A stretch of DNA of 64,000 nt from an uncultured Candidatus Saccharibacteria bacterium (GTDB taxonomy: Bacteria; Patescibacteriota; Saccharimonadia; Saccharimonadales; Saccharimonadaceae), in assembly GCA_947307225.1 (NCBI GenBank), contig CAMZIL010000001.1, positions 62,001-126,000 of the forward strand. Direction: 5' to 3'. Each line of letters begins with the position of its first letter. Position 1 is the first letter of the stretch. Under the pieces are notes generated by a model that worked only from the letters and a program-made list of their open reading frames with translations, was not told the DNA's origin and ran no database searches. A program made the position numbers and the translations under genes. Shown here one piece after another: positions 1 through 64,000 of this stretch.

Positions 1-2221
1 GGTCGACCGTGAGAGTCAAATCGCGCGAGACGGAAGGATAGTCGCTAGTGCGGAAATCTTTCGTGTTGACGCCCTGCTCTGCGGCAAGGATTTCTTTGAG
101 GCCAAGCTCAAAAGCGGACACGCCAGTCGGGAGCTTGAAGCCACGGAGGACTTTACCCTTAATTTCGCCAATATAGCCGAGAATTGTATCGCCACTCTTG
201 ATCATAGCGGAGCGCTTTGGCTCGTAGTAGCTGTTGGTTTCGTTGGCAGCAAACTCAACAATCTCGTAGCTGATATTGAGGACTGAAAGGAGATTTTCGA
301 GATATTTTTTCGCGACGTAGTAGCTAGACTTTGCTTCTTGATCGACGAAGACGAAACCGAGTTCAAAGCGGCCGCATGGAACTTTTTCGTTATCAAAACC
401 GAGATTCTTCGGATAAACCTGGTTCATCTCAAAGAGCGCAAACTTATCGTGGCCAGCGCGGAGGTTGCCGTAGCTCTTGTCGAGGAGGCTAGGTACAATG
501 CTCTGGCGAATATGCTGAAGCTCTGGCGAAATGGAGTTTACAATCTTGTAGGAATTTTCTGGATTCTGGCCAACTTTCTGCATAAGATCGCCGTGAACAA
601 AGCTATAAGTCAAAACTTCGTTAGCGCCGCGAGCGGAAAGGAAGTTGCGAATCGTAGTCTTGAGACCAAACATTTCGTTCGGATCGGCAGTCGCATGAAG
701 CGGAAGTACTGGTGCGATATTATCAAAGCCAGAGAGACGGCCGACTTCCTCAATAATATCCTCAGCGATATGGATATCGGTGCGCCAGAATGGCACAACA
801 ACGCGGATATTGTCGCCGCTGAGTTCAACCTTGAACTCGACGTTTTCGAGGATAGTCTTTACCTGCTCGCCAGAGAAATCGGTGCCGAGCAAGTTATTGA
901 GCTGCGTCAACGTGAGGCTGACCTCGATTGGAGCTGGCGTCTCTTTTTGCGTATCAAAGAGTGCGAGTGGCTTTAGATACTTCTCTGCCTTTTCAGCGAA
1001 GCGCAATGCGACAGCCTTGGTCTGACCAGCTGGCTGCCCCTTGGTAAAGCGCGTGATCGCCTCGGAGAAAATGCCGTGCGCCATCTGAGTTTTGCGGAGA
1101 TTATAAAGGCTAAAGGTTGCAGATTCGAGAATGACGCGCTTGGTGTTTTCGTCAATTGCGGTCGAAGCACCGCCCATCGCACCGGCGAGCGCGACTGGAA
1201 CGTTATTGCTCGTAATGACGATATCGTCAGAGTTTAGCTCGGCAACAGTGCCGTCGAGAAGCTCGAGTTTTTCGCCGGCCTTAGCGGCACGAACGATGAT
1301 TTTTGGTGTTTTGCTACCACCGACGGCGACGAATTTATCGTAATCGAACGCATGAAGTGGCTGGCCAAAGGCGAGCATCATGAGGTTGGTCGCGTCGACA
1401 ATTGGATTGACTGGGCGCATGCCGGAACGGGCAAGAATCGTCGCGTCATAGTCGAGATATGGATTCTTGTTTTCAGCGATTGCCTCAAAAACGATGGCAG
1501 TATAGCGTGGGCAGAGCGCCTCATCGACCTCAATGTCGAGCTGAACGTTCGCGTCATTTTCGAAGTTCTGCTCTGGCTCGAGGTACCAGTCCTGAGACTC
1601 GTGCTTTTGGCCGAGAATACCAGCGACCTCGCGGCGGAAACCGAGAATACCAAAGGTATCTGGGCGATGCGTGAGGGATTTGTTTTCGATGTCGAGAATC
1701 TTGTCATTGAGATTGCTAAAGACCTCAGCGAGCGGCTGACCAGGCTTAGCCCAAGTTGGATCGAGTTCGACGATACCAGTATGGTCATCGCCGAAATCTA
1801 GCTCGTCAGCGCCGGCCATCATGCCATAGCTATCGTACTGTTTGAGCATTTTGCGCATGCCGATTTCGAAAGGCTCGTCAGTGTTGTAGGTGCTCGGCAC
1901 AATAGCGCCCGGAGCAACCCAAGCCGCAAGCATGCCAGCATGGACATTTGGTGCGCCGCACATGACCTGAACATAACCGTCCTTGTCGCGCTCGACTTTT
2001 TCGGCCTTGCCGCCATCGTCAATCTTGCAGAGATGCAAGTGCGTGCCCTCGATTGACTCTTCGGAGATGACTTTTACAGCGAAAATATTGTCGTATTTAT
2101 GCGTTTGATCGATAACGCCCTCCACCTCAACGAGGCGAGCGCCAATCAATTTGACGAGCTCTTCGTCAGAAATACCATCGGTCGCGAGACCGCTTTTTAG
2201 CCAGTTGAGTGAGATTAACAT
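1..2221 (-). CDS. pheT: Phenylalanyl-tRNA synthetase beta subunit, partial
   Basis: Large subunit of the cytoplasmic alpha2beta2 enzyme that charges tRNA-Phe; beta carries the editing and tRNA-binding modules. Translating the minus strand from ATG at 2221 gives 740 residues open to the left edge. An N-terminal OB-type tRNA-binding domain lies at about residues 40-150 (KVISEESIEGTHLHLCKID, VMCGAPN). A B3/B4 editing region follows (NPIVDATNLMM, GQPLHAFD), then a B5 region (EEVGRLSGFDNI). The C-terminal FDX-ACB domain is only partly present and its end lies outside the window. The start overlaps the pheS stop by 7 bp, the usual coupled pheST order. The family match is unambiguous along the whole readable length. 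No frameshift or unusual residue was noticed. Confidence 0.96.
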   Translation of the reverse strand, partial: MLISLNWLKSGLATDGISDEELVKLIGARLVEVEGVIDQTHKYDNIFAVKVISEESIEGTHLHLCKIDDGGKAEKVERDKDGYVQVMCGAPNVHAGMLAAWVAPGAIVPSTYNTDEPFEIGMRKMLKQYDSYGMMAGADELDFGDDHTGIVELDPTWAKPGQPLAEVFSNLNDKILDIENKSLTHRPDTFGILGFRREVAGILGQKHESQDWYLEPEQNFENDANVQLDIEVDEALCPRYTAIVFEAIAENKNPYLDYDATILARSGMRPVNPIVDATNLMMLAFGQPLHAFDYDKFVAVGGSKTPKIIVRAAKAGEKLELLDGTVAELNSDDIVITSNNVPVALAGAMGGASTAIDENTKRVILESATFSLYNLRKTQMAHGIFSEAITRFTKGQPAGQTKAVALRFAEKAEKYLKPLALFDTQKETPAPIEVSLTLTQLNNLLGTDFSGEQVKTILENVEFKVELSGDNIRVVVPFWRTDIHIAEDIIEEVGRLSGFDNIAPVLPLHATADPNEMFGLKTTIRNFLSARGANEVLTYSFVHGDLMQKVGQNPENSYKIVNSISPELQHIRQSIVPSLLDKSYGNLRAGHDKFALFEMNQVYPKNLGFDNEKVPCGRFELGFVFVDQEAKSSYYVAKKYLENLLSVLNISYEIVEFAANETNSYYEPKRSAMIKSGDTILGYIGEIKGKVLRGFKLPTGVSAFELGLKEILAAEQGVNTKDFRTSDYPSVSRDLTLTVD

Positions 2222-3177
2222 GCGAACTCCTTTAAGAAATCAAGTTTTGCAGATTCGAAGTTGCGAACATCAGTGAGTCCGTAGCGCAGCATAACGAGAC
2301 GATCGATGCCGCCGCCCCATGCAAAGCCTTGATAATTCGTTGGATCAATGCCAGCGGCTTTCAAAACGTTTGGATGGATCATGCCGCAACCGAGCATCTC
2401 GAGCCAACCATCACCCTTACCACCGAGCGAAGCTGGTTTTTCGATCAAGAACTCGAGGCTAGGCTCCGTGAATGGGAAGTAGCCCGGCTGGGTCTTAATA
2501 TTTAGTTTTTGACCATAATATTTTTCAAAGAATTCGCGTAGGATCCCAAGCATATTGCCGAGCGTGCAGTCCTCGGAAACATAGACACCTTCGCACTGAT
2601 AGAAAGTGTGCTCATGGGTCGCATCGACATCTTCGTTGCGATAAACACGGCCAGGCACCGCCACGGCAATTGCCTTGCCCTCAGCAAGTTTGTGCGCGTT
2701 CGCCTTCAAGACGCGGTTTTGCATCGTACTGGTATGAGCTGGCGGAATAAAGCCTTCTTCCGTGCGAAAAGTATCATAACCATCACGTGCAGGATGGCCC
2801 TTCGCAAAGTTGAGGCTATCAAACATATGAAATTCATCATCAAGCTGGACAGATTCGGCGATATCAAAACCCATGCTCTGATAGATTGCAATCACGCGGT
2901 CAAGCTCGGTCATCAATGGATGTTTGCTGCCGTTATCTGCAGTCAAAAAAGTCGGGAGCTGACCGTTAATGTCGCAAGGAGCGCTAATGTCTAGCGGAGC
3001 GACGTCTTCCTGTTCGGCAGCGGCCTCGGCGGCTGCGATTTCGGCGTTTAGTTGCTGTTTTTTGATGTTGAGTTGTTTGCCAAAATCTGCACGTTGGTCG
3101 GCCGGCAGGTCTTTGATTTTCGCATATTCTGCGTTGAGCTTTTTGAGCTCATTTTTTAGATCCTGTAATGTGGCCAT
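2215..3177 (-). CDS. pheS: Phenylalanyl-tRNA synthetase alpha subunit
   Basis: Catalytic subunit of the class II synthetase that makes Phe-tRNA. At 320 residues it has the usual length. A coiled-coil N-terminus (about 1-55) is followed by the catalytic core. Class II motif 2 is at about 176-190 (GRVYRNEDVDATHEH) and motif 3 at about 285-302 (GFAWGGGIDRLVML). Start choice: ATG at 3177 has no Shine-Dalgarno, but a TAAAAT -10 element sits at 3192-3187, only 9 nt upstream, so the message is probably leaderless or nearly so. The gene overlaps pheT by 7 bp, so the two subunits should be made from one mRNA. A 122-bp inverted-repeat element lies just upstream of the promoter. Confidence 0.97.
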   Translation of the reverse strand: MATLQDLKNELKKLNAEYAKIKDLPADQRADFGKQLNIKKQQLNAEIAAAEAAAEQEDVAPLDISAPCDINGQLPTFLTADNGSKHPLMTELDRVIAIYQSMGFDIAESVQLDDEFHMFDSLNFAKGHPARDGYDTFRTEEGFIPPAHTSTMQNRVLKANAHKLAEGKAIAVAVPGRVYRNEDVDATHEHTFYQCEGVYVSEDCTLGNMLGILREFFEKYYGQKLNIKTQPGYFPFTEPSLEFLIEKPASLGGKGDGWLEMLGCGMIHPNVLKAAGIDPTNYQGFAWGGGIDRLVMLRYGLTDVRNFESAKLDFLKEFAC

Positions 3178-3207
3178 AATAGATATATTTTACCACATCT
3201 CATATCT

Positions 3208-3329
3208 GTTTGCGAATCACTAAGCATCTCACGAAACGACGTTCGCCTGGCCCGTCGTCACGGGCAGGCGCCGTCTCGTACTCGGCCGTAGCCTCCGTAT
3301 GTTCGTGAGACGCTCAGTAATTTGCAAAC
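3208..3329. repeat. 122-bp imperfect inverted-repeat element with internal hairpins
   Basis: The outer arms 3208-3235 and 3302-3329 are 28 bp each and match at 24 of 28 positions. All four differences are transitions that would form G.U pairs in RNA of one orientation. Inside lies a very stable hairpin at about 3245-3271 (CGCCTG-g-CCCGT, loop cgtc, ACGGG-CAGGCG). A weaker GGC/GCC stem lies around 3284-3293. No T-tract follows either side, so it is not an ordinary intrinsic terminator. It sits between the small membrane-protein gene and the pheS promoter. It could be a MITE/REP-like mobile repeat or a structured RNA; I saw no second copy in this window and no clear target-site duplication. Confidence 0.7.
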
Positions 3330-3330
3330 A

Positions 3331-3558
3331 CTAGTGGACGATAAAAATAATAACTAATGCTGCAGCGGCAAGAAAAACGAGGATAAACCAAAACCAGCTA
3401 AAGGAATTAGTCTTGCGGGTATTGCGAAGATACTCAGAGTCCTCTACGCCATCATAGTCTTCCTGCTTGCTAGATTTTGCAGCACGTTCACGAAGATCCG
3501 CACTAATGCGACGGCTAAGTTCACTCTTATCTTCATCTTTTTCTACTAGAATACCCAC
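3331..3558 (-). CDS. Small tail-anchored membrane protein, unknown function
   Basis: A 75-residue protein not recognised as any family. The first 50 residues are charged and hydrophilic, and the last 25 form one strongly hydrophobic helix (FWFILVFLAAAALVIIFIV), so it should be anchored by its C-terminus with the charged part in the cytoplasm. The start is GTG at 3558, supported by an AGGAGG Shine-Dalgarno five bases upstream. It lies alone between the polysaccharide operon and the inverted-repeat element upstream of pheS. The clear ribosome binding site makes it likely to be a real gene; the role is unknown. Confidence 0.7.
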   Translation of the reverse strand: MGILVEKDEDKSELSRRISADLRERAAKSSKQEDYDGVEDSEYLRNTRKTNSFSWFWFILVFLAAAALVIIFIVH

Positions 3559-3637
3559 TTTTACCTCCTGATTATTTAGTTAGTATAACATACAGGGCCT
3601 CGGTATTAGTAATCTAAGGGGCGCCCATTCGCCGCTG

Positions 3638-5140
3638 CTACCTTTTTATATACTTCGCTATTGCCTTCAACTCGTTTCTGAAAAACAATAAACTCATCAC
3701 TATATAGCATGCAAAGAAGACACCAGCATATATTGCCGCATATTTTACCCAATCTAATAGCGAGACGATCCCGCTCGTAGTAATAATTGTTGAAGTTAAT
3801 ACCGCTAAGCCCGTAAAAGCTGCAAATACAATAAACCTCTTAACGAATTTTAGTATCGGCCTATTTATTAGATTCTTCCTCAAATACACGATATGATAAA
3901 TCGTCCTATAACTCATAGCAATAACGGTGCCAATTGCTATGCCGTTGATGCCTAGTAGTGGAGCGAGGATAATTGAGAGTACTATATTAATAACAGCCTC
4001 CACTATAGCATGCGGGGTCATATCTTTAAACTTATTGGCACTGCTCGCGAGAGTCACGTAAGGGCTTCTCAGTATATATATTCCCTCTGCCAATAATAGC
4101 AAAATCCCAAATATTGGTCGTGCGTAGCTGACATCATTCGCGCCCTGCGTATAAATATTGACAAATGGAGTTATTAAAAGTCCGCCTATCGAAAACAATG
4201 CAAAAGTTATGATCATATTTATAAACTCTAGCGTGTCGAATTTCGCGTTTAGCTTATTTTTATCACCAGAGGCATACAAGTTCCCTACCATTGGAGTGAA
4301 TGCGTTCCACATCGAAAATGTAATTTGCTTTAGGCCAGCCGCCACTAATGCATAGACGCTATAGACTGATGCTTCCGAAAGACTAATAAATACAGAGATG
4401 ATGGCAATATCCGTATTGTTATGAACAAAAGCGGCTAGCGTAATAGCAAACCCGTTCCACCTATCCCTAGCAAGATTATTATCCGGTTGGGCTGCAACGC
4501 CTGAGCTCAAAACATAGTTCTTTTTGACGTAGTGAGATAAAAATATCGGTTGCACCATGAATACAAGGGCCGATGCAATTTTAAGCAGATGGACGCTTGG
4601 CGCTAGGGTACATACTAAAACCGCTAAAACCGTATCCGCAATTGTAAGAAATATTTGGACCAGAGATACGACATACACTTTTTTGTCTGCATTGAGCAGG
4701 TTTTTATACGCCATCGATAAGCAGTATTGAGAAAAGAGCCTTACGGATATTATCAAGGCTAAGCTGGACACGAATGAAAAAGAATATGGCGTTTTTATTA
4801 TGAAAGGACAAATGATTGCCACTAAGGCTGCATATAAAGCATATGCCAATGATATCTTTCTAAAGAAACGTATTGATGTCTTGATAATAGAGCCGACTTT
4901 TTGGTAATCCTTATCATATAGCGGCTTATATAAGCTCGCCATGACTACTCCATTTAGACCACCCTCGAACAAACTAACCACATTCAAAAACTGAGTCAAC
5001 GATGCCGCTAGACCATTCATCTCTGATCCGAACGACGCAATTATTAATCTAGGAATAATAAAATTAGAGACAATATTTACGGCCTGCAAAATAAGGCTAG
5101 AAACGACATTACGTAGAGTCACTTTATTATTCTTTGACAT
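3638..5140 (-). CDS. Wzx-like polysaccharide flippase (MOP superfamily)
   Basis: Predicted inner-membrane flippase that moves lipid-linked glycan repeat units to the outer face. The protein is about 500 residues, almost entirely hydrophobic helices (12 or more), with the family-like opening LRNVVSSLILQAVNIVSNF. ATG at 5140 is chosen over the longer frame to 5155 because a GAGGAG Shine-Dalgarno lies 7 nt before it. Either start overlaps the upstream Wzy-like gene by some bases, so translation is probably coupled. It is the last gene of the operon. The neighbouring glycosyltransferases and polymerase-like gene support a glycan-export role; the substrate is unknown. Base composition is AT-richer than the flanking housekeeping genes. 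Confidence 0.82.
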   Translation of the reverse strand: MSKNNKVTLRNVVSSLILQAVNIVSNFIIPRLIIASFGSEMNGLAASLTQFLNVVSLFEGGLNGVVMASLYKPLYDKDYQKVGSIIKTSIRFFRKISLAYALYAALVAIICPFIIKTPYSFSFVSSLALIISVRLFSQYCLSMAYKNLLNADKKVYVVSLVQIFLTIADTVLAVLVCTLAPSVHLLKIASALVFMVQPIFLSHYVKKNYVLSSGVAAQPDNNLARDRWNGFAITLAAFVHNNTDIAIISVFISLSEASVYSVYALVAAGLKQITFSMWNAFTPMVGNLYASGDKNKLNAKFDTLEFINMIITFALFSIGGLLITPFVNIYTQGANDVSYARPIFGILLLLAEGIYILRSPYVTLASSANKFKDMTPHAIVEAVINIVLSIILAPLLGINGIAIGTVIAMSYRTIYHIVYLRKNLINRPILKFVKRFIVFAAFTGLAVLTSTIITTSGIVSLLDWVKYAAIYAGVFFACYIVMSLLFFRNELKAIAKYIKR

Positions 5141-6254
5141 TGTCGCTCTCCTCATTTTGCTGCGCCGCTCTTTCGCGATTAGATCTATCGCTTGTGAACA
5201 TAACTAAGTAGAAAGGCAACAATATCGCTTGGTGCCTAATGAGCGTACCGAAATCCGATTCGGACGCAACTAGCATGATCCAGTATCCTAGAATAAATGC
5301 TATAAACACTAAGTTACTGTGTTTCAACTTATTCTTTATTGAACCAATAATACTAAGCGTTAAAAACAGTTGGTAGATTACGAACGGAATGTATTTTACC
5401 CCCATAAACAATAGTTCCAGAGGGAACATCATTCTTGCGGCATTAATTACATAGTTCAAAGCGAAAGCGAAGAAGCTATCCCCGCTAAAAACATTTGTGA
5501 TAACAGTTGCCGAATCGAGATCCTCGGCCAGCGTATTGCGACGCGTTATGAGGGCGTTATAGCCGCTTCTGCTGACATATTGTGCTAGATACATCGCCGC
5601 CAGCATAATAGCTACAGACAATAGTAAATACTTTACGACGGTCTTCTTATTACTATTGGATATCCTCTTTTCGAGAACTAGATATGAAACAATAATCGAC
5701 GCCGAAAAGATGATGTAATACGGGCGAAATACTACCGATTCTACCCCCATCAACGAAGCCGCTATAAATATCTTATATCTATTTTTAATTCTCGTCCTGA
5801 ATATTGCAAACGGGATTAGGACTAAAATGCACTGTATTAAATCTTTGTTAATGTTAAAAACAAACACGTCCAAAATGAACATGCTCGCATAAATAAATAG
5901 GTACTCTCTCAGCGTATACTTCTTCTTTATCTTAAGTAGAATGAAGAAAAACACTGCATTCATGATAATCGCCCAAAATATACCCCATTCCAATGCCGTC
6001 TTAAACGGCAAAAAATCAACGATTCTATATATACGAAGTGGGAAACTGTAGGAATTATCTGAAGGAACATAGTCAGACGGGAGCCAGCCGAGCAGTCTGT
6101 TGATGATGCCAAAGGCATTACTGTTCAGGGCAGTGAACTGGAATATTTTCGCAACTATTATTATTGGAAAAATAAGAAGAAGGAGTGCAACCTGCGTCTT
6201 CTGTGTTTTCTGCGTTTTCTGCGTTTTTTGATTCTTCTGCAACAGTCTTTTCAT
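5127..6254 (-). CDS. Wzy/EpsG-like membrane glycan polymerase, putative
   Basis: A 375-residue polytopic membrane protein with about ten hydrophobic segments and a larger soluble loop near residues 225-270, which contains a SRSGYNALITRRN stretch. Position between a flippase and a glycosyltransferase, size and topology suggest the O-antigen/EPS polymerase that joins repeat units outside the membrane. Sequence similarity within this family is always weak, so this is an inference from context. Oddity: residues 8-21 are a short tandem repeat of QKT, encoded by 9-bp units around 6192-6230, just before the first membrane helix. The gene starts 4 bp after the preceding glycosyltransferase stop. Confidence 0.65.
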   Translation of the reverse strand: MKRLLQKNQKTQKTQKTQKTQVALLLLIFPIIIVAKIFQFTALNSNAFGIINRLLGWLPSDYVPSDNSYSFPLRIYRIVDFLPFKTALEWGIFWAIIMNAVFFFILLKIKKKYTLREYLFIYASMFILDVFVFNINKDLIQCILVLIPFAIFRTRIKNRYKIFIAASLMGVESVVFRPYYIIFSASIIVSYLVLEKRISNSNKKTVVKYLLLSVAIMLAAMYLAQYVSRSGYNALITRRNTLAEDLDSATVITNVFSGDSFFAFALNYVINAARMMFPLELLFMGVKYIPFVIYQLFLTLSIIGSIKNKLKHSNLVFIAFILGYWIMLVASESDFGTLIRHQAILLPFYLVMFTSDRSNRERAAQQNEESDNVKE

Positions 6255-6257
6255 ATT

Positions 6258-7394
6258 TTATTGCCCCACCCTCATGCGATAATATCGCTCAAGCTCTTTC
6301 ACGGAGTCTTCAATAATATAGCCAGCTGCGCTTAAATCTTTTTTAGTATCAATTCGATCACGGCGGCCGTTCAGTATACTATCAGCCCATACCTTTGCCG
6401 ATTCATCTAAAGAAATAAATGAAAGTGCTTCCGAGACTTTTGTTTCACTAGTAACAACACCTTTTGATGTATATGACGGCAAACCAGCGGCCTGCGCCTC
6501 AATCCCGACAACCGGTAGTCCCTCGTAGAGCGATGGCAGAAGAAAAATATCCATTGCTTGCATTAGCTCATTTACATTCTGCTTATAGCCGGCAAATATG
6601 ACTTTATCACTAATACCCAAGTCTTTTACCTTATTGCGTATTTCTTCCTCTCCTTCGCCGACGCCAACAAGAATCATTTTAACCTTGCTGTTCGAGTTAC
6701 GCATTTCATTGAATATATCCACCAAAAAACTGTGATTCTTTTGCTTAGTGAAGCGCCCTACGTGTCCAATTAGCAACTCGTCGTCATTGATGCTATACTC
6801 TTTTCTTATCCTACGCCTGGTTTCCTCATTAAAACAGAACGCCTTATAGTCTACGGCATTGTGAATAATCTTCACTTTTTCGGCTTGCACCGCTTTCTTG
6901 CCAAACAGCCAAGCTCCGGCTAATTTCGAGCACGCAAAATAGTCAGTTGCATATTTCATTAATGGCTTTTTAAGTATATTGCCAATTGCTCGCTTTAAAA
7001 GGCTCTTCGTTTGGAACCCTGTATTGTGAGAATGCACTATTCGAATCGGAACGCCATATTTTTTTGCATACTTTAGAAGAATATAATTTTTGCTTGATGC
7101 ATTCATGTGGATAATATCATACCCTTCATGCTCTCCAAAAAACTGCTTTAGGGCTCGACTATATCTTATATAGCTCATTGGGGTTTTTATCCAAATACCA
7201 TCTAACTTATAGAAATTTGCTCCGGCATCTTTTATTGCTTTTTCGAGCGGATATTCAATACCGTCGTCCAAAGTTAGAACATCTATATCAAACTGGCTTT
7301 TATCTATATGTTTGACGTTTTCGACAAGAAACTGCTGAATACCGCCATGGCGCATTCGGTCTACGAAAAATAGCACTTTTATTTTGTTGCTCAT
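6258..7394 (-). CDS. GT4-family glycosyltransferase
   Basis: Cytoplasmic GT-B glycosyltransferase expected to add one sugar to the lipid-linked repeat unit. At 378 residues it has the normal size. The N-terminal Rossmann domain has the glycine-rich acceptor-side motif RMRHGGIQQFL at about 13-23. The C-terminal donor domain shows IGHVGRFTKQKNHSFLVD and the retaining EX7E motif in LPSLYEGLPVVGIEAQ near residue 300. The start is well supported by GGGAGG 7 nt upstream. Its ATG overlaps the stop of the pyruvyl transferase gene by 4 bp (ATGA), which also shows that TGA is a stop here. It closely resembles the other GT4 enzyme at 8566-9681, suggesting an old duplication. Donor and acceptor sugars cannot be read from sequence. 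Confidence 0.9.
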   Translation of the reverse strand: MSNKIKVLFFVDRMRHGGIQQFLVENVKHIDKSQFDIDVLTLDDGIEYPLEKAIKDAGANFYKLDGIWIKTPMSYIRYSRALKQFFGEHEGYDIIHMNASSKNYILLKYAKKYGVPIRIVHSHNTGFQTKSLLKRAIGNILKKPLMKYATDYFACSKLAGAWLFGKKAVQAEKVKIIHNAVDYKAFCFNEETRRRIRKEYSINDDELLIGHVGRFTKQKNHSFLVDIFNEMRNSNSKVKMILVGVGEGEEEIRNKVKDLGISDKVIFAGYKQNVNELMQAMDIFLLPSLYEGLPVVGIEAQAAGLPSYTSKGVVTSETKVSEALSFISLDESAKVWADSILNGRRDRIDTKKDLSAAGYIIEDSVKELERYYRMRVGQ

Positions 7395-8569
7395 TTTTTA
7401 TCCTCCCTCATCTTGAGAGAATCGAGCAGCCATTTCGAGGAATCGCACCTGAACTCATCGAGTTTTTTATTAACCAAATCATAATCAATAGTGTTGGCCA
7501 AAACAGAGTTTACGTCTTCGCTGCCGGTCAATATTCGATTATTTATCCCAAGTTGCGCATGAAGCGAATCGAGCCTTGAATTGGTCGAGTTTTTTGAGCT
7601 CGCTTTGTGGCGCCTAAAATTATAGAACTGCTTATTGAATAGTATTGAAAATACCGTGCCATGGAATGAATCGGTGCAGACATACTCTGCATTTTTGATT
7701 AGATTTATCCACTCCTTAGGACCGATATTGTATGGGGTAATATCTGCAAAAATGTCCGAATATTTAACATATTCATCCGCATGATTTATGGAAACAATCT
7801 TGTAACCAGTCGCCTTTCTGAGACGTTCAGCAAATTTCCTGTGCTCAATATTGCTGCCTAAAAAGTAGCATAGTATATATTTCTCTTTAATTATCCTCTC
7901 AGCTTTTGCAAATGACCACCATTCGTCCTTCGTTAAAAGTATGGTCGGATCACAGACGATTTTCGAATCCATGCCCGTTATCTTTGCTATTAGTTCTTGA
8001 CCGCTTCTTTCCCTAGTGGACAAATGGTTGATTCTGCCCAAAAAATGATGATATTTCCCCGTAAGCTTTTCGGGAATGGAGGATATCCCAAAGCTCGTGG
8101 CATAGGATACTTTATTGATGTTGTCCGGAACCCAATTAAGGGTATAGTAGTCCGCTACAACGTTCACTGGCAACCACAATTGATCAGAGCCAAGTAACAC
8201 ACTTGAATAGTCTTTTTCTGCCACAGAGCTTAATTCGGCATACGTTTTAGCGCCCTCTGAGAGTCTAAACTCCTCTCTAAACTCCTCATATTTCCTAGAC
8301 CTTATAGCGATATTTTTTCCAAGTTTTTTATTAATTTTTGTATCAATTTTCATCTTTATCATTCCGAATTTCGCCATTATGAAGCCTAAATTCGTAATTT
8401 GCGAGATATAATATTTCCTTTTTCCTTTTTTGAAGTCTAGATTGTTCTCGATTGAGATAGTCTCGTTCGGTATATTATTCAAGTCCAAAAATTTTTGCGT
8501 CGCATACGCCTGAAGCACGCTACCGTAGTTATTTTTGAAATAGCATGAAACAACACCTACTTTTTTCAT
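7391..8569 (-). CDS. Polysaccharide pyruvyl transferase family protein
   Basis: Member of the CsaB/WcaK-type family that transfers pyruvate from phosphoenolpyruvate to a sugar, giving an acidic ketal. The protein is about 392 residues from ATG 8569, preceded by GAGG. Family features are the N-terminal YGSVLQAYATQ, the central LLGSDQLW motif and the C-terminal TDSFHGTVFSILF motif with its conserved histidine. It overlaps the next gene (6258-7394) by 4 bp and the previous one (8566-9681) by a few bases, so the operon is tightly coupled. If active, the surface glycan would be pyruvylated and anionic, which in other bacteria can be a ligand for SLH domains; that consequence is inference. Confidence 0.88.
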   Translation of the reverse strand: MKKVGVVSCYFKNNYGSVLQAYATQKFLDLNNIPNETISIENNLDFKKGKRKYYISQITNLGFIMAKFGMIKMKIDTKINKKLGKNIAIRSRKYEEFREEFRLSEGAKTYAELSSVAEKDYSSVLLGSDQLWLPVNVVADYYTLNWVPDNINKVSYATSFGISSIPEKLTGKYHHFLGRINHLSTRERSGQELIAKITGMDSKIVCDPTILLTKDEWWSFAKAERIIKEKYILCYFLGSNIEHRKFAERLRKATGYKIVSINHADEYVKYSDIFADITPYNIGPKEWINLIKNAEYVCTDSFHGTVFSILFNKQFYNFRRHKASSKNSTNSRLDSLHAQLGINNRILTGSEDVNSVLANTIDYDLVNKKLDEFRCDSSKWLLDSLKMREDKK

Positions 8570-9681
8570 AGTACCGCCTCGCATTGCTTAATATATTGTT
8601 CCTGAAGCATTCCGGATGCTTTCCCTGCATCATAACTATCCGCTATGCGAGAAAGGCGGTCACCGCTGGTCGATAGCAGCGCCCCATTCCATTTCTCGAC
8701 TGAACCTATTTCAATATAATTAATTGGCCCGCCCATATCAATTTCGCCCGTAACGCAGTTCGAGGCAAGAACGGGAACGCCATTCGCTTGTGCCTCAACT
8801 CCGACTACTGGCAGCCCCTCATACAAGCTCGGTAAGCAAAATACGTCAAAAACTGAGAATAGCTTATTAGCATTGCTCCTTTGACCTAGGAAGAAGACAT
8901 CACTCTCTAAATGTAGTTTTTTGACTTTATCTTCAATTTCTTCACGAAGGGGACCTTGGCCAACCAATACTAATTTTGCGTTAGGTTTTTCTTTTTTTAC
9001 TTCAGCAAATACGTCGATCAAGAACCTATGATTTTTCTGCTCTACAAATCTGCCGATATGGCCGATTACAAAATCGTTGTCCTTGATTCCAATTTCTATG
9101 CGCAGTTTCTTGCGGGCTTCTGGGTCGAACTTAAACTTCTCTACGTCAATAGCATTATGAACAATCTTAACTTTTCCGGAATCAAATGTCTTGTTGCCGA
9201 ATAAATATCTGCCGGCAAGCTCGCCGCAGGCAAAATAGTCCGTTGCATACTTTTTGCTAAATGGACGCAGCGTGTTTTTGAGCAGATTTTTCTTCCATTC
9301 TTTCGGATTGCTCGTGCTATGACTATGCGCAATCCTAACTTTTACGCCGGCTTTTTTAGCAGCACGGAGTGGAAAAACAGAGAGTGTATTAATGTTTGAG
9401 TGAACGATACGATATTTTTTCTCACGAAAAAGTTTTTCGAGAAACTTCATATATTTAAAGAGCTTTTGGTATGGTGGACACAAAATAACATGGCCGCCGA
9501 GTTTTTCGATTTCTTCATACGGAATATTAGTCGAATCTTCATCGCAAATAAAGTCGAACTGTATCTTGCTGCGGTCGATATGGCGATAATAATTCATGAT
9601 CACCGCTTCTACGCCGCCACCGACCCACTTGCCCATGATTTGGGCGACTACGATCGGTTGATTATTCTTCCCACCCGTCAT
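8566..9681 (-). CDS. GT4-family glycosyltransferase
   Basis: A 371-residue GT-B glycosyltransferase. The N-terminal domain has GKWVGGGVEAVIMNYY (about 17-32) and a HSHSTS acceptor-site stretch. The C-terminal domain has VIGHIGRFVEQKNHRFLID and the EX7E motif within LPSLYEGLPVVGVEAQ. The start at 9681 follows AAGGAG by nine bases and lies just after the stop of the sugar transferase gene. This enzyme probably adds the second sugar after the initiating transferase, judging from gene order. It shares about the same length and many motifs with 6258-7394. Confidence 0.9.
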   Translation of the reverse strand: MTGGKNNQPIVVAQIMGKWVGGGVEAVIMNYYRHIDRSKIQFDFICDEDSTNIPYEEIEKLGGHVILCPPYQKLFKYMKFLEKLFREKKYRIVHSNINTLSVFPLRAAKKAGVKVRIAHSHSTSNPKEWKKNLLKNTLRPFSKKYATDYFACGELAGRYLFGNKTFDSGKVKIVHNAIDVEKFKFDPEARKKLRIEIGIKDNDFVIGHIGRFVEQKNHRFLIDVFAEVKKEKPNAKLVLVGQGPLREEIEDKVKKLHLESDVFFLGQRSNANKLFSVFDVFCLPSLYEGLPVVGVEAQANGVPVLASNCVTGEIDMGGPINYIEIGSVEKWNGALLSTSGDRLSRIADSYDAGKASGMLQEQYIKQCEAVL

Positions 9682-9682
9682 T

Positions 9683-10382
9683 TTAGTCAGCTCCTTTGCC
9701 GAGGAGGACGCATTTGAACGCCATCACGAAAATCTTTATATCAGTCTTCAAGCTCATATTCTGCGAATACCATTGCTCGAGCACTAGACGCTGTTGGAAG
9801 TCGAGGCCGCTCCTACCCGATACTGCCCACCAAGAAACAATTCCGCATTTCGTACTGACAATATCGTCGAAATACTCGCCCATGTCTTCTTTTTCGCTTA
9901 CCATGTATGGACGGTTGCCAATGATCGACATGTCGCCTTTAAGAACGTTGATGAATTGCGGGAATTCGTCGAGTGAAGTCTTGCGCAAGAATTTGCCCAT
10001 CTTCGTAATGCGTGGGTCGTTTTTGAGTTTTTTGTTCTGCTGGTACTCAGCGAGAATGGCTGGATCTTTGAACAGCTCTTCGTGCAAAATGCGCTCAGCA
10101 TTTGGTACCATGGTGCGGAATTTGTAAAAGCGGAATGGTTTGCCCCCCCCTTCCAATGCGCATGTGGTCTTTCAAGAAAATTGGATTACGGTCGCCAGTT
10201 AGTAAATAAGCTAGCTTGACAAACGGGATTAATATGATGACACCGACGCAGCCGACGAGGGCAAAAATAATGTCGAAAATTCGCTTCACGAAATGGTAGC
10301 CGGCGGAGCGAATTTTGAGTAAAGCTCCGGTTTTTGCGGCCAAATTATCTCTGTTCTCTATGGTTTCGGCGTTCGTGCTCAT
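9683..10382 (-). pseudogene. Undecaprenyl-phosphate sugar phosphotransferase, frameshifted at a G8 tract
   Basis: Initiating enzyme of the operon, which would load the first sugar phosphate on undecaprenyl phosphate at the membrane. The first frame (from ATG 10382, RBS AGAGGTG) gives the N-terminus, one long hydrophobic helix (about 35-60) and RNPIFLKDHMRIGRGG. The continuation KPFRFYKFRTMVPNAE, TSLDEFPQFINVLKGDMSIIGNRP and the C-terminus lie in another frame ending at 9683. The frames meet at eight consecutive G on the coding strand (10143-10150); seven would restore one protein of about 230 residues. This is a contingency-type homopolymer, so phase variation, a sequencing slip or a real null mutation are all possible. 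All other family motifs are intact, which argues against old decay. Confidence 0.88.
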
Positions 10383-10401
10383 TTTTCACCTCTTTCGATA
10401 C

Positions 10402-10434
10402 AAAAAACGACCTAGTCTTCCGGTACTGGGTCGT
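10402..10434 (-). terminator. Leader terminator (attenuator-like) of the polysaccharide operon
   Basis: On the minus strand a 10-bp stem (10434-10425 with 10416-10407, one G.U pair) and an 8-nt loop are followed at once by six T. It lies between the operon promoter (10495-10467) and the first gene, with no gene upstream to terminate. Earlier leader bases TGGGT (about 10452-10448) can pair with ACCCA in the left arm of the stem, giving a possible antiterminator. A 13-codon reading frame beginning ATG at 10453 ends with TAG inside the hairpin. Confidence 0.7.
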
Positions 10435-10466
10435 CTATGTACCTCCCACCCATAGGATTTGCGTAT

Positions 10467-10495
10467 ATTGTAGTACTTTTTGCTATTTTTGTCAA
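10467..10495 (-). promoter_or_regulatory. Strong sigma70-type promoter of the polysaccharide operon
   Basis: TTGACA at 10495-10490, a 17-bp spacer and TACAAT at 10472-10467. Start of transcription is expected near 10460, about 75 nt before the first gene. Confidence 0.82.
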
Positions 10496-10520
10496 TAGTT
10501 TTTCCCTATTTTTTACCCCT

Positions 10521-10550
10521 TTGTAGCACAAGCGTTTAGTATGCTATAAT
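10521..10550 (+). promoter_or_regulatory. Promoter of the MIP channel gene
   Basis: TTGTAG at 10521-10526, an 18-bp spacer and TATAAT at 10545-10550, diverging from the polysaccharide operon promoter. The -10 is a perfect consensus, the -35 is weak. Confidence 0.6.
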
Positions 10551-10578
10551 GTATCCATACACATTTAAAGGAGGTGCG

Positions 10579-11592
10579 ATGGCAACAACCAAAGCCAAGT
10601 CGACCAAGAAGCCTGCAGCAAAGAAACCTGCTGCAAGGAAAACAGCTTCAAAGTCGAAAAGTACAGTCAAGACTGTCAAGGCTACCGCGAAGGTAACTGC
10701 AGTCAAATCAGAAAAGGTGGGCAGCGAAAAAACCAAAATCGTCTCCGAGAAAGCTACGGTCGGCAAGAAGAATCCGATCAAAGAATTCTTTGCTCGCAAG
10801 GGCGATCCAAACGAAAACATTCTAACAATCTTTAAAGACACCAAGATCATCGGTGCAATCATCGGCGAAATCATTGGTACGGGTCTTATTACCGCCGTCG
10901 CTTTGACGCTCGGTCTATTCAATCCGCTCTACATGATCTTTGCTTACATTGCAGTCACTGCAGGTGTATTTGCACTTTCTGGTGCACATATCAACCCAAT
11001 CATCACTGCTGGTATGATGGCTAGCCGCCGTGTCTCTGCGATTCGTGGTATTCTCTACATCATCGCACAGCTCATCGGTGCATGGCTTGGCTTCATGATC
11101 ATCAGCGGTTTCTACAACGCCGGTATCGCTAGTGGTAACATTGATGCTGCCACCACGCTCTTGCCAACGCTCACTGCCGCTGAGGACATCCAGGCCGCAA
11201 CCGAAGGCTTCAGCTTCTTCTGGCAGATTACGATGCTCGAGTTCATCGGCGCAATCATCATTGCGTTCTTCTTTGCTCGCGCACTCGACTACAAGCGTGG
11301 TGCTTTCACCTTCGCAGCAGTCGTTGCAGGTGGCGTCTTCCTCGCAATGCTCTTCGCAGTTGTTGTCTGCAACAACTTCCTTGGCATTCAGGGTAACGTC
11401 TTTATCATGAACCCAGCAGCCGCATTTATGTACGGCTTGCTCCCAGCTAGCGCCGAAGGTTTCGATGCGCTCATGGGTCAGCTCATGCCAATGCTAGTGA
11501 CCTACGTCGTCTTCCCACTAATTGGTGGCGTCCTCGGTTTCTACATTTCGGACTTCGCAAACAAGCTCAGCCACAAAGAGCTTAACGCCTAA
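10579..11592 (+). CDS. MIP-family (aquaporin/glycerol facilitator) channel with lysine-rich N-terminal tail
   Basis: Integral membrane channel for water or small neutral solutes. ATG 10579 is chosen because AAAGGAGGTG lies just upstream; it gives 337 residues. Residues 1-65 are a Lys/Ala/Thr/Ser-rich tail (TKKPAAKKPAARKTASKSK) resembling histone H1 tails. The channel domain follows with six hydrophobic helices. The first half-helix motif is NPI at about 139-141 (SGAHINPI) instead of NPA; the second is canonical NPA at about 278-280. The basic tail is unusual for the family; it could bind nucleic acid or anionic lipids, which is speculation. The gene has its own promoter and ends in a strong terminator. 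Confidence 0.9.
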   Translation: MATTKAKSTKKPAAKKPAARKTASKSKSTVKTVKATAKVTAVKSEKVGSEKTKIVSEKATVGKKNPIKEFFARKGDPNENILTIFKDTKIIGAIIGEIIGTGLITAVALTLGLFNPLYMIFAYIAVTAGVFALSGAHINPIITAGMMASRRVSAIRGILYIIAQLIGAWLGFMIISGFYNAGIASGNIDAATTLLPTLTAAEDIQAATEGFSFFWQITMLEFIGAIIIAFFFARALDYKRGAFTFAAVVAGGVFLAMLFAVVVCNNFLGIQGNVFIMNPAAAFMYGLLPASAEGFDALMGQLMPMLVTYVVFPLIGGVLGFYISDFANKLSHKELNA

Positions 11593-11613
11593 AACAGACA
11601 ATTTGGTTTTTCG

Positions 11614-11645
11614 GAGAGCCGCTCTCAAAGCGGCTCTCTTTTTTG
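11614..11645 (+). terminator. Intrinsic terminator after the MIP channel gene
   Basis: Perfect 10-bp stem GAGAGCCGCT / AGCGGCTCTC with a 5-nt loop, followed by a run of T. Confidence 0.9.
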
Positions 11646-11711
11646 ATATAATAAAGGGGTTGGATAATAGTTGACCGACGAATGCCCTTTTCAGAAAAGG
11701 AGTGAAGTTGT

Positions 11712-11933
11712 GTGAAAAAGCAGGTAAAATCATACACCGTGGTCTCCGAGCTCACCAAAGACGAAGGCGACTGGAACGAAACCCAGTCCAAAATTGCAAT
11801 TGCCGTTATCGTCGTAATCTTTGTCGTTTTCTTTGTCTTCCTTATCGCTTCCGCTGAGATTAAACAACAATCCAGATACGACAGCAACGGGCAACAAAGC
11901 ACGACCGTCTCTACGGAGCTCGAAGTCCACTAA
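11712..11933 (+). CDS. Small single-pass membrane protein, unknown function
   Basis: A 73-residue protein with a charged N-terminus (about 1-27), one hydrophobic helix (IAIAVIVVIFVVFFVFLIA, about 28-46) and a polar Gln/Ser/Thr-rich C-terminus. The start is GTG at 11712, preceded by AAAGGAG at about 9 nt. It is placed between two strong terminators (11614 and 11940), so it is a separate transcription unit. No family was recognised. The ribosome binding site and dedicated terminator make a real gene likely. Confidence 0.7.
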   Translation: MKKQVKSYTVVSELTKDEGDWNETQSKIAIAVIVVIFVVFFVFLIASAEIKQQSRYDSNGQQSTTVSTELEVH

Positions 11934-11939
11934 CTCGCT

Positions 11940-11973
11940 GCCCTTGGCCGCTTCGGCGCCCAAGGGCTTTTTT
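11940..11973 (+). terminator. Intrinsic terminator
   Basis: GCCCTTGG-c-CGC, TTCG tetraloop, GCG-c-CCAAGGGC, then six T. It ends the small membrane-protein gene and nearly touches the M16 peptidase stop on the other strand. Confidence 0.88.
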
Positions 11974-11974
11974 C

Positions 11975-13252
11975 TTATACAGTATCGAGGATGCGGCCCC
12001 AAAGTTCGTCGAGAACCGCTTTGTTCATGTTGCCAACTGCTGCCAAGCCGGAAACGCCGGATTGCATAAAGATGCGCGCGAGTTGGACGATGGTACTCTT
12101 ATCGATTGCTTCGATCATTTTTGGCGCATCCGCCATTGGCTGGAAAGTGCCGGTTGTAACGTAGTCGCGGAGATAGTATGCGCTGATTTGGTCTGCTGTT
12201 TGGGCGAGCATTTGATGATGGCCGAGCGCATATGCTTTCGCTGCTGCGATGTCCGCCTCGGAAATATCGCCATTAATAACTTTACCAAGTTCGATGGCAA
12301 TTAAATCAAATAAGTCCTGTGCATTCTCGGCATTTACTTCACCGTCAAAATCCCAAGTACTGGACCATTTGTCCGACTCGGTCTGCGAACCCATGCCGTA
12401 GACAATACCTTTCTTGCGAGCGGTACCAAAAATCTTGCTACTCATTGTGCCGTTCAAAATGTGGTTTAGACAGCCCATTGCATATTGCTCGGCAGGAGTA
12501 AGTGCGCGTTGAATGACAAACGAAAAGCCAAAACTCATATTGCTGGCGTCTTTACGGCGGATGAGCACTGGCGCGGAAGCCTTGTATGCCGACATTGGCA
12601 GCTCGAACTTCTCGCCCGGTTTTAGATCCCAGTTTTCGAGCATCGAAGTGATTTTATGTTTGCGGCCACGCAAATTGCCAGTGATAATAAACTGCATATT
12701 GTTGGCCGTGTGCGTGCGGCGATAATGATCACGCACGTCTTTTAGCTCGATGTTATTGATCGTTTTTAGACGTTCGCCATAGGTCAAAACCTCTTCGCCG
12801 AGTGCCTGCTGCAACTTTGGCCAAATCAGACGAGAATAATCATTCTGATAGCCAGTAAGTTCGGAGCGCACGTTGCCCTTTTCGCTGGCGAGTTCTTCTT
12901 CATTAAAGCGCGGCTGCGCTACGGCAAGCTCCTGCAAATCTAGGATGCGTTCCCATTCAAAATCTGCACATTCCGCCTCGTATGCGATAAAGCAATCCGA
13001 AGTCCAGGCGTTGTGATAGGCGCCGTTTTTCGTAAACTCGGCTTCGTAGGCCTGCTCGTCGCGGAATTTTGCGTTGCGACCAAAAGCCATGTGCTCCATC
13101 AAATGAGCAACTTCATAAATGTCCTGCGACTTGGTAAATTTATTGCCCGCACGAAAAATCACCCGTATGTTTAAAACAGGACTACCTGGCGCATCGATAA
13201 GGAGGCCCCGAGCGCCATTCTTGAGCCGGACCTCCTCAATCGAATGTTTCAA
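11975..13252 (-). CDS. M16 (insulinase/pitrilysin) family zinc metallopeptidase
   Basis: Predicted zinc peptidase of the processing-peptidase type, 425 residues. The inverted zinc motif HLMEH is at residues 50-54. Glu131, in EKGNVRSEL, is at the usual spacing of 76 residues for the third ligand. A second, non-catalytic M16 half follows from about residue 220. The start is TTG at 13252, immediately after the secA stop, with AAAGG about ten bases upstream; a TTG start next to a coupled stop is plausible, but a later start cannot be excluded. The position downstream of secA suggests cotranscription, though a link to protein export is only contextual. Confidence 0.9.
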   Translation of the reverse strand: MKHSIEEVRLKNGARGLLIDAPGSPVLNIRVIFRAGNKFTKSQDIYEVAHLMEHMAFGRNAKFRDEQAYEAEFTKNGAYHNAWTSDCFIAYEAECADFEWERILDLQELAVAQPRFNEEELASEKGNVRSELTGYQNDYSRLIWPKLQQALGEEVLTYGERLKTINNIELKDVRDHYRRTHTANNMQFIITGNLRGRKHKITSMLENWDLKPGEKFELPMSAYKASAPVLIRRKDASNMSFGFSFVIQRALTPAEQYAMGCLNHILNGTMSSKIFGTARKKGIVYGMGSQTESDKWSSTWDFDGEVNAENAQDLFDLIAIELGKVINGDISEADIAAAKAYALGHHQMLAQTADQISAYYLRDYVTTGTFQPMADAPKMIEAIDKSTIVQLARIFMQSGVSGLAAVGNMNKAVLDELWGRILDTV

Positions 13253-16132
13253 CTATTTGCGACCTTTTTTCTTGTTTTGACGAGCTTTTTTCTTGGTCTT
13301 GCGAGCCGCATTGCGCTTGGCGTTGCGATCGGTATTCTTGGCGGAGCCAGACTTCTTGCTGGTTCCGACGTTAGAACGATGTTCGGATGCTTTGCCGACG
13401 CCATGTTCGTCTTTGCTAAACTCATCATCCATGCTCTTAACACCAGCGGAGACTTCGTTCACACCCTTTTCGGTTGCACCCTCAGCCATCTTGGTAAGCT
13501 CGGTGTCATATTTATCATCGGAAACTTCGGCAACTTCCTGAACGCGAATTGTGAGGAGAATTCTCATGACTTCCTCGCGAAGTGCGCGCTGAAGACCGTC
13601 GAAGAGCTTTTGCGATTCGGAGCGATACTCGACGAGTGGATCACGCTGACCGACTGAACGCCAGTGGATACCCTCGCGGAGATGTTGCATGTTTTCTAGG
13701 TGCTGCATCCAGAGCGTATCGAGAACGTTGAGGTAAACTTCGCGCTCAATCTTACGCATCGTATCCTCGCCAAACTCGAGCTCTTTGTCATGATACATTT
13801 CTTCAACTGCAGCGAGTGCGAGCTTGTAGCGATCCTTTTCCTTGCGCATGAGACCGATCGATTCGATCAAATCATCATCGAGATCAAAGACGCTCTTGAA
13901 CTGCTCGGCAAACTTCTTGTTGACACGAGCGCTGAACTGCGTAAGCTCTGCAATCTCGTCTTTGTAGAGGCGAGAAATCTCTGGGCGGATGTTATCACCG
14001 TCGAGAATCTTGCGGCGCATCGTGTAAACAACTTTGCGGTGACGGTTAATGACGTTATCGTACTGAACAACGTTCTTGCGGCTATCAAAGTTGAAGCCTT
14101 CGATACGTTTCTGAGCGGATTCCAAAGTCTTGCTGACCATGCGGTTGCGGAGTGGCATATCGTCATCAACGCCAAGACGTTTCATGATCATCGCGATGCG
14201 ATCGCCCTGGAAGATGCGCATGAGGTCATCCTCGCAGGATACGAAGAACTGGGTCGTACCAGGATCGCCCTGACGGCCACCACGACCACGGAGCTGGTTA
14301 TCAACGCGGCGGGAATCATGACGAGCCGTACCAATCACGACGAGACCGCCGAGCTCAACGACACCCTTGCCGAGCTTAATATCGGTACCACGACCTGCCA
14401 TGTTGGTCGCGAGGGTAACTGCACCCTTTTCACCAGCCTTGGCAATAATCGCAGCCTCACGCTCGTTGTTCTTTGCGTTCAAAATCTCGAATGGAATGTT
14501 TTCTTTTTCGAGGTAAGCCGCAATGCGTTCGTTGTTCGCAATAGAATCGGAACCAACAAGAACTGGCTGGCCGCGATCGTGATATTTATGAATCTCTGCG
14601 GCGATCGCCTTGAGCTTTGCAGCCTCGGTACGATAGATGAGATCGTCTTTATCGACACGAATAATCTTTTTGTTAGGTGGAATCTGAATTACGTCGAGGG
14701 CATAAATCTGCTGGAACTCCTCTGCCTCGGTAAATGCCGTACCGGTCATACCGGAAAGCTTGTTGTATAGGCGGAAGAAGTTCTGGAAGGAAATCGTTGC
14801 GAGGGTCGTAGACTCTTCGCGGACCTGGACGCCTTCCTTTGCCTCGATAGCCTGGTGGAGACCTTCGTTGTAGCGGCGGCCATGCATGAGACGACCGGTA
14901 TGCTCATCGACGATCATAACCTCGCCAGAGTTCGTAACGACGTAATCTTTATCGCGCTTGAAGAGAGTCTCGGCACGAAGGGCCTGCTCTAGGTGATAAA
15001 CAATGCGCGTGTTTTCGGTGCTATAGAGAGTATCGACGCCGAGAATCTTTTGGACCTTTTCGACACCTGCATCGGTCAAAGAAACCGTGCGGCGTTTTTC
15101 GTCGACAATGTAATCCTCATCGGAAAGCTGAGCGCAGACCTTTGCGAACTGATAGTAGCTCTCTGGGTTGTCGGCAGCTGGAGCGGAAATAATGAGCGGG
15201 GTGCGAGCCTCATCGATCAAGATGGAGTCGACCTCATCGACGATCGCAAAGTTGAGTTCGCGCTGGCGGAGATACTGAGCATCCTTGACCATGTTATCAC
15301 GGAGATAATCGAAGCCGAACTCATTGTTCGTACCGTAGGTGACGTCGCACATATAAGCCTCTTTGCGGGTTGCCGGCTTGAGGTGTTTCATGCGAGGATC
15401 GTCATGATCGTCGTTTTCGTATTCTTTGTCATAGACAAAGCTTGCCTCATTGATGATGACACCGACGGAGAGCCCGAGGAAGTCGTAGAGCTCGCCCATC
15501 CAGCCAGCATCACGCTGAGCAAGGTAATCGTTAACGGTCACGACGTGGACGCCGCGGCCAGTAAGTGCGTTCAAATAAACTGGAAGGGTTGCAACGAGAG
15601 TTTTACCTTCACCAGTCTTCATCTCGGCAACGTTGCCTTCGTGAAGGACGATACCACCGATGAGCTGAACATCAAATGGGCGGAGACCGAGGATGCGGTC
15701 GCTAGCCTCACGGACAAGGGCGAATGCCTCAGGCAAGATCTGATCTAGGACCTTGTTGTCGGCTGCGATCTGGGCCTTCTTGTCGATCTTTTTGGTTTTG
15801 ACCTTTTTGCCCTCTTTCTTGGCCTTTTCCTTTACCTCTTCACGAGCCTTGGCAGCCTGAGCCTGCTTGTTGAGCTTTTCAAAGCGCTTTTTGAGCGTTT
15901 CGGTCTGCGCAGCGAGCTCTTTCTTGCTCATCTCGGAGTATTTGCCGGCGAGCTTGTTGATCTCGTCTACGCGTTTCTGAAGACGACGAAGAGTTTTCTT
16001 CTGGGCGTCGCCAAAAATATGCTGCAAAAACTTGGTAGTTGCGGTCTTGTCTGCTAATTTGTCAGTAGGTTTCTTTTCTTTTGGAGCTTTTTTGTTTTCC
16101 ACCCGTTTCTTATCTGACTTCCTCTCTTTCAT
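13253..16132 (-). CDS. secA: Preprotein translocase ATPase SecA
   Basis: Motor of the Sec pathway, driving unfolded proteins through SecYEG. The 959 residues show Walker A MKTGEGKT at about 171-178, VHVVTVNDYLAQRDA, the DEVDSILIDEARTPLIISAP box and the helicase motifs NMAGRGTDIKLG and QLRGRGGRQGDPG. Oddities compared with E. coli SecA: about 33 extra N-terminal residues, a Lys/Ala-rich insertion at about 88-125 inside the first domain, and a long basic C-terminal tail with no Cys-rich zinc domain. Start: ATG 16132 is preceded by TATACT at 16144-16139 with a 6-nt gap and no Shine-Dalgarno, so leaderless. The M16 gene follows directly. Confidence 0.97.
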   Translation of the reverse strand: MKERKSDKKRVENKKAPKEKKPTDKLADKTATTKFLQHIFGDAQKKTLRRLQKRVDEINKLAGKYSEMSKKELAAQTETLKKRFEKLNKQAQAAKAREEVKEKAKKEGKKVKTKKIDKKAQIAADNKVLDQILPEAFALVREASDRILGLRPFDVQLIGGIVLHEGNVAEMKTGEGKTLVATLPVYLNALTGRGVHVVTVNDYLAQRDAGWMGELYDFLGLSVGVIINEASFVYDKEYENDDHDDPRMKHLKPATRKEAYMCDVTYGTNNEFGFDYLRDNMVKDAQYLRQRELNFAIVDEVDSILIDEARTPLIISAPAADNPESYYQFAKVCAQLSDEDYIVDEKRRTVSLTDAGVEKVQKILGVDTLYSTENTRIVYHLEQALRAETLFKRDKDYVVTNSGEVMIVDEHTGRLMHGRRYNEGLHQAIEAKEGVQVREESTTLATISFQNFFRLYNKLSGMTGTAFTEAEEFQQIYALDVIQIPPNKKIIRVDKDDLIYRTEAAKLKAIAAEIHKYHDRGQPVLVGSDSIANNERIAAYLEKENIPFEILNAKNNEREAAIIAKAGEKGAVTLATNMAGRGTDIKLGKGVVELGGLVVIGTARHDSRRVDNQLRGRGGRQGDPGTTQFFVSCEDDLMRIFQGDRIAMIMKRLGVDDDMPLRNRMVSKTLESAQKRIEGFNFDSRKNVVQYDNVINRHRKVVYTMRRKILDGDNIRPEISRLYKDEIAELTQFSARVNKKFAEQFKSVFDLDDDLIESIGLMRKEKDRYKLALAAVEEMYHDKELEFGEDTMRKIEREVYLNVLDTLWMQHLENMQHLREGIHWRSVGQRDPLVEYRSESQKLFDGLQRALREEVMRILLTIRVQEVAEVSDDKYDTELTKMAEGATEKGVNEVSAGVKSMDDEFSKDEHGVGKASEHRSNVGTSKKSGSAKNTDRNAKRNAARKTKKKARQNKKKGRK

Positions 16133-16154
16133 CGTTCTAGTATAACACCTAAGC

Positions 16155-16511
16155 TTACTTCTTCAAAAGGCGCTTTAGGAATCCTTTCTTATCGTAATTA
16201 GTTTTCTCGGTCTTAAAGCGGCGAATCTGACCGTCAAGCTTTGCCTCGATGATGTCGATGCCAGCATAAACATTGGATGCCTGATCCTTTGCAGCAAGAA
16301 CCTTGCCACCAGGGATATCCATAGAGACGGAGATTTCATATTTGTTGCCATGAGCACGGTCAACCTCAGTGACGACGACCTTCGCGACAACATCTTTGCG
16401 GTGGTCACGTGGTAGATGGCGATCGAGCTTACCAATACGCTTGATGACGTACTTTTTGAAGCTCTCTTCTACCTTGTAATTAGAGCCACTAATTTCAATA
16501 TTATCGATCAT
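16155..16511 (-). CDS. hpf: Ribosome hibernation promoting factor (short HPF/YfiA type)
   Basis: Binds the 30S decoding region of idle ribosomes. It is 118 residues with the beta-alpha-beta-beta-beta-alpha pattern of the family: MIDNIEISGSNYKVEESFKKYVIKRIGKLD at the start (only part of the motif), then a basic helix and KVVVTEVDRAHGNKYEISVS. It ends shortly after the second helix with a basic tail and lacks the C-terminal dimerisation domain of long HPF. The start overlaps the serS stop by one base (TAATG), so it is translationally coupled to seryl-tRNA synthetase, an uncommon pairing that would link its supply to an essential gene. Confidence 0.9.
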   Translation of the reverse strand: MIDNIEISGSNYKVEESFKKYVIKRIGKLDRHLPRDHRKDVVAKVVVTEVDRAHGNKYEISVSMDIPGGKVLAAKDQASNVYAGIDIIEAKLDGQIRRFKTEKTNYDKKGFLKRLLKK

Positions 16512-17812
16512 TATAGAATCTCCTTTCCATCCAAATATTTTTGCAAAACCTTTGGCACGCGAATGGTCATGTCAGGGTTTTGATAATTTTCGATAATTGC
16601 AATCATAATACGACCAAGCGCAAAGGCAGTTGCGTCGTTAGTATGAACTAGTTCAAGGTCGCCATTGTCGCGGCGGACGCGAGTCTGGAGACGGCGAGAC
16701 TGATAATCGGTCATGTAATCCGCAGTATGAGTCTCGCGATATTTATCCTGGCCTGGGAGCCAAACCTCGATATCGATACCACGCGCATCTGGCTTGCCAA
16801 TATCAAAGGTACATTTGCGAATCACGCGATATGGGAGCTCGAGCTGCTCAACGAGCCAGCGCTGAACAGCGATAAAGAATTCGTGCTCTTTGCGGCTAGT
16901 TTCCTTGGTAGAGAAGCTCTCCATCTCGAGCTTGTCGAACTGATGCATGCGAATGATGCCTTCCATATCCTTGCCGTAGGTACCGGCCTCTTGGCGGAAG
17001 CTGGTTGCGTAGCCAAGATAACGAACTGGCATCTCTTTTTCTTCAAAAATTTCACCGGCGTGCATAGAGCCAAGAACATGCTCTGCGCTGCCCTGGAGCC
17101 AAAGCTCCTCGCCCTCGATCTTGTAGCGGTCTTCGCGTGGCTCGAGACGATCCATTGCGTCATACATCTCCGTGCGGAGCATGAGTGGTGGGAGAACAAT
17201 CGTGAATGGCTTCTCAGAAACCTGACCCTCTAGGCCGCGGCTCTTGATAATCTCTTTGATTGTAGCTTCGTCCGAGAGGCTATTCATAACAAAGTTGACG
17301 ATAGCCATCTGGAGCTTGACCATGTCGCCCTTGATGTAGGCGAAACGAGCACCAGCAACCTTGGAAGCGCGCTCTTTGTCGATCCAGCCACGGGCCTGGC
17401 CAATCTCGTAATGATTCTTTGGGTTCTTGATCTGTGGGATTTCGCCGCAAACCTCGGCGACCTGGTTGTCGTCCTCGGTAAGGCCAACTGGGACATCGTC
17501 TTCGTAGACGTTCGGCACCTGCTTTAGGAGGTCGATAAAGGACTTCTCAATCTCTGCAAGCTTTGGCTCTTTCTCGGCGAGCTGAGTTTTTAGCTCCTTG
17601 CCCTGCTCGATTAGCTTTGGATCTGGTTTGCCACCCTTCATTTGAGCGGAAATCTGGTTGCGCTCCTGGCGGAGAGCATCAATTTCGCGTGATAGTTCTT
17701 TGCGCTCGTCGTCGAGGCGCAGAATCTCGTCAAGGTCGATATCATAGACCTTGTTGTGAATTGCATCCTCAACTTTCTGGCGATTCGCACGGATGAAATT
17801 TATATCTAACAT
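16511..17812 (-). CDS. serS: Seryl-tRNA synthetase
   Basis: Class II synthetase charging tRNA-Ser, 433 residues, the usual length. An N-terminal antiparallel coiled-coil arm (about 25-105, EIDALRQERNQISAQMK) reaches the long variable arm of tRNA-Ser. The catalytic core contains the motif 2 region (ATSFRQEAGTYG) and motif 3 (HTNDATAFALGRIMIAIIEN). The start ATG 17812 has no Shine-Dalgarno; TATAAT at 17827-17822 lies 9 nt upstream. The stop overlaps the hpf start. Confidence 0.97.
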   Translation of the reverse strand: MLDINFIRANRQKVEDAIHNKVYDIDLDEILRLDDERKELSREIDALRQERNQISAQMKGGKPDPKLIEQGKELKTQLAEKEPKLAEIEKSFIDLLKQVPNVYEDDVPVGLTEDDNQVAEVCGEIPQIKNPKNHYEIGQARGWIDKERASKVAGARFAYIKGDMVKLQMAIVNFVMNSLSDEATIKEIIKSRGLEGQVSEKPFTIVLPPLMLRTEMYDAMDRLEPREDRYKIEGEELWLQGSAEHVLGSMHAGEIFEEKEMPVRYLGYATSFRQEAGTYGKDMEGIIRMHQFDKLEMESFSTKETSRKEHEFFIAVQRWLVEQLELPYRVIRKCTFDIGKPDARGIDIEVWLPGQDKYRETHTADYMTDYQSRRLQTRVRRDNGDLELVHTNDATAFALGRIMIAIIENYQNPDMTIRVPKVLQKYLDGKEIL

Positions 17813-17832
17813 ATTAGATATATTATACCATG

Positions 17833-20034
17833 CTAGACGGTATCTTGGCGGATTGTCTCGATGATATTCTGATGCGAAACTTGGCGCACAGAATAGCGCA
17901 TAATGACCGTGATTAACAGCGCCACGACGACGATTGAAATCAGGATTGGAACGACCGGCAATTCATACGAAAGGTTCATGCCGCCAGCGCTGAGCATTGA
18001 GTGCACGGCATAGGAAATGATGATGCCAATTGGCAAGCCAATAAGGAGCGCGCGAAGCGAGTATAACAGGCTCTCGAGGCGAATCATACGATTGAATTCG
18101 TCGTCCGTCATACCGACAGATTTTAGCATTGCAAACTCCTTGGCGCGGAGCTGTATATTGGTCGTGATTGTATTAAAGATATTGGTTACGCCGATGAGCG
18201 CTACGACCGCGATGAAACCGTACATAAAGATTGCGAGCAGAAGCATCACGTTATTGATCTGCTCCATACTTTCGGCTAGGTCGAACGCATAAGGCGAGCT
18301 CTCTCCCGGCTCCGTCTCTTCGTTGATTTTCTCGATATATTTTGTAATTTCCTCTGCCTGTTTGCTGCTCGGATTCGCAAAGAGACGATTTTCATACTTA
18401 CTTAGTACTAACTCGCCAGCATTAGTATGCTTGTCGGAGACATAAAGGGTTGGCATTCTCAGCTGTGCATCGCCAATCGGGTTTTTGTCGGTAATCTTCG
18501 TAATCTTCGTATTAAAGGTGCGAATTGGGTCGTTAGAGTCGCTATCGACATCAACAATGCGTAGGTTCAGCTCGTCGCCTTCCTTATTTAGTAGCGCACG
18601 GTCGATCGAGTAAGAGCCGTTGCTATGCTGCTCTGGTATGTAATCGTTTAGGATTGCAGCGTTCTCAAAGTCGCCATAGACACCAACAGAACGGGCGTAC
18701 TTTTCAAAGTATTCCGAATTGATGGTCGCAACCTTGATGCCGCTACTAGCCAATGCGTAACGGAAGTAGGCATGCTCGCCAAGGTCAAAGCGCGATTCGA
18801 TTTCTTTATAATTGTCGATCGAGCCGCCCATGACAACGTAGGTAGTGCCCTTATATGGATAGGCGTTTGCGACAATGCGTTGGCCATCAATCACAAAGCT
18901 CGACAAGCCAACAAAGACCGCTACGCTCACGACAATGGAAATGACCGTCGTGCGATACTTTTGGCGGCTGCGTTTGAGGTTTTTGCTCGCAATAACACCA
19001 CCGATACCAAAATAACTACGGATAATCGCACTCGTTTTGAGCTTCTTTGACTTGATATTGATGTCCTGCGTGCTGCGGATTGCCTCAATCGGCGTGAGTC
19101 GGCCAGCCCGAATTGCCGCGCTAGCGCTAGCGAGCCAAACAATGACAAAGCCCAGCACTATATCTAGCGCAACTGCCCAGAGCGGGATAAAGAAGACTAG
19201 AGCCGTTGGCGCGCCAATCAAAGAGCCGGTAATTCCTAGCAAAATGAAGGTCGCAATGGAGCCTAGCAAGAGACCGGCCGGAGTCGAAAATGCACCAATA
19301 ATTAGCGCCTCCAGGACAACCGAACGGCGAATCTGCGCCGGCGTTGCGCCAACCGAGCTAAGCATGCCAAATTCACGCGTACGCTCCGTCGTGGAGATAT
19401 TAAACGAGTTGCGAATCGTAAAGATACTGGCAATCACAATCAAACCTAGGCCAAAAGCGGCAAGACAAAATAGGATGGTCGAAGAGTTCGGATCGACATT
19501 GCCGTCGTACATCATCAGCTCATCATTCGTGCGAGTATAGTACCCACTAACCTCCTCGGCATCAAGCGTGTCGCAGATTGCTTTGCCATAGCGCTCCGGC
19601 ATCGTCTTTGCATAGCCAGCCTTGCGTAGCGGCTGCTTGAAGCGGATAAACACCATGTACTGTTGGTCTGCCGTCCGCTGATCGTCCGTCAAAGTATCAA
19701 TGCGCTCGTATTTGCTAACCGGAATAAGGCTAACGCCATGATCGAGATACCGCGTTTCGTCGTCGTATGTAATCTGACGAGCATAATATGCGCTGTCGAC
19801 GCCCTCAGCGTTCTCAATGAGACTAACTTTGTCGCCAGGAATATATTCAAATAACTGATGAAAGTCGCCATACTGCTCGATTTGGTAGAGCTTTAGCGTC
19901 TGGATGAAGCTGGTCGGAATAGCGATGACCGTAAAAAGCAACGCAACCGAGAGCGCAACGCCAATCATCGTCACGATGCTGCGTTTTTTGTTGCGCTTTA
20001 GGTTCGTACTAGTTAGCTTTGCTAAAACGCCCAT
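17833..20034 (-). CDS. FtsX/MacB-type ABC transporter permease
   Basis: Membrane subunit of an ABC transporter, 733 residues with two FtsX-like halves. The pattern is a TM near the N-terminus (IGVALSVALLFTVIAIPTS), an extracytoplasmic domain, three TMs (about 185-310), a second leading TM (about 365-385), another extracytoplasmic domain and three C-terminal TMs. FtsX-type motifs TREFGMLSSVGATPAQIRR and AKEFAMLKSVGMTDDEFNR lie before the paired helices. The start touches the ATPase gene stop. Such pairs move lipoproteins, peptides or antibiotics or act as mechanotransmitters; the substrate is not evident. Confidence 0.9.
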   Translation of the reverse strand: MGVLAKLTSTNLKRNKKRSIVTMIGVALSVALLFTVIAIPTSFIQTLKLYQIEQYGDFHQLFEYIPGDKVSLIENAEGVDSAYYARQITYDDETRYLDHGVSLIPVSKYERIDTLTDDQRTADQQYMVFIRFKQPLRKAGYAKTMPERYGKAICDTLDAEEVSGYYTRTNDELMMYDGNVDPNSSTILFCLAAFGLGLIVIASIFTIRNSFNISTTERTREFGMLSSVGATPAQIRRSVVLEALIIGAFSTPAGLLLGSIATFILLGITGSLIGAPTALVFFIPLWAVALDIVLGFVIVWLASASAAIRAGRLTPIEAIRSTQDINIKSKKLKTSAIIRSYFGIGGVIASKNLKRSRQKYRTTVISIVVSVAVFVGLSSFVIDGQRIVANAYPYKGTTYVVMGGSIDNYKEIESRFDLGEHAYFRYALASSGIKVATINSEYFEKYARSVGVYGDFENAAILNDYIPEQHSNGSYSIDRALLNKEGDELNLRIVDVDSDSNDPIRTFNTKITKITDKNPIGDAQLRMPTLYVSDKHTNAGELVLSKYENRLFANPSSKQAEEITKYIEKINEETEPGESSPYAFDLAESMEQINNVMLLLAIFMYGFIAVVALIGVTNIFNTITTNIQLRAKEFAMLKSVGMTDDEFNRMIRLESLLYSLRALLIGLPIGIIISYAVHSMLSAGGMNLSYELPVVPILISIVVVALLITVIMRYSVRQVSHQNIIETIRQDTV

Positions 20035-20726
20035 TATTTCCGCGCCTTTACGTCTGAAATAATCTTGCCGTCAGCAAAGGTAACGACACGACCAGCCTGC
20101 TTGGCAATTTCGAGATCGTGCGTGACGAGGAGAATCGTCTGGCCATACTTTTCGTTTGCAAGTTTTAGAAGCTTCACGATCTCGGCGCCGGCCTTGGAAT
20201 CGAGGTTGCCGGTTGGCTCATCGGCGAGAATTAGGGCCGGCTCATTAAAGAGTGCGCGGCCAATCGCGACACGCTGCTGCTGACCGCCAGAAAGCTGGTT
20301 TGGCAGATGCGTTTCACGGTTTTTGAGCCCCAAAGCCTCAATGAGCTTTTCTAGGCGCTCTTCATCAACCTCCTTCTTTTCGAGATCGACAGGGAGCGTA
20401 ATATTCTCGCGAACGGTCAGGACTGGAATAAGGTTATAAAACTGATAAATAATGCCAATTTTCTGACGGCGGAAGAGCGCGAGCTTGTTATCATTAAGCC
20501 CGGTCGTATTCACGCCATCAATGATAATTTCGCCACCATTTTTGTCTGGGCGATCAACGCCACCAATCATATGTAAGAGCGTAGATTTGCCGGAGCCACT
20601 AGCGCCAATAATTGCAACAAACTCGCCTTTTTCGACGGTGAAGCTAACACCATCTACAGCCTTTACGAGGCTATCGTCTTTGCCATAGGTTTTTGTGAGG
20701 TTTTTTACTTCGAGAATATTAGACAT
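20034..20726 (-). CDS. MacB/LolD-type ABC transporter ATP-binding protein
   Basis: ATPase partner of the preceding permease, 230 residues from ATG 20726. Walker A is GASGSGKST (about 42-50), Q-loop in IGIIYQFYNLIP, signature LSGGQQQRVAIGRA and Walker B LILADEPTGNLDS, followed by a switch histidine in LLVTHD. A longer frame runs back through the adjacent tRNA gene and is rejected. TATAAT at 20738-20733 is only 6 nt from the ATG, with no Shine-Dalgarno, so the gene is probably leaderless and independent of the tRNA transcript. Confidence 0.93.
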   Translation of the reverse strand: MSNILEVKNLTKTYGKDDSLVKAVDGVSFTVEKGEFVAIIGASGSGKSTLLHMIGGVDRPDKNGGEIIIDGVNTTGLNDNKLALFRRQKIGIIYQFYNLIPVLTVRENITLPVDLEKKEVDEERLEKLIEALGLKNRETHLPNQLSGGQQQRVAIGRALFNEPALILADEPTGNLDSKAGAEIVKLLKLANEKYGQTILLVTHDLEIAKQAGRVVTFADGKIISDVKARK

Positions 20727-20745
20727 AAGGATATTATACCAAAAA

Positions 20746-20821
20746 TGGTACACCCGGCGGGAGTCGAACCCACGACACCTGGTACCGGAAACCAGTGCTC
20801 TATCCACTGAGCTACGGGTGC
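20746..20821 (-). tRNA. tRNA-Arg (CCG)
   Basis: The cloverleaf folds on the minus strand, with acceptor GCACCCG/CGGGTGT, D-stem GCTC/GAGC, anticodon stem CTGGT/ACCAG, loop TTCCGGT and T-arm GTGGG/CCCGC. CCA is encoded. The first acceptor pair is G1.U72. Confidence 0.95.
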
Positions 20822-20835
20822 ACTTCAGTCAAAAA

Positions 20836-20912
20836 TGGTACACCCGACAGGATTCGAACCTGTGACACCTAGTTCCGAAGACTAGTGCTCTAATCCGCTG
20901 AGCTACGGGTGC
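20836..20912 (-). tRNA. tRNA-Arg (TCG)
   Basis: The cloverleaf has anticodon stem CTAGT/ACTAG, loop CTTCGGA and T-arm ACAGG/CCTGT, with CCA encoded. Its acceptor strands are the same as those of the adjacent tRNA-Arg(CCG), including G1.U72, so the two are likely duplicates. A TATAAT sits just upstream at about 20928. Confidence 0.95.
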
Positions 20913-20950
20913 ACTAGCCTTATTATAGCACGAGCGCATCTGGAGTCTCC

Positions 20951-20979
20951 TTGACAAACGCCCTACTCTGTGATATGCT
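20951..20979 (+). promoter_or_regulatory. Sigma70-type promoter with hairpin leader for 21061
   Basis: TTGACA at 20951-20956, 17-bp spacer, TATGCT at 20974-20979. The leader has an 8-bp stem AAATCTGC/GCAGATTT (20986-20993 with 21002-21009) followed by GCG and six T before the ribosome binding site. Confidence 0.65.
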
Positions 20980-21060
20980 TAAGCTAAATCTGCATGCGAG
21001 CGCAGATTTGCGTTTTTTCAATTCACTGTTCGCAAGTTTCTTTATATAGGAGGATGATCT

Positions 21061-21309
21061 ATGAGTAACTTCAAAGAATCAGACAAAGTCGCAATGCTGC
21101 ACATTGACTCCGTCGACAACATCTCGAAACTGCCGATGTTTACAACGGAAATGTGTGAAATCCTCTCGCTCTATGGCATCATCATTGTTGAGGACCTTCA
21201 GAACAAATCCGCCAAGATCGGCGGCATCGAAGAACTCAGCTCTGACCAGAAGAAGACGATCACAGACGCAGCAAATTTCCTTAAGTACGGCATTGACGAT
21301 GCCTCGTAA
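21061..21309 (+). CDS. Small protein, possibly helix-hairpin-helix-like
   Basis: An 82-residue soluble protein with no recognised family. The start is supported by TAGGAGGATGATCT before the ATG and by a promoter about 90 bp upstream. The stretch from about residue 20 (ISKLPMFTTEMCEILSLYGI, then VEDLQNKSAKIGGIEELS) has the spacing seen in helix-hairpin-helix or RNA polymerase alpha-CTD-like folds, where a short helix pair is followed by a glycine turn. That is a weak similarity, and nucleic-acid binding is only a guess. It ends at a strong bidirectional terminator. Confidence 0.72.
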   Translation: MSNFKESDKVAMLHIDSVDNISKLPMFTTEMCEILSLYGIIIVEDLQNKSAKIGGIEELSSDQKKTITDAANFLKYGIDDAS

Positions 21310-21359
21310 CATTCCGCCGAGAACTATCTTTATGCCATTTAGATAGTTTCCTCAAAAAA

Positions 21360-21401
21360 GTCCCGCCTTTGCTTTTTCAGCAAGGACGGGACGATTTTTT
21401 T
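21360..21401. terminator. Bidirectional intrinsic terminator
   Basis: GTCCCG-CCTTTGCT / AGCAAGG-a-CGGGAC hairpin with A-rich left flank and T-rich right flank, so it can end the + gene at 21309 and the - gene at 21405. Confidence 0.88.
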
Positions 21402-21404
21402 GTT

Positions 21405-24400
21405 TTAGGTTTTCTTCTTATACAGACCAAGCGCGCTTGTTACATCTACGCCGCCGGCAGTATATGCTTTACCATCGCTAGTAAAGTTAATCTGAACGGA
21501 GTGTCCGCCAGAATCAAGATAGATATCCGAGCTAATAACTCGAGCCGACTCTTTCACGTTTAATTGTCCAGCTGCAACACCTTGCATCTTGGAACGAAGT
21601 GCGGCGTTATCTGCGCTATTAAGCTCATTGATGCGCGCCTGAACGTTCGTATTACTCGTGAGGGCGGTAGCACCGCCGAGAGCAGTAATATTATCGCTGC
21701 TAATATTGGCGAGCTGCTCCGTAGTCATAGAGTTCATAATAGCATTCTTGTTTCCATAAGCAGCAAGCATATTATTGAAGTTAGTGCCCGTAGCGCCAGT
21801 CAAGCCTGCGCCAATACCGGCTGCCATCTGCGCTTCGCTGAATAGATCTGCGTTGGATGCGCAAAATACATCCTTGTCCTGCGATGCCATAATGCTCGTA
21901 CCAGCTTGCTGAACCTTACTCCTAAGCTGAGCACTGCCGTGGTGAGTTATATCATCAGCGTAATCGTAAGAGCCATCCTGGGAGAGCTTACCGATACTCT
22001 GCGCAACGATGTTGCCATCTCTCGAAAGGAGAGCATCGGTGACCTTCTTGCGCTCTGCGACCGCTTTCGCACCGGTACCCTGCATTATGCTCTTGTATGC
22101 TGCCGCGCCCTTTGCAGTGCCATTAATGTTTTTAATGAGATCATTGACTTTATCCTCATCATGCATAGCCGTGATTGCCGCAGAGAGCTGGTCCGCGGTA
22201 AGCGTTCCGTTGCTGGCCGAGCTCAAGATGCTGGTGCTAATATCCCCATCGCTACCCATTGATTTATATCCGGCCACCATTGCGTCAGCCGCCATCTTAT
22301 CTCTAGCTCCAACCATGCTAAGGCCGCTGTTATATCTGCGTTGCTGGTATGCGCTAAGCTTGCCGGCGCGCGCCTTCGCTGCTAGGCCGCCCTTGCCATC
22401 GCGGCCATAAAGCGCACGTTCTGCCCTCTTCGCATTGTATTCGCTAGTGCGTGCAGCACGCCTATCAGCGCGAGCCTGGTCGCGGTAATTCTTGCGGTTA
22501 GTAAGGAAGGAGTTCTGCAAGCGTTCGTTTGCTTTGCCACGAGCGCCAGTATTGAGCCTGCCCTGCAAGCGCTGCGAGAGCATACCGAGAGCGCCCATAG
22601 ATTTCCTGATTACATTCGGAATGAGGAAGATTGGGGCGATGCTGATGATACCTGCCGAGAGTACCGGCGTCATAGATGTAAAGTCTTGGACGTTTGAACC
22701 ATATGCGGCCAAGATAATTTTCGCCGTCATATCGCCACCGTAGACCATCGCGCTACAGACTGGATAAGCGATCAAGACGCCCTTGAACGTATTTAGCCAC
22801 TTCGTAAACAGCGTCTTCGTATTCGGAAGCATGTAACAGACGAAGGCGAGCGGCGAAATTGCAACCAAGAGCACTGCGAGCGCCTGGCGAATACCAAGAA
22901 TAACGAAGAGGAAGAAGACCGCAACGACAAACGAGAGAATACCGAGCAAGACCGGAATGAGAATCTGCGGGCCAATTGCGAGCACGGCCGCCGCAGTAAT
23001 TGCAACGACAATCACGACGAGCGCAATGAAGCCGCCTGCCCCCGACGCGCTAGACGCACATTGGTTCACGCCATTCACTGTACAGGCTGCCGGCGTCGAC
23101 ACGACTATCTTGTCTCCAATTGTCGAGAATAGGCCGCCAACGGAGCCGCCGACGATGTTCGCCACATCAATTGCTAGCTGGCAGATGAAGTACGAACAGT
23201 TAATGAGAATTGCCGCCACAACAAGCTTTGGCAAAATCTTCTTAATACCGTAGTTATCGATGCCAAAGCCGGTGAGCTGAGACATAATAACGACCAAGAA
23301 TAATATCACGAAGGCGATATTCGCAAAGTTTTTAAAGATGTCCCACGCCTGATAGGTACCGTTCTTTGCGCCACCGTTATTGAAGAGTTTTGGATCAATC
23401 TTTAGGAACGGTACAATCATACCTTCGTAGGTGCTCTGAACCATTTCTGCACCGGTCGTAATCAACGGACAGACGATCCAACCAAGCGAACCTGCGTTGT
23501 TGTAACAGTCCTGCTGAACCATGCCAACGCCCGGATCGGCGCCGACCGGATCTGACGGGGTCGCACCAGCAATCACACCAATGTCCTTACAGACCCAACC
23601 TTTCGTCTCGTCGCCCTCGATGAACATACCAATCTTAAACTTGCTCTTATCATTTACGGCGTTATCATATGCCGCCTGCGTCTCCGCACTAACACCAGCC
23701 TCAGAGTTGGCCTTGATCATCTCTATTTTTTCATCGACGTCAGCCTTACACTTCGTGTTCAGCACCGCCTTCATTCTTTCGAGATATACACCTTGCACGT
23801 CTGGATTATTTGCGCGCGCAATCATCTCGGCACAGGTACCAATGTCACTACGGCTAACAAACTCGTGGTCAAACGAACCGTTATACGTGAACGTCTTGTA
23901 CTGCATCTTGGCCGTAGAGTCGCCATCCTGAGTAATATCAATGAGCGTCATACTCATATCACTTGGCTTCGTAGTCGAAACATCGAAACCGCCACAGTTG
24001 TTGCTAATTTCAACGCGGTACAGGAAGTAGCCAACCATACCGTGGTAGTAGTCTAGGTCTGCATATCGGTATTCCCAGTCCTTTTCCTCGGCGATCTTAT
24101 TGTAGAGATCATTGAGGTGCTTATTCCAAGGGATATCCATGTCAGATTCCCAGCCACTACCCCATCTAGCCTCGCCACATCCGGCGTCCGTATTATACTT
24201 AGGCAGTGTATAAGAGGTGATGCCGCTGACGACGCACAATGGGTTACCATTACGAACATAGGCATACGACTCGTCTGTACCGCACGGATGCCCTTTTTTA
24301 TTCATCACGATGCCACCTTTGCCGTTTTCGCCACAGAGAATATCCTGCTCGGCGACACCTAAGTAGCTTGCCGCAAGACCGACAATATCGCCTTCACGAC

Positions 24401-24770
24401 AATAAGCGCGTCCATCGTCACCGGCATTCAACTGATCTTCTAGCCAATAGCCGATATCGATTTTCATATCGTCACCGAGGTCGAAGATACCGTTGTTGCC
24501 GGAACTCTGAATATCTCCCCAGCTAAGACCGTCATCGAGGCGACCATTACGAACACCAGCCGCGATACAGTGGCGGAGCGCATACATGATCAGCTGCACT
24601 TTTGCTTCCTCTTCAAACAAATCCTGCATCGAGCCAATCGTGCCGCGTGGCGGTACATAATCCGCTGCGTCACCTTCGGCCATTGCCTGGAGTGGAACGC
24701 TCGAGATAATCATCGTAGCCGCAACGAGGGCGAGCGCTAGTTCTTTAACTTTTGCTTTGAACTTTTTCAT
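21405..24770 (-). CDS. VirB6/TrbL-like large polytopic membrane protein
   Basis: A 1121-residue exported membrane protein. An N-terminal signal peptide (about 1-31, ending LQAMAEG) is followed by a Cys-rich extracytoplasmic region (about 32-430), around eight hydrophobic helices between about 475 and 740 (LAIGPQILIPVLLGILSF and others), and a long Ala/Arg-rich, mainly helical C-terminal domain. A big soluble N-domain, a central cluster of helices and a long tail match the VirB6/TrbL layout of type IV secretion channels. No VirB4 or VirD4 gene is in this window, so a secretion role is inferred. Its start overlaps the stop of the upstream anchored protein by 4 bp. Confidence 0.65.
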   Translation of the reverse strand: MKKFKAKVKELALALVAATMIISSVPLQAMAEGDAADYVPPRGTIGSMQDLFEEEAKVQLIMYALRHCIAAGVRNGRLDDGLSWGDIQSSGNNGIFDLGDDMKIDIGYWLEDQLNAGDDGRAYCREGDIVGLAASYLGVAEQDILCGENGKGGIVMNKKGHPCGTDESYAYVRNGNPLCVVSGITSYTLPKYNTDAGCGEARWGSGWESDMDIPWNKHLNDLYNKIAEEKDWEYRYADLDYYHGMVGYFLYRVEISNNCGGFDVSTTKPSDMSMTLIDITQDGDSTAKMQYKTFTYNGSFDHEFVSRSDIGTCAEMIARANNPDVQGVYLERMKAVLNTKCKADVDEKIEMIKANSEAGVSAETQAAYDNAVNDKSKFKIGMFIEGDETKGWVCKDIGVIAGATPSDPVGADPGVGMVQQDCYNNAGSLGWIVCPLITTGAEMVQSTYEGMIVPFLKIDPKLFNNGGAKNGTYQAWDIFKNFANIAFVILFLVVIMSQLTGFGIDNYGIKKILPKLVVAAILINCSYFICQLAIDVANIVGGSVGGLFSTIGDKIVVSTPAACTVNGVNQCASSASGAGGFIALVVIVVAITAAAVLAIGPQILIPVLLGILSFVVAVFFLFVILGIRQALAVLLVAISPLAFVCYMLPNTKTLFTKWLNTFKGVLIAYPVCSAMVYGGDMTAKIILAAYGSNVQDFTSMTPVLSAGIISIAPIFLIPNVIRKSMGALGMLSQRLQGRLNTGARGKANERLQNSFLTNRKNYRDQARADRRAARTSEYNAKRAERALYGRDGKGGLAAKARAGKLSAYQQRRYNSGLSMVGARDKMAADAMVAGYKSMGSDGDISTSILSSASNGTLTADQLSAAITAMHDEDKVNDLIKNINGTAKGAAAYKSIMQGTGAKAVAERKKVTDALLSRDGNIVAQSIGKLSQDGSYDYADDITHHGSAQLRSKVQQAGTSIMASQDKDVFCASNADLFSEAQMAAGIGAGLTGATGTNFNNMLAAYGNKNAIMNSMTTEQLANISSDNITALGGATALTSNTNVQARINELNSADNAALRSKMQGVAAGQLNVKESARVISSDIYLDSGGHSVQINFTSDGKAYTAGGVDVTSALGLYKKKT

Positions 24771-25891
24771 TTGTACATCTCCAGATAATTGGCGATTTCG
24801 ACAATGTCATAAGCGACCATGTTTGCCTTAAAATCATCGATGCTCGACTCGTCAAAGAAAATAATTGCGGTCTTTTTATCGTGGCTCGTAAAGGCGCGCT
24901 CAAGGTTTTCTACCTCATTGGCAATTGAAGCACATTGCGCCGATGAATCCACCGACTCACATTTATTCTTCTGGTATTTTTCGATTTGGCTATTTATTGC
25001 ACGATAATCCCTAACTATAGCGCTGATCGTGTTTTTGTTATTCGACGAATAGACATCCAGGCTATCACTGCCATTATTAACAGCCTCGAGGAATGAATCG
25101 TAGCGTTTAATAATTTCGCTATACTGACTCTCCGCTTTCTTCATGCGATCTCTCACGCTTTCAATATTCTTTGCCCATTGCTCTTCTTCGTGGCCGGTAA
25201 TTGGCTTAATGCCCTTGATATTTTCGTAGGCTTTTTTGTAGATTTCGTAGTTTGAATGAAGTTCGTCAGAAAAGGTCTTACTAGTAATGTCTTCGACGGT
25301 CATTTTACCGTTTGCGATCATTAACAAATCATTCTCAAAATCACTTACCTTGCGCATGTCCTCAACGTTCAACTTTTCATGCGCATCAGCGACGGAAGTT
25401 GAGCTGATATTCTTTAGAACGATTACGGCTACGGCGACAAGGACGATCGCAGCGACAGCAATGCCGACAATCATGATGATCTTTTTCTTGATTGACTGCT
25501 TAGCTTCGTTGTTTTCGGATGCAAGCATGATGTCGCCTGCAGCCTGATTGAAATAATCTGGCGCGCCAGCAAATGAAGGCGTTGCGGCCTGCTGTGGCGC
25601 AGCGGATGGTTCAAAATGACGGCCACCGAAACCGAAGCGCGAACGGGAATTCGCAGAAGATGTCGTAATTGGTACAGGAGCAGCCGGTGTATCTTCTTCT
25701 GGCATAGCGGCTACAGTTGCAGCAACCTCGCCCGCGTCAGTGCCAGCCATCGCAGAAATATCCGCGCTAGTGATCGCCTGCGGCGTTGGCTCCGAAGTAT
25801 CTTCTACTGGAGTAATATCATCATCCGAAGAGATATTTGGGGACGAAAAAGTTGGGCTCTGCGGAAAAATCGAATTCTCACCCTCATTCAT
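24767..25891 (-). CDS. Membrane-anchored coiled-coil protein, partner of the VirB6-like protein
   Basis: 374 residues from ATG 25891; no family recognised. Residues 1-125 are acidic, Pro/Ser/Thr-rich and presumably disordered in the cytoplasm. One TM helix follows a basic stretch (IKKKIIMIVGIAVAAIVLV, about 133-160). The rest is an extracytoplasmic, charged, helical domain with two cysteines close together (KCESVDSSAQC). The start has TAAAAT at 25904-25899, 7 nt before the ATG, and no Shine-Dalgarno. The 4-bp ATGA overlap with the following gene suggests that the two proteins work together. Confidence 0.75.
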   Translation of the reverse strand: MNEGENSIFPQSPTFSSPNISSDDDITPVEDTSEPTPQAITSADISAMAGTDAGEVAATVAAMPEEDTPAAPVPITTSSANSRSRFGFGGRHFEPSAAPQQAATPSFAGAPDYFNQAAGDIMLASENNEAKQSIKKKIIMIVGIAVAAIVLVAVAVIVLKNISSTSVADAHEKLNVEDMRKVSDFENDLLMIANGKMTVEDITSKTFSDELHSNYEIYKKAYENIKGIKPITGHEEEQWAKNIESVRDRMKKAESQYSEIIKRYDSFLEAVNNGSDSLDVYSSNNKNTISAIVRDYRAINSQIEKYQKNKCESVDSSAQCASIANEVENLERAFTSHDKKTAIIFFDESSIDDFKANMVAYDIVEIANYLEMYK

Positions 25892-25940
25892 ATGTATTAT
25901 TTTAACATAAGCATTTCTGAATATACAAAAATTTCTCAAC

Positions 25941-25978
25941 AAAAATACCCCACACGGACGAATCCGGTGGGGTATTTT
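25941..25978 (-). terminator. Intrinsic terminator of the DUF11 protein gene
   Basis: A long stem AAAATACCCCAC / GTGGGGTATTTT is extended inward by CGGA/TCCG. T-tracts on both strands let it also act in the other direction. Confidence 0.88.
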
Positions 25979-26038
25979 CTCAGTTTCCCGTCGTTCCTAT
26001 ACAGCTTCTGGGAAAGCTCTATCGATTGGCGGTCAACT

Positions 26039-28141
26039 TTAGTTCAACTTTTTACGGCTAATGATGTAGTAGCCAGCAGCGGTTGCGACGCTAGCTGCGC
26101 CGAACACGCCGGAAATAACAGTAGATGCACCAGTCTTTGGAATCTCTGGTTCACCACATTCGATTGCGTTAACAGTAACATCAGCGATGTCAGACTTTTC
26201 GGTCTTTGCGTCGTTGTTGTACTTACCCTTTGCGACGTTGCGGAGAGTAGAATCTGCACAAACATCAGATGGGGTTTTAACCGTAGCGTAGAAGTAAACC
26301 GTAGCTTCCGTACCCTTAGCGTAATTACCGATGTTAATACCACCAGCAGTTACGATGCCATCACCGAGAGCCTTGCCCTTGGTATTTGCTGCGTTGTAAA
26401 GAACAGTGCTGCCCTTTACGTAGTTCATACCAGCAGGAAGGATATCACGGATAACGACATTGTTGAGGGTAGTGTTACCAGTGTTCTTGAATTGGATGCG
26501 ATAGCGAACAGTGTCGCCAGCCTTAGCAGTAACATTCTCTGCCCAAGTGCTACCACCCTTTAGCTGAACCATCTTGTTGATAGTAAAGCCTGGGTTTTCT
26601 TTCTCGGAGCAGTCTTTGCCGTTGACAGAGACAACTGCGGTGTCAGACTTTTCAGTCTTGGCATCGTTGTTGTACTTAGCCTTGGCAGTGTTAGTAAGCT
26701 CAACATCTTCACAGATGTCAGCGAGATCGCCGTTCATCGTAACGAAGAAGTAGAGGTTAACAGTTTTACCAGCTTCGACAGAACCGATGTTGATACCATT
26801 CGTAGAAATGACACCATCAGCGAGTTTCTTGCCGTCGAGGTTGGTGCTACCTGCAACGTAGGTTTCGTTGCTTGGAAGGATATCGCGAATTACGACATTA
26901 TTCAAAGTAACGTTACCAGTGTTCTTGAATTGAATACGATATTCAACCTTATCGCCAGCTTTGGCGGTAATGTTTTCGGTAAACTCGTTGTTGCCGAGGC
27001 GAACTTTCTTATCGAGAGTAAAGCCTTCGGTACAAACCTTGCCGTCGACGAGAACGTCAGCGGTGTCTTCCTTCGTACCGGTAGAATAACCGGCGCTAAC
27101 CTGAGCTTTGTTACGGAGAAGCGTATTAGTACACTTATCAGAAACGCCAGCCTTAACCTTAGCGTTGAAGTAGAGAACTGCGTTTGCGCCAGCAGCGTAG
27201 TTACCAATATTAATACCAGTGTTGCTGGTAATACCGTCAGCGACGCTAGTACCAGGGTTTGGATAGTTGGCATTAATCATAGTAGTAGAACCCTTGATGT
27301 ACTCAAGGTTTGCAGGAAGAATATCACGGACGATGATGCCGTTAAGCTTCACAGAACCGGTATTCTTAACGATGATACGATAACGAACAGTATCACCAGA
27401 CTTTGCTTTAACCTGTTCACTCCAGGTATCAGTACCAAGGAGTTTAACTTCCTTAGAGATACTGAGGTTTGGAGTTTCAACTTTCTTAGCAAACTGTGCC
27501 TTCACATGGAAGGTTAGGTAGCCAGAATATTTGTTACAGCCAGGGATCTTACCATCCATCTGGTCATAACCAAGCAAAACGCCCTTGCTGTTTAGCAAAT
27601 CGTTGCTAAGCTTGAACGAACGGAGCTTGCCATTCGCATCAGCGTTAGCGTAGGTTGCAGAACCAGCGACGTAAGCGAGGTTAAACTTTTCACCATTCTT
27701 TGATACAAAATGCGTTTCATCCCAAACAGCGTTTGGTTTTGCGTTAGTGGAAGTAATCTTACCGCTAACAGTAATCTTGGTACCAGTGTCGGTCGGAAGA
27801 ACGACAAAGGCTTTGACGTTCTCTGCGGTGAGGTTTAGATTGGCGCCAGCGTTGTTGTGTACATACATACGAACAACATACTCTTTGCCATCCTCAACGT
27901 AGGTATTGTCAGAGTAATAGTTATCTTTAGCATTACCGGTCCACTTAGAAGCGGAAACGAAATAACGTTCATCACCGATAACGTTGTTAGTAATCGAGTT
28001 AAATGTGACGTAGCTAGCTGGTTTTTCCATCGTGAAAGTTGCACGATCAGTTGGACCCCAAGCGAAAACTACGAGCGCGCTAGCAGCGGAGACAGCAGCG
28101 ACAGCTGCGAGACCAATACCAGCCTTAGTGAGTTTCTTCAT
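26039..28141 (-). CDS. Wall/surface protein with three DUF11 repeats and IPKTG sorting-like tail
   Basis: A 700-residue exported protein. ATG 28141 is chosen because AAAGGA lies nine bases upstream and a signal peptide begins there (KKLTKAGIGLAAVAAVSAAS). An N-terminal domain (about 25-210) is followed by three DUF11/Ig-like repeats of about 140 residues, each containing YRI-KNTG and V-RDILP. The C-terminus has IPKTG, a hydrophobic helix (VFGAASVATAAGYYII) and SRKKLN, the layout of a sortase signal with Ile in place of Leu. The repeats are similar at DNA level, so they could recombine. It is probably a stalk or adhesin on the cell surface. No sortase gene is in the window. Confidence 0.87.
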   Translation of the reverse strand: MKKLTKAGIGLAAVAAVSAASALVVFAWGPTDRATFTMEKPASYVTFNSITNNVIGDERYFVSASKWTGNAKDNYYSDNTYVEDGKEYVVRMYVHNNAGANLNLTAENVKAFVVLPTDTGTKITVSGKITSTNAKPNAVWDETHFVSKNGEKFNLAYVAGSATYANADANGKLRSFKLSNDLLNSKGVLLGYDQMDGKIPGCNKYSGYLTFHVKAQFAKKVETPNLSISKEVKLLGTDTWSEQVKAKSGDTVRYRIIVKNTGSVKLNGIIVRDILPANLEYIKGSTTMINANYPNPGTSVADGITSNTGINIGNYAAGANAVLYFNAKVKAGVSDKCTNTLLRNKAQVSAGYSTGTKEDTADVLVDGKVCTEGFTLDKKVRLGNNEFTENITAKAGDKVEYRIQFKNTGNVTLNNVVIRDILPSNETYVAGSTNLDGKKLADGVISTNGINIGSVEAGKTVNLYFFVTMNGDLADICEDVELTNTAKAKYNNDAKTEKSDTAVVSVNGKDCSEKENPGFTINKMVQLKGGSTWAENVTAKAGDTVRYRIQFKNTGNTTLNNVVIRDILPAGMNYVKGSTVLYNAANTKGKALGDGIVTAGGINIGNYAKGTEATVYFYATVKTPSDVCADSTLRNVAKGKYNNDAKTEKSDIADVTVNAIECGEPEIPKTGASTVISGVFGAASVATAAGYYIISRKKLN

Positions 28142-28260
28142 AAAATAAAATCCTTTCTTTGAAATAATTCCAGAATGGAGAAAAAGACTACAATTCATTA
28201 GCCGGATTGTTAAACTGTCGCTAGCAAATCAGATCGTTGCCGTACACAAATTCATTAGAT

Positions 28261-28286
28261 TGGGAGGGGCTCCTAAGAGTCCCTCC
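28261..28286. terminator. Stable hairpin downstream of 28335, terminator-like without a T-tract
   Basis: GGGAGGG / CCCTCCC stem extended by CTC/GAG across a single mismatch, with loop TTAG on the minus strand. It lies about 50 bp after the stop of the minus-strand gene. Lack of a T-run leaves its termination function uncertain. Confidence 0.55.
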
Positions 28287-28334
28287 CGCTCGGGTTACAA
28301 TGTTCCGGTAGTTTTGAGGTCTACCAACCTTGCC

Positions 28335-29486
28335 TTATTCATAATCATCGACCGGAGCATCTACATCCGGATCTTCCACGACTGGTGTCGGTTTGTCCGG
28401 GTTCGATGGATCGGCGATGGGATCGAGCGGATCGTAGCCTGAATCATCAGGCGGTTCCACTACGTAACCAGGTTCTGACGGTTCTGACGGGCTTGTTGTA
28501 GGCTCCGGTGCCGTAGTCGGAGTCGGTGTCGGCTCTTCCGTAGGCGGTGCGGGAGCTACATAGTCATCATCAGGACTCGTAGGCTCTGGCGTACCTGTAG
28601 TATCCGGATCATGATTGACCGGATCAGGGGCGTAGAAGTCGTAGTCTGATGCGCCCGGACGATTCTGAGGGTCGTCATCCCTATTCTTGGGTTCCGGCGT
28701 AGGTGTTGTTGTAGGTGTAGGGGTCGGCGTATCTCCCGGAGGCGGCCAATGCGGCACGTCGATCGGTTGATAACCACACTCCAACCTAAACCTGAGAACT
28801 ATCCAGTTGTTGTCCTTTAAAAGCACCTTAATGACGAGCATATGACCGCCCTCATTGTTGGTGTTCTGAACGATGACTGCAGGCTTATCGCCTTCCAGCG
28901 CATTACTTATCATATACATAGCAGACGTATATGCACTGATGTCTTCAACTGAATACTCGTTACCTTCTCCACAATAGAAGCTGATTACTCTTTGCAGAGC
29001 CGCTTCTCTGTCCTCTGGTTTCGCAAGGAATCTCAGGTGAGCTTCGTCTGCACGAGCTCCAACCGGGAGATTCTGCTCTTCTGCAAGAATCGGTTCGTAT
29101 CCCTCAACATCTTGCATATTGAGGTCAATGTTGAGTGCATGTGCTGCCAGCAAGGCCGGATCTTTGCGAATACTCTCGATCAAGTCTCCCAGTCCATCTT
29201 TTGTGATAAACCAGTCAACGAGAGGATCAACGCCAGACTCGGTTGCTGCACGGTATCTGTTGTATCCGAAATAATTCTTGCCATCCTTCGCAGGAATGTC
29301 ATCATTCGGATCAAGGTCACCGTGGGCATAATACACTGTTTCCACTGCAGGGTTCGGGTTCTCGACCGTGTTATACGCAAGCGCGTTCTTGTACTGCTCG
29401 CCAAAAACGACGAGCAACACAAGTGCGAGCGCACAGATGACGAGGAGAACCGCGGCAACCCTTTTACCGGTTGTCGAGTTGATCAT
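28335..29486 (-). CDS. Exported protein with Pro/Thr-rich C-terminal region, unknown function
   Basis: About 383 residues from ATG 29486, chosen because AGAAGGAG lies nine bases before it; it follows the upstream gene by 4 bp. One N-terminal hydrophobic helix (VAAVLLVICALALVLLVVFG) can serve as signal anchor. A folded domain of about 210 residues follows, without recognised family. The last 135 residues are low-complexity Pro/Thr/Asp/Glu-rich (PTPTPTTTPTPEP; several DP repeats), typical of a wall-spanning linker. There is no sorting motif at the end. It is expressed with 29491-30057 from the promoter at 30291-30263. The style recalls Clostridia or Actinobacteria surface proteins. Confidence 0.78.
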   Translation of the reverse strand: MINSTTGKRVAAVLLVICALALVLLVVFGEQYKNALAYNTVENPNPAVETVYYAHGDLDPNDDIPAKDGKNYFGYNRYRAATESGVDPLVDWFITKDGLGDLIESIRKDPALLAAHALNIDLNMQDVEGYEPILAEEQNLPVGARADEAHLRFLAKPEDREAALQRVISFYCGEGNEYSVEDISAYTSAMYMISNALEGDKPAVIVQNTNNEGGHMLVIKVLLKDNNWIVLRFRLECGYQPIDVPHWPPPGDTPTPTPTTTPTPEPKNRDDDPQNRPGASDYDFYAPDPVNHDPDTTGTPEPTSPDDDYVAPAPPTEEPTPTPTTAPEPTTSPSEPSEPGYVVEPPDDSGYDPLDPIADPSNPDKPTPVVEDPDVDAPVDDYE

Positions 29487-29490
29487 AATA

Positions 29491-30057
29491 TCACGCTCCT
29501 TCTGTTGATCTGTGGCCAGCGATACACCAGCCAAGAATTCCTCCGATAATAGCGAACAATACGATTGTCACTATTACCGTAAACCAAACTACCTCTGACG
29601 ACGTTGTCGTCGTTGTGCTGATGAGGTTTCCCGCAATGTCACGTTCAATATTTGTAACATTTGTGCAATCAACCCACGCAGCGAACTGGTGGGAAATCAT
29701 GCATCTGCAGAAGAACCATCCGAGCAGGCCAGCGATAAGCGATGAGATAAAGATGATGAAGTAATCAACCTTCTCATACGCACGCGGTGCCAGCTTCGCG
29801 ATCTGGGCGGACAGGTTCTGTTCCGAGCGACGAACCTGAGCAACGGTTGTAGCCGTGCCCTGATTGATTGTCGAGTTCAGATTAGCCTGACCAGCGAAGA
29901 TTGCCTCTGCTGTCGTCGATACGTGCTGCTTAATGGAAGCCTCACTTGTTCTTGTCTGAGCAACGGTCGTAGCCGTGCCCTGATTAACGGTACTGTTGAC
30001 GTTCTCTACTGCACCGAAAATCTGCTCTGCGGAAACTGTGGAATTTGTTCTTGCCAT
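29491..30057 (-). CDS. Two-TM membrane protein with internal NQGTATTVAQ repeats
   Basis: 188 residues, no family recognised. Residues 1-90 are polar and contain two copies of a unit with N-S-T-[VI]-NQGTATTVAQ (about 21-36 and 60-75), probably helical. Two hydrophobic segments follow (about 99-120 and 158-182), separated by a Thr-rich loop with two Cys nearby. The start has a strong AAGGAGG. The long structured leader and consensus promoter upstream mark it as the first gene of a regulated two-gene operon with 28335-29486. Function unknown. Confidence 0.78.
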   Translation of the reverse strand: MARTNSTVSAEQIFGAVENVNSTVNQGTATTVAQTRTSEASIKQHVSTTAEAIFAGQANLNSTINQGTATTVAQVRRSEQNLSAQIAKLAPRAYEKVDYFIIFISSLIAGLLGWFFCRCMISHQFAAWVDCTNVTNIERDIAGNLISTTTTTSSEVVWFTVIVTIVLFAIIGGILGWCIAGHRSTEGA

Positions 30058-30291
30058 AAATCTTTTCCTCCTTAAAATAATGGGTTAAAAATGTATATAT
30101 TTACACGCAGCCCATTACCCGGGGCCGCGATAAATTTCGGGCTCCGAGTTCGGAGAAAAATATGAATAAGGCTTGCTGCATTTTTATGTGCAGCAATGAT
30201 CTGATTTGTTAACGTGGCGCCTCTTGCTAAAGCCTTTCGCATCTTCGCAATTAGCTGGAATCATTATATCAAATTTTTTGAATTTTGTCAA
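30058..30291 (-). promoter_or_regulatory. Consensus promoter plus ~200-nt structured leader
   Basis: TTGACA at 30291-30286, 17-bp spacer and TATAAT at 30268-30263; transcription should start near 30256. The roughly 200-nt untranslated leader contains, in order on the minus strand, TTGCTGCA/TGCAGCAA (8-bp stem), CTCCGA/TCGGAG, a GC-rich section, and AATGGG/CCCATT enclosing a TGTA-TACA stem that ends close to the ribosome binding site. No known riboswitch class was recognised. No gene lies in this 312-bp gap. Confidence 0.7.
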
Positions 30292-30369
30292 TAGTATTTT
30301 GTGGTAATTTACGTTTATGCTAATATATTTTATGCATAAGCGTTTATATGTGATATAATCACAAGTAAT

Positions 30370-30885
30370 ATGGGTCTAAACTTCAAGCTAATTCAACGCA
30401 CAACAAAGACTTCTACCTCTGATGTTGCGCATAGTTCTGGCTATGGCACCGTCAACAACAGAGCCTCGTTTGGCACAAGCGATAACACCACATTTTCGCA
30501 GCGCCAGCAAATCGAGCATAACCGTAAGCATATCCAGGGCTACAAGAACGCCCAGGTCGCACAGAGTGTGAACCGTGTTCCAGGCGCTATTCAGACCCGC
30601 GAACAAGAGTTGGCGCTTCAGGCGGCTTTGGCACAAATTGAGGCAAGCGAGCGCAGTTATGGCTATGGCGCCTCGAGAAAGCAGGAATTTAACAATAATC
30701 TGGAAAAAGGCGGCCTGCAGAAGTATGACCTCCGTTCTAGGCAGAATTCATCAATTAACCGCGCGGGGATCGCTACCAGCAGCGTAGGCGCAAGGCAAGC
30801 GGCGGCCCAGATGAGAGCGTCGCGCGAGGCGCGCTTCTCTGCTCCGGCCAGACCGACCCCAAAAACTGGCGGATTCTCAAGATAA
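30370..30885 (+). CDS. Basic, Gln/Ser/Arg-rich soluble protein, unknown function
   Basis: 171 residues without signal peptide or membrane helix and without recognised family. It is polar and low in hydrophobic residues apart from a short helical stretch (ALQAALAQIEASE, about 82-95), with an Arg-rich C-terminus (AQMRASREARFSAPARPTP). It is probably partly disordered; binding to nucleic acid or to a membrane complex is possible but not shown. ATG 30370 follows TATAAT (30354-30359) by 10 nt with no Shine-Dalgarno, matching the leaderless style seen elsewhere. A clear terminator follows. Confidence 0.72.
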   Translation: MGLNFKLIQRTTKTSTSDVAHSSGYGTVNNRASFGTSDNTTFSQRQQIEHNRKHIQGYKNAQVAQSVNRVPGAIQTREQELALQAALAQIEASERSYGYGASRKQEFNNNLEKGGLQKYDLRSRQNSSINRAGIATSSVGARQAAAQMRASREARFSAPARPTPKTGGFSR

Positions 30886-30912
30886 AAAATACCCCCTAAC
30901 AGGGGTATTTTT
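30885..30912. terminator. Bidirectional terminator between 30370 gene and prfA
   Basis: AAAAATACCCC / GGGGTATTTTT stem with a six-base loop; A/T runs on both sides serve both convergent genes. Confidence 0.88.
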
Positions 30913-30913
30913 G

Positions 30914-31942
30914 TTATTCGGCGCTTTTTAGCTCGCGCTCATGTTTGATTAGCTCTTCGATGATATCCTCGATATCGCCATTCATGGCAGCGGTGATATT
31001 GCTGCGGTTGTAATGGATGCGGTGATCGGTAATACGATCCTGCGGGAAGTTATAGGTGCGGATCTTTTCGGAACGGTCGCCGGTACCGATAAGGGATTTG
31101 CGGGCGTCAGAGGCGTTGGCGCGATCTTCGGCAATCTTACGCTCGAGGAGGCGGCTGCGGAGGACCGTCATGGCCTTGATGCGGTTTTGCTGCTGGGAAC
31201 GCTCATCCTGCATGGCAACCACAATACCGGTTGGAAGGTGGGTAATGCGGACAGCGGAGTCGGTCGTGTTAACGCCCTGGCCACCGTGACCGCCGGAGCG
31301 ATAGATATCAATACGGAGATCCTCTGGGTTAATCTCGAGGTCCTGCTCTTCTGCTTCTGGAAGGACAGCAACAGTTGCGGTGCTAGTATGAATACGGCCC
31401 TGGCTCTCTGTTACGGGGATGCGCTGAACGCGGTGGACGCCACCTTCAAACTTTAGCTTGCCGTACGGCTCTTCACCGCTGACGCGGAAAATTACCTCTT
31501 TATAGCCGCCAGCATCGTTGACGGATTCGGACTGGAGCTCAACCTTTAGGCCGTGGGTTTCAGCGTAGCGAGTATACATGCGATAGAGGTCGCCAGCAAA
31601 GAGGCTAGCCTCGTCGCCACCGGCGCCAGCACGAATCTCAATAATGGCTGGCTTATCGTCGTTAGGATCACGCGGAATAAGCATTTCAGTGAGGCGCGCC
31701 TCAGTTGCGGCAAGTTCCGCCTCGAGATCAGGCTTCATTTCGGCAAGATCCGGGTCAGTTTCGGCCTCGGCAATGTCGCTGACGAGCTGATCGCGCTTTT
31801 TCCCGAGAGAAATAAGCTCATCGAGCTCTTGGAGACGACGATTTTTGGCTGCAAAACTAGGGTCAGCATAGGCGTTTGGCTGGCTCAAAAAATCCGTTAT
31901 CTCTTGCTTTTCGTTTTTTAACGCATCAAAATCTAAGTTCAT
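30914..31942 (-). CDS. prfA: Peptide chain release factor 1
   Basis: Recognises UAA/UAG at the ribosomal A site and triggers hydrolysis of peptidyl-tRNA. It has 342 residues, slightly shorter than the ~360 of E. coli because of a shorter N-terminus. The PCRF domain has [18 protein letters not shown], and the catalytic GGQ motif lies in [19 protein letters not shown] at about residue 218. The start ATG 31942 follows TATAAT (31955-31950) by 7 nt with no Shine-Dalgarno. It is convergent with 30370-30885. Confidence 0.96.
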
Positions 31943-31957
31943 TAGAACTATTATACC

Positions 31958-32896
31958 TTATAATAGGTTGGCATCGCGAAGGATTTCGCCTTTAACCTCT
32001 TTGAAGAGTTTGCCGGAAACAAATGGATAAGGCTTTGCGTAGAGCTTCCACTGGCCGGTCGCATGGTCTTTTGTGGCGACATAACGATAGACGACTTTGT
32101 AGTATTTTAGCTGTTTCGTAATAACGCCATAGTAGTACAGGCCTTTATTGACCGGCTCGTGGATGACATAGCCGTTAAGTGCAGCGCCGTAGCCAGTTTT
32201 GATATAATCGACAAGCTTTTCGGCTTTATTCTCGGTAAATTTGCCCTCAAATGGTGAATCATCGACGTCGCTGACGACTACGTCATAAGTCTGCAAGTCT
32301 TTATCCGACAAGATATCAAGGAGAGCCCGGGTAGCCATGCCGCGATAGCCGATGGTGGCCGTCAAAGTAAGCTTGAACTCGTCCTCGCTCGGCATGCTAT
32401 AGCTAAGAGTATAGTGCGGCGTTTTGACTGGCAGCTTGCCCATCAACGGATATTTTTCGTGCTGCTTTTTACCGCTCTCGGCTGCGAAGCGGCCAGCGAT
32501 ACCAGAGACGGAGTCGTACTCTTTGATGTGATCACGGGCATACTTTTGCCCTTCCTCATCGAGCGGAGTGATAAAGCCGTAAATTGCGTTCTTTTCTTCC
32601 GAGACCGTAACCTCAGTGTCAACGGTCGTGAAATGCTCATTGAACGAAACCGTCAGATGATATGTACCTGGCGCGATCCATTCGGTGGAGTTATTGGTTA
32701 GCTGGCGATCGTCAATCTTAACCGTTGCAGCATATGGCGCATAGAGGACTTTTACCTCAATTTTGCCCGCACGGTAGATAAGCGTAACGATGCTATAGAT
32801 CGCGACAAGAATGAGTACTACCGCAAGAATAATACCCATCGTGATTACGCTGCGCTTGCGTTTGCGAATAATGTCGTTCGTAATTGGTGCTGCCAT
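31958..32896 (-). CDS. Membrane-anchored protein with PEGA-like domain
   Basis: About 312 residues from ATG 32896, which overlaps the stop of the upstream wall-hydrolase gene by one base (TAATG). A basic N-terminus (IIRKRKRSV) precedes a TM helix (about 18-42). An extracytoplasmic domain follows, whose first part (VLYAPYAATVKIDDRQLTNNSTEWIAPGTYHLTVSF) resembles PEGA surface domains in outline. The remainder was not recognised. Coupling to the hydrolase suggests a role at the cell envelope. The family call is tentative. Confidence 0.7.
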   Translation of the reverse strand: MAAPITNDIIRKRKRSVITMGIILAVVLILVAIYSIVTLIYRAGKIEVKVLYAPYAATVKIDDRQLTNNSTEWIAPGTYHLTVSFNEHFTTVDTEVTVSEEKNAIYGFITPLDEEGQKYARDHIKEYDSVSGIAGRFAAESGKKQHEKYPLMGKLPVKTPHYTLSYSMPSEDEFKLTLTATIGYRGMATRALLDILSDKDLQTYDVVVSDVDDSPFEGKFTENKAEKLVDYIKTGYGAALNGYVIHEPVNKGLYYYGVITKQLKYYKVVYRYVATKDHATGQWKLYAKPYPFVSGKLFKEVKGEILRDANLL

Positions 32897-34896
32897 TATT
32901 TTACCTTGTGATACCACACGACTGGTATACCGTCAGACGAGATAATCGATTCCCAACCAGCGCACGGTGCGCGCTCGTCCCAAGAAGCGGATGCGATATG
33001 AAGGCGGGTGCCATCTGGCTGCTCGCCGAACCCCTCGATGTCGCCGACATATAGATAGGTGTGCGCGCAGTCAGTTTGCGAAGTACAGCTCGAGAAGGCA
33101 ACGTCGCCGGGACTAAGTTCGCTCTCGTCATTAATCGGGACGTTCCAGGCAGAGTTAACCATCTTCCACGTATCAGTCGAAGCAAGCCACGGCAGCTGCC
33201 CATAGGTAATATTCGATGACCCCGCACCAAGATCTCCGCCATAGTTATAATCTGGGTCGTAACCACTATCATTGAGTGCGATCGAAACGAAACCGCCACA
33301 GTCAATACCTGCTAAATTCGTACCGCCAACCCATTTGCCTTCGCTCTGGCGCTTTGCAATTGCCTCGGCGTAATCTTGGGTAGGGGTAGTTGCGCCAGTG
33401 GTACCCGCTTTGTGATACTCTGGCCATGCATAGGCTTTGACGGTAGCAATCAAGTCGCCATCGTCTTTACAGAGGTTCGATGCTTTGCAGCCACCAAGGG
33501 CGCAAAGTTTCACGTAGCTACCAAATCTGGACATCGTTGCGCCGTCACACCAAGTAGAGTCTTCGCAGAAATAACCAGGCCAGTTTGGATCCATATTTGG
33601 GCTGTTTGGATCACGCTTTTCATCATAGCGGTTCATCGTATATGGAGAGCCTTCGCCGCGTGCCGCACCGGCTTCATCGAAGCCCATTGCGATAGCCTTA
33701 TCTTTGTATCTCTGCGCAAGACCGTTGTAGGCCGTGAGCATATACATGAGACCTTCCTCGCTGGCAGTATCGTAGCCGCCAATCTGGAGCTTTTCGACCA
33801 TGACGCCGATGCCTAGCTCAATCTGACGCGCAAATTCCGCGTCATCGGCATAGACGCCACCCGGGAAAGAGTTGCTATTCGTTCCGCCATTCGTGTAGGT
33901 AAACATCTGAAAGAGGCCCTGGCCGTTGCTTGGATTCGTGCGACTAAGGCTACTCTCCATGGCGTGAACTGCGGCGACTGCCTGCCATGGAATGTTATAT
34001 TCCGGATATTTTGCGACACCGGCCTCATAAAATGGCTTGTGTTTTTCAATAAGATCTAGCTCGGATTGAGACCAGACTTCGTCGCCTTTGTAGTTTTTGT
34101 TATCGGCAACAGAAGAGCCTCCCGCCGTGGAAGCTGCAGCCTCGCTCCAGTTGTCTTTTACGGCAGAGCTAATCGTATCGGCAAAGAGCGCCGCGCCGTC
34201 TGGGGTTAGCAAAACACCACTGCCGTCCACGTCGTCGATATACCTGTCCGGATCGCTGACGACTACGTTTGCCCAGTCAGCGACATAAACGTTCTCCTTT
34301 TGCGTGGCATAGGATTTAAAAGCGTCATTGTTAGTCGTATAGGCACCGTCGTTATGCGAGCTATAGTTTGTGACAAACATGATTTTTCTTTCGCCAATCA
34401 CCGCTAGGATAGAATCGAGAATACTAGTCGAGATATCGCCCGGATCAAAGGTACCGAGCGCAAAGATAATGTGATCATTGAGTTCATTGTTCGCGAGAAG
34501 CATCTGAAGTGTCGTGTAGCCACTATAGCCGCCCATGCCATCGTATAGGTTTTGGAGGGCACTCTTGTTGTAGTCGACAAGGTGATAGACGACCTCGTCG
34601 TAAGTCCTATCTTTTGTATCGAGATCCGGGAAAGCGGCCTGGAGTTCGCTAAGCGCATCCATCGAAAGCGAATCGCCAATGTAAGTAATGCCAGTCACAG
34701 AAGGATCATCACAGTGCTTTTCGTCTGGGTCGTAGAACATAATGTTGTTTGCCGCAAAGCGATCGAGAGTTTCCTCATCGAGGGCATAAACAAGCGCCTG
34801 GCTAAAAGTCAGCGTCAACGAAGACGCAATAAAGGCCACAAGAAGAAGCCAATACTTTAGACGAAGAGAAATCCAAGATTTTCCAGCTTTACGCAT
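32896..34896 (-). CDS. Exported three-domain wall hydrolase: SGNH-like, lysozyme-like and NlpC/P60-like
   Basis: A 666-residue protein with an N-terminal signal anchor (about 12-36). Residues about 60-240 resemble an SGNH-fold esterase/acyltransferase domain: TYIGDSLSM (catalytic Ser) with a later VADWANVV section. Residues about 280-400 resemble a lytic transglycosylase/lysozyme fold (AVAAVHAMESSLSRTNPSNGQGLFQ, with Glu in HAMES as candidate acid). The C-terminal domain looks like NlpC/P60 or CHAP: IDCGGFVSIALNDSG supplies Cys, and CAHTYLYVGDIEG supplies His. A peptidoglycan remodelling role is likely, perhaps in parasitic contact or daughter separation. TAAAAT at 34910-34905 lies 8 nt before the ATG (leaderless). 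Confidence 0.8.
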   Translation of the reverse strand: MRKAGKSWISLRLKYWLLLVAFIASSLTLTFSQALVYALDEETLDRFAANNIMFYDPDEKHCDDPSVTGITYIGDSLSMDALSELQAAFPDLDTKDRTYDEVVYHLVDYNKSALQNLYDGMGGYSGYTTLQMLLANNELNDHIIFALGTFDPGDISTSILDSILAVIGERKIMFVTNYSSHNDGAYTTNNDAFKSYATQKENVYVADWANVVVSDPDRYIDDVDGSGVLLTPDGAALFADTISSAVKDNWSEAAASTAGGSSVADNKNYKGDEVWSQSELDLIEKHKPFYEAGVAKYPEYNIPWQAVAAVHAMESSLSRTNPSNGQGLFQMFTYTNGGTNSNSFPGGVYADDAEFARQIELGIGVMVEKLQIGGYDTASEEGLMYMLTAYNGLAQRYKDKAIAMGFDEAGAARGEGSPYTMNRYDEKRDPNSPNMDPNWPGYFCEDSTWCDGATMSRFGSYVKLCALGGCKASNLCKDDGDLIATVKAYAWPEYHKAGTTGATTPTQDYAEAIAKRQSEGKWVGGTNLAGIDCGGFVSIALNDSGYDPDYNYGGDLGAGSSNITYGQLPWLASTDTWKMVNSAWNVPINDESELSPGDVAFSSCTSQTDCAHTYLYVGDIEGFGEQPDGTRLHIASASWDERAPCAGWESIISSDGIPVVWYHKVK

Positions 34897-34972
34897 ATGC
34901 TTTTATTTTAGCATATTCAGCCGGGCGCAAGGGTAGTTTTTTTATCTCGAATCAGATATAATACCCTCCAGC

Positions 34973-35049
34973 GGATCTTTAGCTCAGTTGGCTAGAGCGT
35001 GCGATTCACATTCGCAAGGTCACTGGTTCGAGCCCAGTAAGATCCACCA
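34973..35049 (+). tRNA. tRNA-Val (CAC)
   Basis: Acceptor GGATCTT/AAGATCC, anticodon stem TGCGA/TCGCA with loop TTCACAT, T-arm ACTGG/CCAGT, encoded CCA. TATAAT at 34957-34962 upstream; terminator at 35063. It borders the low-GC accessory island. Confidence 0.95.
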
Positions 35050-35062
35050 GATTTTATATAAC

Positions 35063-35084
35063 TCGGCATTTAGGCCGATTTTTT
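35063..35084 (+). terminator. Terminator after tRNA-Val
   Basis: Short stem TCGGC/GCCGA with a six-base loop, then six T. Confidence 0.7.
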
Positions 35085-35095
35085 AGTAGTAAATA

Positions 35096-35203
35096 TCTGT
35101 TAAGTACCCTGCAGGTTCTAGGGTGCTATTTTGTACCATTTTTGCATCAAAAAACTGCCAAAAATGTGGTTTTCACCCCTGTTTAAATGTCTGTTAATAC
35201 CCT
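35096..35203 (+). repeat. Pair of 14-15-bp direct repeats between tRNA-Val and the island genes
   Basis: TCTGTTAAGTACCCT at 35096-35110 and TCTGTTAATACCCT at 35190-35203 differ by a single inserted G. An ACCCT/AGGGT hairpin overlaps the first copy. They lie in an AT-rich stretch of about 175 bp without a gene. They may be protein-binding sites; a role as attachment sites is unproven. Confidence 0.45.
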
Positions 35204-35226
35204 AAACAATCAGGTCTTATGATTAT

Positions 35227-36444
35227 CTATACTTCATTCCACCATTTAAGAACAGTCGCATAGCTAATACCAGTTTCTTTTGAACACTGTTTTTTATTTC
35301 CATTTGGATTATCTTTTCTCCAATCCAAAATTGCTTTTTTCTTTTGGCGAGCTATTCCTACTTTTTTAATTTCGCACCTTGGACATCCCGACCCTCGTAT
35401 TAACTCGCCCGCTGCGGTTTTCCAATTTTCCCCACAAACAAGGCACTCACATTCAATTGCAGTATGAGCATCTTTATACTCGCTAAGAATTTTTATTTCG
35501 TTTGCATGAGGATTTTTCTTCATGAAATCACTCACAAACTCTCCGCTTGTCCGTCTTTGAGAATATAGGTACGCATCACGTGATATTTTCTTCCATTCAT
35601 CATCGCCTAAATCTTTATATTTACCTATCATTTCCAATATGCAAATACTAAGATTTATTAATATTTTATTCCCATCTTCTTGCCTTAAGTCTTCTGAGAA
35701 AAAGAAAATATCTTTATTGTCGGCAAAGATCGATTCTTTGCAATTATCATAAATAGTCAACAGTCTAATACCCTTCTTTTTGCAAATATCAATCTTCTTT
35801 AAGTCTTGATCGTAAGTCTTTTTATGCCATTTCCAGCTACCTATTTCAATAGCTGTTGCGTATTTCGGCAATAATATATCCAGCTCCCTGCCAATTGTTT
35901 TTCTATCCCTTTGTATAACCTCATTTTCACCAAGCACATACATAAGAGTTCTTGCGATAAACTGCTCCATAAAGGAAGTTGACGAATGGCGACAATTTGG
36001 GCACCCTTGCCCGTTCAATAATTGCGTAGGCAATGGTCTCCATTTTTTACCACATCTACCGCATAAACAATCAACCTTTTCTCTCATTCCAGAATACTTA
36101 GAAAGAATAGTAATAGTATCCGCATATGGAGATTTTTCTTTAAACATTTTAAGAAACTCTTTATTGGAGATTTTATTTGCTGGCGGATTAGAAACTCTGT
36201 ATTCTTTTAGTATTTTTGAGTTCGTTTTTGCTATCCTCTTTTTTGCGCATAGAGGACAACCGGTCCCTTGTATTAGACTGCTAGCAATCGGGCTCCATTC
36301 ATTACTACATTTTTTGCATTTGCATTTAATTCGCTCTAGCGCGCCGGAGTAGTTATTAAGTAGCTCAATATCCGAATAATAGCTATTTCTTTCCGCTATT
36401 TTTTTCACGAATTCTTCGTGAGTCATTCTTTTGCTATTATTCAT
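35227..36444 (-). CDS. Treble-clef zinc-finger / Vsr-like (EDxHD-type) endonuclease
   Basis: 405 residues, modular. Two Cys4 treble-clef units (about 10-68 and 95-150) each show Y-x-G, CxC/CxxC, W and G-x-GCPxC patterns, e.g. LIQGTGCPLC and LLNGQGCPNC. A nuclease-like core follows (about 155-260): ELDILLPKYATAIEIGSWKWHKK matches in outline the E-DI..P..aiE..G..WH core of Vsr-like homing or repair endonucleases (only key residues cited). A third zinc unit (about 305-365) and a C-terminal HTH (SKETGISYATVLKWW) complete it. The HTH and zinc fingers should direct DNA binding. It could be a solitary homing enzyme or a defence nuclease. There is no clear Shine-Dalgarno; TATAAT lies about 35 nt upstream. 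It is strongly AT-rich. Confidence 0.75.
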   Translation of the reverse strand: MNNSKRMTHEEFVKKIAERNSYYSDIELLNNYSGALERIKCKCKKCSNEWSPIASSLIQGTGCPLCAKKRIAKTNSKILKEYRVSNPPANKISNKEFLKMFKEKSPYADTITILSKYSGMREKVDCLCGRCGKKWRPLPTQLLNGQGCPNCRHSSTSFMEQFIARTLMYVLGENEVIQRDRKTIGRELDILLPKYATAIEIGSWKWHKKTYDQDLKKIDICKKKGIRLLTIYDNCKESIFADNKDIFFFSEDLRQEDGNKILINLSICILEMIGKYKDLGDDEWKKISRDAYLYSQRRTSGEFVSDFMKKNPHANEIKILSEYKDAHTAIECECLVCGENWKTAAGELIRGSGCPRCEIKKVGIARQKKKAILDWRKDNPNGNKKQCSKETGISYATVLKWWNEV

Positions 36445-36539
36445 ATTGTTGTCATTAAAGATTTAATGCAGATATCACTATTATAACATATTTTTAAAAC
36501 AATTCTAGAGCTACCACTAAATCCAATCATCGCTAATTA

Positions 36540-37901
36540 CTATAGTTTTACTTCTACATGGAACTTTTTTCCAATCTCAACTACTTTTTTCGTACTTTTC
36601 TCATAAACGTAATATTTTATCCAATGTAAGCCATCATATGATTCGGTTTCATAATTAATGAATTCATTCGAGCTAGAACCCTCTACTCCATCTTTTCCTC
36701 TAGCCTTAAATAACTCACCACGCCTATTTTCAGAACCATTAGCATTTAATACCTGCCACCTAATCCCATATAACGTTTTATCGTACCGCGAAGCGAGAAA
36801 TTTCAGTTTTTGCCCCCTCCCAAAGTATTTGTACCAAATTCGGTTTTTTACCGAAGATGCATTTTTATTATCTTCCTCAATTTCTTTAATCTTTAATGAA
36901 CCGTCAAGCTCAATACCAAAACCGCGCTTTCTTAACGATTCCAAACATTCTGGATAATCAGATAAATAATTCGGAAAGTCATCACTTAAGTATTCTCTGA
37001 GCTTCTCTAAATCCGGCTGGCCCTTTCGAAGCAATTCATCATCTAGCATTGATAAGCATCCCTGAAAAGCAATTCTAATTCTATTGCAGTCGACTACCTT
37101 AATTTTTCTAACAAGATTCTCGTTAACCGTCGGAATAGTAAGTCTTATTTGATTATATGGTTGACTAAAAATCTCCATAATTCTTTTTACTGCTTCCAGC
37201 AGATCTTCAGCATACGAATCCGATTGTGCGTACGAATTACAAACTATAGCCATCACGCAAATGGAGGGGAGCGCATCGGTCAGACCGGCATAATCACGAA
37301 TCCTTTTGAGTATTACTATAAGCGCCTGAACAAAGGGCCTCTCTTTGACAAAATCGAGGAACCATCTCTTCAGCTTTTTAGTATCACTATCAGCCCAATA
37401 ATTATCACTTCTTTTAGCAACATATCTATAAGCTCCATATAATGACGTTTTAATTGGGACGTAGTCTGCATGGAATACTACTTCAGTGCCAGCGTCTTTC
37501 GAATGATACACTCGTACGCAACTTTCACGCTCCTTTTCATCAACTTTTTCCGCATATTCTTCTACGAGTATTTGCTTAGTCTTAACCAGAGCCTCTGTTG
37601 GCTCATTCCAGCTCTCTCGCTCTAAGGCTATATCGATATCATATTCTCCCGCGATGCCATCCTTACTCTGATTTGCCGTCAAGGGCTTCACAATTGTCCC
37701 CATAGCATAAGAGCCTTGCGTATATATATTCAGGTCATCGTAATATGTCATAAATAGAGAGATGGCTTCGCTTAGAGCATCATCAATGAGGCTAGACTGG
37801 GTTTGAGTCAGTGCAATATTGGATAAATAATCCTCGAATAAAGTATCAAATCTGCTCAAGTCTTTATAGATCATATTCTTTAACTTTCCTAATTTTGTCA
37901 T
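36540..37901 (-). CDS. CD-NTase (cGAS/DncV-like) with C-terminal AGS-C-like sensor domain
   Basis: Predicted cyclic oligonucleotide synthase of the SMODS/CBASS type, 453 residues. The nucleotidyltransferase core has the GS motif (TQGSYAMGT, G63-S64), the metal-binding pair D88-x-D90 in EYDIDIALE, and a third acidic residue D146 in FHADYVP, so the catalytic triad is intact. The helical second half of the NTase fold extends to about 360. Residues about 375-453 resemble the AGS-C sensor domain of CD-NTase operons (RWQVLNANG, RRGEL, ETESYDGLHWIKYYVYE). ATG 37901 or 37874 may be the start; both lie within the end of the upstream gene, so the two are coupled. The product nucleotide is unknown. Confidence 0.85.
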   Translation of the reverse strand: MTKLGKLKNMIYKDLSRFDTLFEDYLSNIALTQTQSSLIDDALSEAISLFMTYYDDLNIYTQGSYAMGTIVKPLTANQSKDGIAGEYDIDIALERESWNEPTEALVKTKQILVEEYAEKVDEKERESCVRVYHSKDAGTEVVFHADYVPIKTSLYGAYRYVAKRSDNYWADSDTKKLKRWFLDFVKERPFVQALIVILKRIRDYAGLTDALPSICVMAIVCNSYAQSDSYAEDLLEAVKRIMEIFSQPYNQIRLTIPTVNENLVRKIKVVDCNRIRIAFQGCLSMLDDELLRKGQPDLEKLREYLSDDFPNYLSDYPECLESLRKRGFGIELDGSLKIKEIEEDNKNASSVKNRIWYKYFGRGQKLKFLASRYDKTLYGIRWQVLNANGSENRRGELFKARGKDGVEGSSSNEFINYETESYDGLHWIKYYVYEKSTKKVVEIGKKFHVEVKL

Positions 37902-38388
37902 GAATTGCCATCCAAGATCGTTTTAGCGGACAGACGAAACGCCTTGAATCTTGAGAAAACTGCCTTGATAGCTCTTCCAGTTTTTGATGATTCAGTTTAA
38001 TACCGTCCTCCATATCAATTGATGGCTCACCTGCAACTTTCCATGCTCTCCTCATTGGTTCACTAGTGATTTTTTTTACGGCAACAAGGTAGAGCGAATA
38101 TCTTTCGCCATACCATCTCGATTCCACCAAAAGGAGGCTTTTGTAATACTCGTTTTCCTCCTGAATTTCATGAGCAAGATTCTTGATTTCAGTCTCCTCA
38201 TCGGAAGCTCGCCTGCGAATCCTGTAACACAATTCGACACGCCTAAGTACCGAAGCATTTGCTCTTGCGACCAGTTCTTTACGCTCTTTGCGCCGATCGC
38301 GATAGCTAGTAGCAAAATGATTAACTACCGCAGTAATTAAAGATGAACCTAAAATTATTGAAATAATCGTGCCAATATTATCTGGCAT
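37864..38388 (-). CDS. Single-TM helical protein, putative effector of the CD-NTase cassette
   Basis: 174 residues: a short N-terminus, one TM helix (IGTIISIILGSSLITAVVNHF, about 5-25, cited in part), then a basic, helix-rich cytoplasmic domain with many Arg/Lys/Glu (RDRRKERKELVARANASVL). ATG 38388 follows AAGGAGG by four bases. The 3' end overlaps the CD-NTase gene by up to 38 bp. By analogy with CBASS, it would be the membrane effector switched on by the cyclic nucleotide to damage the membrane. It does not look like the known 2TM, SAVED or phospholipase effectors. Alternatively it might be a regulator or scaffold. Confidence 0.65.
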   Translation of the reverse strand: MPDNIGTIISIILGSSLITAVVNHFATSYRDRRKERKELVARANASVLRRVELCYRIRRRASDEETEIKNLAHEIQEENEYYKSLLLVESRWYGERYSLYLVAVKKITSEPMRRAWKVAGEPSIDMEDGIKLNHQKLEELSRQFSQDSRRFVCPLKRSWMAIHDKIRKVKEYDL

Positions 38389-38408
38389 AATACCTCCTTA
38401 ATAATACT

Positions 38409-38437
38409 AGTTTAGCACTAACGGATTGACATGTCAA
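38409..38437 (-). promoter_or_regulatory. Promoter of the CD-NTase cassette, overlapping a 12-bp palindrome
   Basis: TTGACA at 38437-38432, 17-bp spacer, TAAACT at 38414-38409. The -35 is half of the perfect palindrome TTGACATGTCAA (38426-38437), which also gives a -35 on the + strand. It is a possible operator for a repressor or for divergent transcription. Confidence 0.6.
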
Positions 38438-38659
38438 GATAATATGTTGTAATATGTTTATGCTTATTTATCGAATACGTTAAAACATCAGAGAGGGACT
38501 TTCGCAATAATTTTTTATTTTTGTGACATAATGTAGTTAGTCGGCGACAGTCGTTTTAGCATTAATCATACTTGAAATTCTTCAGCCTCGTCTGAATGTC
38601 TTCCTTGTATATCGTTAAAGCCTGAACAATTCGCCCCCACCACATCAAGCCCGCGAGGG
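38438..38659. other. 222-bp gene-free interval; possible + strand transcript
   Basis: No convincing reading frame. TTGACA at 38426-38431 with TAATAT about 18 bases later could start a + strand RNA. A short AGCCC/GGGCT stem followed by ATTTTT at 38648-38667, overlapping the end of iscU, could end it. This is weak evidence for a small RNA next to the CD-NTase cassette. Confidence 0.3.
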
Positions 38660-39058
38660 CTATTTTTGTGCGCGATATTTTTCAACTGCGTCGGCGAGAG
38701 CCTGGTGGCCGAGAACAGAACAGTGGAATTTATGCTTTGGGAGGTTGCCAAGATAATCATCAATGTCTTTGGCGGAGATTTTTACGGCTTCGTCGAGGGT
38801 TTTGCCTTTTGCGAGCTCCGAAAGTGCAGAGGTCGAGGCGATGGCCGAGGCGCAGCCGTAGGTTTTCCAGCGGACGTCCTCGATTTTGTCGTCTTTGACC
38901 TTGATATACATTTTCATCTGGTCGCCGCAAATTGGGTTGCCAACGATGCCGACCGCATCAAAATCGAACTGGGATTCGTCGCCAAACAAGAAATTGCGCG
39001 GGTTCATAAAGTGGTCCTTCACGGTGTCTGAATAAATCCAATCTTGCCCTTCGTTCAT
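38660..39058 (-). CDS. Iron-sulfur cluster scaffold protein (IscU/SufU type)
   Basis: Cytoplasmic scaffold on which Fe-S clusters are built before transfer. 132 residues with the three conserved cysteines C44 (GNPICGDQ), C69 (TYGCASAIASTS) and C113 (FHCSVLGHQAL). Asp46 follows C44, as in the family. The start overlaps the stop of the desulfurase gene by 4 bp. SufU-type zinc-binding scaffolds have a similar core, but the compact length fits IscU/NifU N-terminal forms. Probable client in this window: the radical-SAM NrdG. Confidence 0.92.
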   Translation of the reverse strand: MNEGQDWIYSDTVKDHFMNPRNFLFGDESQFDFDAVGIVGNPICGDQMKMYIKVKDDKIEDVRWKTYGCASAIASTSALSELAKGKTLDEAVKISAKDIDDYLGNLPKHKFHCSVLGHQALADAVEKYRAQK

Positions 39059-40128
39059 TTTGTCTTCCTTTCGATAGTGCTGATTTTTTGTAGGCGGTCG
39101 ATAATCCCCGGTAAAACCGCCATAACTTTGTCGATATCCTCCTCAGTATTATCGAGGCCAAAGGAGAAACGAATCGACGAATGCGCCACTTCGGCGTCGC
39201 CGGTTTTTGCCATCAGAACATGGCTTGGCTTAATGTCGCCAGAGGCGCAGGCGGAGCCAGTCGAGACAACGATACCTTCGGCGTCGAGATAAAGCTGAAT
39301 AGATTCGCCCTCGGCCGCCTCGAAAGAGGCGTTTAGGATGTTTGGAAGCGAATTTTTGAGGTCAGTATTGAGGCTGCTGCCCGGGATTTCCTCGAGAATA
39401 CACTCAGCTAGTTCGTCGCGCAGGGCACGGATTTTTGTATCGTAAATTTCCCAGGTTTTGTGGTCGAGAATATACTTGAGCGCAGCGCCAAAACCGATGA
39501 TGCCGACCGTATTGTAGGTCGTGCCGCGGCGTTTTTTCTCTTGATTGCCACCAATAATCAGAGGCTTGAACGGAACGCCATTCTTGACGTAGAGCGCGCC
39601 GACACCAATCGGGCCGCCAATCTTGTGCGCGCTAAAGGTGGCATAATCTAGGTCGAGCGCTTTGACGTCGATTGGGAGTTTGCCAAGCACCTGTGTGAGG
39701 TCAGAATGGACGAAACCGCCCTCTTTGTGAGCCTTTTTGACGACATCGGCAATCGGCAAAAACTCGCCGATTTCGTTGTTCGCCAGCATATAGGAGTAGA
39801 GCGCGGGTTTTTCGTCGCCGCCAAGCACGCGCGCAGCCTCGATAATTGAGTGGTGCTCGAGCGGTGAAGTGATAATTTTGTGTCCTTCGAAAGTGCGAAT
39901 TACGGTATTGTTTGACTCCGAGGCACCGGACGTGAAAATAATTTCGCTAGAGTCGGCGTTGATTAGTTGCGCCAAAAGTTCGCGCGCTTCTTCAATCTTG
40001 TTCATCGAGAGGTGGCCTGGAGTATGGAGCGCCGAGGCGTTCGCAAAATACCGCTGCTCTGCTTCATGCATAGCTTCAATTGCCTCCGGTAAAAGCGGGC
40101 TGGTTGCCGCATAATCCAAATACACCAT
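39055..40128 (-). CDS. Cysteine desulfurase (IscS/NifS type)
   Basis: PLP enzyme that takes sulfur from cysteine for Fe-S clusters and tRNA thiolation. 357 residues, a little shorter than IscS. The PLP lysine is K169 in SAHKIGGP, and the PLP-contacting ASESNNTVI is at about 69-77. The catalytic Cys294 is in STGSACASGDIKPSHV, a short-loop group I arrangement. TATAAT at 40143-40138 lies 9 nt before the ATG, with no Shine-Dalgarno. It forms a two-gene operon with the scaffold; no IscA, ferredoxin or HscAB genes are present. Confidence 0.94.
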   Translation of the reverse strand: MVYLDYAATSPLLPEAIEAMHEAEQRYFANASALHTPGHLSMNKIEEARELLAQLINADSSEIIFTSGASESNNTVIRTFEGHKIITSPLEHHSIIEAARVLGGDEKPALYSYMLANNEIGEFLPIADVVKKAHKEGGFVHSDLTQVLGKLPIDVKALDLDYATFSAHKIGGPIGVGALYVKNGVPFKPLIIGGNQEKKRRGTTYNTVGIIGFGAALKYILDHKTWEIYDTKIRALRDELAECILEEIPGSSLNTDLKNSLPNILNASFEAAEGESIQLYLDAEGIVVSTGSACASGDIKPSHVLMAKTGDAEVAHSSIRFSFGLDNTEEDIDKVMAVLPGIIDRLQKISTIERKTK

Positions 40129-40220
40129 CGTAATCTGATTATACTCTGTTTAGCCCAAGCTATTGAGAATATCGGCCTGAATTATGGTTCTAACTTTGCA
40201 AACTAAGATCCGCCATTTCC

Positions 40221-40244
40221 AAAATGCCCGGAGGGGTATTTTTT
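40221..40244. terminator. Weak terminator-like hairpin after the DUF285 surface protein gene
   Basis: AATGCCC / GGGGTATT with loop GGA and one G.T pair; TTTT runs at both sides are short. Confidence 0.5.
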
Positions 40245-40248
40245 ATTA

Positions 40249-42840
40249 CTAATTGACCCACTCTGGATAATTGTTCGTGCTGATTCCGGAGAATGTAGAA
40301 GTGCAGCGAAGGTTTTCGGCTGGGTGCCAGGCGTCGAGCATGCGGACGTAGGTCAACCCTGAATCCATATAGAACGTATAACTCATCGAACTGACTTTGC
40401 TCACATCCCATTCGGCAATCCCATTTAAGTCTGTCAGGGTCGTGATCTCTCTAAAGGTGCTATCGAGGGCCGTAACATTCGAGACATCCCAACTCTTGTA
40501 GCCCTCATATTGTGTCGGTCTGAGCGCGTCAGTATTAGTGATGGCCGTCTTATAGAAGAGGCCGGAGAGCGTCGTTGCACTTGACGTATCCCAATTCGAA
40601 ATACCGGAAATGTCAGTGAGTTGGCCATCCCCCGAAAAGACATAAGATAAAGTCTCGACATTTGAGACATCCCAGCTCTTATATCCGTCGCGCTGAGTAG
40701 TCGTGAGAGCATTCGTATTCGTGATGGCCGTATAGCTAAACATGTTGCTTATATTTTTAGCATTAGAGGTGTTCCAAACGGAAATCGGCGAAATATCACT
40801 TAGCGTCTTAGCGTAGCTAAATGCGCCAGACATGTCTTCTATATTGGAAGTATCCCAGTTTGCTAGTGGCGAAATGTCAGTTAATTTTTCGTCGTGGTTG
40901 AATATATCTTTGATCGTCTTCACGTTATCCAGCTTCCAGTTTGACAATGCGGAAATATCCTTGAGGGCCGTGTCATAATAAAATGCGCGCTCGAGCGTCT
41001 CGACATTCGAAACATCCCAGTTCTCAATCCCGTGCAGGCTGTATAGGAACGGATTACTTTCGAAGATACCGTTCATTTTTTTTACATTTGAGACATCCCA
41101 GCTCGTATAGTCGCCGCGATCAGTAGTAGCAAGGGCGGAGATATCCGTCAGCCGATCATCGCTGCCAAACATCCCACTCATATTGGTAACATTAGAGGTG
41201 TTCCAGTTTGCAATACCATCAAGATTAGTAAAACTATAGCCCTCCATGCTGCCAAAGGTCATCGACATGTTGGTCACATTCGACACGTCCCAGCTCGTAT
41301 AGTCGCCGCGATCAGTAGTAGCAAGAGAGTGGAGTGAGTTACTGCTAAGGCGCGACCAATAGAAGGCCAGGCAGAGATTCGTTACTTTCGAGGTGTTCCA
41401 CTTCGCAAGGCCATCAACGCTATAAAGATTGAAGTTGCGGTAGAACATGCTGTATAGAGATTTGGCGCTGGAAGTGTCCCAGTTCGCTAGAACATTAGTG
41501 GTCGTGAGGGAGTTGTTGACGGCAAACATACTCGAGAAGATTTCGGTTTCCGACATATCCCAATCTGCAACGGCCGAGAAGTTCCCCGTATTGTAAAAGT
41601 TAACGAAGGTTTTATCCATGTTCTTGTTGCCCTTAATAATCTCGGCATCTGTATAGATATAGATCGTCGAATTTTGTTTCCAGGCATGAATTTTGTATGG
41701 AGATTCTGGCGCCGAGATGATGTATGCCTCATCTTCCGTATCGAAGCCATCCGGCAATGCGTCGGCTTTCGCTACCGTATATACGCCAGTCAACCTCGTA
41801 TTAAACACGGGATCGACCGAAGAAGTACTGTCGTCAGGCACATGGACGCCACTAAACTCTTTCATCTTGCGGTTGATCGTTTCACCAACATCCAGGAAGG
41901 CGATTGAACGATCGGTAGTCCATTGCGCGTAGAGCGTGGTTTCGCCGCTTTCCGAGAAGCTGACACTTGCGCCGTCGGCATAGCTATCGCCACTACCATC
42001 CGCAGCCGTATTCCAGCCAGTGAAGCTAAAGTAATTTCGCCTAAATGTATTCGCATTGAGGTTTTGTGGTGCGTTGAGCGCGATTACCTGCTGATCCATA
42101 TCGCCAAGGCCACTGTTCGCATTAAAGACAACGACGTGAGGAACCTCTTTTGGCGCGACAGATATGCCGCGAAGATAAAGCTGAACGCCGGTCGAACCCG
42201 CGATAGTGGACGAAACTAAGAATGTACCGAGCGCCAAGATGGATACGAGGCAGGCGATGATCGCCGAGCCCTTCGGGCGCTTTTCGAGAACGAAGATCAT
42301 TGCGACAAATGATAGGACGAAAACTGCGGCGAAGAATAGGATTTGATCGCCCGTCGATGGATTGCCTGCTCCATTCACCGCATTACCCTCGACGTCTTCG
42401 AGCGTCAATGTAATCGTAATATCGCCGAGCGAAATTGCGTCGTTATTGCCCGTATCCTGCTCGACGACATAGCGATACGTCGCCGTCAGAGTAGCAGTCC
42501 CGCCAGCATCGATATAATCGGAGCCAAAGCTATATGCGGATTCCACAAAATCAATCGACAAATCGTCGCTAGCGTCGGTAATTTTATACCTCTCGGAAGA
42601 GTTATTTTTGAGCTTGATACTGTATTTTATGAAGCTGTTTGGTTTAGCGAGAACTGCATCGGTGATGATATTATCCGTCCCGAAGCTGATACTCCCTTGG
42701 GTAGCGTCGTTGCTTTTCTCAGCAACCGTAACGTTATCGATCGATAAAATACTGCCGGCTGCCGATACTCTAACAAACCCCATAAGAGCCACAAAAAGTG
42801 CCAAAAGGATGGCTGATAGCTTTTTGACCTTACGCTTCAT
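40249..42840 (-). CDS. Surface protein with InlB-type repeat and DUF285 (BspA-like) repeats
   Basis: About 863 residues from ATG 42840 (signal peptide LSAILLALFVALMGFVRVSA). An N-terminal Ig-like domain of about 130 residues is followed by two close TM helices (about 165-225), an unusual internal anchor. Next come an InlB B-type/Listeria-Bacteroides repeat (YFSFTGWNTAADGSG, TTLYAQWT) and then roughly ten DUF285 units of about 50 residues (WDVSNVTNMS, F-x-D-x-LTDISALATW-like). The repeats extend outside as a leucine-rich-like solenoid suited to adhesion. Two copies of a 38-bp segment are identical. The start has TACAAT at 42856-42851, 10 nt away, no Shine-Dalgarno. Confidence 0.85.
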   Translation of the reverse strand: MKRKVKKLSAILLALFVALMGFVRVSAAGSILSIDNVTVAEKSNDATQGSISFGTDNIITDAVLAKPNSFIKYSIKLKNNSSERYKITDASDDLSIDFVESAYSFGSDYIDAGGTATLTATYRYVVEQDTGNNDAISLGDITITLTLEDVEGNAVNGAGNPSTGDQILFFAAVFVLSFVAMIFVLEKRPKGSAIIACLVSILALGTFLVSSTIAGSTGVQLYLRGISVAPKEVPHVVVFNANSGLGDMDQQVIALNAPQNLNANTFRRNYFSFTGWNTAADGSGDSYADGASVSFSESGETTLYAQWTTDRSIAFLDVGETINRKMKEFSGVHVPDDSTSSVDPVFNTRLTGVYTVAKADALPDGFDTEDEAYIISAPESPYKIHAWKQNSTIYIYTDAEIIKGNKNMDKTFVNFYNTGNFSAVADWDMSETEIFSSMFAVNNSLTTTNVLANWDTSSAKSLYSMFYRNFNLYSVDGLAKWNTSKVTNLCLAFYWSRLSSNSLHSLATTDRGDYTSWDVSNVTNMSMTFGSMEGYSFTNLDGIANWNTSNVTNMSGMFGSDDRLTDISALATTDRGDYTSWDVSNVKKMNGIFESNPFLYSLHGIENWDVSNVETLERAFYYDTALKDISALSNWKLDNVKTIKDIFNHDEKLTDISPLANWDTSNIEDMSGAFSYAKTLSDISPISVWNTSNAKNISNMFSYTAITNTNALTTTQRDGYKSWDVSNVETLSYVFSGDGQLTDISGISNWDTSSATTLSGLFYKTAITNTDALRPTQYEGYKSWDVSNVTALDSTFREITTLTDLNGIAEWDVSKVSSMSYTFYMDSGLTYVRMLDAWHPAENLRCTSTFSGISTNNYPEWVN
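41096..41325 (-). repeat. Exact 38-bp repeats within the DUF285 region
   Basis: Positions 41096-41133 and 41288-41325 are identical and both encode TTDRGDYTSWD in the same frame, 192 bp (64 codons) apart. Recombination between them would delete or duplicate a whole number of codons. Confidence 0.85.
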
Positions 42841-42881
42841 GCTTATGTTTATTGTAGTATCGTATGAAGCGGCTGTCAAAC

Positions 42882-42910
42882 AAAAATCCCCCAGGACCGA
42901 AGTCCTGGGG
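42882..42910 (-). terminator. Intrinsic terminator after 42918
   Basis: Perfect nine-pair stem CCCCAGGAC/GTCCTGGGG with a four-base loop, followed by TTTTT on the minus strand. Confidence 0.88.
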
Positions 42911-42917
42911 CAGATTT

Positions 42918-43133
42918 TTAGAGGGAGCTGACAAACTCTTTCAAAGAGTCGCGCGCTTCCTCAACCTTGTTGTAGGCAGCTGTGATGGCGGCTTCGAACG
43001 CAGGATAATCGTCGCCAAGGGCGGCTTTATCTGCATCGATAATCTCGGATTCTCTGCTCTCATCGAACAGGCCCTTCAGGGCGTCATCGAGAACCTTCAC
43101 GTACTGCTCAGCATACGCTTTCTTGCTTTCCAT
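42918..43133 (-). CDS. Small acidic helical protein, unknown function
   Basis: 71 residues from ATG 43133 (AGGAGGTG immediately upstream; a GTG two codons earlier would leave no room for the ribosome). Sequence is charged and probably all helical (KAYAEQYVKVLDDALKGLF, VEEARDSLKEFVSSL). No membrane segment, no recognised domain. It is the second gene of an operon with the HD-domain protein, 17 bp after it, and ends at a strong terminator. It may be a partner or regulator of the HD protein. Confidence 0.72.
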   Translation of the reverse strand: MESKKAYAEQYVKVLDDALKGLFDESRESEIIDADKAALGDDYPAFEAAITAAYNKVEEARDSLKEFVSSL

Positions 43134-43150
43134 GTTCACCTCCTATTAAA

Positions 43151-43987
43151 TCATGAACGCACAACTGTTTCGAGAATCAACTTCTCGCCGCGTTTGATTT
43201 TTTCCTTGGTCTCTGCGGAAAAGACCTCATCTTCGATGCCTATGTCACATTTTTCGAATGTGTCGATAAGCTCCATGATGTGGTCCGCTTCGACTTTGTT
43301 GCCTCCGAAATAGTCCAGAAGCTCCTTATAAAAGTCTCCGCGGTAGTCGACCGGTTCACCAGTCTTCCAGTGCTTAGTGGTAGGCCAGGTATCGTGCGGG
43401 AACATGTGTGCGTAAATCACTAATGTGATGTCGCGCACCATCTCTTGGTTCAACGGATACATCCAGTTTGTCAGCCAGTGCGTCGCAATAAAAGCGCTGA
43501 CTTTTGCATGACCGTAGAAACATACGCCGCCGAACTTATTAGTTGCAGCGGTATATTTCTTGCCGATATCATGCAATACCGCAAGGGCGACTGCCATGGT
43601 TGGATGCATTCCTGCGTCTACAGCGTTCGCAGCGACAAGCGCGGCGTGCTGTTGCAAATTTTCTTGATGCCATTTCGAGGTCTGTGTTCCGATTGGACCA
43701 CATACTTCCTTAATGCCATCAGGGATCTGCTTGCCTTTCACAAACGGAAAGACGAAACGCTTGACTCCATCGTTTCCGATCTCTCCTTCGCCATAAATGG
43801 TTGTAAAAAGATCGTCCTCGATGTGGAGAAACTGATAGACGCCAACGGCGCCGAGGCTCATTTTGCAAATGCCATGAAGCTCCTGAAGCAATCTGGCAGG
43901 CATGCCTAAATTACAGAGAGTTTCATATTTTGCGCCAACGGCATCCGAAAGGCTCATATCTTTGAAATAAGATGACAGATTATCCAT
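43151..43987 (-). CDS. HD-domain phosphohydrolase-like protein
   Basis: 278 residues. Residues about 1-100 form an unrecognised N-terminal domain. An HD domain follows with H114 (LQQHAALVAANA), the HD doublet H139-D140 in LAVLHDIGKK, H160 (CFYGHAKVSA) and H194 (VIYAHMF), the metal-ligand set expected for this superfamily. It would hydrolyse a phosphate ester or nucleotide; the substrate is unknown. The lysines after HD and the YGHAKVSA string recall tRNA-nucleotidyltransferase or YfbR-like HD domains. ATG 43987 is preferred: GAGGTG lies six bases upstream. It is driven by a consensus promoter at 44073-44045. Confidence 0.82.
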   Translation of the reverse strand: MDNLSSYFKDMSLSDAVGAKYETLCNLGMPARLLQELHGICKMSLGAVGVYQFLHIEDDLFTTIYGEGEIGNDGVKRFVFPFVKGKQIPDGIKEVCGPIGTQTSKWHQENLQQHAALVAANAVDAGMHPTMAVALAVLHDIGKKYTAATNKFGGVCFYGHAKVSAFIATHWLTNWMYPLNQEMVRDITLVIYAHMFPHDTWPTTKHWKTGEPVDYRGDFYKELLDYFGGNKVEADHIMELIDTFEKCDIGIEDEVFSAETKEKIKRGEKLILETVVRS

Positions 43988-44044
43988 TATAAACACCTCA
44001 CAATCTCAATGAACTTTGTTTTTTGTTGGAAAACTAACCTTATA

Positions 44045-44073
44045 ATTATAGCACAGATTGCGCAAAAAGTCAA
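44045..44073 (-). promoter_or_regulatory. Sigma70-type promoter of the HD-protein operon
   Basis: TTGACT at 44073-44068, 17-bp spacer, TATAAT at 44050-44045. Confidence 0.82.
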
Positions 44074-44090
44074 TGGTAAACAGGGGTAGC

Positions 44091-44119
44091 TTGCCAAAGC
44101 ATGCGATATATTTTATAAT
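44091..44119 (+). promoter_or_regulatory. Sigma70-type promoter of the 44199 gene
   Basis: TTGCCA at 44091-44096, 17-bp spacer, TATAAT at 44114-44119. It diverges from the HD-operon promoter; the two -35 boxes are less than 20 bp apart, so a shared regulator is possible. Confidence 0.75.
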
Positions 44120-44198
44120 ATCGCTAAGTTTGGTGGGAGATTTGTTATTTTCCAGTGTTTTTATGCCCTATCGTCTCTATTAATTGGAGGTGATAACC

Positions 44199-44990
44199 AT
44201 GCGTAACCCTTTAGATTACCAGAAAGCTAGCGGCATCGCGTTGCTCGGCAAATTCCTGCCTGACGCGACGCCTTTTAAGAGGCTAGACATCATTAGAACA
44301 GTTGAGGAATGGGACGCCATCAAGGACGAGTACGCAGATTTTGCGGCGCACCGTACGGATTTTCCGATCGGCGCAATGCGAAAGAATATCGTTACTGGCA
44401 CGAGCGGCTTACCGACGGAAATCCCGTCAGTACTAAAACAAGTGCAAGAGCAGAGCCAGAATGGCGTCGTACTCTTGATGCAGATGAAGAAGAAAAGCGT
44501 CTTTCGCTATCTTTACGACGGCGGTTTTAATGCCCTGTTCTTGGTCGATGACAAGATTATTATCGAGTTCGTCGGCAAGGCCTTTGACGGGCACGAGTTG
44601 ACGCAAGGCTTGGCCGTGCATGAGCGCTACATTATTCCATGGGATAAGGCCATTTTCGTACGGAAGCGTGCCGACCTGATGCGAGATATCGATATCGAGA
44701 AGACATTTATCTCGCAGGAGAAGTACGCCGAGCAGTACGAGGAAAGGCTCAAGTTTCTAATCAACGACTGCCACTATAAGGCCGACAAGGTCAGACAAAA
44801 TGTGCCACGCGAATTCCAAGTCCTCAACGATTCCTTGATCGAAAACTTTATGGACGAGATTGTTTTCCCGCTAATAGTCCATCGGAAGGATTTGCTCGCA
44901 AGTGGCCTGAAGATATTCTGCGTCCAAGGCAACTTTGTCAACGGCATAGTCCAGCCGTGGGAAATTTTTACAACTAGACGATGGATTTAA
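44199..44990 (+). CDS. Soluble protein of unknown function, divergent from the HD-protein operon
   Basis: 263 residues from ATG 44199 (TTGGAGGTGATAACC upstream); the frame also allows an earlier TTG, which would overlap that site. No membrane segments and no family recognised. It is mixed alpha/beta in appearance, with a central GGFNALFLVDDKIIIEFVGKAF-like beta-rich part (about 105-125) and a charged helical C-terminal half. Its divergent promoter next to the HD-protein operon suggests joint regulation. It ends at a bidirectional terminator before nrdG. Confidence 0.75.
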   Translation: MRNPLDYQKASGIALLGKFLPDATPFKRLDIIRTVEEWDAIKDEYADFAAHRTDFPIGAMRKNIVTGTSGLPTEIPSVLKQVQEQSQNGVVLLMQMKKKSVFRYLYDGGFNALFLVDDKIIIEFVGKAFDGHELTQGLAVHERYIIPWDKAIFVRKRADLMRDIDIEKTFISQEKYAEQYEERLKFLINDCHYKADKVRQNVPREFQVLNDSLIENFMDEIVFPLIVHRKDLLASGLKIFCVQGNFVNGIVQPWEIFTTRRWI

Positions 44991-45001
44991 AAACACAAAC
45001 C

Positions 45002-45040
45002 AAAAATAGCCCCCGCGTTGTTTGCAGGGGCTATTGTTTT
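45002..45040. terminator. Bidirectional terminator between 44199 gene and nrdG
   Basis: Nine-pair stem AATAGCCCC/GGGGCTATT flanked by A- and T-rich runs. Confidence 0.88.
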
Positions 45041-45584
45041 ATTCAATTGATTGAATTTCGCCGTTTTTCAGATGCAGAATGCGCTGATTGCGACTGCCGC
45101 GGAATTTCATCGTGAGATCGCGCTGCGCCATGATGAACGGACCATCGATGAGCGCGTCGAGCTCTTTAATGAATTCCCATTCAATACCGTCGCGCGGAAT
45201 AAGCTCATAGATGAGACCCGTGAAGGACCAGACGTTCCAGCCCAGTTCCTTCTTGCACCAACGTGTAATCTCGAGCAGCGCCTTGCACTGGAGCATTGGT
45301 TCGCCGCCGCAGAAGGTGATGCCGCTCTGCCCTTTGAGCTTGCGGAGCTCGTCCTTGACCTTTTCGATTGGAACGGTGGCACCAACCGTAGGATCTTCAG
45401 TCCAAGTTTCTGGGTTTTGACAGCCTGGACAGTGCTGACGGCAGCCCTGAGTCCAAAGTACGGCACGGAGACCCGGGCCGTTAACGATGGAATCATGCTC
45501 GAGATCACCTGAGAGGCGGATATACCCCTCAGGGACGTCGAGCTGCGGGCGACAAAGTGATGATTGATCGCCTTTGACTATCAT
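45039..45584 (-). CDS. nrdG: Anaerobic ribonucleotide reductase activating protein (radical SAM)
   Basis: Uses S-adenosylmethionine and a 4Fe-4S cluster to put the glycyl radical on NrdD. 181 residues. The radical SAM cysteines are C48, C52 and C55 (TQGCRQHCPGCQNPETW), followed by the SAM-binding GGEPMLQ at about 96. The core is short, as in the NrdG family. The ATG directly follows the nrdD stop codon, with GGAAAAG upstream in the end of nrdD, so the two proteins are made together. Confidence 0.95.
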   Translation of the reverse strand: MIVKGDQSSLCRPQLDVPEGYIRLSGDLEHDSIVNGPGLRAVLWTQGCRQHCPGCQNPETWTEDPTVGATVPIEKVKDELRKLKGQSGITFCGGEPMLQCKALLEITRWCKKELGWNVWSFTGLIYELIPRDGIEWEFIKELDALIDGPFIMAQRDLTMKFRGSRNQRILHLKNGEIQSIE

Positions 45585-47930
45585 TTATTCTTTTCCTAGT
45601 GCAGCTTTGGCGCAAGCTTTCTTTTGCTCGCGTTTGACCTTGGTATCTACGTCATACTGACCAACAGAGACGTTGTGCTTGACGCGGGCAGCTTCCTCGG
45701 CCTTTTTGCCATCGTTCCAGCGCTCGAGAGAGCCGACGAGGTAACCGGTGATGCGGCGGAGACGTTCGAAGCCGTACTCGCCATCACATTCGTGGCGGCC
45801 GCAGCTTGGGCAGACATCGCCAGCGATGATGCCGGAGAAGCCGCAGACTGGGTCGCGATCAACTGGGTGGTTAACAGAGCCGTAGCCGATGCCAGCTTCC
45901 TTCATGTGGCGGATAACTGCCTCGAAGGCTTCGATGTTTTCGCTAGGATCGCCGTCCATTTCGATGTAGGTAATGTGGCCAGCGTTACAAAGGGCGTGAT
46001 ATGGCGCCTCAATGTCGATCTTCTCGAAGGCAGAAATTGGATAGTAGACAGGAACGTGGAAGGAGTTGGTGTAGAAGTCGCGGTCAGTGACACCCTTGAT
46101 CTTGCCGTATTCCTTGCGGTCCATCTTAGTAAAGCGACCGGAGAGACCCTCAGCAGGCGTTGCAAGAAGCGAGAAGTTGAGTTTGTACTTCTTGGTTGCT
46201 TCGTCGCAGAAGTCGCGCATGTGGCCAATGATATCGAGACCGATTTCCTGAGCTTCTGCGGATTCGCCGTGATGCTTGCCGATCATGGCAACGAGCGTTT
46301 CAGCGAGGCCGATGAAGCCGATAGAAAGCGTGCCGTGCTTGATAACATCGCGGAGCTTGTCGTTTGGACCGAGCTTTTCGCTACCGACCCAGTTGCCCTG
46401 ACCCATGAGGAATGGGAAGTTCTTTACTCTCTGGTTTGCCTGGAATTCGAAGCGCTGGAGAAGCTGGTCAGCGATGAGCTGAAGCTTTTCATCGAGCTCC
46501 TGATAGAAACCATCCCAGTCTGCCTCTTTGCGCTCGCCTAGGCAGATACCGTGCTTGATACCGATGCGGACGAGGTTGAGCGTGGTGAAGGAACAGTTAC
46601 CGCGGCCAAATGCCTTACCGTCGGTTTCCTTGAAGCAGGAACCGAAGACGCGGGTGCGGCAGCCCATGGTTGCGATTTCAGTGTTTGGATCACCAGCCTT
46701 GTAATACTGGAGATTGAACGGTGCGTCGATGAAGCTGAAGTTCGGGAAGAGGCGCTTTGCGGAGACTTCCATACTGCGCTTGAAGAGATCGTAGTTTGGA
46801 TCGCCTGGGTTGTAGTTGACGCCCTCCTTAACCTTGAAGATGGAGATTGGGAAGATTGGCGTCTCATGATGACCGAGACCGTTCATAGTAGCCTCGAGAA
46901 GCATCTTGGAGACTAGGCGGCCAGACTCGGAAGTATCAGTACCGAAGTTGATCGAAGTGAATGGAACCTGTGCGCCAGCGCGGCTGTGCATGGTGTTGAG
47001 GTTGTGAACGAAGCCTTCCATTGCCTGGAGAGTCTGATGCTCGGTATCTTCCTTTGCCTCTTTGAGGACGGCAGCTGGAACCTTCTTTGCGAGCTTTTTG
47101 TCGTCGCCGTAAGCAATGTCGTCAGTGACCTCGAATTTGACCTTGTTGCCAGTAAATTCTTCGTACTTTTCAATGTTGCTCTTTAGGCTCTTGCGATAGG
47201 TCTTGTTAACACTTGGTGCGAGAGCGTAGTCGAAGTTTGGAATGGACTGACCACCGTGCTGCTCGTTCTGGTTGGCCTGGAGGATAATGGCAGCGAGAGC
47301 GGCGGCGGTGCCGATGGAGTTTGGAGTGCGGAGGAAGCCGTGACCGGTATTGAAGCCGCGTTCAAAGAGCTTGAGCGGGTCGGTCTGGCAGCAAGTAAGC
47401 GTACCGGTTGCCATGAAATCTAGATCGTGAATGTGGATGTCGCCATGATCATGTGCGTAGGCGAACTCTGGCTTTAGGAGGCAGATTTTTGCGTATTCCT
47501 TGGAGCCCTCTGCGCCAAACTGGAGCATCTTGCCCATGGCGGAGTTACCATCAACGTTTGCGTTGCCACGCTTCACGTCGGAATCTTCTGCGGCATCAGC
47601 CTGAGAGATGGTGCCATAGATCTGCATGAGTTTGGACTTTGCGTTGCGCTTGCGGGTGCGCTCTGCGCGGTATTCAATGTAGGCTTTAGCGGTGCGCTTG
47701 AAGGCCGACTCCATCAAGACCTGCTCGACGATATCCTGAATCTGCTCAACAGTTGGGATACGAGTCTTGATCTGCTCGGTTGCGACGCGGATAACTTTGT
47801 CGCTAAGGTTTGCGGCGCGATCATGGCCGAATTCACCAGTAGCAGCACCAGCCTTTGCGATGGCCTCGGTGATTTTATCTTGGTTAAAAGATGCGACTTT
47901 GCCGTCGCGTTTGCGTACAGATTTGAACAT
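45585..47930 (-). CDS. nrdD: Anaerobic ribonucleoside-triphosphate reductase (class III)
   Basis: Reduces NTPs to dNTPs without oxygen. 781 residues from ATG 47930 (AGGTAAAA after GGAG; the longer frame is rejected). An N-terminal ATP-cone allosteric domain (about 1-95, FKSVRKRDGKVASFNQDKI) is followed by the glycyl-radical barrel and the zinc site CGFSGIIAGDVCPSCGRHEC near the C-terminus (four Cys). The radical glycine lies in RITGYLVGS at about 733. It forms an operon with nrdG, and three NrdR-like boxes lie upstream. No class I or II reductase appears in the window. The enzyme implies an anoxic niche or tolerance of oxygen through other genes. Confidence 0.96.
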   Translation of the reverse strand: MFKSVRKRDGKVASFNQDKITEAIAKAGAATGEFGHDRAANLSDKVIRVATEQIKTRIPTVEQIQDIVEQVLMESAFKRTAKAYIEYRAERTRKRNAKSKLMQIYGTISQADAAEDSDVKRGNANVDGNSAMGKMLQFGAEGSKEYAKICLLKPEFAYAHDHGDIHIHDLDFMATGTLTCCQTDPLKLFERGFNTGHGFLRTPNSIGTAAALAAIILQANQNEQHGGQSIPNFDYALAPSVNKTYRKSLKSNIEKYEEFTGNKVKFEVTDDIAYGDDKKLAKKVPAAVLKEAKEDTEHQTLQAMEGFVHNLNTMHSRAGAQVPFTSINFGTDTSESGRLVSKMLLEATMNGLGHHETPIFPISIFKVKEGVNYNPGDPNYDLFKRSMEVSAKRLFPNFSFIDAPFNLQYYKAGDPNTEIATMGCRTRVFGSCFKETDGKAFGRGNCSFTTLNLVRIGIKHGICLGERKEADWDGFYQELDEKLQLIADQLLQRFEFQANQRVKNFPFLMGQGNWVGSEKLGPNDKLRDVIKHGTLSIGFIGLAETLVAMIGKHHGESAEAQEIGLDIIGHMRDFCDEATKKYKLNFSLLATPAEGLSGRFTKMDRKEYGKIKGVTDRDFYTNSFHVPVYYPISAFEKIDIEAPYHALCNAGHITYIEMDGDPSENIEAFEAVIRHMKEAGIGYGSVNHPVDRDPVCGFSGIIAGDVCPSCGRHECDGEYGFERLRRITGYLVGSLERWNDGKKAEEAARVKHNVSVGQYDVDTKVKREQKKACAKAALGKE

Positions 47931-47985
47931 TTTTACCTCCATAGTTCAATCAATTGCTCTTATTTCTGTTTATTCTGCTTCCTAA

Positions 47986-48109
47986 ACACTAGATATAGTG
48001 TTTGTTGTCATAATGGTAACGCTATATGTGGAGTTTTGTCCATACAGGTTGTAAAAAAAACAATGTTTACAGATGAAGATTTTTGGCTTTGACACGCTAT
48101 ATATAGCGT
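47986..48109. promoter_or_regulatory. NrdR-type operator region upstream of nrdDG
   Basis: Two good palindromes match the NrdR consensus ACACTATATATAGTGT: ACACTAGATATAGTGT at 47986-48001 and ACGCTATATATAGCGT at 48094-48109. A degenerate box at about 48018-48033 has its centre 32 bp, three helical turns, from the first. Paired boxes at that spacing are the known NrdR arrangement. The region is the 5' leader and promoter of nrdD; the interval 47931-48201 holds no gene. Confidence 0.82.
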
Positions 48110-48162
48110 TTTGCGTGAAAACCGAACACTATTTTGCGTTTTCACGCGCCTTTTGCAAACAA

Positions 48163-48191
48163 TTGGTCAGATAAGCCTTTTGTGCTAGAAT
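48163..48191 (+). promoter_or_regulatory. Promoter of tRNA-Ser
   Basis: TTGGTC at 48163-48168, 17-bp spacer, TAGAAT at 48186-48191; the tRNA begins about 10 bp downstream. Confidence 0.6.
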
Positions 48192-48201
48192 AAGCTGTAT
48201 T

Positions 48202-48287
48202 GGAGGGGTGGCCGAGTGGTTGATGGCACTGGTCTTGAAAACCAGCAGGTTAACGCCTCGCAGGTTCGAATCCTGTCCCCTCCGCCA
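48202..48287 (+). tRNA. tRNA-Ser (TGA)
   Basis: Acceptor GGAGGGG/CCCCTCC, anticodon stem CTGGT/ACCAG with loop CTTGAAA, a long variable arm typical of tRNA-Ser, T-arm GCAGG/CCTGT, encoded GCCA. Confidence 0.95.
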
Positions 48288-48311
48288 TTTTTATGGTATA
48301 ATGCCACGTAT

Positions 48312-48388
48312 GGCACCGTAGCTCAGCTGGTTAGAGCGTAGGACTCATAAGCCTAAGGTCACTGGTTCGATCCCAGTCGGTGCTACCA
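48312..48388 (+). tRNA. tRNA-Met (CAT), elongator type
   Basis: Cloverleaf with loop CTCATAA (anticodon CAT), T-arm ACTGG/CCAGT and encoded CCA. The first acceptor pair is G1.U72 and the last anticodon-stem pair is A31-G39, a mismatch. It lacks the GGG/CCC stem of initiator tRNA. An Ile-2 (lysidine) identity cannot be excluded. TATAAT lies at 48297-48302. Confidence 0.88.
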
Positions 48389-48434
48389 CAAATCCAGGCG
48401 AAGGCCTGTTTTTTGTTTGTGGTAAAATAGACTC

Positions 48435-48827
48435 ATGAAAACTAGAAAAGCTTTTACCGTGCTGGAACTGATTCTCGCAATCGTGTTCGTAGGCATCTTT
48501 GTAGTATTATTCTTCTTGCAAAAACAGAGCGTCGACGCGATGAGCCGCGACGAAAAGCGCAAAACTGCTATTAATGCGATGTACTATGCCCTCGAGGAAG
48601 GCTATTACGCCGCAAACAAGGCATACCCAGAAAACATCGAGAACGCAGAGGTTTTGCCATGGATTGACCCAAATCTCTTTACTGATCCATACGGCGCAAA
48701 TATCTGGGACAAAGGCAGCAATTACGTCTATGAAACGAGCGATTGTACCGATGGCAAGTGCAAATCTTACACTCTTCGCGCAACGCTAGAAAAAGAAGCC
48801 GACTACATTAAAACGAGTCGCCACTAA
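48435..48827 (+). CDS. Type IV pilin-like protein
   Basis: Exported prepilin-like subunit, 130 residues. The N-terminus has a short basic leader (KTRKA) directly before FTVLELILAIVFVGIFVVLF (cited in part), the hydrophobic N-methylated helix with Glu5. The residue at -1 is Ala instead of the usual Gly. A globular domain with one cysteine pair near the end (SDCTDGKCKS) follows, as in many minor pilins. TAAAAT at 48423-48428 is 6 nt before the ATG, so leaderless. The PilB-type ATPase at 52054 could serve the same fibre. Confidence 0.9.
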   Translation: MKTRKAFTVLELILAIVFVGIFVVLFFLQKQSVDAMSRDEKRKTAINAMYYALEEGYYAANKAYPENIENAEVLPWIDPNLFTDPYGANIWDKGSNYVYETSDCTDGKCKSYTLRATLEKEADYIKTSRH

Positions 48828-48835
48828 AGACCATC

Positions 48836-48865
48836 AAAATACCCCCGGTAGCGGGGGTATTTTTT
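48836..48865. terminator. Terminator after the pilin gene
   Basis: Nine-pair stem AATACCCCC/GGGGGTATT and a T-run; serves the pilin gene and overlaps the stop of the convergent gene. Confidence 0.88.
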
Positions 48866-49466
48866 ATTTACTAGGCGTATCGTCGCTGGTCTTCTTGCAC
48901 TCGTAGACGAGATGCGAGATGGTCTTTACCTCGTCGTGAGGCGTATCGACATATCTGAGCGTATAGGTCGTTTCGTCGCCGATAGTGGACATACGAAGCG
49001 TGCCGAAGTGACAGAGATGATCGATGAGCGAATTCTGGCGGAAGGAGACATCCTCAATACGGCGAAGCTCGATAATGTTGGTTGAGTTCGCAAAGATGGA
49101 GCTGCGGGATTTCTGGATAATGCGGCGGTTGGTAACATAAATATGGTTTGCGTCATAAATGCTCTGCCCGACAAAGCCGCCGAAGAAAATTAACAGATAG
49201 AGGCCAAAGATTGCGACACGGAGATAATGGAGTGAAGAAGCGTTCAACGAGAACACGGAATTCTGAAGACCGCCGTTATTGCCGGCGAAGAAGATTAGGA
49301 CAAGACTTAATGCGATAACGAGGGCGGCTACGATGCCCCAAATAAAGACAATGCCAATGCGGGAGCGTTTGATATGTAGAACTACATATTCATCCTGCTC
49401 GAGATCGATCTCTGGGAAGTCCTTCGCGCTGCGTGCGTGCTGAACTTTCGATAATTCTGTTTTCAT
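48864..49466 (-). CDS. Membrane protein with bacterial PH domain (bPH2/DUF304)
   Basis: 200 residues: a short N-terminal cytoplasmic part, two TM helices (about 38-62 and 84-104), and a C-terminal bPH2 domain (about 105-185) recognised from HIYVTNRRIIQKS and NIIELRRIEDVSF. Bacterial PH domains sit next to membranes; the exact function is not known. The start has GGAG about nine bases upstream and a TATAAT farther out, so it has an ordinary leader, unlike its neighbours. Convergent with the pilin gene. Confidence 0.85.
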   Translation of the reverse strand: MKTELSKVQHARSAKDFPEIDLEQDEYVVLHIKRSRIGIVFIWGIVAALVIALSLVLIFFAGNNGGLQNSVFSLNASSLHYLRVAIFGLYLLIFFGGFVGQSIYDANHIYVTNRRIIQKSRSSIFANSTNIIELRRIEDVSFRQNSLIDHLCHFGTLRMSTIGDETTYTLRYVDTPHDEVKTISHLVYECKKTSDDTPSK

Positions 49467-49588
49467 ATTAGATCACTCCATCTAATCTGTTGTTTTGCTA
49501 ATTATATCATAATCGGGCCAAAAGGACAAATCATTGACTTTTTATGCTGCTTGTGGTATAATAAGAAGGTTAAGTATAAGAGATTTTT

Positions 49589-50101
49589 ATGGCTGACAAA
49601 ATAGTAATTGGACGCGAGGTTGCAGTTGACTTCGGCGATGAAATTCAGGCTGTGCCGGCGAAAGTCGACACGGGCGCAGATGGCTCCGCTGTTTGGGCAA
49701 GTGAGATTTTCGTCGACGAGGATCATATTTTGCATTTCAAGCTGTTCGGAAAAGGCTCGAAGTATTATACTGGCATCGAGCACACGACGAGCGAATTTAG
49801 CGTAATAATGACGAAAAGTTCGCTTGGCGGCACCGCGCTGAAATACCGCGTGAAGCTGTCAATCGTGATTGCTGGACGAAGAATCCGAGCAAGCTTTGGC
49901 TTAAGCGACCGCGCAACACATAATTACCCCGTGCTAATTGGCCGCAGAACCCTGAATAAGAAGTTTATCGTAGATGTCAGCCTGAGCAATAATCTAGTGA
50001 AAGTAAAGAAAAATACGCCTGGGGGTCTGAATACAAGAATGAAGAAAGACCCTTACAAATTTTATAAAGAAACCTATCTAAACGGAGTGACCAAGAAATG
50101 A
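49589..50101 (+). CDS. RimB/RimK-associated retropepsin-like protease (PF05618-like)
   Basis: Small aspartic-protease-fold protein, 170 residues, of the family long annotated as ATP-dependent zinc protease. The DTGA motif is in AKVDTGADGSAVWAS (about 26-40), and the second conserved segment is NYPVLIGRRTLNKKFIVDVS (about 112-130). Its 3' end overlaps the ATP-grasp gene by 4 bp. In other bacteria such proteases are encoded beside RimK and trim poly-glutamate tails that RimK adds, so a matched add/remove pair is likely. Confidence 0.87.
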   Translation: MADKIVIGREVAVDFGDEIQAVPAKVDTGADGSAVWASEIFVDEDHILHFKLFGKGSKYYTGIEHTTSEFSVIMTKSSLGGTALKYRVKLSIVIAGRRIRASFGLSDRATHNYPVLIGRRTLNKKFIVDVSLSNNLVKVKKNTPGGLNTRMKKDPYKFYKETYLNGVTKK

Positions 50102-51009
50102 AGATCGCAATTCTCTCCAATGGCAATGCCAACTATTCCACCAAGCGCCTAGTCGAAGAGGCTGAGGCACGTGGCCACGAGGTTGACGTTATCAAGTACA
50201 AAAACTGCTACATTTCGATCGAATCGCGCCAGAATAAGGTTTATTACAAAGGTAAACCGCTCGAAAACTATGACGCAATTATTCCACGCATTGCGGCAAA
50301 TATGACCAAATATGGTACCGCAATCGTACGCCAGCTCGAGATGCAAGGCGAGTATGTTCTATCCAAATCGATTGCAATTACCCGCGCACGCGACAAACTG
50401 CGCTCAATGCAGGTGCTCGCAAAGTATGGCGTCGACATTCCTAAAACCGTCGTTTCGCGCAACACGGCAGATATCGATGAGTTGCTCGAGCAGCTCGGCG
50501 AGATGCCAGTGATTATCAAGTTGGCTTACGGCACGCACGGTAACGGCGTAATTCTAGCCGAGACAAAGAAGGCTGCAAAATCAACTTTGCAGGCATTCTA
50601 CCTCGCGAATGATGATGGCGTTTCGATTCTTTTGCAGGAATTTATTAAAGAATCGGCAGGTACTGATATCCGTGCATTCGTAGTCGGCAGCAAAGTTGTC
50701 GCTTCGATGCAGCGCAAGAGTCTTGATGATGATTTCCGTTCGAATTTGCACAAGGGCGGTTCTGGTACGCCAATTAAGTTGACTCCTCAGGAAGAAAAGA
50801 TGGCAGTCAACGCAGCAAAGGCTATGGGCCTTAACGTAGCAGGTGTCGACATTATGCGATCTGCGCGCGGTCCGCTCTGTCTAGAAGTTAACGCTTCGCC
50901 GGGCTTCGGTATTGAGAAAATTACTGGCCGCAACGTTGCTGGTAAGATCATCGAATACGTCGAGCACAACGCAACTCGTACACCAAAGAAAGATAAGGTC
51001 GGCGCCTAA
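50098..51009 (+). CDS. RimK-like ATP-grasp ligase
   Basis: 303-residue ATP-grasp enzyme of the RimK/glutathione-synthetase type that adds amino acids (classically Glu) to a protein C-terminus or a small molecule. The N-terminal pre-ATP-grasp domain includes NYSTKRLVEEAEARGHEV; the ATP-grasp part has PVIIKLAYGTHGNGVILAE, LLQEFIKESAGTDIRAFVVG and the metal-binding CLEVNASPGF near the end. It overlaps the protease gene by 4 bp and has a terminator. The acceptor may be ribosomal protein S6, as in E. coli, but this is not proved. Confidence 0.9.
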   Translation: MKIAILSNGNANYSTKRLVEEAEARGHEVDVIKYKNCYISIESRQNKVYYKGKPLENYDAIIPRIAANMTKYGTAIVRQLEMQGEYVLSKSIAITRARDKLRSMQVLAKYGVDIPKTVVSRNTADIDELLEQLGEMPVIIKLAYGTHGNGVILAETKKAAKSTLQAFYLANDDGVSILLQEFIKESAGTDIRAFVVGSKVVASMQRKSLDDDFRSNLHKGGSGTPIKLTPQEEKMAVNAAKAMGLNVAGVDIMRSARGPLCLEVNASPGFGIEKITGRNVAGKIIEYVEHNATRTPKKDKVGA

Positions 51010-51027
51010 AACGCCAAACCGGAAAAG

Positions 51028-51050
51028 CCGCTCCTCACGGAGCGGTTTTT
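51028..51050 (+). terminator. Intrinsic terminator after rimK-like gene
   Basis: CCGCTCC/GGAGCGG stem with a tetraloop, then TTTTT. Confidence 0.88.
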
Positions 51051-51111
51051 CTTGTTTTAGAATCATACTGTTTATGCTAAAATAACGGCAGGAAATTGGA
51101 TAAAAACAAAC

Positions 51112-51570
51112 ATGATACTAGCAATCTTCCTAATCGCATTAATCATCCTGTTCGTGGTTGTACGCCATAATGTCGGCGTGCCATTTTTAGCGATGATTGC
51201 TGGCGTGGCCGTCTATGACAACTGGGGCGCAGGTTTTGCGAACGGTTTGTCCGAATTCTTCCCTGGCGTCAGTATCATGTGGATCCAATATGCGCTTTAT
51301 GGTCTCTTGGTTTTGGGCTTCCCGCTAATTCTCTACATGCGCGCAGGCAAGAGCGGCCTATTCGGCGCATTGCGTATTGCAGAGTCGGTAGTTTTCGCGG
51401 CCGTGCTCACGATCATGGTCGCCGAACCATTGGCAAATATCTTTACTTTTGATAATCTTGCCTACAATATCTCGAGCTTCCTCGGCGGAATTCGCGGTAT
51501 CGCAATGATCGTCGGGATTATTGCGGCGTACGTAGATGTTTTCTTGTTCCACTCAGGCCGGACTTGGTAA
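51112..51570 (+). CDS. Small polytopic membrane protein, unknown function
   Basis: 152 residues with about four hydrophobic helices (ILAIFLIALIILFVVV; YALYGLLVLGFPLILYM; SVVFAAVLTIMVAEPLANIF; GIRGIAMIVGIIAAYVDVFLF) and short loops, ending in HSGRTW. The overall pattern recalls CvpA-like proteins, without clear motifs. The 3' end overlaps the convergent SpoU methylase gene by 53 bp, so the two mRNAs are complementary at their ends. The start has a TAAAAT about 35 bp upstream and no strong Shine-Dalgarno. Confidence 0.72.
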   Translation: MILAIFLIALIILFVVVRHNVGVPFLAMIAGVAVYDNWGAGFANGLSEFFPGVSIMWIQYALYGLLVLGFPLILYMRAGKSGLFGALRIAESVVFAAVLTIMVAEPLANIFTFDNLAYNISSFLGGIRGIAMIVGIIAAYVDVFLFHSGRTW

Positions 51571-52039
51571 TTTCCCAGAGCGCAATGCCAGCTGCAACGG
51601 AAACGTTGAAGGATTCTTTTTTGCCGAGCATCGGGATTTCGAGTAAATGATCGCAGCGACTAAGTAGTTCAGCCGGAATGCCGTGCACTTCTTCGCCTAA
51701 AATCAGAGCGAGTTTCTCTGGCAATTCTGGCGAATCAGCGAGATTGAGCGAGTTTTCACCCTGCTCTAGCGCAAGCACTGTGAAGCCCCGCTCTTTCAGC
51801 TCGGCGATCGCGTCATTAATCTCCGCGCGACGCCAGTTAAGCGTCTCCTCCGCGCCGAGCGCAGTTTTATGAATCTGCTTGCGCAGTTTTTCTTGCTCGT
51901 ACGGTAAACCTTTATCGAAAAATGGCGTGTATCCGGTAAAAATCACCTCGGAAACGCCCAGGCAGTCGCAAGTACGCAGAATAGCGCCGACATTATAGGT
52001 CGAACGAATATTATAGAATATAACCTTAAGCTGTTTCAT
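51518..52039 (-). CDS. SpoU/TrmH-family RNA 2'-O-methyltransferase
   Basis: SAM-dependent ribose methylase with a knotted SPOUT fold, 173 residues. All three family motifs are seen: STYNVGAILRTCDCLGV (about 13-29), LALILGEEVHGI (about 115-126) and IPMLGKKESFNVSVAAGIALWE (about 139-155). It lacks an N-terminal substrate-binding extension, so it is the small TrmL-like or TrmH-like form; the target nucleotide is not known. Divergent from the PilB gene by 14 bp, where both share the short promoter interval. Confidence 0.92.
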   Translation of the reverse strand: MKQLKVIFYNIRSTYNVGAILRTCDCLGVSEVIFTGYTPFFDKGLPYEQEKLRKQIHKTALGAEETLNWRRAEINDAIAELKERGFTVLALEQGENSLNLADSPELPEKLALILGEEVHGIPAELLSRCDHLLEIPMLGKKESFNVSVAAGIALWEITKSGLSGTRKHLRTPQ

Positions 52040-52053
52040 GCTATACTTATATT

Positions 52054-53673
52054 ATGAATGAAGGTGAGGTTCAAGCCAAGCGTAGGCAAAATGAAGAGGA
52101 AGCGACCGCTCGCCGCGCAAGGATTCTAGGATTAATCTATCTTGATACGCGCGAATTCGAACGCGAGATTCCGCTGACGATGGGCGTGCTCGATAAAGAG
52201 CAGATGCACAAGGATTTTATTATCCCGCTCCAGGAAGGCGATGAGATTAAGCCTTACCAGTTTATGGTGACAAGCCAGACGCCAAGCAGCACAATCGAGC
52301 GCCTCTCGACTGATTACGAATCACGCGGTCTCCGCTGTGAGTTCTTCTTGATTTCCAATTCCGCCTACCAAGTCTTCATGCTTCGCCATGATCCGCCAAT
52401 GGAGGTCACCTACGACGATATCGAGATTGCATCCGAGGGCGACAGCGAGACGATCCACCAAGTTTCAAAGACGCTCGATAGCGTTTCGACTGATCGCGTT
52501 TTCGACTACTTGCTCGACCAGGCCGATCGGCTCGGTTCGTCCGATATTCACATTGAAAATATGCGCGAGGTTATCCGCATTCGCATGCGCGTGGATGGCA
52601 TTTTGCACCCGGTCGCAGAGATTAGCAAGGACAAGTACCGCATTTTCATGGGCGAGCTTAGCTCCCGCGCAAATATTTCGACCGCCAGCAACAAGCCACA
52701 GTCCGGCCACATGCAGATGGAAATCCATCGCGACGGCGCTTCGCATATTTTGAATATTCGTGTCGAGATGGTGCCGACGATGTATGGCCAAGACGCCGTG
52801 CTTCGCCTCTTCAACTTCGATGAAAGCCTTTTGAACCTAGATTTACTCGGCATCACGCCAGAAGAACGTGCAGCAATTGAAGAGGTCGTTTCGCATCCAC
52901 GCGGCCTGCTCCTCATGGTCGGTCCTACCGGTTCCGGTAAATCTACTACTTTGTACTCGATTTTAAATGCTTTGAACACTACCGAGCGCAAGATTATTAC
53001 ACTTGAGGATCCAATCGAATACGGCATCCCCGGCATTTCGCAGATTCCGATTTATACGAACGACGGCGGTTCATTCGCAGATGGTCTACGTAGCGTTCTA
53101 CGTCTCGACCCTGATGTCGTGATGGTTGGCGAGATTCGCGATGGCGATACGGCACGCACGGCAATTCAGGCTTCGATTACTGGCCACTTGGTGCTTTCTT
53201 CCTTCCATGCCAACACGACTTCCGCCGCATTCTCACGTATGATCGATTTGATTGGCGTAAACCCAATCTTCTCCTCATCGGTTCGCTTGCTCATCGCACA
53301 GCGTCTCGTACGTAAGCTCGACAAAAACAAGGAAGCTTACCGCCCGGACGAAAGCGTTGCTCGCTACATTCGCGACGTACTTGAAGGCGTCGACATGTCG
53401 AAGTTCGGCTATGATCTAAACAACATCACGCTCTGGCGCGAAAAGCCAAGCGAAGAGAGTCCATTCGGTTTTAATGGTCGTACCGCAATCATGGAACAGC
53501 TCATCGTAACTGAGCCGATTCAGAAGTTCATCCGCGGCGACGTACGTGATATTAATACGAACGATATTGAAAAGACCGCCCGCGCTGAAGGTATGCTAAC
53601 GCTCGAACAAAAGGGCGTTCTCGCAGCGCTACGCGGCGATACGACGATTGAAGAAATTGGACGCGTAATCTAA
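52054..53673 (+). CDS. Type IV pilus assembly ATPase (PilB/GspE family)
   Basis: Cytoplasmic hexameric ATPase that drives pilus extension, 539 residues. The N-terminal regulatory domain is about 1-145; the N2 domain includes SSDIHIENM (about 162-170). Walker A is GPTGSGKST (290-298), Asp box in ITLEDPIEY, Walker B LDPDVVMVGEIRD and His box in ITGHLVLSSFHANTT. The four-Cys metal loop of many GspE/PilB proteins is absent. TATACT at 52042-52047 is 6 nt before the ATG (leaderless). Followed by 53673-54032 with one overlapping base. A matching pilin is at 48435. Confidence 0.93.
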   Translation: MNEGEVQAKRRQNEEEATARRARILGLIYLDTREFEREIPLTMGVLDKEQMHKDFIIPLQEGDEIKPYQFMVTSQTPSSTIERLSTDYESRGLRCEFFLISNSAYQVFMLRHDPPMEVTYDDIEIASEGDSETIHQVSKTLDSVSTDRVFDYLLDQADRLGSSDIHIENMREVIRIRMRVDGILHPVAEISKDKYRIFMGELSSRANISTASNKPQSGHMQMEIHRDGASHILNIRVEMVPTMYGQDAVLRLFNFDESLLNLDLLGITPEERAAIEEVVSHPRGLLLMVGPTGSGKSTTLYSILNALNTTERKIITLEDPIEYGIPGISQIPIYTNDGGSFADGLRSVLRLDPDVVMVGEIRDGDTARTAIQASITGHLVLSSFHANTTSAAFSRMIDLIGVNPIFSSSVRLLIAQRLVRKLDKNKEAYRPDESVARYIRDVLEGVDMSKFGYDLNNITLWREKPSEESPFGFNGRTAIMEQLIVTEPIQKFIRGDVRDINTNDIEKTARAEGMLTLEQKGVLAALRGDTTIEEIGRVI

Positions 53674-54032
53674 TGGAAAAGAAACTAAAAGCCTACATCG
53701 AATACATTGAAAAGGCATCCGAAAAACCGACGCCAGAACTCATTGAATACCACAAAACAATGACGGCACAGTTCCAACACGAACGCTTCATTCATCTGAT
53801 TGTTACGATGTTTTTTGCCCTATTCATGGTGCTCTTCTTTATCTTTTTTGGCGCACTCGAAATCTGGCTTCCTAGCGGTGGCTGGGCAGACATTGTCACG
53901 CTTGGCGTAGGTATCATGGATGCAATTCTACTCGTCGTAACGCTTTTCTATGTACGCCATTATTACCAGTTGGAAAACGGCGTACAGGTTCTCGAAGAAA
54001 TTACGCGCAAATTATATAAGCGCGACAAATAA
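53673..54032 (+). CDS. Two-TM membrane protein in operon with PilB
   Basis: 119 residues with two hydrophobic helices (about 44-68 and 74-98), a basic N-terminal cytoplasmic part and a basic C-terminal tail. Not recognised as a family. The one-base overlap with the PilB gene suggests a role linked with pilus function or simple coexpression. Its stop is directly followed by the stop of the convergent gene. Confidence 0.75.
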   Translation: MEKKLKAYIEYIEKASEKPTPELIEYHKTMTAQFQHERFIHLIVTMFFALFMVLFFIFFGALEIWLPSGGWADIVTLGVGIMDAILLVVTLFYVRHYYQLENGVQVLEEITRKLYKRDK

Positions 54033-55613
54033 TTAATCTTTTGTTTTTAGGATTTCTTTGCCATCAAGCGTATAGTAGACGATCGTGTTGTCTGATTTTT
54101 GCACCCTTAAGTAACCCTCTTCGCGAATAGTGAAGCTACTGCACTCGAAGGAGGCTTTGATGGTTTTGTTTTGCACGTCAAACAAATCGACCTTCCTGTC
54201 AGGATAGTAGCCTTTGCTGCCGATAATGACCGTATCGTCATTGCCGAACTGAATGCTGTCGTATTCGCCGGAAATAATAACTTTGCCCTCTTTGTCTAGC
54301 AGAGCGCTATATCTAACGTCGGACTCTTTATAGTTAACGTAGTAATAGTCTCCATGCACGGTAATTGACTCGTAGTTGCCGGCGATTTTGTCGCCACTGC
54401 GGTTGATCAGGGAGTATTTTTTGCCACCTTCCTGTTTGCCGTCGCGGAAAATAATATTGCCGTTTTTATCGAGAGAAAGTTCGCTGGACGAAGCGGCATT
54501 CTCGAGCGTATAAACCACATTCGCGTCGAGATCGTAGAGGGTAATCTTTTTCTCCGCGCGGTTAACGACGGCATAGCTCCTGCCTGACGGCGAGATATAA
54601 CGATCAGCATCGACCATAAGTTTCTTTTTGCCATCAACATAAATGTCGACCTTCTTCGCGTCAGAATCGTAGTTAGCAAAATGGTTTTCATCATAGACAA
54701 TGAGACCGCTAGTATAAGTCGGAAGGTTAAATTCCGAAATTTCGTTGTTGCGGATTAGATAGTCTTTGCCATCCTTCTTGCAGGTAATGTAGACGTTGTC
54801 TTCGTCATAAATGTTGTCGTTTAGCGCCAGGCTATTGCATTCATCGCCGAATTCCTTGAAGCTCTTGTTATAAATGGCGCGTTTAGCATCATTACTATAA
54901 TATTTGTTGTACTCGCGGAAAGTGATAATCTTGCCATTTTCGGTCGCATCTTCAATGGAATAAACAGCCGAAGCTTCCGCAGTCTCAGCTACCTTGAAAT
55001 TGCGATTGCTGAGAATAATAATCTGATCTTTGCTGCTGAGTGCGCTGGCGGATTTTTTGCCACGATCACTGAAAACTGGAGCATCTTTGCTTCTAAATTC
55101 CGAGAGCTTTTCCCCGAACGCATTGTAAAGGATGTATTGGTCTTCGCCGTAGCGAACAGCAACATATGGAGCTTCTTTGCTAAAGACGTAATCCTCGTAA
55201 TCGCTGGCTAAAACCTCGCCATTACCGCGGATTAGGACACTATCACTTCCCTTGATTGCCTCATAAATGCCGACCCGGGCAGCAATATTGTCATAAACGC
55301 CGAAATCGACCGTCATCTTGCCGTTATGGTCGATGATGCCAGCTCTACCATCAGTATGGCGAACGAGCGCGTAGCCATCGACGAATGATTCAGCGTGGCT
55401 ATAAATGAAATCCGTGAGCCTTTCGCCATTGTTGCGAAAAAGCGCATATTTCGTATCGCCATCTTCCTTCGAAGCTAAGAAAAAGGCGTCCGTGTCGTAG
55501 ATTTTTATCTCGTCATTTGCAGCGTTGTTGATAAGGAAGAATATTAATGCGGCTGCGGCGCCAACGGCCACTACCGCACCGGCGATAATAGCGATAAGCT
55601 TCGGTTTTTTCAT
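54033..55613 (-). CDS. Membrane-anchored WG-repeat-like beta-propeller protein
   Basis: 526 residues: N-terminal signal anchor (LIAIIAGAVVAVGAAAALIFFL, cited in part) followed by a long beta-rich extracytoplasmic region. Repeated units of about 40 residues look like WG repeats or kelch-like propeller blades, e.g. YALVRHTDGRAGIIDHNGKM and YSLINRSGDKIAGNYESI, ending with YYTLDGKEIL. The propeller reading is inferred from repeat spacing. TAAACT at 55625-55620 is 6 nt before the ATG. Confidence 0.75.
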   Translation of the reverse strand: MKKPKLIAIIAGAVVAVGAAAALIFFLINNAANDEIKIYDTDAFFLASKEDGDTKYALFRNNGERLTDFIYSHAESFVDGYALVRHTDGRAGIIDHNGKMTVDFGVYDNIAARVGIYEAIKGSDSVLIRGNGEVLASDYEDYVFSKEAPYVAVRYGEDQYILYNAFGEKLSEFRSKDAPVFSDRGKKSASALSSKDQIIILSNRNFKVAETAEASAVYSIEDATENGKIITFREYNKYYSNDAKRAIYNKSFKEFGDECNSLALNDNIYDEDNVYITCKKDGKDYLIRNNEISEFNLPTYTSGLIVYDENHFANYDSDAKKVDIYVDGKKKLMVDADRYISPSGRSYAVVNRAEKKITLYDLDANVVYTLENAASSSELSLDKNGNIIFRDGKQEGGKKYSLINRSGDKIAGNYESITVHGDYYYVNYKESDVRYSALLDKEGKVIISGEYDSIQFGNDDTVIIGSKGYYPDRKVDLFDVQNKTIKASFECSSFTIREEGYLRVQKSDNTIVYYTLDGKEILKTKD

Positions 55614-55690
55614 ACTTTCAGTTTAGCATGAGCGCTCTCTTTTTTGATACTTTACTTCAGGGGCGTAATCTGATATAATTATTCGTAATT

Positions 55691-56020
55691 ATGAAAAAAT
55701 CAATTCAACCTAAAGATTATGGCTTTGTGGTGTTTGCCGATGAGCAGGCAAAGTTTTCTTTTCTAACTCGCTCCACCGCTAAGTCTGACGAAACCATCAA
55801 GTGGACGGATGGTAACGAGTATCCACTCGTAAAGATGCAGATTTCCAGCGCATCTCACCCATTCTTCACGGGCGAAGAAAAGATCATCGATACCGAGGGT
55901 CGTGTCGACCGCTTCAAGGCTCGCGCTAAGAAGGCTGAGGCTCTCAAGGCTACCCGCGGCAACAAAGTTGCCAAGGCTAAAAAAGAAGCCGAGAAAAAAG
56001 CAGCTAAAGCTGACAAATAA
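55691..56020 (+). CDS. rpmE: Ribosomal protein bL31 (type B-like)
   Basis: Protein of the 50S subunit at the intersubunit bridge, 109 residues. The core [20 protein letters not shown] and [24 protein letters not shown] is clear; it lacks the zinc-binding cysteines and therefore resembles type B (C-). An unusual Ala/Lys-rich tail (about 76-109) is added. Promoter TATAAT (55674-55679) lies 11 nt before the ATG. It is followed by the 36-codon basic ORF at 56041. Confidence 0.93.
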
Positions 56021-56040
56021 TTTCGGAGGTTATAGATTAT

Positions 56041-56151
56041 ATGGCACGCAAAACCAAGGGTAAAGCTGTTCCAACTGCAAAGTTGAACCGCAACAACAAC
56101 CACAAACACAGCGAAAAGCGCAAACACGTCAACTTGCGCGACGGTCGCTAA
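56041..56151 (+). CDS. 36-residue very basic protein downstream of L31
   Basis: ATG 56041 to TAA 56151 encodes MARKTKGKAVPTAKLNRNNN and 16 more residues, a peptide with many Lys/Arg, four Asn and two His, and no Cys. CGGAGG lies about 12 nt upstream, and a terminator follows at once, so it looks like the last gene of the rpmE unit. I did not recognise it; it is too short and basic to be a membrane protein. It could be a small ribosomal component or an RNA-binding peptide. Confidence 0.7.
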   Translation: MARKTKGKAVPTAKLNRNNNHKHSEKRKHVNLRDGR

Positions 56152-56157
56152 AGACAT

Positions 56158-56188
56158 AAAACTACCTGCCTTGCGGCAGGTAGTTTTT
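56158..56188. terminator. Terminator after the rpmE unit
   Basis: Eleven-pair stem AACTACCTGCC/GGCAGGTAGTT and T-run; also serves the convergent peptidase gene. Confidence 0.88.
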
Positions 56189-57510
56189 TATATTCCTTTT
56201 GTGCGTACTTCGTAAGAAACTGCTTCTTGGTCTGGGTTTTCGTAGTCGATTTTTCCAGTCATAAATAGATGGTCAAAGAGTTCTGGGTCATCGATATGCT
56301 CTTCGATGTATTTCCAAACGCGATTCGAGCCGTTATAGTAGGCGAGATCCTTATTATTTGGCAACTCCGCCGTACCACGGAAGCAGCGTTGCACTGCATT
56401 GAAGACCGGTGACGTATTTTCGCCCAAAAGGCCTTTCAGCTCGCATTCAATATTATAAATTTCGCGGAAATTCTTTCCCTTAAAGGTCGCAAGGCCAATA
56501 TTAATATAATGGTCGATGCCGGAATCTTTGTATGCGCCATTAATTGCCTGCTCGACGCTCATTGCGACACCTTCGTCAAACTCCTCGTTATTCGGAAGGC
56601 CCATCGAGAGCGCAGCGACTTCGTGGTCCGTGTACGGGATGGCACGCATAACATGGCTGCCTAGCTCATGCACGATGAGCGCCTTGGCACGGGCTGGAGT
56701 ATAAGTCTTTGTTTCGTCGTCTGGGAAATAAATACGGCGATCTTCGTGATTGGCCGAAGCGTTCTTTGCGCCTGGTTTTATCTCAGCACGATAGACCATG
56801 TCCGGGTCGTCGAATTCCTGATCAAGGATTTCGTTGACGATGTCACACATTTCCTTCGGAGTATATGATTCTTTTTCTGGAATATGTTTCAAAAATCCTT
56901 CAAAGAAATAGTTCACTAACTCCGCAAAGCGCTGCACGGTCTCTGGTTTTGGACGAAAACGTTCAACGTTGCCTTCTTTGAGCGGGCCAATTTCACTAAT
57001 AAGCGAGTCGTAAGTATTTTTCTCCTCGTCCGATAATGATTCGTAATTGATTTTGCCTAACCTTTCGCGCAAAAGCGAGTAAAACGTATCTTCGTTTGGC
57101 TTACCGTAGAGCGCCTCGTTGGTTTGGCGATGGTACTCAGCAGCAGCTGCTTTTTCGGCCGGGTCCGTCGCGGCATTATAGGCAAGGTTTGCGGCGAGAA
57201 ATTCATTTTGTTTACGATAATCATTAGCAATCAAACCGAGCAAACGGCGGCGAGCGTCTGACAAATCGGAATTCTGAAGCTCAACGTCAATTTCATCAAG
57301 CTTCGCTAAATTGCGACTAACCTCATCCGGGTCGAGATTGCCCTGCTCATAATTCGGATGGACGAGAGTAGGGTCTGCGAGAAACTCTGCCTTGGCTTTG
57401 TCGACATTCGTCGGATTCAAACGCTCATATACGGTCACACCCGTACTAGTAATTTCCTCGGACAGATTTGCAAATTCATCTTCATGCCCACGAATTACTT
57501 CTCCGCTCAT
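56188..57510 (-). CDS. DUF1704/MATCAP-like metallopeptidase with HExxxH motif
   Basis: 440 residues, cytoplasmic (no signal peptide). The zinc motif is HELGSH at 281-286, an HExxxH in place of the usual HExxH, with a downstream Glu313 in FDEGVAMSVEQ. HExxxH followed by EG is the signature of the DUF1704/KIAA0895 family, whose animal members (MATCAP) remove the C-terminal tyrosine from tubulin. In bacteria the substrate is unknown. The N-terminal half is charged and helical. The start overlaps the queH stop by 4 bp, suggesting translation from one mRNA. Confidence 0.82.
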   Translation of the reverse strand: MSGEVIRGHEDEFANLSEEITSTGVTVYERLNPTNVDKAKAEFLADPTLVHPNYEQGNLDPDEVSRNLAKLDEIDVELQNSDLSDARRRLLGLIANDYRKQNEFLAANLAYNAATDPAEKAAAAEYHRQTNEALYGKPNEDTFYSLLRERLGKINYESLSDEEKNTYDSLISEIGPLKEGNVERFRPKPETVQRFAELVNYFFEGFLKHIPEKESYTPKEMCDIVNEILDQEFDDPDMVYRAEIKPGAKNASANHEDRRIYFPDDETKTYTPARAKALIVHELGSHVMRAIPYTDHEVAALSMGLPNNEEFDEGVAMSVEQAINGAYKDSGIDHYINIGLATFKGKNFREIYNIECELKGLLGENTSPVFNAVQRCFRGTAELPNNKDLAYYNGSNRVWKYIEEHIDDPELFDHLFMTGKIDYENPDQEAVSYEVRTKGI

Positions 57511-58160
57511 TGTTTCTCCTTTATTTTTGTCGGGTTAATGATGCCGTCCTCTTTGTTATTTTCAATAATTTTTCGCACGTTTGCATTAGTCGGCGAGATG
57601 CCCTGCTTTTTTAGCTGCTTTGCGATTTCGCGACCGAGTCCGGATTCTTCTTCGGAAAACACGCAGCCACAATATTTTTGCATATAGAGCCCAGCTGCGC
57701 GCGCTTCGTCCTGCCCTTCACGCCATCCTTCGCGAAAGTCGCGATACAAAAACTCGATACCGTATTCTTTTGCCATTGCCTGCATAATTTCGGCAATTTT
57801 ATCGTGTTTTTGGTAGATGCTGTAAAGCAAAGTCGTAGTGATCGTATCGTAGCCGTTCGCTTTGGCATACTCAAAGGCTTTGCGGAAACGCAATGGATAA
57901 CAATAATCTTCGCAGCGCGTACCGAGTTTATCGATAACATTTTTGCAAAACTCGTCTAGGCCATAGGCGTCCTCAACGACGAGCTGTACTTGTTTTTGTT
58001 CAGCATAGTTAATGAGACAATCACGGCGCGCTTTATATTCGGAATAAGGATGAATATTCGGGTTATACCAAAAAAGAGTCGGCTCAATATTCTCGGCACG
58101 TAAAGTTTTGATGCAGTAAACACTGCATGGAGCACAACAAGTGTGGAGCAATAACTTCAT
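57507..58160 (-). CDS. queH: Epoxyqueuosine reductase QueH
   Basis: Last enzyme of queuosine synthesis in organisms without QueG: it reduces epoxyqueuosine to queuosine in the wobble position of tRNA. 217 residues with the full Cys set: C8, C9 and C12 (LHTCCAPCS), the pair in RCEDYCY (about 82-87), and YCGCVFSE (about 178). RDFREGWREGQ is also present. It binds a 4Fe-4S cluster with an adjacent metal. TAAAAT at 58172-58167 is 6 nt before the ATG. No other queuosine gene is present, so the strain may salvage precursors from its host. Confidence 0.93.
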   Translation of the reverse strand: MKLLLHTCCAPCSVYCIKTLRAENIEPTLFWYNPNIHPYSEYKARRDCLINYAEQKQVQLVVEDAYGLDEFCKNVIDKLGTRCEDYCYPLRFRKAFEYAKANGYDTITTTLLYSIYQKHDKIAEIMQAMAKEYGIEFLYRDFREGWREGQDEARAAGLYMQKYCGCVFSEEESGLGREIAKQLKKQGISPTNANVRKIIENNKEDGIINPTKIKEKQ

Positions 58161-58164
58161 GCTT

Positions 58165-60000
58165 CTATTTTAGCGCTTTTGCGGTACATCTTGCGAGCCT
58201 TAGGCGCGAGATGACATAGATAGTGCCAGCTAAACATGCGACCAACAATGCGGCATAGCCGCCAATATTATCTATGGTTTCTGGGTTTTTTGTGCCAAAT
58301 GTAACTTTAACTGTCGTGTCGCTGTTTGGCGCAATGTAAGTATTGCCGCGGACTGGAACACTATTGCCATCAGCATCAGTTACCTCTATTTTTGTAACAA
58401 CAAAGCCCGGCGCAGGAGTTGCATTAATGGTAATCTCCGTGCCATTTAGGGTCTGCCGCTTCGAAAGCGTAACTTCGCCATTATCTGTTTCTTCTGCCGT
58501 AGCTTCGTGATATGGATAAACAGCGATCATCGAATCGCTTTCCTCGATCTCGCCATAGCCTTCGGCGACATAGTCCGTTACTCTTTGCGAATAGCGGCCG
58601 CCGTAGATAAAGCCGGTGAAGTCCTCGCTATAAACCGCAGTGTTTTCATCCGAGATGAAGGTTGGTGCCTCCGTGCAAGATTCGCCAAGTTTGATGTTAA
58701 TCAAGTTAATATAGTCGGCTGCGTTCTGCATTGGATTCGTCTCGAAGAACGGAATGGCCGCCTGGAGCGTAGCGCCACATACATTGACCGTAATCGGTTG
58801 CTTCGTAGTATGCTGAGCAACCGCAATTGCAACGCCAGTTGCGGTGGTGCCGTTATAGTTTTCGGTACTCGTAGCCGGGCCAACTGGGCCGCCTTTGATT
58901 GTACCGCCAGTTACGTTTAATGTGCCGCCACGAATTTCGATGCCAGTGTCGCCACCAGTAATCGTGCCGCCAGAAATTTGCGTTACACCGTCTTTTTGCG
59001 GAATATACATTGCGGTCGTTTCGGAATTAATGTCGCCGCCAGTGATGGTGATTTTTGCCCTGCTGCCGCAGTTGTCATAGTTCTCTTCAATCGTACCGTT
59101 GCCCATAATTGCTTGGTTATAGCTACGAATTTTGCCGCCAGTCATCGTTAGCTCAGTATCCTTGAATAGGCTGATACCCGAGCCGCCGGCGCCGTTACCA
59201 GAATCTTTCATCGCGATAATCTCGCCGCCAGACATCGTCATTTTGGCGCCAGGTTTCGATAGGTTAACGGCTGCAGCATTGGCATCGGTCTGAATTTTGC
59301 CGCCAGTCATTGTCAAAACTCCATCTTCTTTATTCTGGATGCCCATGCCCTTCGGCGCATATATATAACCGTCGTTCATGTTAATAGCGCCCTGCTTGTT
59401 CGAGATGGTAGAGCCGACCGTGGAAGTGATCGTGCCGCCATTGATATTTAACGTGCTACCAGCATTGCTTTGGACAACCGCATATGCGCTAGTACCAGTC
59501 AAGGTGCCGCCATTGACATCCGTAGTGCCCGAGTTATAAACAATGACATACGGGGCCGTCATGGAGCCGCCATTAATAACAAGCTTCGAGTTCGCCATTA
59601 CCGCAAATACAAAACTATTAATACTTTCGTAGTTACCCGATTCGATAGTTAGTGTGCGGTTGGCGCGTAAATAGAATGCGTATGTGGTTTTGCCAATAAT
59701 CTTGCCAGATTCGTTCGCCGAAGTATCTTTAATGGTCGCGTCTCCGGCAACATAGATTTTATAGCCATTCGTTGAAATAGTTTTGCCGTTTAGGTCGAGT
59801 TTGAATGATTCGCCGAGATTAATGTTCTGGTTCATCTCGATATTCGCCGTAAGTTTAAAATTGCCGGCCGCAGATGCAAAAGTGTTAAGCTGACCGACGT
59901 CATTAATTGCAATAACCGGGTCAGCGGCATGCGCGCTAGCAAAAGGAATAATCAACGATAGAAAAATTGTTGCAAGAATAGTTTTTATTTTGGCCTTCAT
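58165..60000 (-). CDS. Surface protein with parallel beta-helix repeats and C-terminal TM
   Basis: 611 residues with a clear signal peptide (TILATIFLSLIIPFASAHA). The central part (about 60-400) is a right-handed beta-helix-like series of short units with TGG-x-I motifs (MTGGKIQTDANA, ISGGTITGGDTG, VTGGTIKGG). A domain of about 150 residues follows, with VTKIEVTDADGNSVPV. The C-terminus is a TM helix (GGYAALLVACLAGTIYVIS) plus an Arg-rich tail but no LPxTG-like motif. It is probably an adhesin or glycan-binding protein. TAAAAT lies 9 nt before the ATG. Confidence 0.83.
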   Translation of the reverse strand: MKAKIKTILATIFLSLIIPFASAHAADPVIAINDVGQLNTFASAAGNFKLTANIEMNQNINLGESFKLDLNGKTISTNGYKIYVAGDATIKDTSANESGKIIGKTTYAFYLRANRTLTIESGNYESINSFVFAVMANSKLVINGGSMTAPYVIVYNSGTTDVNGGTLTGTSAYAVVQSNAGSTLNINGGTITSTVGSTISNKQGAINMNDGYIYAPKGMGIQNKEDGVLTMTGGKIQTDANAAAVNLSKPGAKMTMSGGEIIAMKDSGNGAGGSGISLFKDTELTMTGGKIRSYNQAIMGNGTIEENYDNCGSRAKITITGGDINSETTAMYIPQKDGVTQISGGTITGGDTGIEIRGGTLNVTGGTIKGGPVGPATSTENYNGTTATGVAIAVAQHTTKQPITVNVCGATLQAAIPFFETNPMQNAADYINLINIKLGESCTEAPTFISDENTAVYSEDFTGFIYGGRYSQRVTDYVAEGYGEIEESDSMIAVYPYHEATAEETDNGEVTLSKRQTLNGTEITINATPAPGFVVTKIEVTDADGNSVPVRGNTYIAPNSDTTVKVTFGTKNPETIDNIGGYAALLVACLAGTIYVISRLRLARCTAKALK

Positions 60001-60076
60001 ATGTAATATATTTTACCATAAGCAAAATAAATGTGTTATTATATAAAAAAGGCTTAAGCAGTATTTTGGGAGACGC

Positions 60077-63000
60077 ATGAGCATTAAGGTCAAAACAAAA
60101 ACACATAACCTATTAATCGCTGGCTTATTGGCGGCTTTTTTGTGTTTTGGCGCCAGTGGCACAGTCCACGCAGTAGAACAGCATGAATTTACCGATAGTC
60201 GCGGTGTTACCTGGGTATACGAGGTCGACGAGACCGGTGATACACCAGTCGTAACGATTGGCTTTAAAGCCGCGCCTGCCGATGCCACTACCGTCGTCGT
60301 CCCATCTCTCGACGAAGTTATGGCCGCCAGCTCCCAAAGCGGCCTCGACACCTACTTTGTCGACGGAATCCTAGAAGACGAAACTACTGCGACGGTCCCA
60401 ACTGGCCTTACGAAAGTCGATATGACCAATACGCAGAAGGTTCAGCTCCGCAGTCTCTCCCCATTGTTCAAGAATAATCTCGCAAATAACAGTGAAGTCG
60501 AGCTCGTCTTTGGCGATAATATGGTTATCGCTGGCGACAGCTCTGACGATGGTGCATTTGCAGGATTGCATGTAAAAATGTCCGGCTTTGACAAGCTAAA
60601 ATATATTGGTTGGCATGCGTTCGAAGACGTCGTATTCAACGCAAACAATACCAGCGTCTCAATCAGTACTCAGCAAACATTGGGCGGCTACGTCTTTGCC
60701 GGCACGAACCTAAAGACGCTCAATGTTAATACGAAAGAGGTCGGCGAGGCAATCTGTAAAGATTGTTCCGAACTCACGAGCCTCGCTCTCGGCGATAACG
60801 TCGAGACGCTTTATGGTAGAGTCTTCCAGAATACACCGAATCTTTCATTAGAATTTGATTCAAAGAATATCAAGTCGATTGGCGAGCTCGCGTTCGCAGA
60901 TTCCGGCGTTTCGAAGGTCACCTTCAAGCCAACGCTCGAAACAATTGGCCACGGTGCCTTCATGAATAACAATCTCGGTTCAGTCGATTTTTCGAACTCG
61001 ACACCGGTGGTTTCTACTAGTAGCTTCTACAATACCAACCTCAGCTCCGTAAATCTTGGCAATCTCGCCATAATCGGCGATCTCGCTTTCGCCAAGAATA
61101 ACATCACGGAAATTAGCTTCCCTAAGAGCATCCGCAGACTTGGCGCCGCAATATTCGCCGCAAACCCAATCAAAACCGTGACTGTAAAATTCGACACGAT
61201 GGCAGTGTCGGACTACGACAGCAATAGTCTCGTTACGGACTTTAGAGTTCTACTCAGCGGCTCACAAGGAACCGTCTGCGATGGCATGCTGGGCATTTGC
61301 TCGAATCGTCTCGGTACTGACGCCAGTGAATACGTCGAGACATTAAATGTCATTGCCCCGTACGGAGCAAATGACACAGTAATCACGCCACGTAGATCAA
61401 TCAGCGATCAGGGCTATCAGAATGGAATGGCAGACAAAAAGAACGTCATCTCCAGCCTATTCTTCCAAGATTTTGCACATAACCTAAAGACGCTCAATAT
61501 TGGCGAAGGCTATGAATATATCGATAGCCAAGCCTTTATGTGGACCTGTTCATCCGCATTCTCGCTCAACTGTGGCTCGTTCCCGACCTTTGATAGCACG
61601 AACGGCGGCAGCGGCCCATCTTCCGTGAGCTTCCCTTCCACTTTGAAGGGCTTCGGCATCAACTCCTTCATGTGGACGCTAAATAATCCTAGCTTGGTGC
61701 TCGCTAGCCTCCCGGCAGACATTGAGTATATTGGCACTCAGGCATTCGCCGGCAACTCACACCTCACGATTACGAACTTTGACCATAGCAAGCTGAAATA
61801 CGTTGGCGTGAGCGCATTTAATACCACAAATATTATTAATCTAACTATTCGTGAAGCAACGGAAAGAATTGAAAACGCTGCATTTATCGGCAGCCGCAAG
61901 ATGAAGACATTGACGTTTGATACAGACATCTTCGGCAAAAGAAGCGACGGTCAAAAGATTATTGTTTCTACATGGGAGACCGTATTCGTTGGCAATACAA
62001 ATGGCGGCTATCTCGGCGTTGTCCCTTATGATTACGACAAGACGAACTACTGGTATCAGTACAACTATCATTTGGATAAAATCAAATTCACCGAGAAGTC
62101 CGTAACGCCACCAGACACGCCAGATCTCTTCGCAAACTACGTCGACGAGTTCGATGCGAGCGCGGCTAAATGGACGGAGACGAAATATAACGCGTTCCAT
62201 CGCATGAAGGTTAAGACCTTCAAGCTCCCTAGCACGCTAACCAAGATTGCTGAGAATACCTTTATGCGCGCAGAAATCACCAACCCTATTGTTCTTCCTT
62301 CTGGCATTACCGAGATTGGCACGAGAGCATTCTGGGGCACGGTCACAAGTGACGATAGAAACTTCACGCAGTATCCTGAGTATTATCCAAACGCAGTAAT
62401 TGCTAGTGAAGAAGAAATAAAGGCTCCGGTCGCAAATCTCCCTTCGACAATTACAAAAATCGGCGACTTTGCATTCTACATGGACGAGGGCTTTACGGCT
62501 GACGTGAATCTGCCTAACCTCACCTACCTTGGCGAAGAGGCATTTTACGGAACCGACGCGCGCGACGTTGTCTTGGGTAACAAAATTACCACGCTCGGCA
62601 GCAACGCATTTTATAACACGCCTAAACTCCGCAATGTAACCATCGACGTCAACTTGCATGATAAAAATATTCACACCAATGCCGAAAATATGGACAAATA
62701 CGGTAGCTTCGTCGCAACTTTCGGTGCAGGCCAAAAGCTTGGCGTGGTGAAGTTTGGCGAACATGCCGGCGAGCCGCATACTGCAGAAGGCACGACTGAG
62801 TATATCTGCAACGGCTTCGCAAGCTGCGACAAGAAGTGGGCATATTTCTACGGTCTAAAGGCAGAAAAACTCGACCTCAACGATACGAATTGGAAAGCCC
62901 TAAGCGCATCCATGCTCCAAGAAGCAAAGGTCGACGAGATTATCTTGCCGCACGCGCTAGAATCGATCGGCAACGATGCGTCCTATGAAGCAGAGCTTGG

Positions 63001-64000
63001 CGACGTAGCAATTCCAGACACGCTAAAGCAGATTTGGCCAGAAGCATTCCAGTGGGCGAAAGCCACGATTAGCGGCTTGCCAGAAGGCTTGACTCACATC
63101 TGGAACTCCGCTTTCTACGGCGCTTCAGTGATCGACGAGTTAGTAATTCCAAGCACCGTCACCTTCATCGGTCCATCCGCATTTAACGCTGGTGACAACG
63201 ATAATGTTAATTACAGCAAGGTCACAATCAAGCCAAATTTGACCTATGAGAATACTGCCGGACAGGCCATCTTCCAGGCCTTCTGGGGCTCGAAAGTACA
63301 TGAGATCGTAATTGAGTCTGAGATGCTCCCAACGCTTGCTGCAAACGATGGCCAGCCAGAATTCCATGGCATGAAGATGACGAAGGCCACAATCACAAAG
63401 CTACCAACAATCCCAGCGAATGCATTCGAATACTGCCAGAAACTCCAACTAGTTGTGGCAGATGAAGACACTGCCCTACGCGACATCCGTAAGGAAGCCT
63501 TCCTCGCCGCAAAGGAACTCAACGAAATTCAATTTGCGCCAGAACTAAAGAATGAAGTAGTCATGATTGGCCAGCGCGCCTTCAAGGGCACCGCGTTCGA
63601 AACCATGGGCGACGAAACGACAGACTTCGATTTGACCGCAGCCAAGTTTAACGGCATCGACGGCTACGCATTTAGCGGCATGCCAAAACTCCGCACGGTC
63701 AGCATACCAAGAACCTTCACAAACGCAACAATTCCAGAAGCAACCTTCTACAATAACCCGAAGCTCGAAGAAGCGACAATCGATTACAAGATTACCCTAA
63801 TGGGCAACGCCGCATTCGCAAACGACAACAAGCTCAAACGCATCTTCATTTGGGGCAACACCGTTGTTCTAGATGAAAACTTGCCAGGCTATGTCGCTCC
63901 ATCTGGCGGCATGGGCGCCGATGACGAGTTCGAACCATTGCCGGAAGAACCAGAATTCGGCCCAACCATTCCTGAAGGCACAGATATCTACGCTTACTCT
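60077..64000 (+). CDS. Giant BspA-like leucine-rich repeat surface protein, partial
   Basis: ATG 60077 to the right edge, at least 1308 residues, incomplete at the C-terminus. Signal peptide: NLLIAGLLAAFLCFGASGTVHA. Repeats of about 23-26 residues with pattern IG-x-x-AF-x-x-xx-L-xxh-x-hP (VTEIGTRAFWGT, IKSIGELAFADSG, KITTLGSNAFYNTP) are those of the BspA/LRR_5 family, which forms a solenoid used in adhesion. Near the edge an acidic Pro/Glu-rich stretch begins (FEPLPEEPEFGP), maybe the start of a linker. GGGAG lies before the start, and a TATA-rich promoter interval separates it from the divergent 58165-60000 gene. Cell-cell contact with a host bacterium is a plausible role. Confidence 0.88.
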   Translation, partial: MSIKVKTKTHNLLIAGLLAAFLCFGASGTVHAVEQHEFTDSRGVTWVYEVDETGDTPVVTIGFKAAPADATTVVVPSLDEVMAASSQSGLDTYFVDGILEDETTATVPTGLTKVDMTNTQKVQLRSLSPLFKNNLANNSEVELVFGDNMVIAGDSSDDGAFAGLHVKMSGFDKLKYIGWHAFEDVVFNANNTSVSISTQQTLGGYVFAGTNLKTLNVNTKEVGEAICKDCSELTSLALGDNVETLYGRVFQNTPNLSLEFDSKNIKSIGELAFADSGVSKVTFKPTLETIGHGAFMNNNLGSVDFSNSTPVVSTSSFYNTNLSSVNLGNLAIIGDLAFAKNNITEISFPKSIRRLGAAIFAANPIKTVTVKFDTMAVSDYDSNSLVTDFRVLLSGSQGTVCDGMLGICSNRLGTDASEYVETLNVIAPYGANDTVITPRRSISDQGYQNGMADKKNVISSLFFQDFAHNLKTLNIGEGYEYIDSQAFMWTCSSAFSLNCGSFPTFDSTNGGSGPSSVSFPSTLKGFGINSFMWTLNNPSLVLASLPADIEYIGTQAFAGNSHLTITNFDHSKLKYVGVSAFNTTNIINLTIREATERIENAAFIGSRKMKTLTFDTDIFGKRSDGQKIIVSTWETVFVGNTNGGYLGVVPYDYDKTNYWYQYNYHLDKIKFTEKSVTPPDTPDLFANYVDEFDASAAKWTETKYNAFHRMKVKTFKLPSTLTKIAENTFMRAEITNPIVLPSGITEIGTRAFWGTVTSDDRNFTQYPEYYPNAVIASEEEIKAPVANLPSTITKIGDFAFYMDEGFTADVNLPNLTYLGEEAFYGTDARDVVLGNKITTLGSNAFYNTPKLRNVTIDVNLHDKNIHTNAENMDKYGSFVATFGAGQKLGVVKFGEHAGEPHTAEGTTEYICNGFASCDKKWAYFYGLKAEKLDLNDTNWKALSASMLQEAKVDEIILPHALESIGNDASYEAELGDVAIPDTLKQIWPEAFQWAKATISGLPEGLTHIWNSAFYGASVIDELVIPSTVTFIGPSAFNAGDNDNVNYSKVTIKPNLTYENTAGQAIFQAFWGSKVHEIVIESEMLPTLAANDGQPEFHGMKMTKATITKLPTIPANAFEYCQKLQLVVADEDTALRDIRKEAFLAAKELNEIQFAPELKNEVVMIGQRAFKGTAFETMGDETTDFDLTAAKFNGIDGYAFSGMPKLRTVSIPRTFTNATIPEATFYNNPKLEEATIDYKITLMGNAAFANDNKLKRIFIWGNTVVLDENLPGYVAPSGGMGADDEFEPLPEEPEFGPTIPEGTDIYAYS

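Follow-up and report, generated by a model that had tools for sequence, protein, structure and literature searches.

An eight-G homopolymer at the frame break of a predicted initiating sugar transferase in a capsule-type operon of a Saccharibacteria genome

In the window, i.e. the whole 64000-nucleotide stretch of DNA that was analysed, the gene for a PF02397 sugar transferase is split in two exactly at a run of eight G (positions 10143–10150, minus strand), and one G fewer joins the N- and C-terminal pieces in a single frame. The most likely reading, to which we give about an even chance, is that the assembled sequence represents a genuine, recent slipped OFF allele that would be reversible in principle. 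The tract itself is real, an OFF allele produced by slippage is plausible, and adaptive phase variation at this transferase is unproven. The window covers positions 62001–126000 of contig 1 of a 1.07-Mb draft genome, which by size and gene content is probably of Saccharibacteria type. Under the mechanism that we propose, a species-specific G run would have arisen in the Gly-Lys/Arg-X-Gly motif of a WbaP/RfbP-type transferase and, in a lineage without MutS, would slip by one base. The assembled genome would then hold the OFF form, the short product of which would keep the membrane helix without the active site. In OFF cells the transfer of sugar to the lipid carrier would stop at this locus, and a reverse slip would restore the transferase, giving a simple reversible on/off locus. 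We infer that cells really carry the allele and that its reversion rate is useful, and likewise the identity of the glycan.

The split transferase and its operon

On the plus strand, positions 10143–10150 read as eight C (CCCCCCCC), and on the minus strand the resulting G8 stands in the context ...CGC ATT GGA A GGGGGGGG CAAACC.... The N-terminal piece (10382 to 10095, minus strand) starts with ATG, encodes 95 amino acids including the re-entrant membrane helix region of a small phosphoglycosyl transferase and matches positions 1–51 of the 179 in PF02397 (E 2e-4). Its frame reads ...IFLKDHMRIGRGG up to the tract, then departs from the conserved sequence and meets a stop codon 15 codons beyond the G8. 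The conserved continuation, KPFRFYKFRTMV..., is found in the neighbouring frame, which encodes the C-terminal, catalytic piece (9683–10142, minus strand) with its SLDEFPQ motif and a match to PF02397 positions 45–178 of 179 (E 6e-45; 153 bits against a cut-off of 27). The assembled genome therefore holds two frames that meet at the G8 in place of one open frame for this gene. When joined, the pieces read RIG-RGG-KPFRF across the tract, compared with RIG-KDG-KPFRF in the two closest orthologues, from the genomes G042 and G028. The original prediction, that the gene is split precisely at eight G and that seven would give a whole and otherwise conserved protein, is borne out by the letters, by the open reading frames and by the PF02397 matches to both pieces, which do join; the remainder of the gene is intact and under purifying selection.

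The gene is a predicted WbaP/RfbP-type small phosphoglycosyl transferase. The PF02397 (monotopic phosphoglycosyl transferase) profile extends over the catalytic domain, and the catalytic piece aligned with the solved structures of the WbaP galactose-1-phosphate transferase (E about 4e-39) and, less strongly, with PglC of Campylobacter (E about 1e-18). Its KTSLDEFPQ aligns to RTSLDELPQ of WbaP, and it keeps the Asp-Glu catalytic dyad named in PMC10942596. The likeness to WbaP/RfbP (PF02397; NF052601, TIGR03022) runs end-to-end over the catalytic domain; unlike WbaP, the transferase assigned here to that family from sequence is small, has no N-terminal domain and is frame-broken in the assembly. 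As the membrane-helix region lies on one side of the break and the catalytic core on the other, neither piece is expected to be functional by itself. Outside the genus, the nearest relatives found for 9683–10150 are from gut Bacilli and Clostridia MAGs, with up to 63% identity, and two other Saccharibacteria records are less close (50–52% identity), which suggests that the gene has been exchanged with gut Firmicutes.

The split transferase is the first gene of a tight six-gene capsule-type operon that extends on the minus strand to position 3638. It is followed by a group 1 glycosyltransferase (8566–9681; PF00534), which has its own Shine–Dalgarno sequence within the 3' end of the transferase gene, a polysaccharide pyruvyl transferase (7391–8584; PF04230, E 3e-36), a further group 1 glycosyltransferase (6258–7394; PF00534), a multi-pass membrane protein with no family match (5127–6254), which by its place and hydrophobicity is a candidate Wzy-like polymerase, and a candidate Wzx-like flippase (3638–5155) with a weak MatE match that falls below the cut-off (PF01554, E 0.0017). 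An aquaporin/MIP-like gene lies divergently upstream (10549–11592, plus strand), and this aquaporin/transferase pair is conserved in G042, G028 and the more distant congener G012. The genes after the transferase are almost wholly different between this genome and G042. The segments 3638–10382 of the window and 6787–15682 of G042 L152 share their borders, the aquaporin/transferase pair on one side and a pheS-like gene on the other, and the arrangement looks like a capsule-type locus in which the first gene is conserved and the cargo that follows it is exchanged.

A second, larger initiating transferase is encoded on the same contig about 135 kb away, with an intact frame of 476 amino acids from its ATG (TIGR03025), and is also present in most members of the genus, so that loss of the small enzyme need not abolish all initiation. 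It had been claimed that a switch in the first step would control the whole polysaccharide; the split gene is indeed the first of its operon but, with a second full-length transferase present, such control would extend at most to this locus.

Age of the break and the sequencing-error alternative

Compared with G042 and G028, the catalytic piece has pN values of 0.067–0.076 at a pS of about 0.8, and the N-terminal piece has pN values of 0.20–0.32 at a pS of 0.72. Private amino acid changes in the catalytic piece number six in this genome, eight in G042 and four in G028, and the tree gives the window's transferase the shortest branch among these three (0.025). Synonymous sites are saturated in this comparison, and the finest dating that it gives is ‘much younger than the species split’. 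The low pN relative to pS and the short branch argue that the break is not old, which points to a break that is recent, reversible or a sequence error rather than to an old pseudogene. An ordinary recent loss of function, with the gene en route to becoming a pseudogene, would explain a frame break without sign of rescue in a genome with an intact larger transferase, but no further lesion was found in the transferase gene or in the five downstream genes of the operon; we consider such a loss improbable and rank it below the evolved contingency locus discussed in the last section.

No frame break was found in any orthologue of the transferase; one genus member, G025, seemed to be broken at the same place, but its contig merely ends there. 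The intact orthologues also bear on whether slippage of RNA polymerase or the ribosome on the G run allows expression of the gene in spite of the break. Selection on both pieces and the possible slipperiness of a G8 are consistent with such expression, which we nevertheless regard as very improbable, given that orthologues are unbroken, that no conserved stimulator is present and that the required +1 (or −2) shift is not favoured by a plain G run.

When the reading frames of the window were audited against G042, over about 17000 aligned residues, no other real split gene emerged. Two further multi-frame signals, considered as general indel noise, proved to be shadow frames of intact neighbours (an nrdD/nrdG-like region and 48.5–49.1 kb). 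The non-random aspect is that the G8 coincides with the sole real frame break relative to the sister genome in the window. These data bear in both directions on a sequencing or assembly error, in which case the cells would have one G fewer and an intact gene. The genome is a 50-contig draft with one consensus sequence, such errors typically arise in long homopolymers, PCR slippage at a G8 has been reported to yield 14% of flanking product (PMC4965091), and the transferase is the sole broken gene in the window while otherwise under full constraint, all of which an error would fit. It would fit less well with the absence of breaks at other homopolymers over about 64 kb, T7–T8 and A8 tracts included, which indicates that the assembly is not generally indel-prone, or with a short-read consensus at eight G being usually right. 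We therefore rank such an error next after the slipped allele, as a possibility of rather low probability.

The tract in the genome, its orthologues and the repair background

In length the tract matches the in-frame runs of G7–8 or more expected of poly-G contingency loci in surface-structure genes, and eight G is at the short end of the tract lengths known to switch. Under a first-order model about 0.27 G/C runs of at least eight are expected per 64-kb window, so a G8 alone is unremarkable, and longer G/C runs are rarer in the window than that model predicts. The whole genome (1.07 Mb) contains two G8 runs and five runs of at least seven G, compared with about 22 of the latter expected from the base-doublet frequencies of the window; the second G8 lies 30 nt from a contig end. 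The four runs of at least seven G other than the tract, this second G8 included, were rejected as contingency loci: one falls in an apparent terminator hairpin, one in a Gly-rich coding stretch and one where no gene is evident, and the G8 is the one at a contig end. The genome is thus not enriched in poly-G tracts, and the Campylobacter-type setting of the original prediction does not hold: C. jejuni has 12–29 poly-G/C tracts of seven or more per genome (PMC4965091). The present locus does resemble the C. jejuni poly-G/C loci (cj1139, capA) in having an in-frame G run in a surface-glycan gene in which a one-base change breaks the frame, whereas it differs in that switching has been measured in C. 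jejuni (PMC4965091) and here five tracts, one of them in a glycan gene, are known from one genome.

The sister genomes, to which the earlier prediction had looked for comparison, speak against a shared tract, as the two closest orthologues, in G042 and G028, have GKDG here and lack a G run. In G012 the same codons, GGT AGG GGG GGC, form an in-frame G7 in an intact gene. A pattern search of 394 genomes of the family returned no third case of a run in this gene; with two of the 394 carrying it, conservation of the tract across the family is ruled out, and together with the run-free nearest orthologues this means that it is not a locus maintained across the genus. The tree requires two independent origins of the run, in G012 and in this genome. 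Both codons involved are rare (AGG makes up 9% of Arg and GGG 5% of Gly codons), and the chance of the run-forming pair by codon choice is about 0.005. The recurrence in G012 was noticed after the fact and is suggestive.

A further point of comparison with the C. jejuni loci is mismatch repair, the MutS gene of which was not found in this genome. None of the 45 genomes searched in the genus, nor this one, has the MutS ATPase domain (PF00488), which was detected in 11 of 14 control genomes. The repair background is thus permissive, and homopolymers should slip more readily here than in MutS-bearing bacteria. A switching frequency of 0.004 has been reported for a G8 tract in C. jejuni (PMC4965091), a value that may, by analogy, carry over to this lineage.

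Taken together, the slipped allele is favoured by the position of the G8 exactly at the break, the adjoining frames, the conservation of both pieces, the lack of any other split gene and the lack of MutS; the in-frame G7 of G012, the mixed-frame runs of congeners described below and the C. jejuni frequency add to this. Against it stand its occurrence in a single genome, where an assembly slip would give the same picture, the sisters without a run and the small number of long G runs. An isolated mid-gene run that is absent from the sisters, in a genome poor in G runs, lowers the prior for the window.

Poly-G runs in congeners

That prior is raised by the use of poly-G in congeners. The genus-mate G014 has about 20 runs of G8–G12, mainly G9–G10, a length distribution that is wrong for chance, and long runs are also found in G026 (G16 and G17), G006 (G16) and G011 (G10). 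In G014, ten runs lie 16–69 nt after a start codon, mostly one with a Shine–Dalgarno sequence, and directly before a signal peptide (e.g. L192 rc 2479; L193 rc 2527 and 5229; L194 rc 273; L195:2526; L200:2483; range L190–L202). The proteins behind them have SpaA, InlB-repeat, DUF7601, DUF11 or DUF285 domains, or no known domain, and sortase-like tails (e.g. NPKTSD...RRK) close those for which the C-terminal end is known. Of the ten start codons, three are in frame with the protein and seven out of frame, close to the one third in frame expected if tract length drifts freely. These runs are likely to represent a phase-variable surface-protein repertoire.

In addition, runs of G8–G17 lie upstream of an ORF between TTGACA-like and TAnnnT-like boxes 15–25 nt apart, about five of them in G014 (L190 rc 2396; L191 rc 2529; L197:2506; L199 rc 2522; L204 rc 2479) and two in G026 (L209 rc 2505; L214:2523), and are candidate promoter-spacer switches. 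We take them to resemble the poly-G promoter-spacer switches of the Neisseria porA/opc type; unlike those, the tract of the window lies in coding sequence. Another glycan gene of the genus has a G run in its coding sequence, namely a Wzz-like chain-length gene of G026 with an in-frame G9 (L212 rc 2471; GAGGGALYS). Poly-G slippage is thus probably used in the genus.

The phase-variation idea of the original prediction accordingly stands in part, supported by the lack of MutS and the mixed-frame poly-G runs of congeners and weakened by the absence of the tract from the sisters and the small number of tracts. Its stronger form, an evolved contingency locus in which switching of the transferase is itself selected, e.g. 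against recognition of the glycan by phage or host, we consider unlikely. The gene acts at the first step of a surface glycan, the run in G012 is convergent, MutS has been lost, and congeners have a poly-G repertoire that includes the G9 of the Wzz-like gene; set against this, the tract is the only one of its kind in the genome and absent from the sisters, and lies in the middle of the gene and not near its 5' end, where those of congeners are found, and the genome has a second initiating enzyme.

More broadly, we offer the tentative proposal, in our view a doubtful one, that poly-G slippage serves Saccharibacteria-type symbionts of this family as a genuine surface contingency system, acting on the surface proteins of G014 and several relatives through post-start or promoter-spacer runs and here, by way of a young G8 run, on the transferase that initiates a capsule. 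If this is true, random switching of the sugar coat would occur in a tiny-genome episymbiont devoid of mismatch repair, which would be relevant to attachment to the host and to escape from phages. The congeners provide the stronger lead: given their poly-G runs ahead of surface-protein genes, phase variation in this group can be tested directly on existing reads. Searches of the open-licence literature for phase variation or homopolymers in Saccharibacteria or Patescibacteria, and for capsules in Saccharibacteria, gave no paper on such a repertoire, and the closest parallel in the CPR is repeat hypervariation in a single gene of Gracilibacteria (PMC6851277).

At 26039–28198 the window itself encodes a surface protein in which three DUF11-type repeats are combined with an LPXTG-like tail (IPKTGAS...SRKKLN); in contrast with the surface genes of G014, its gene has no G run near the start. 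A family-wide count of the pattern Shine–Dalgarno, ATG and G9 was not clearly above its reversed control, and we claim no family-wide enrichment. Paralogous leaders with ATG...G9–G10 before membrane or signal-peptide segments, in mixed frames, were observed in other genera of the family, in G085 (L249, L264, L270) and G148 (L254, L266). In G165, two contigs carry a G10 (L252) and a G9 (L271) around the same leader, one of them out of frame and the other in frame; the two share only 121 nt and differ upstream, and are as likely to be paralogues as alleles.
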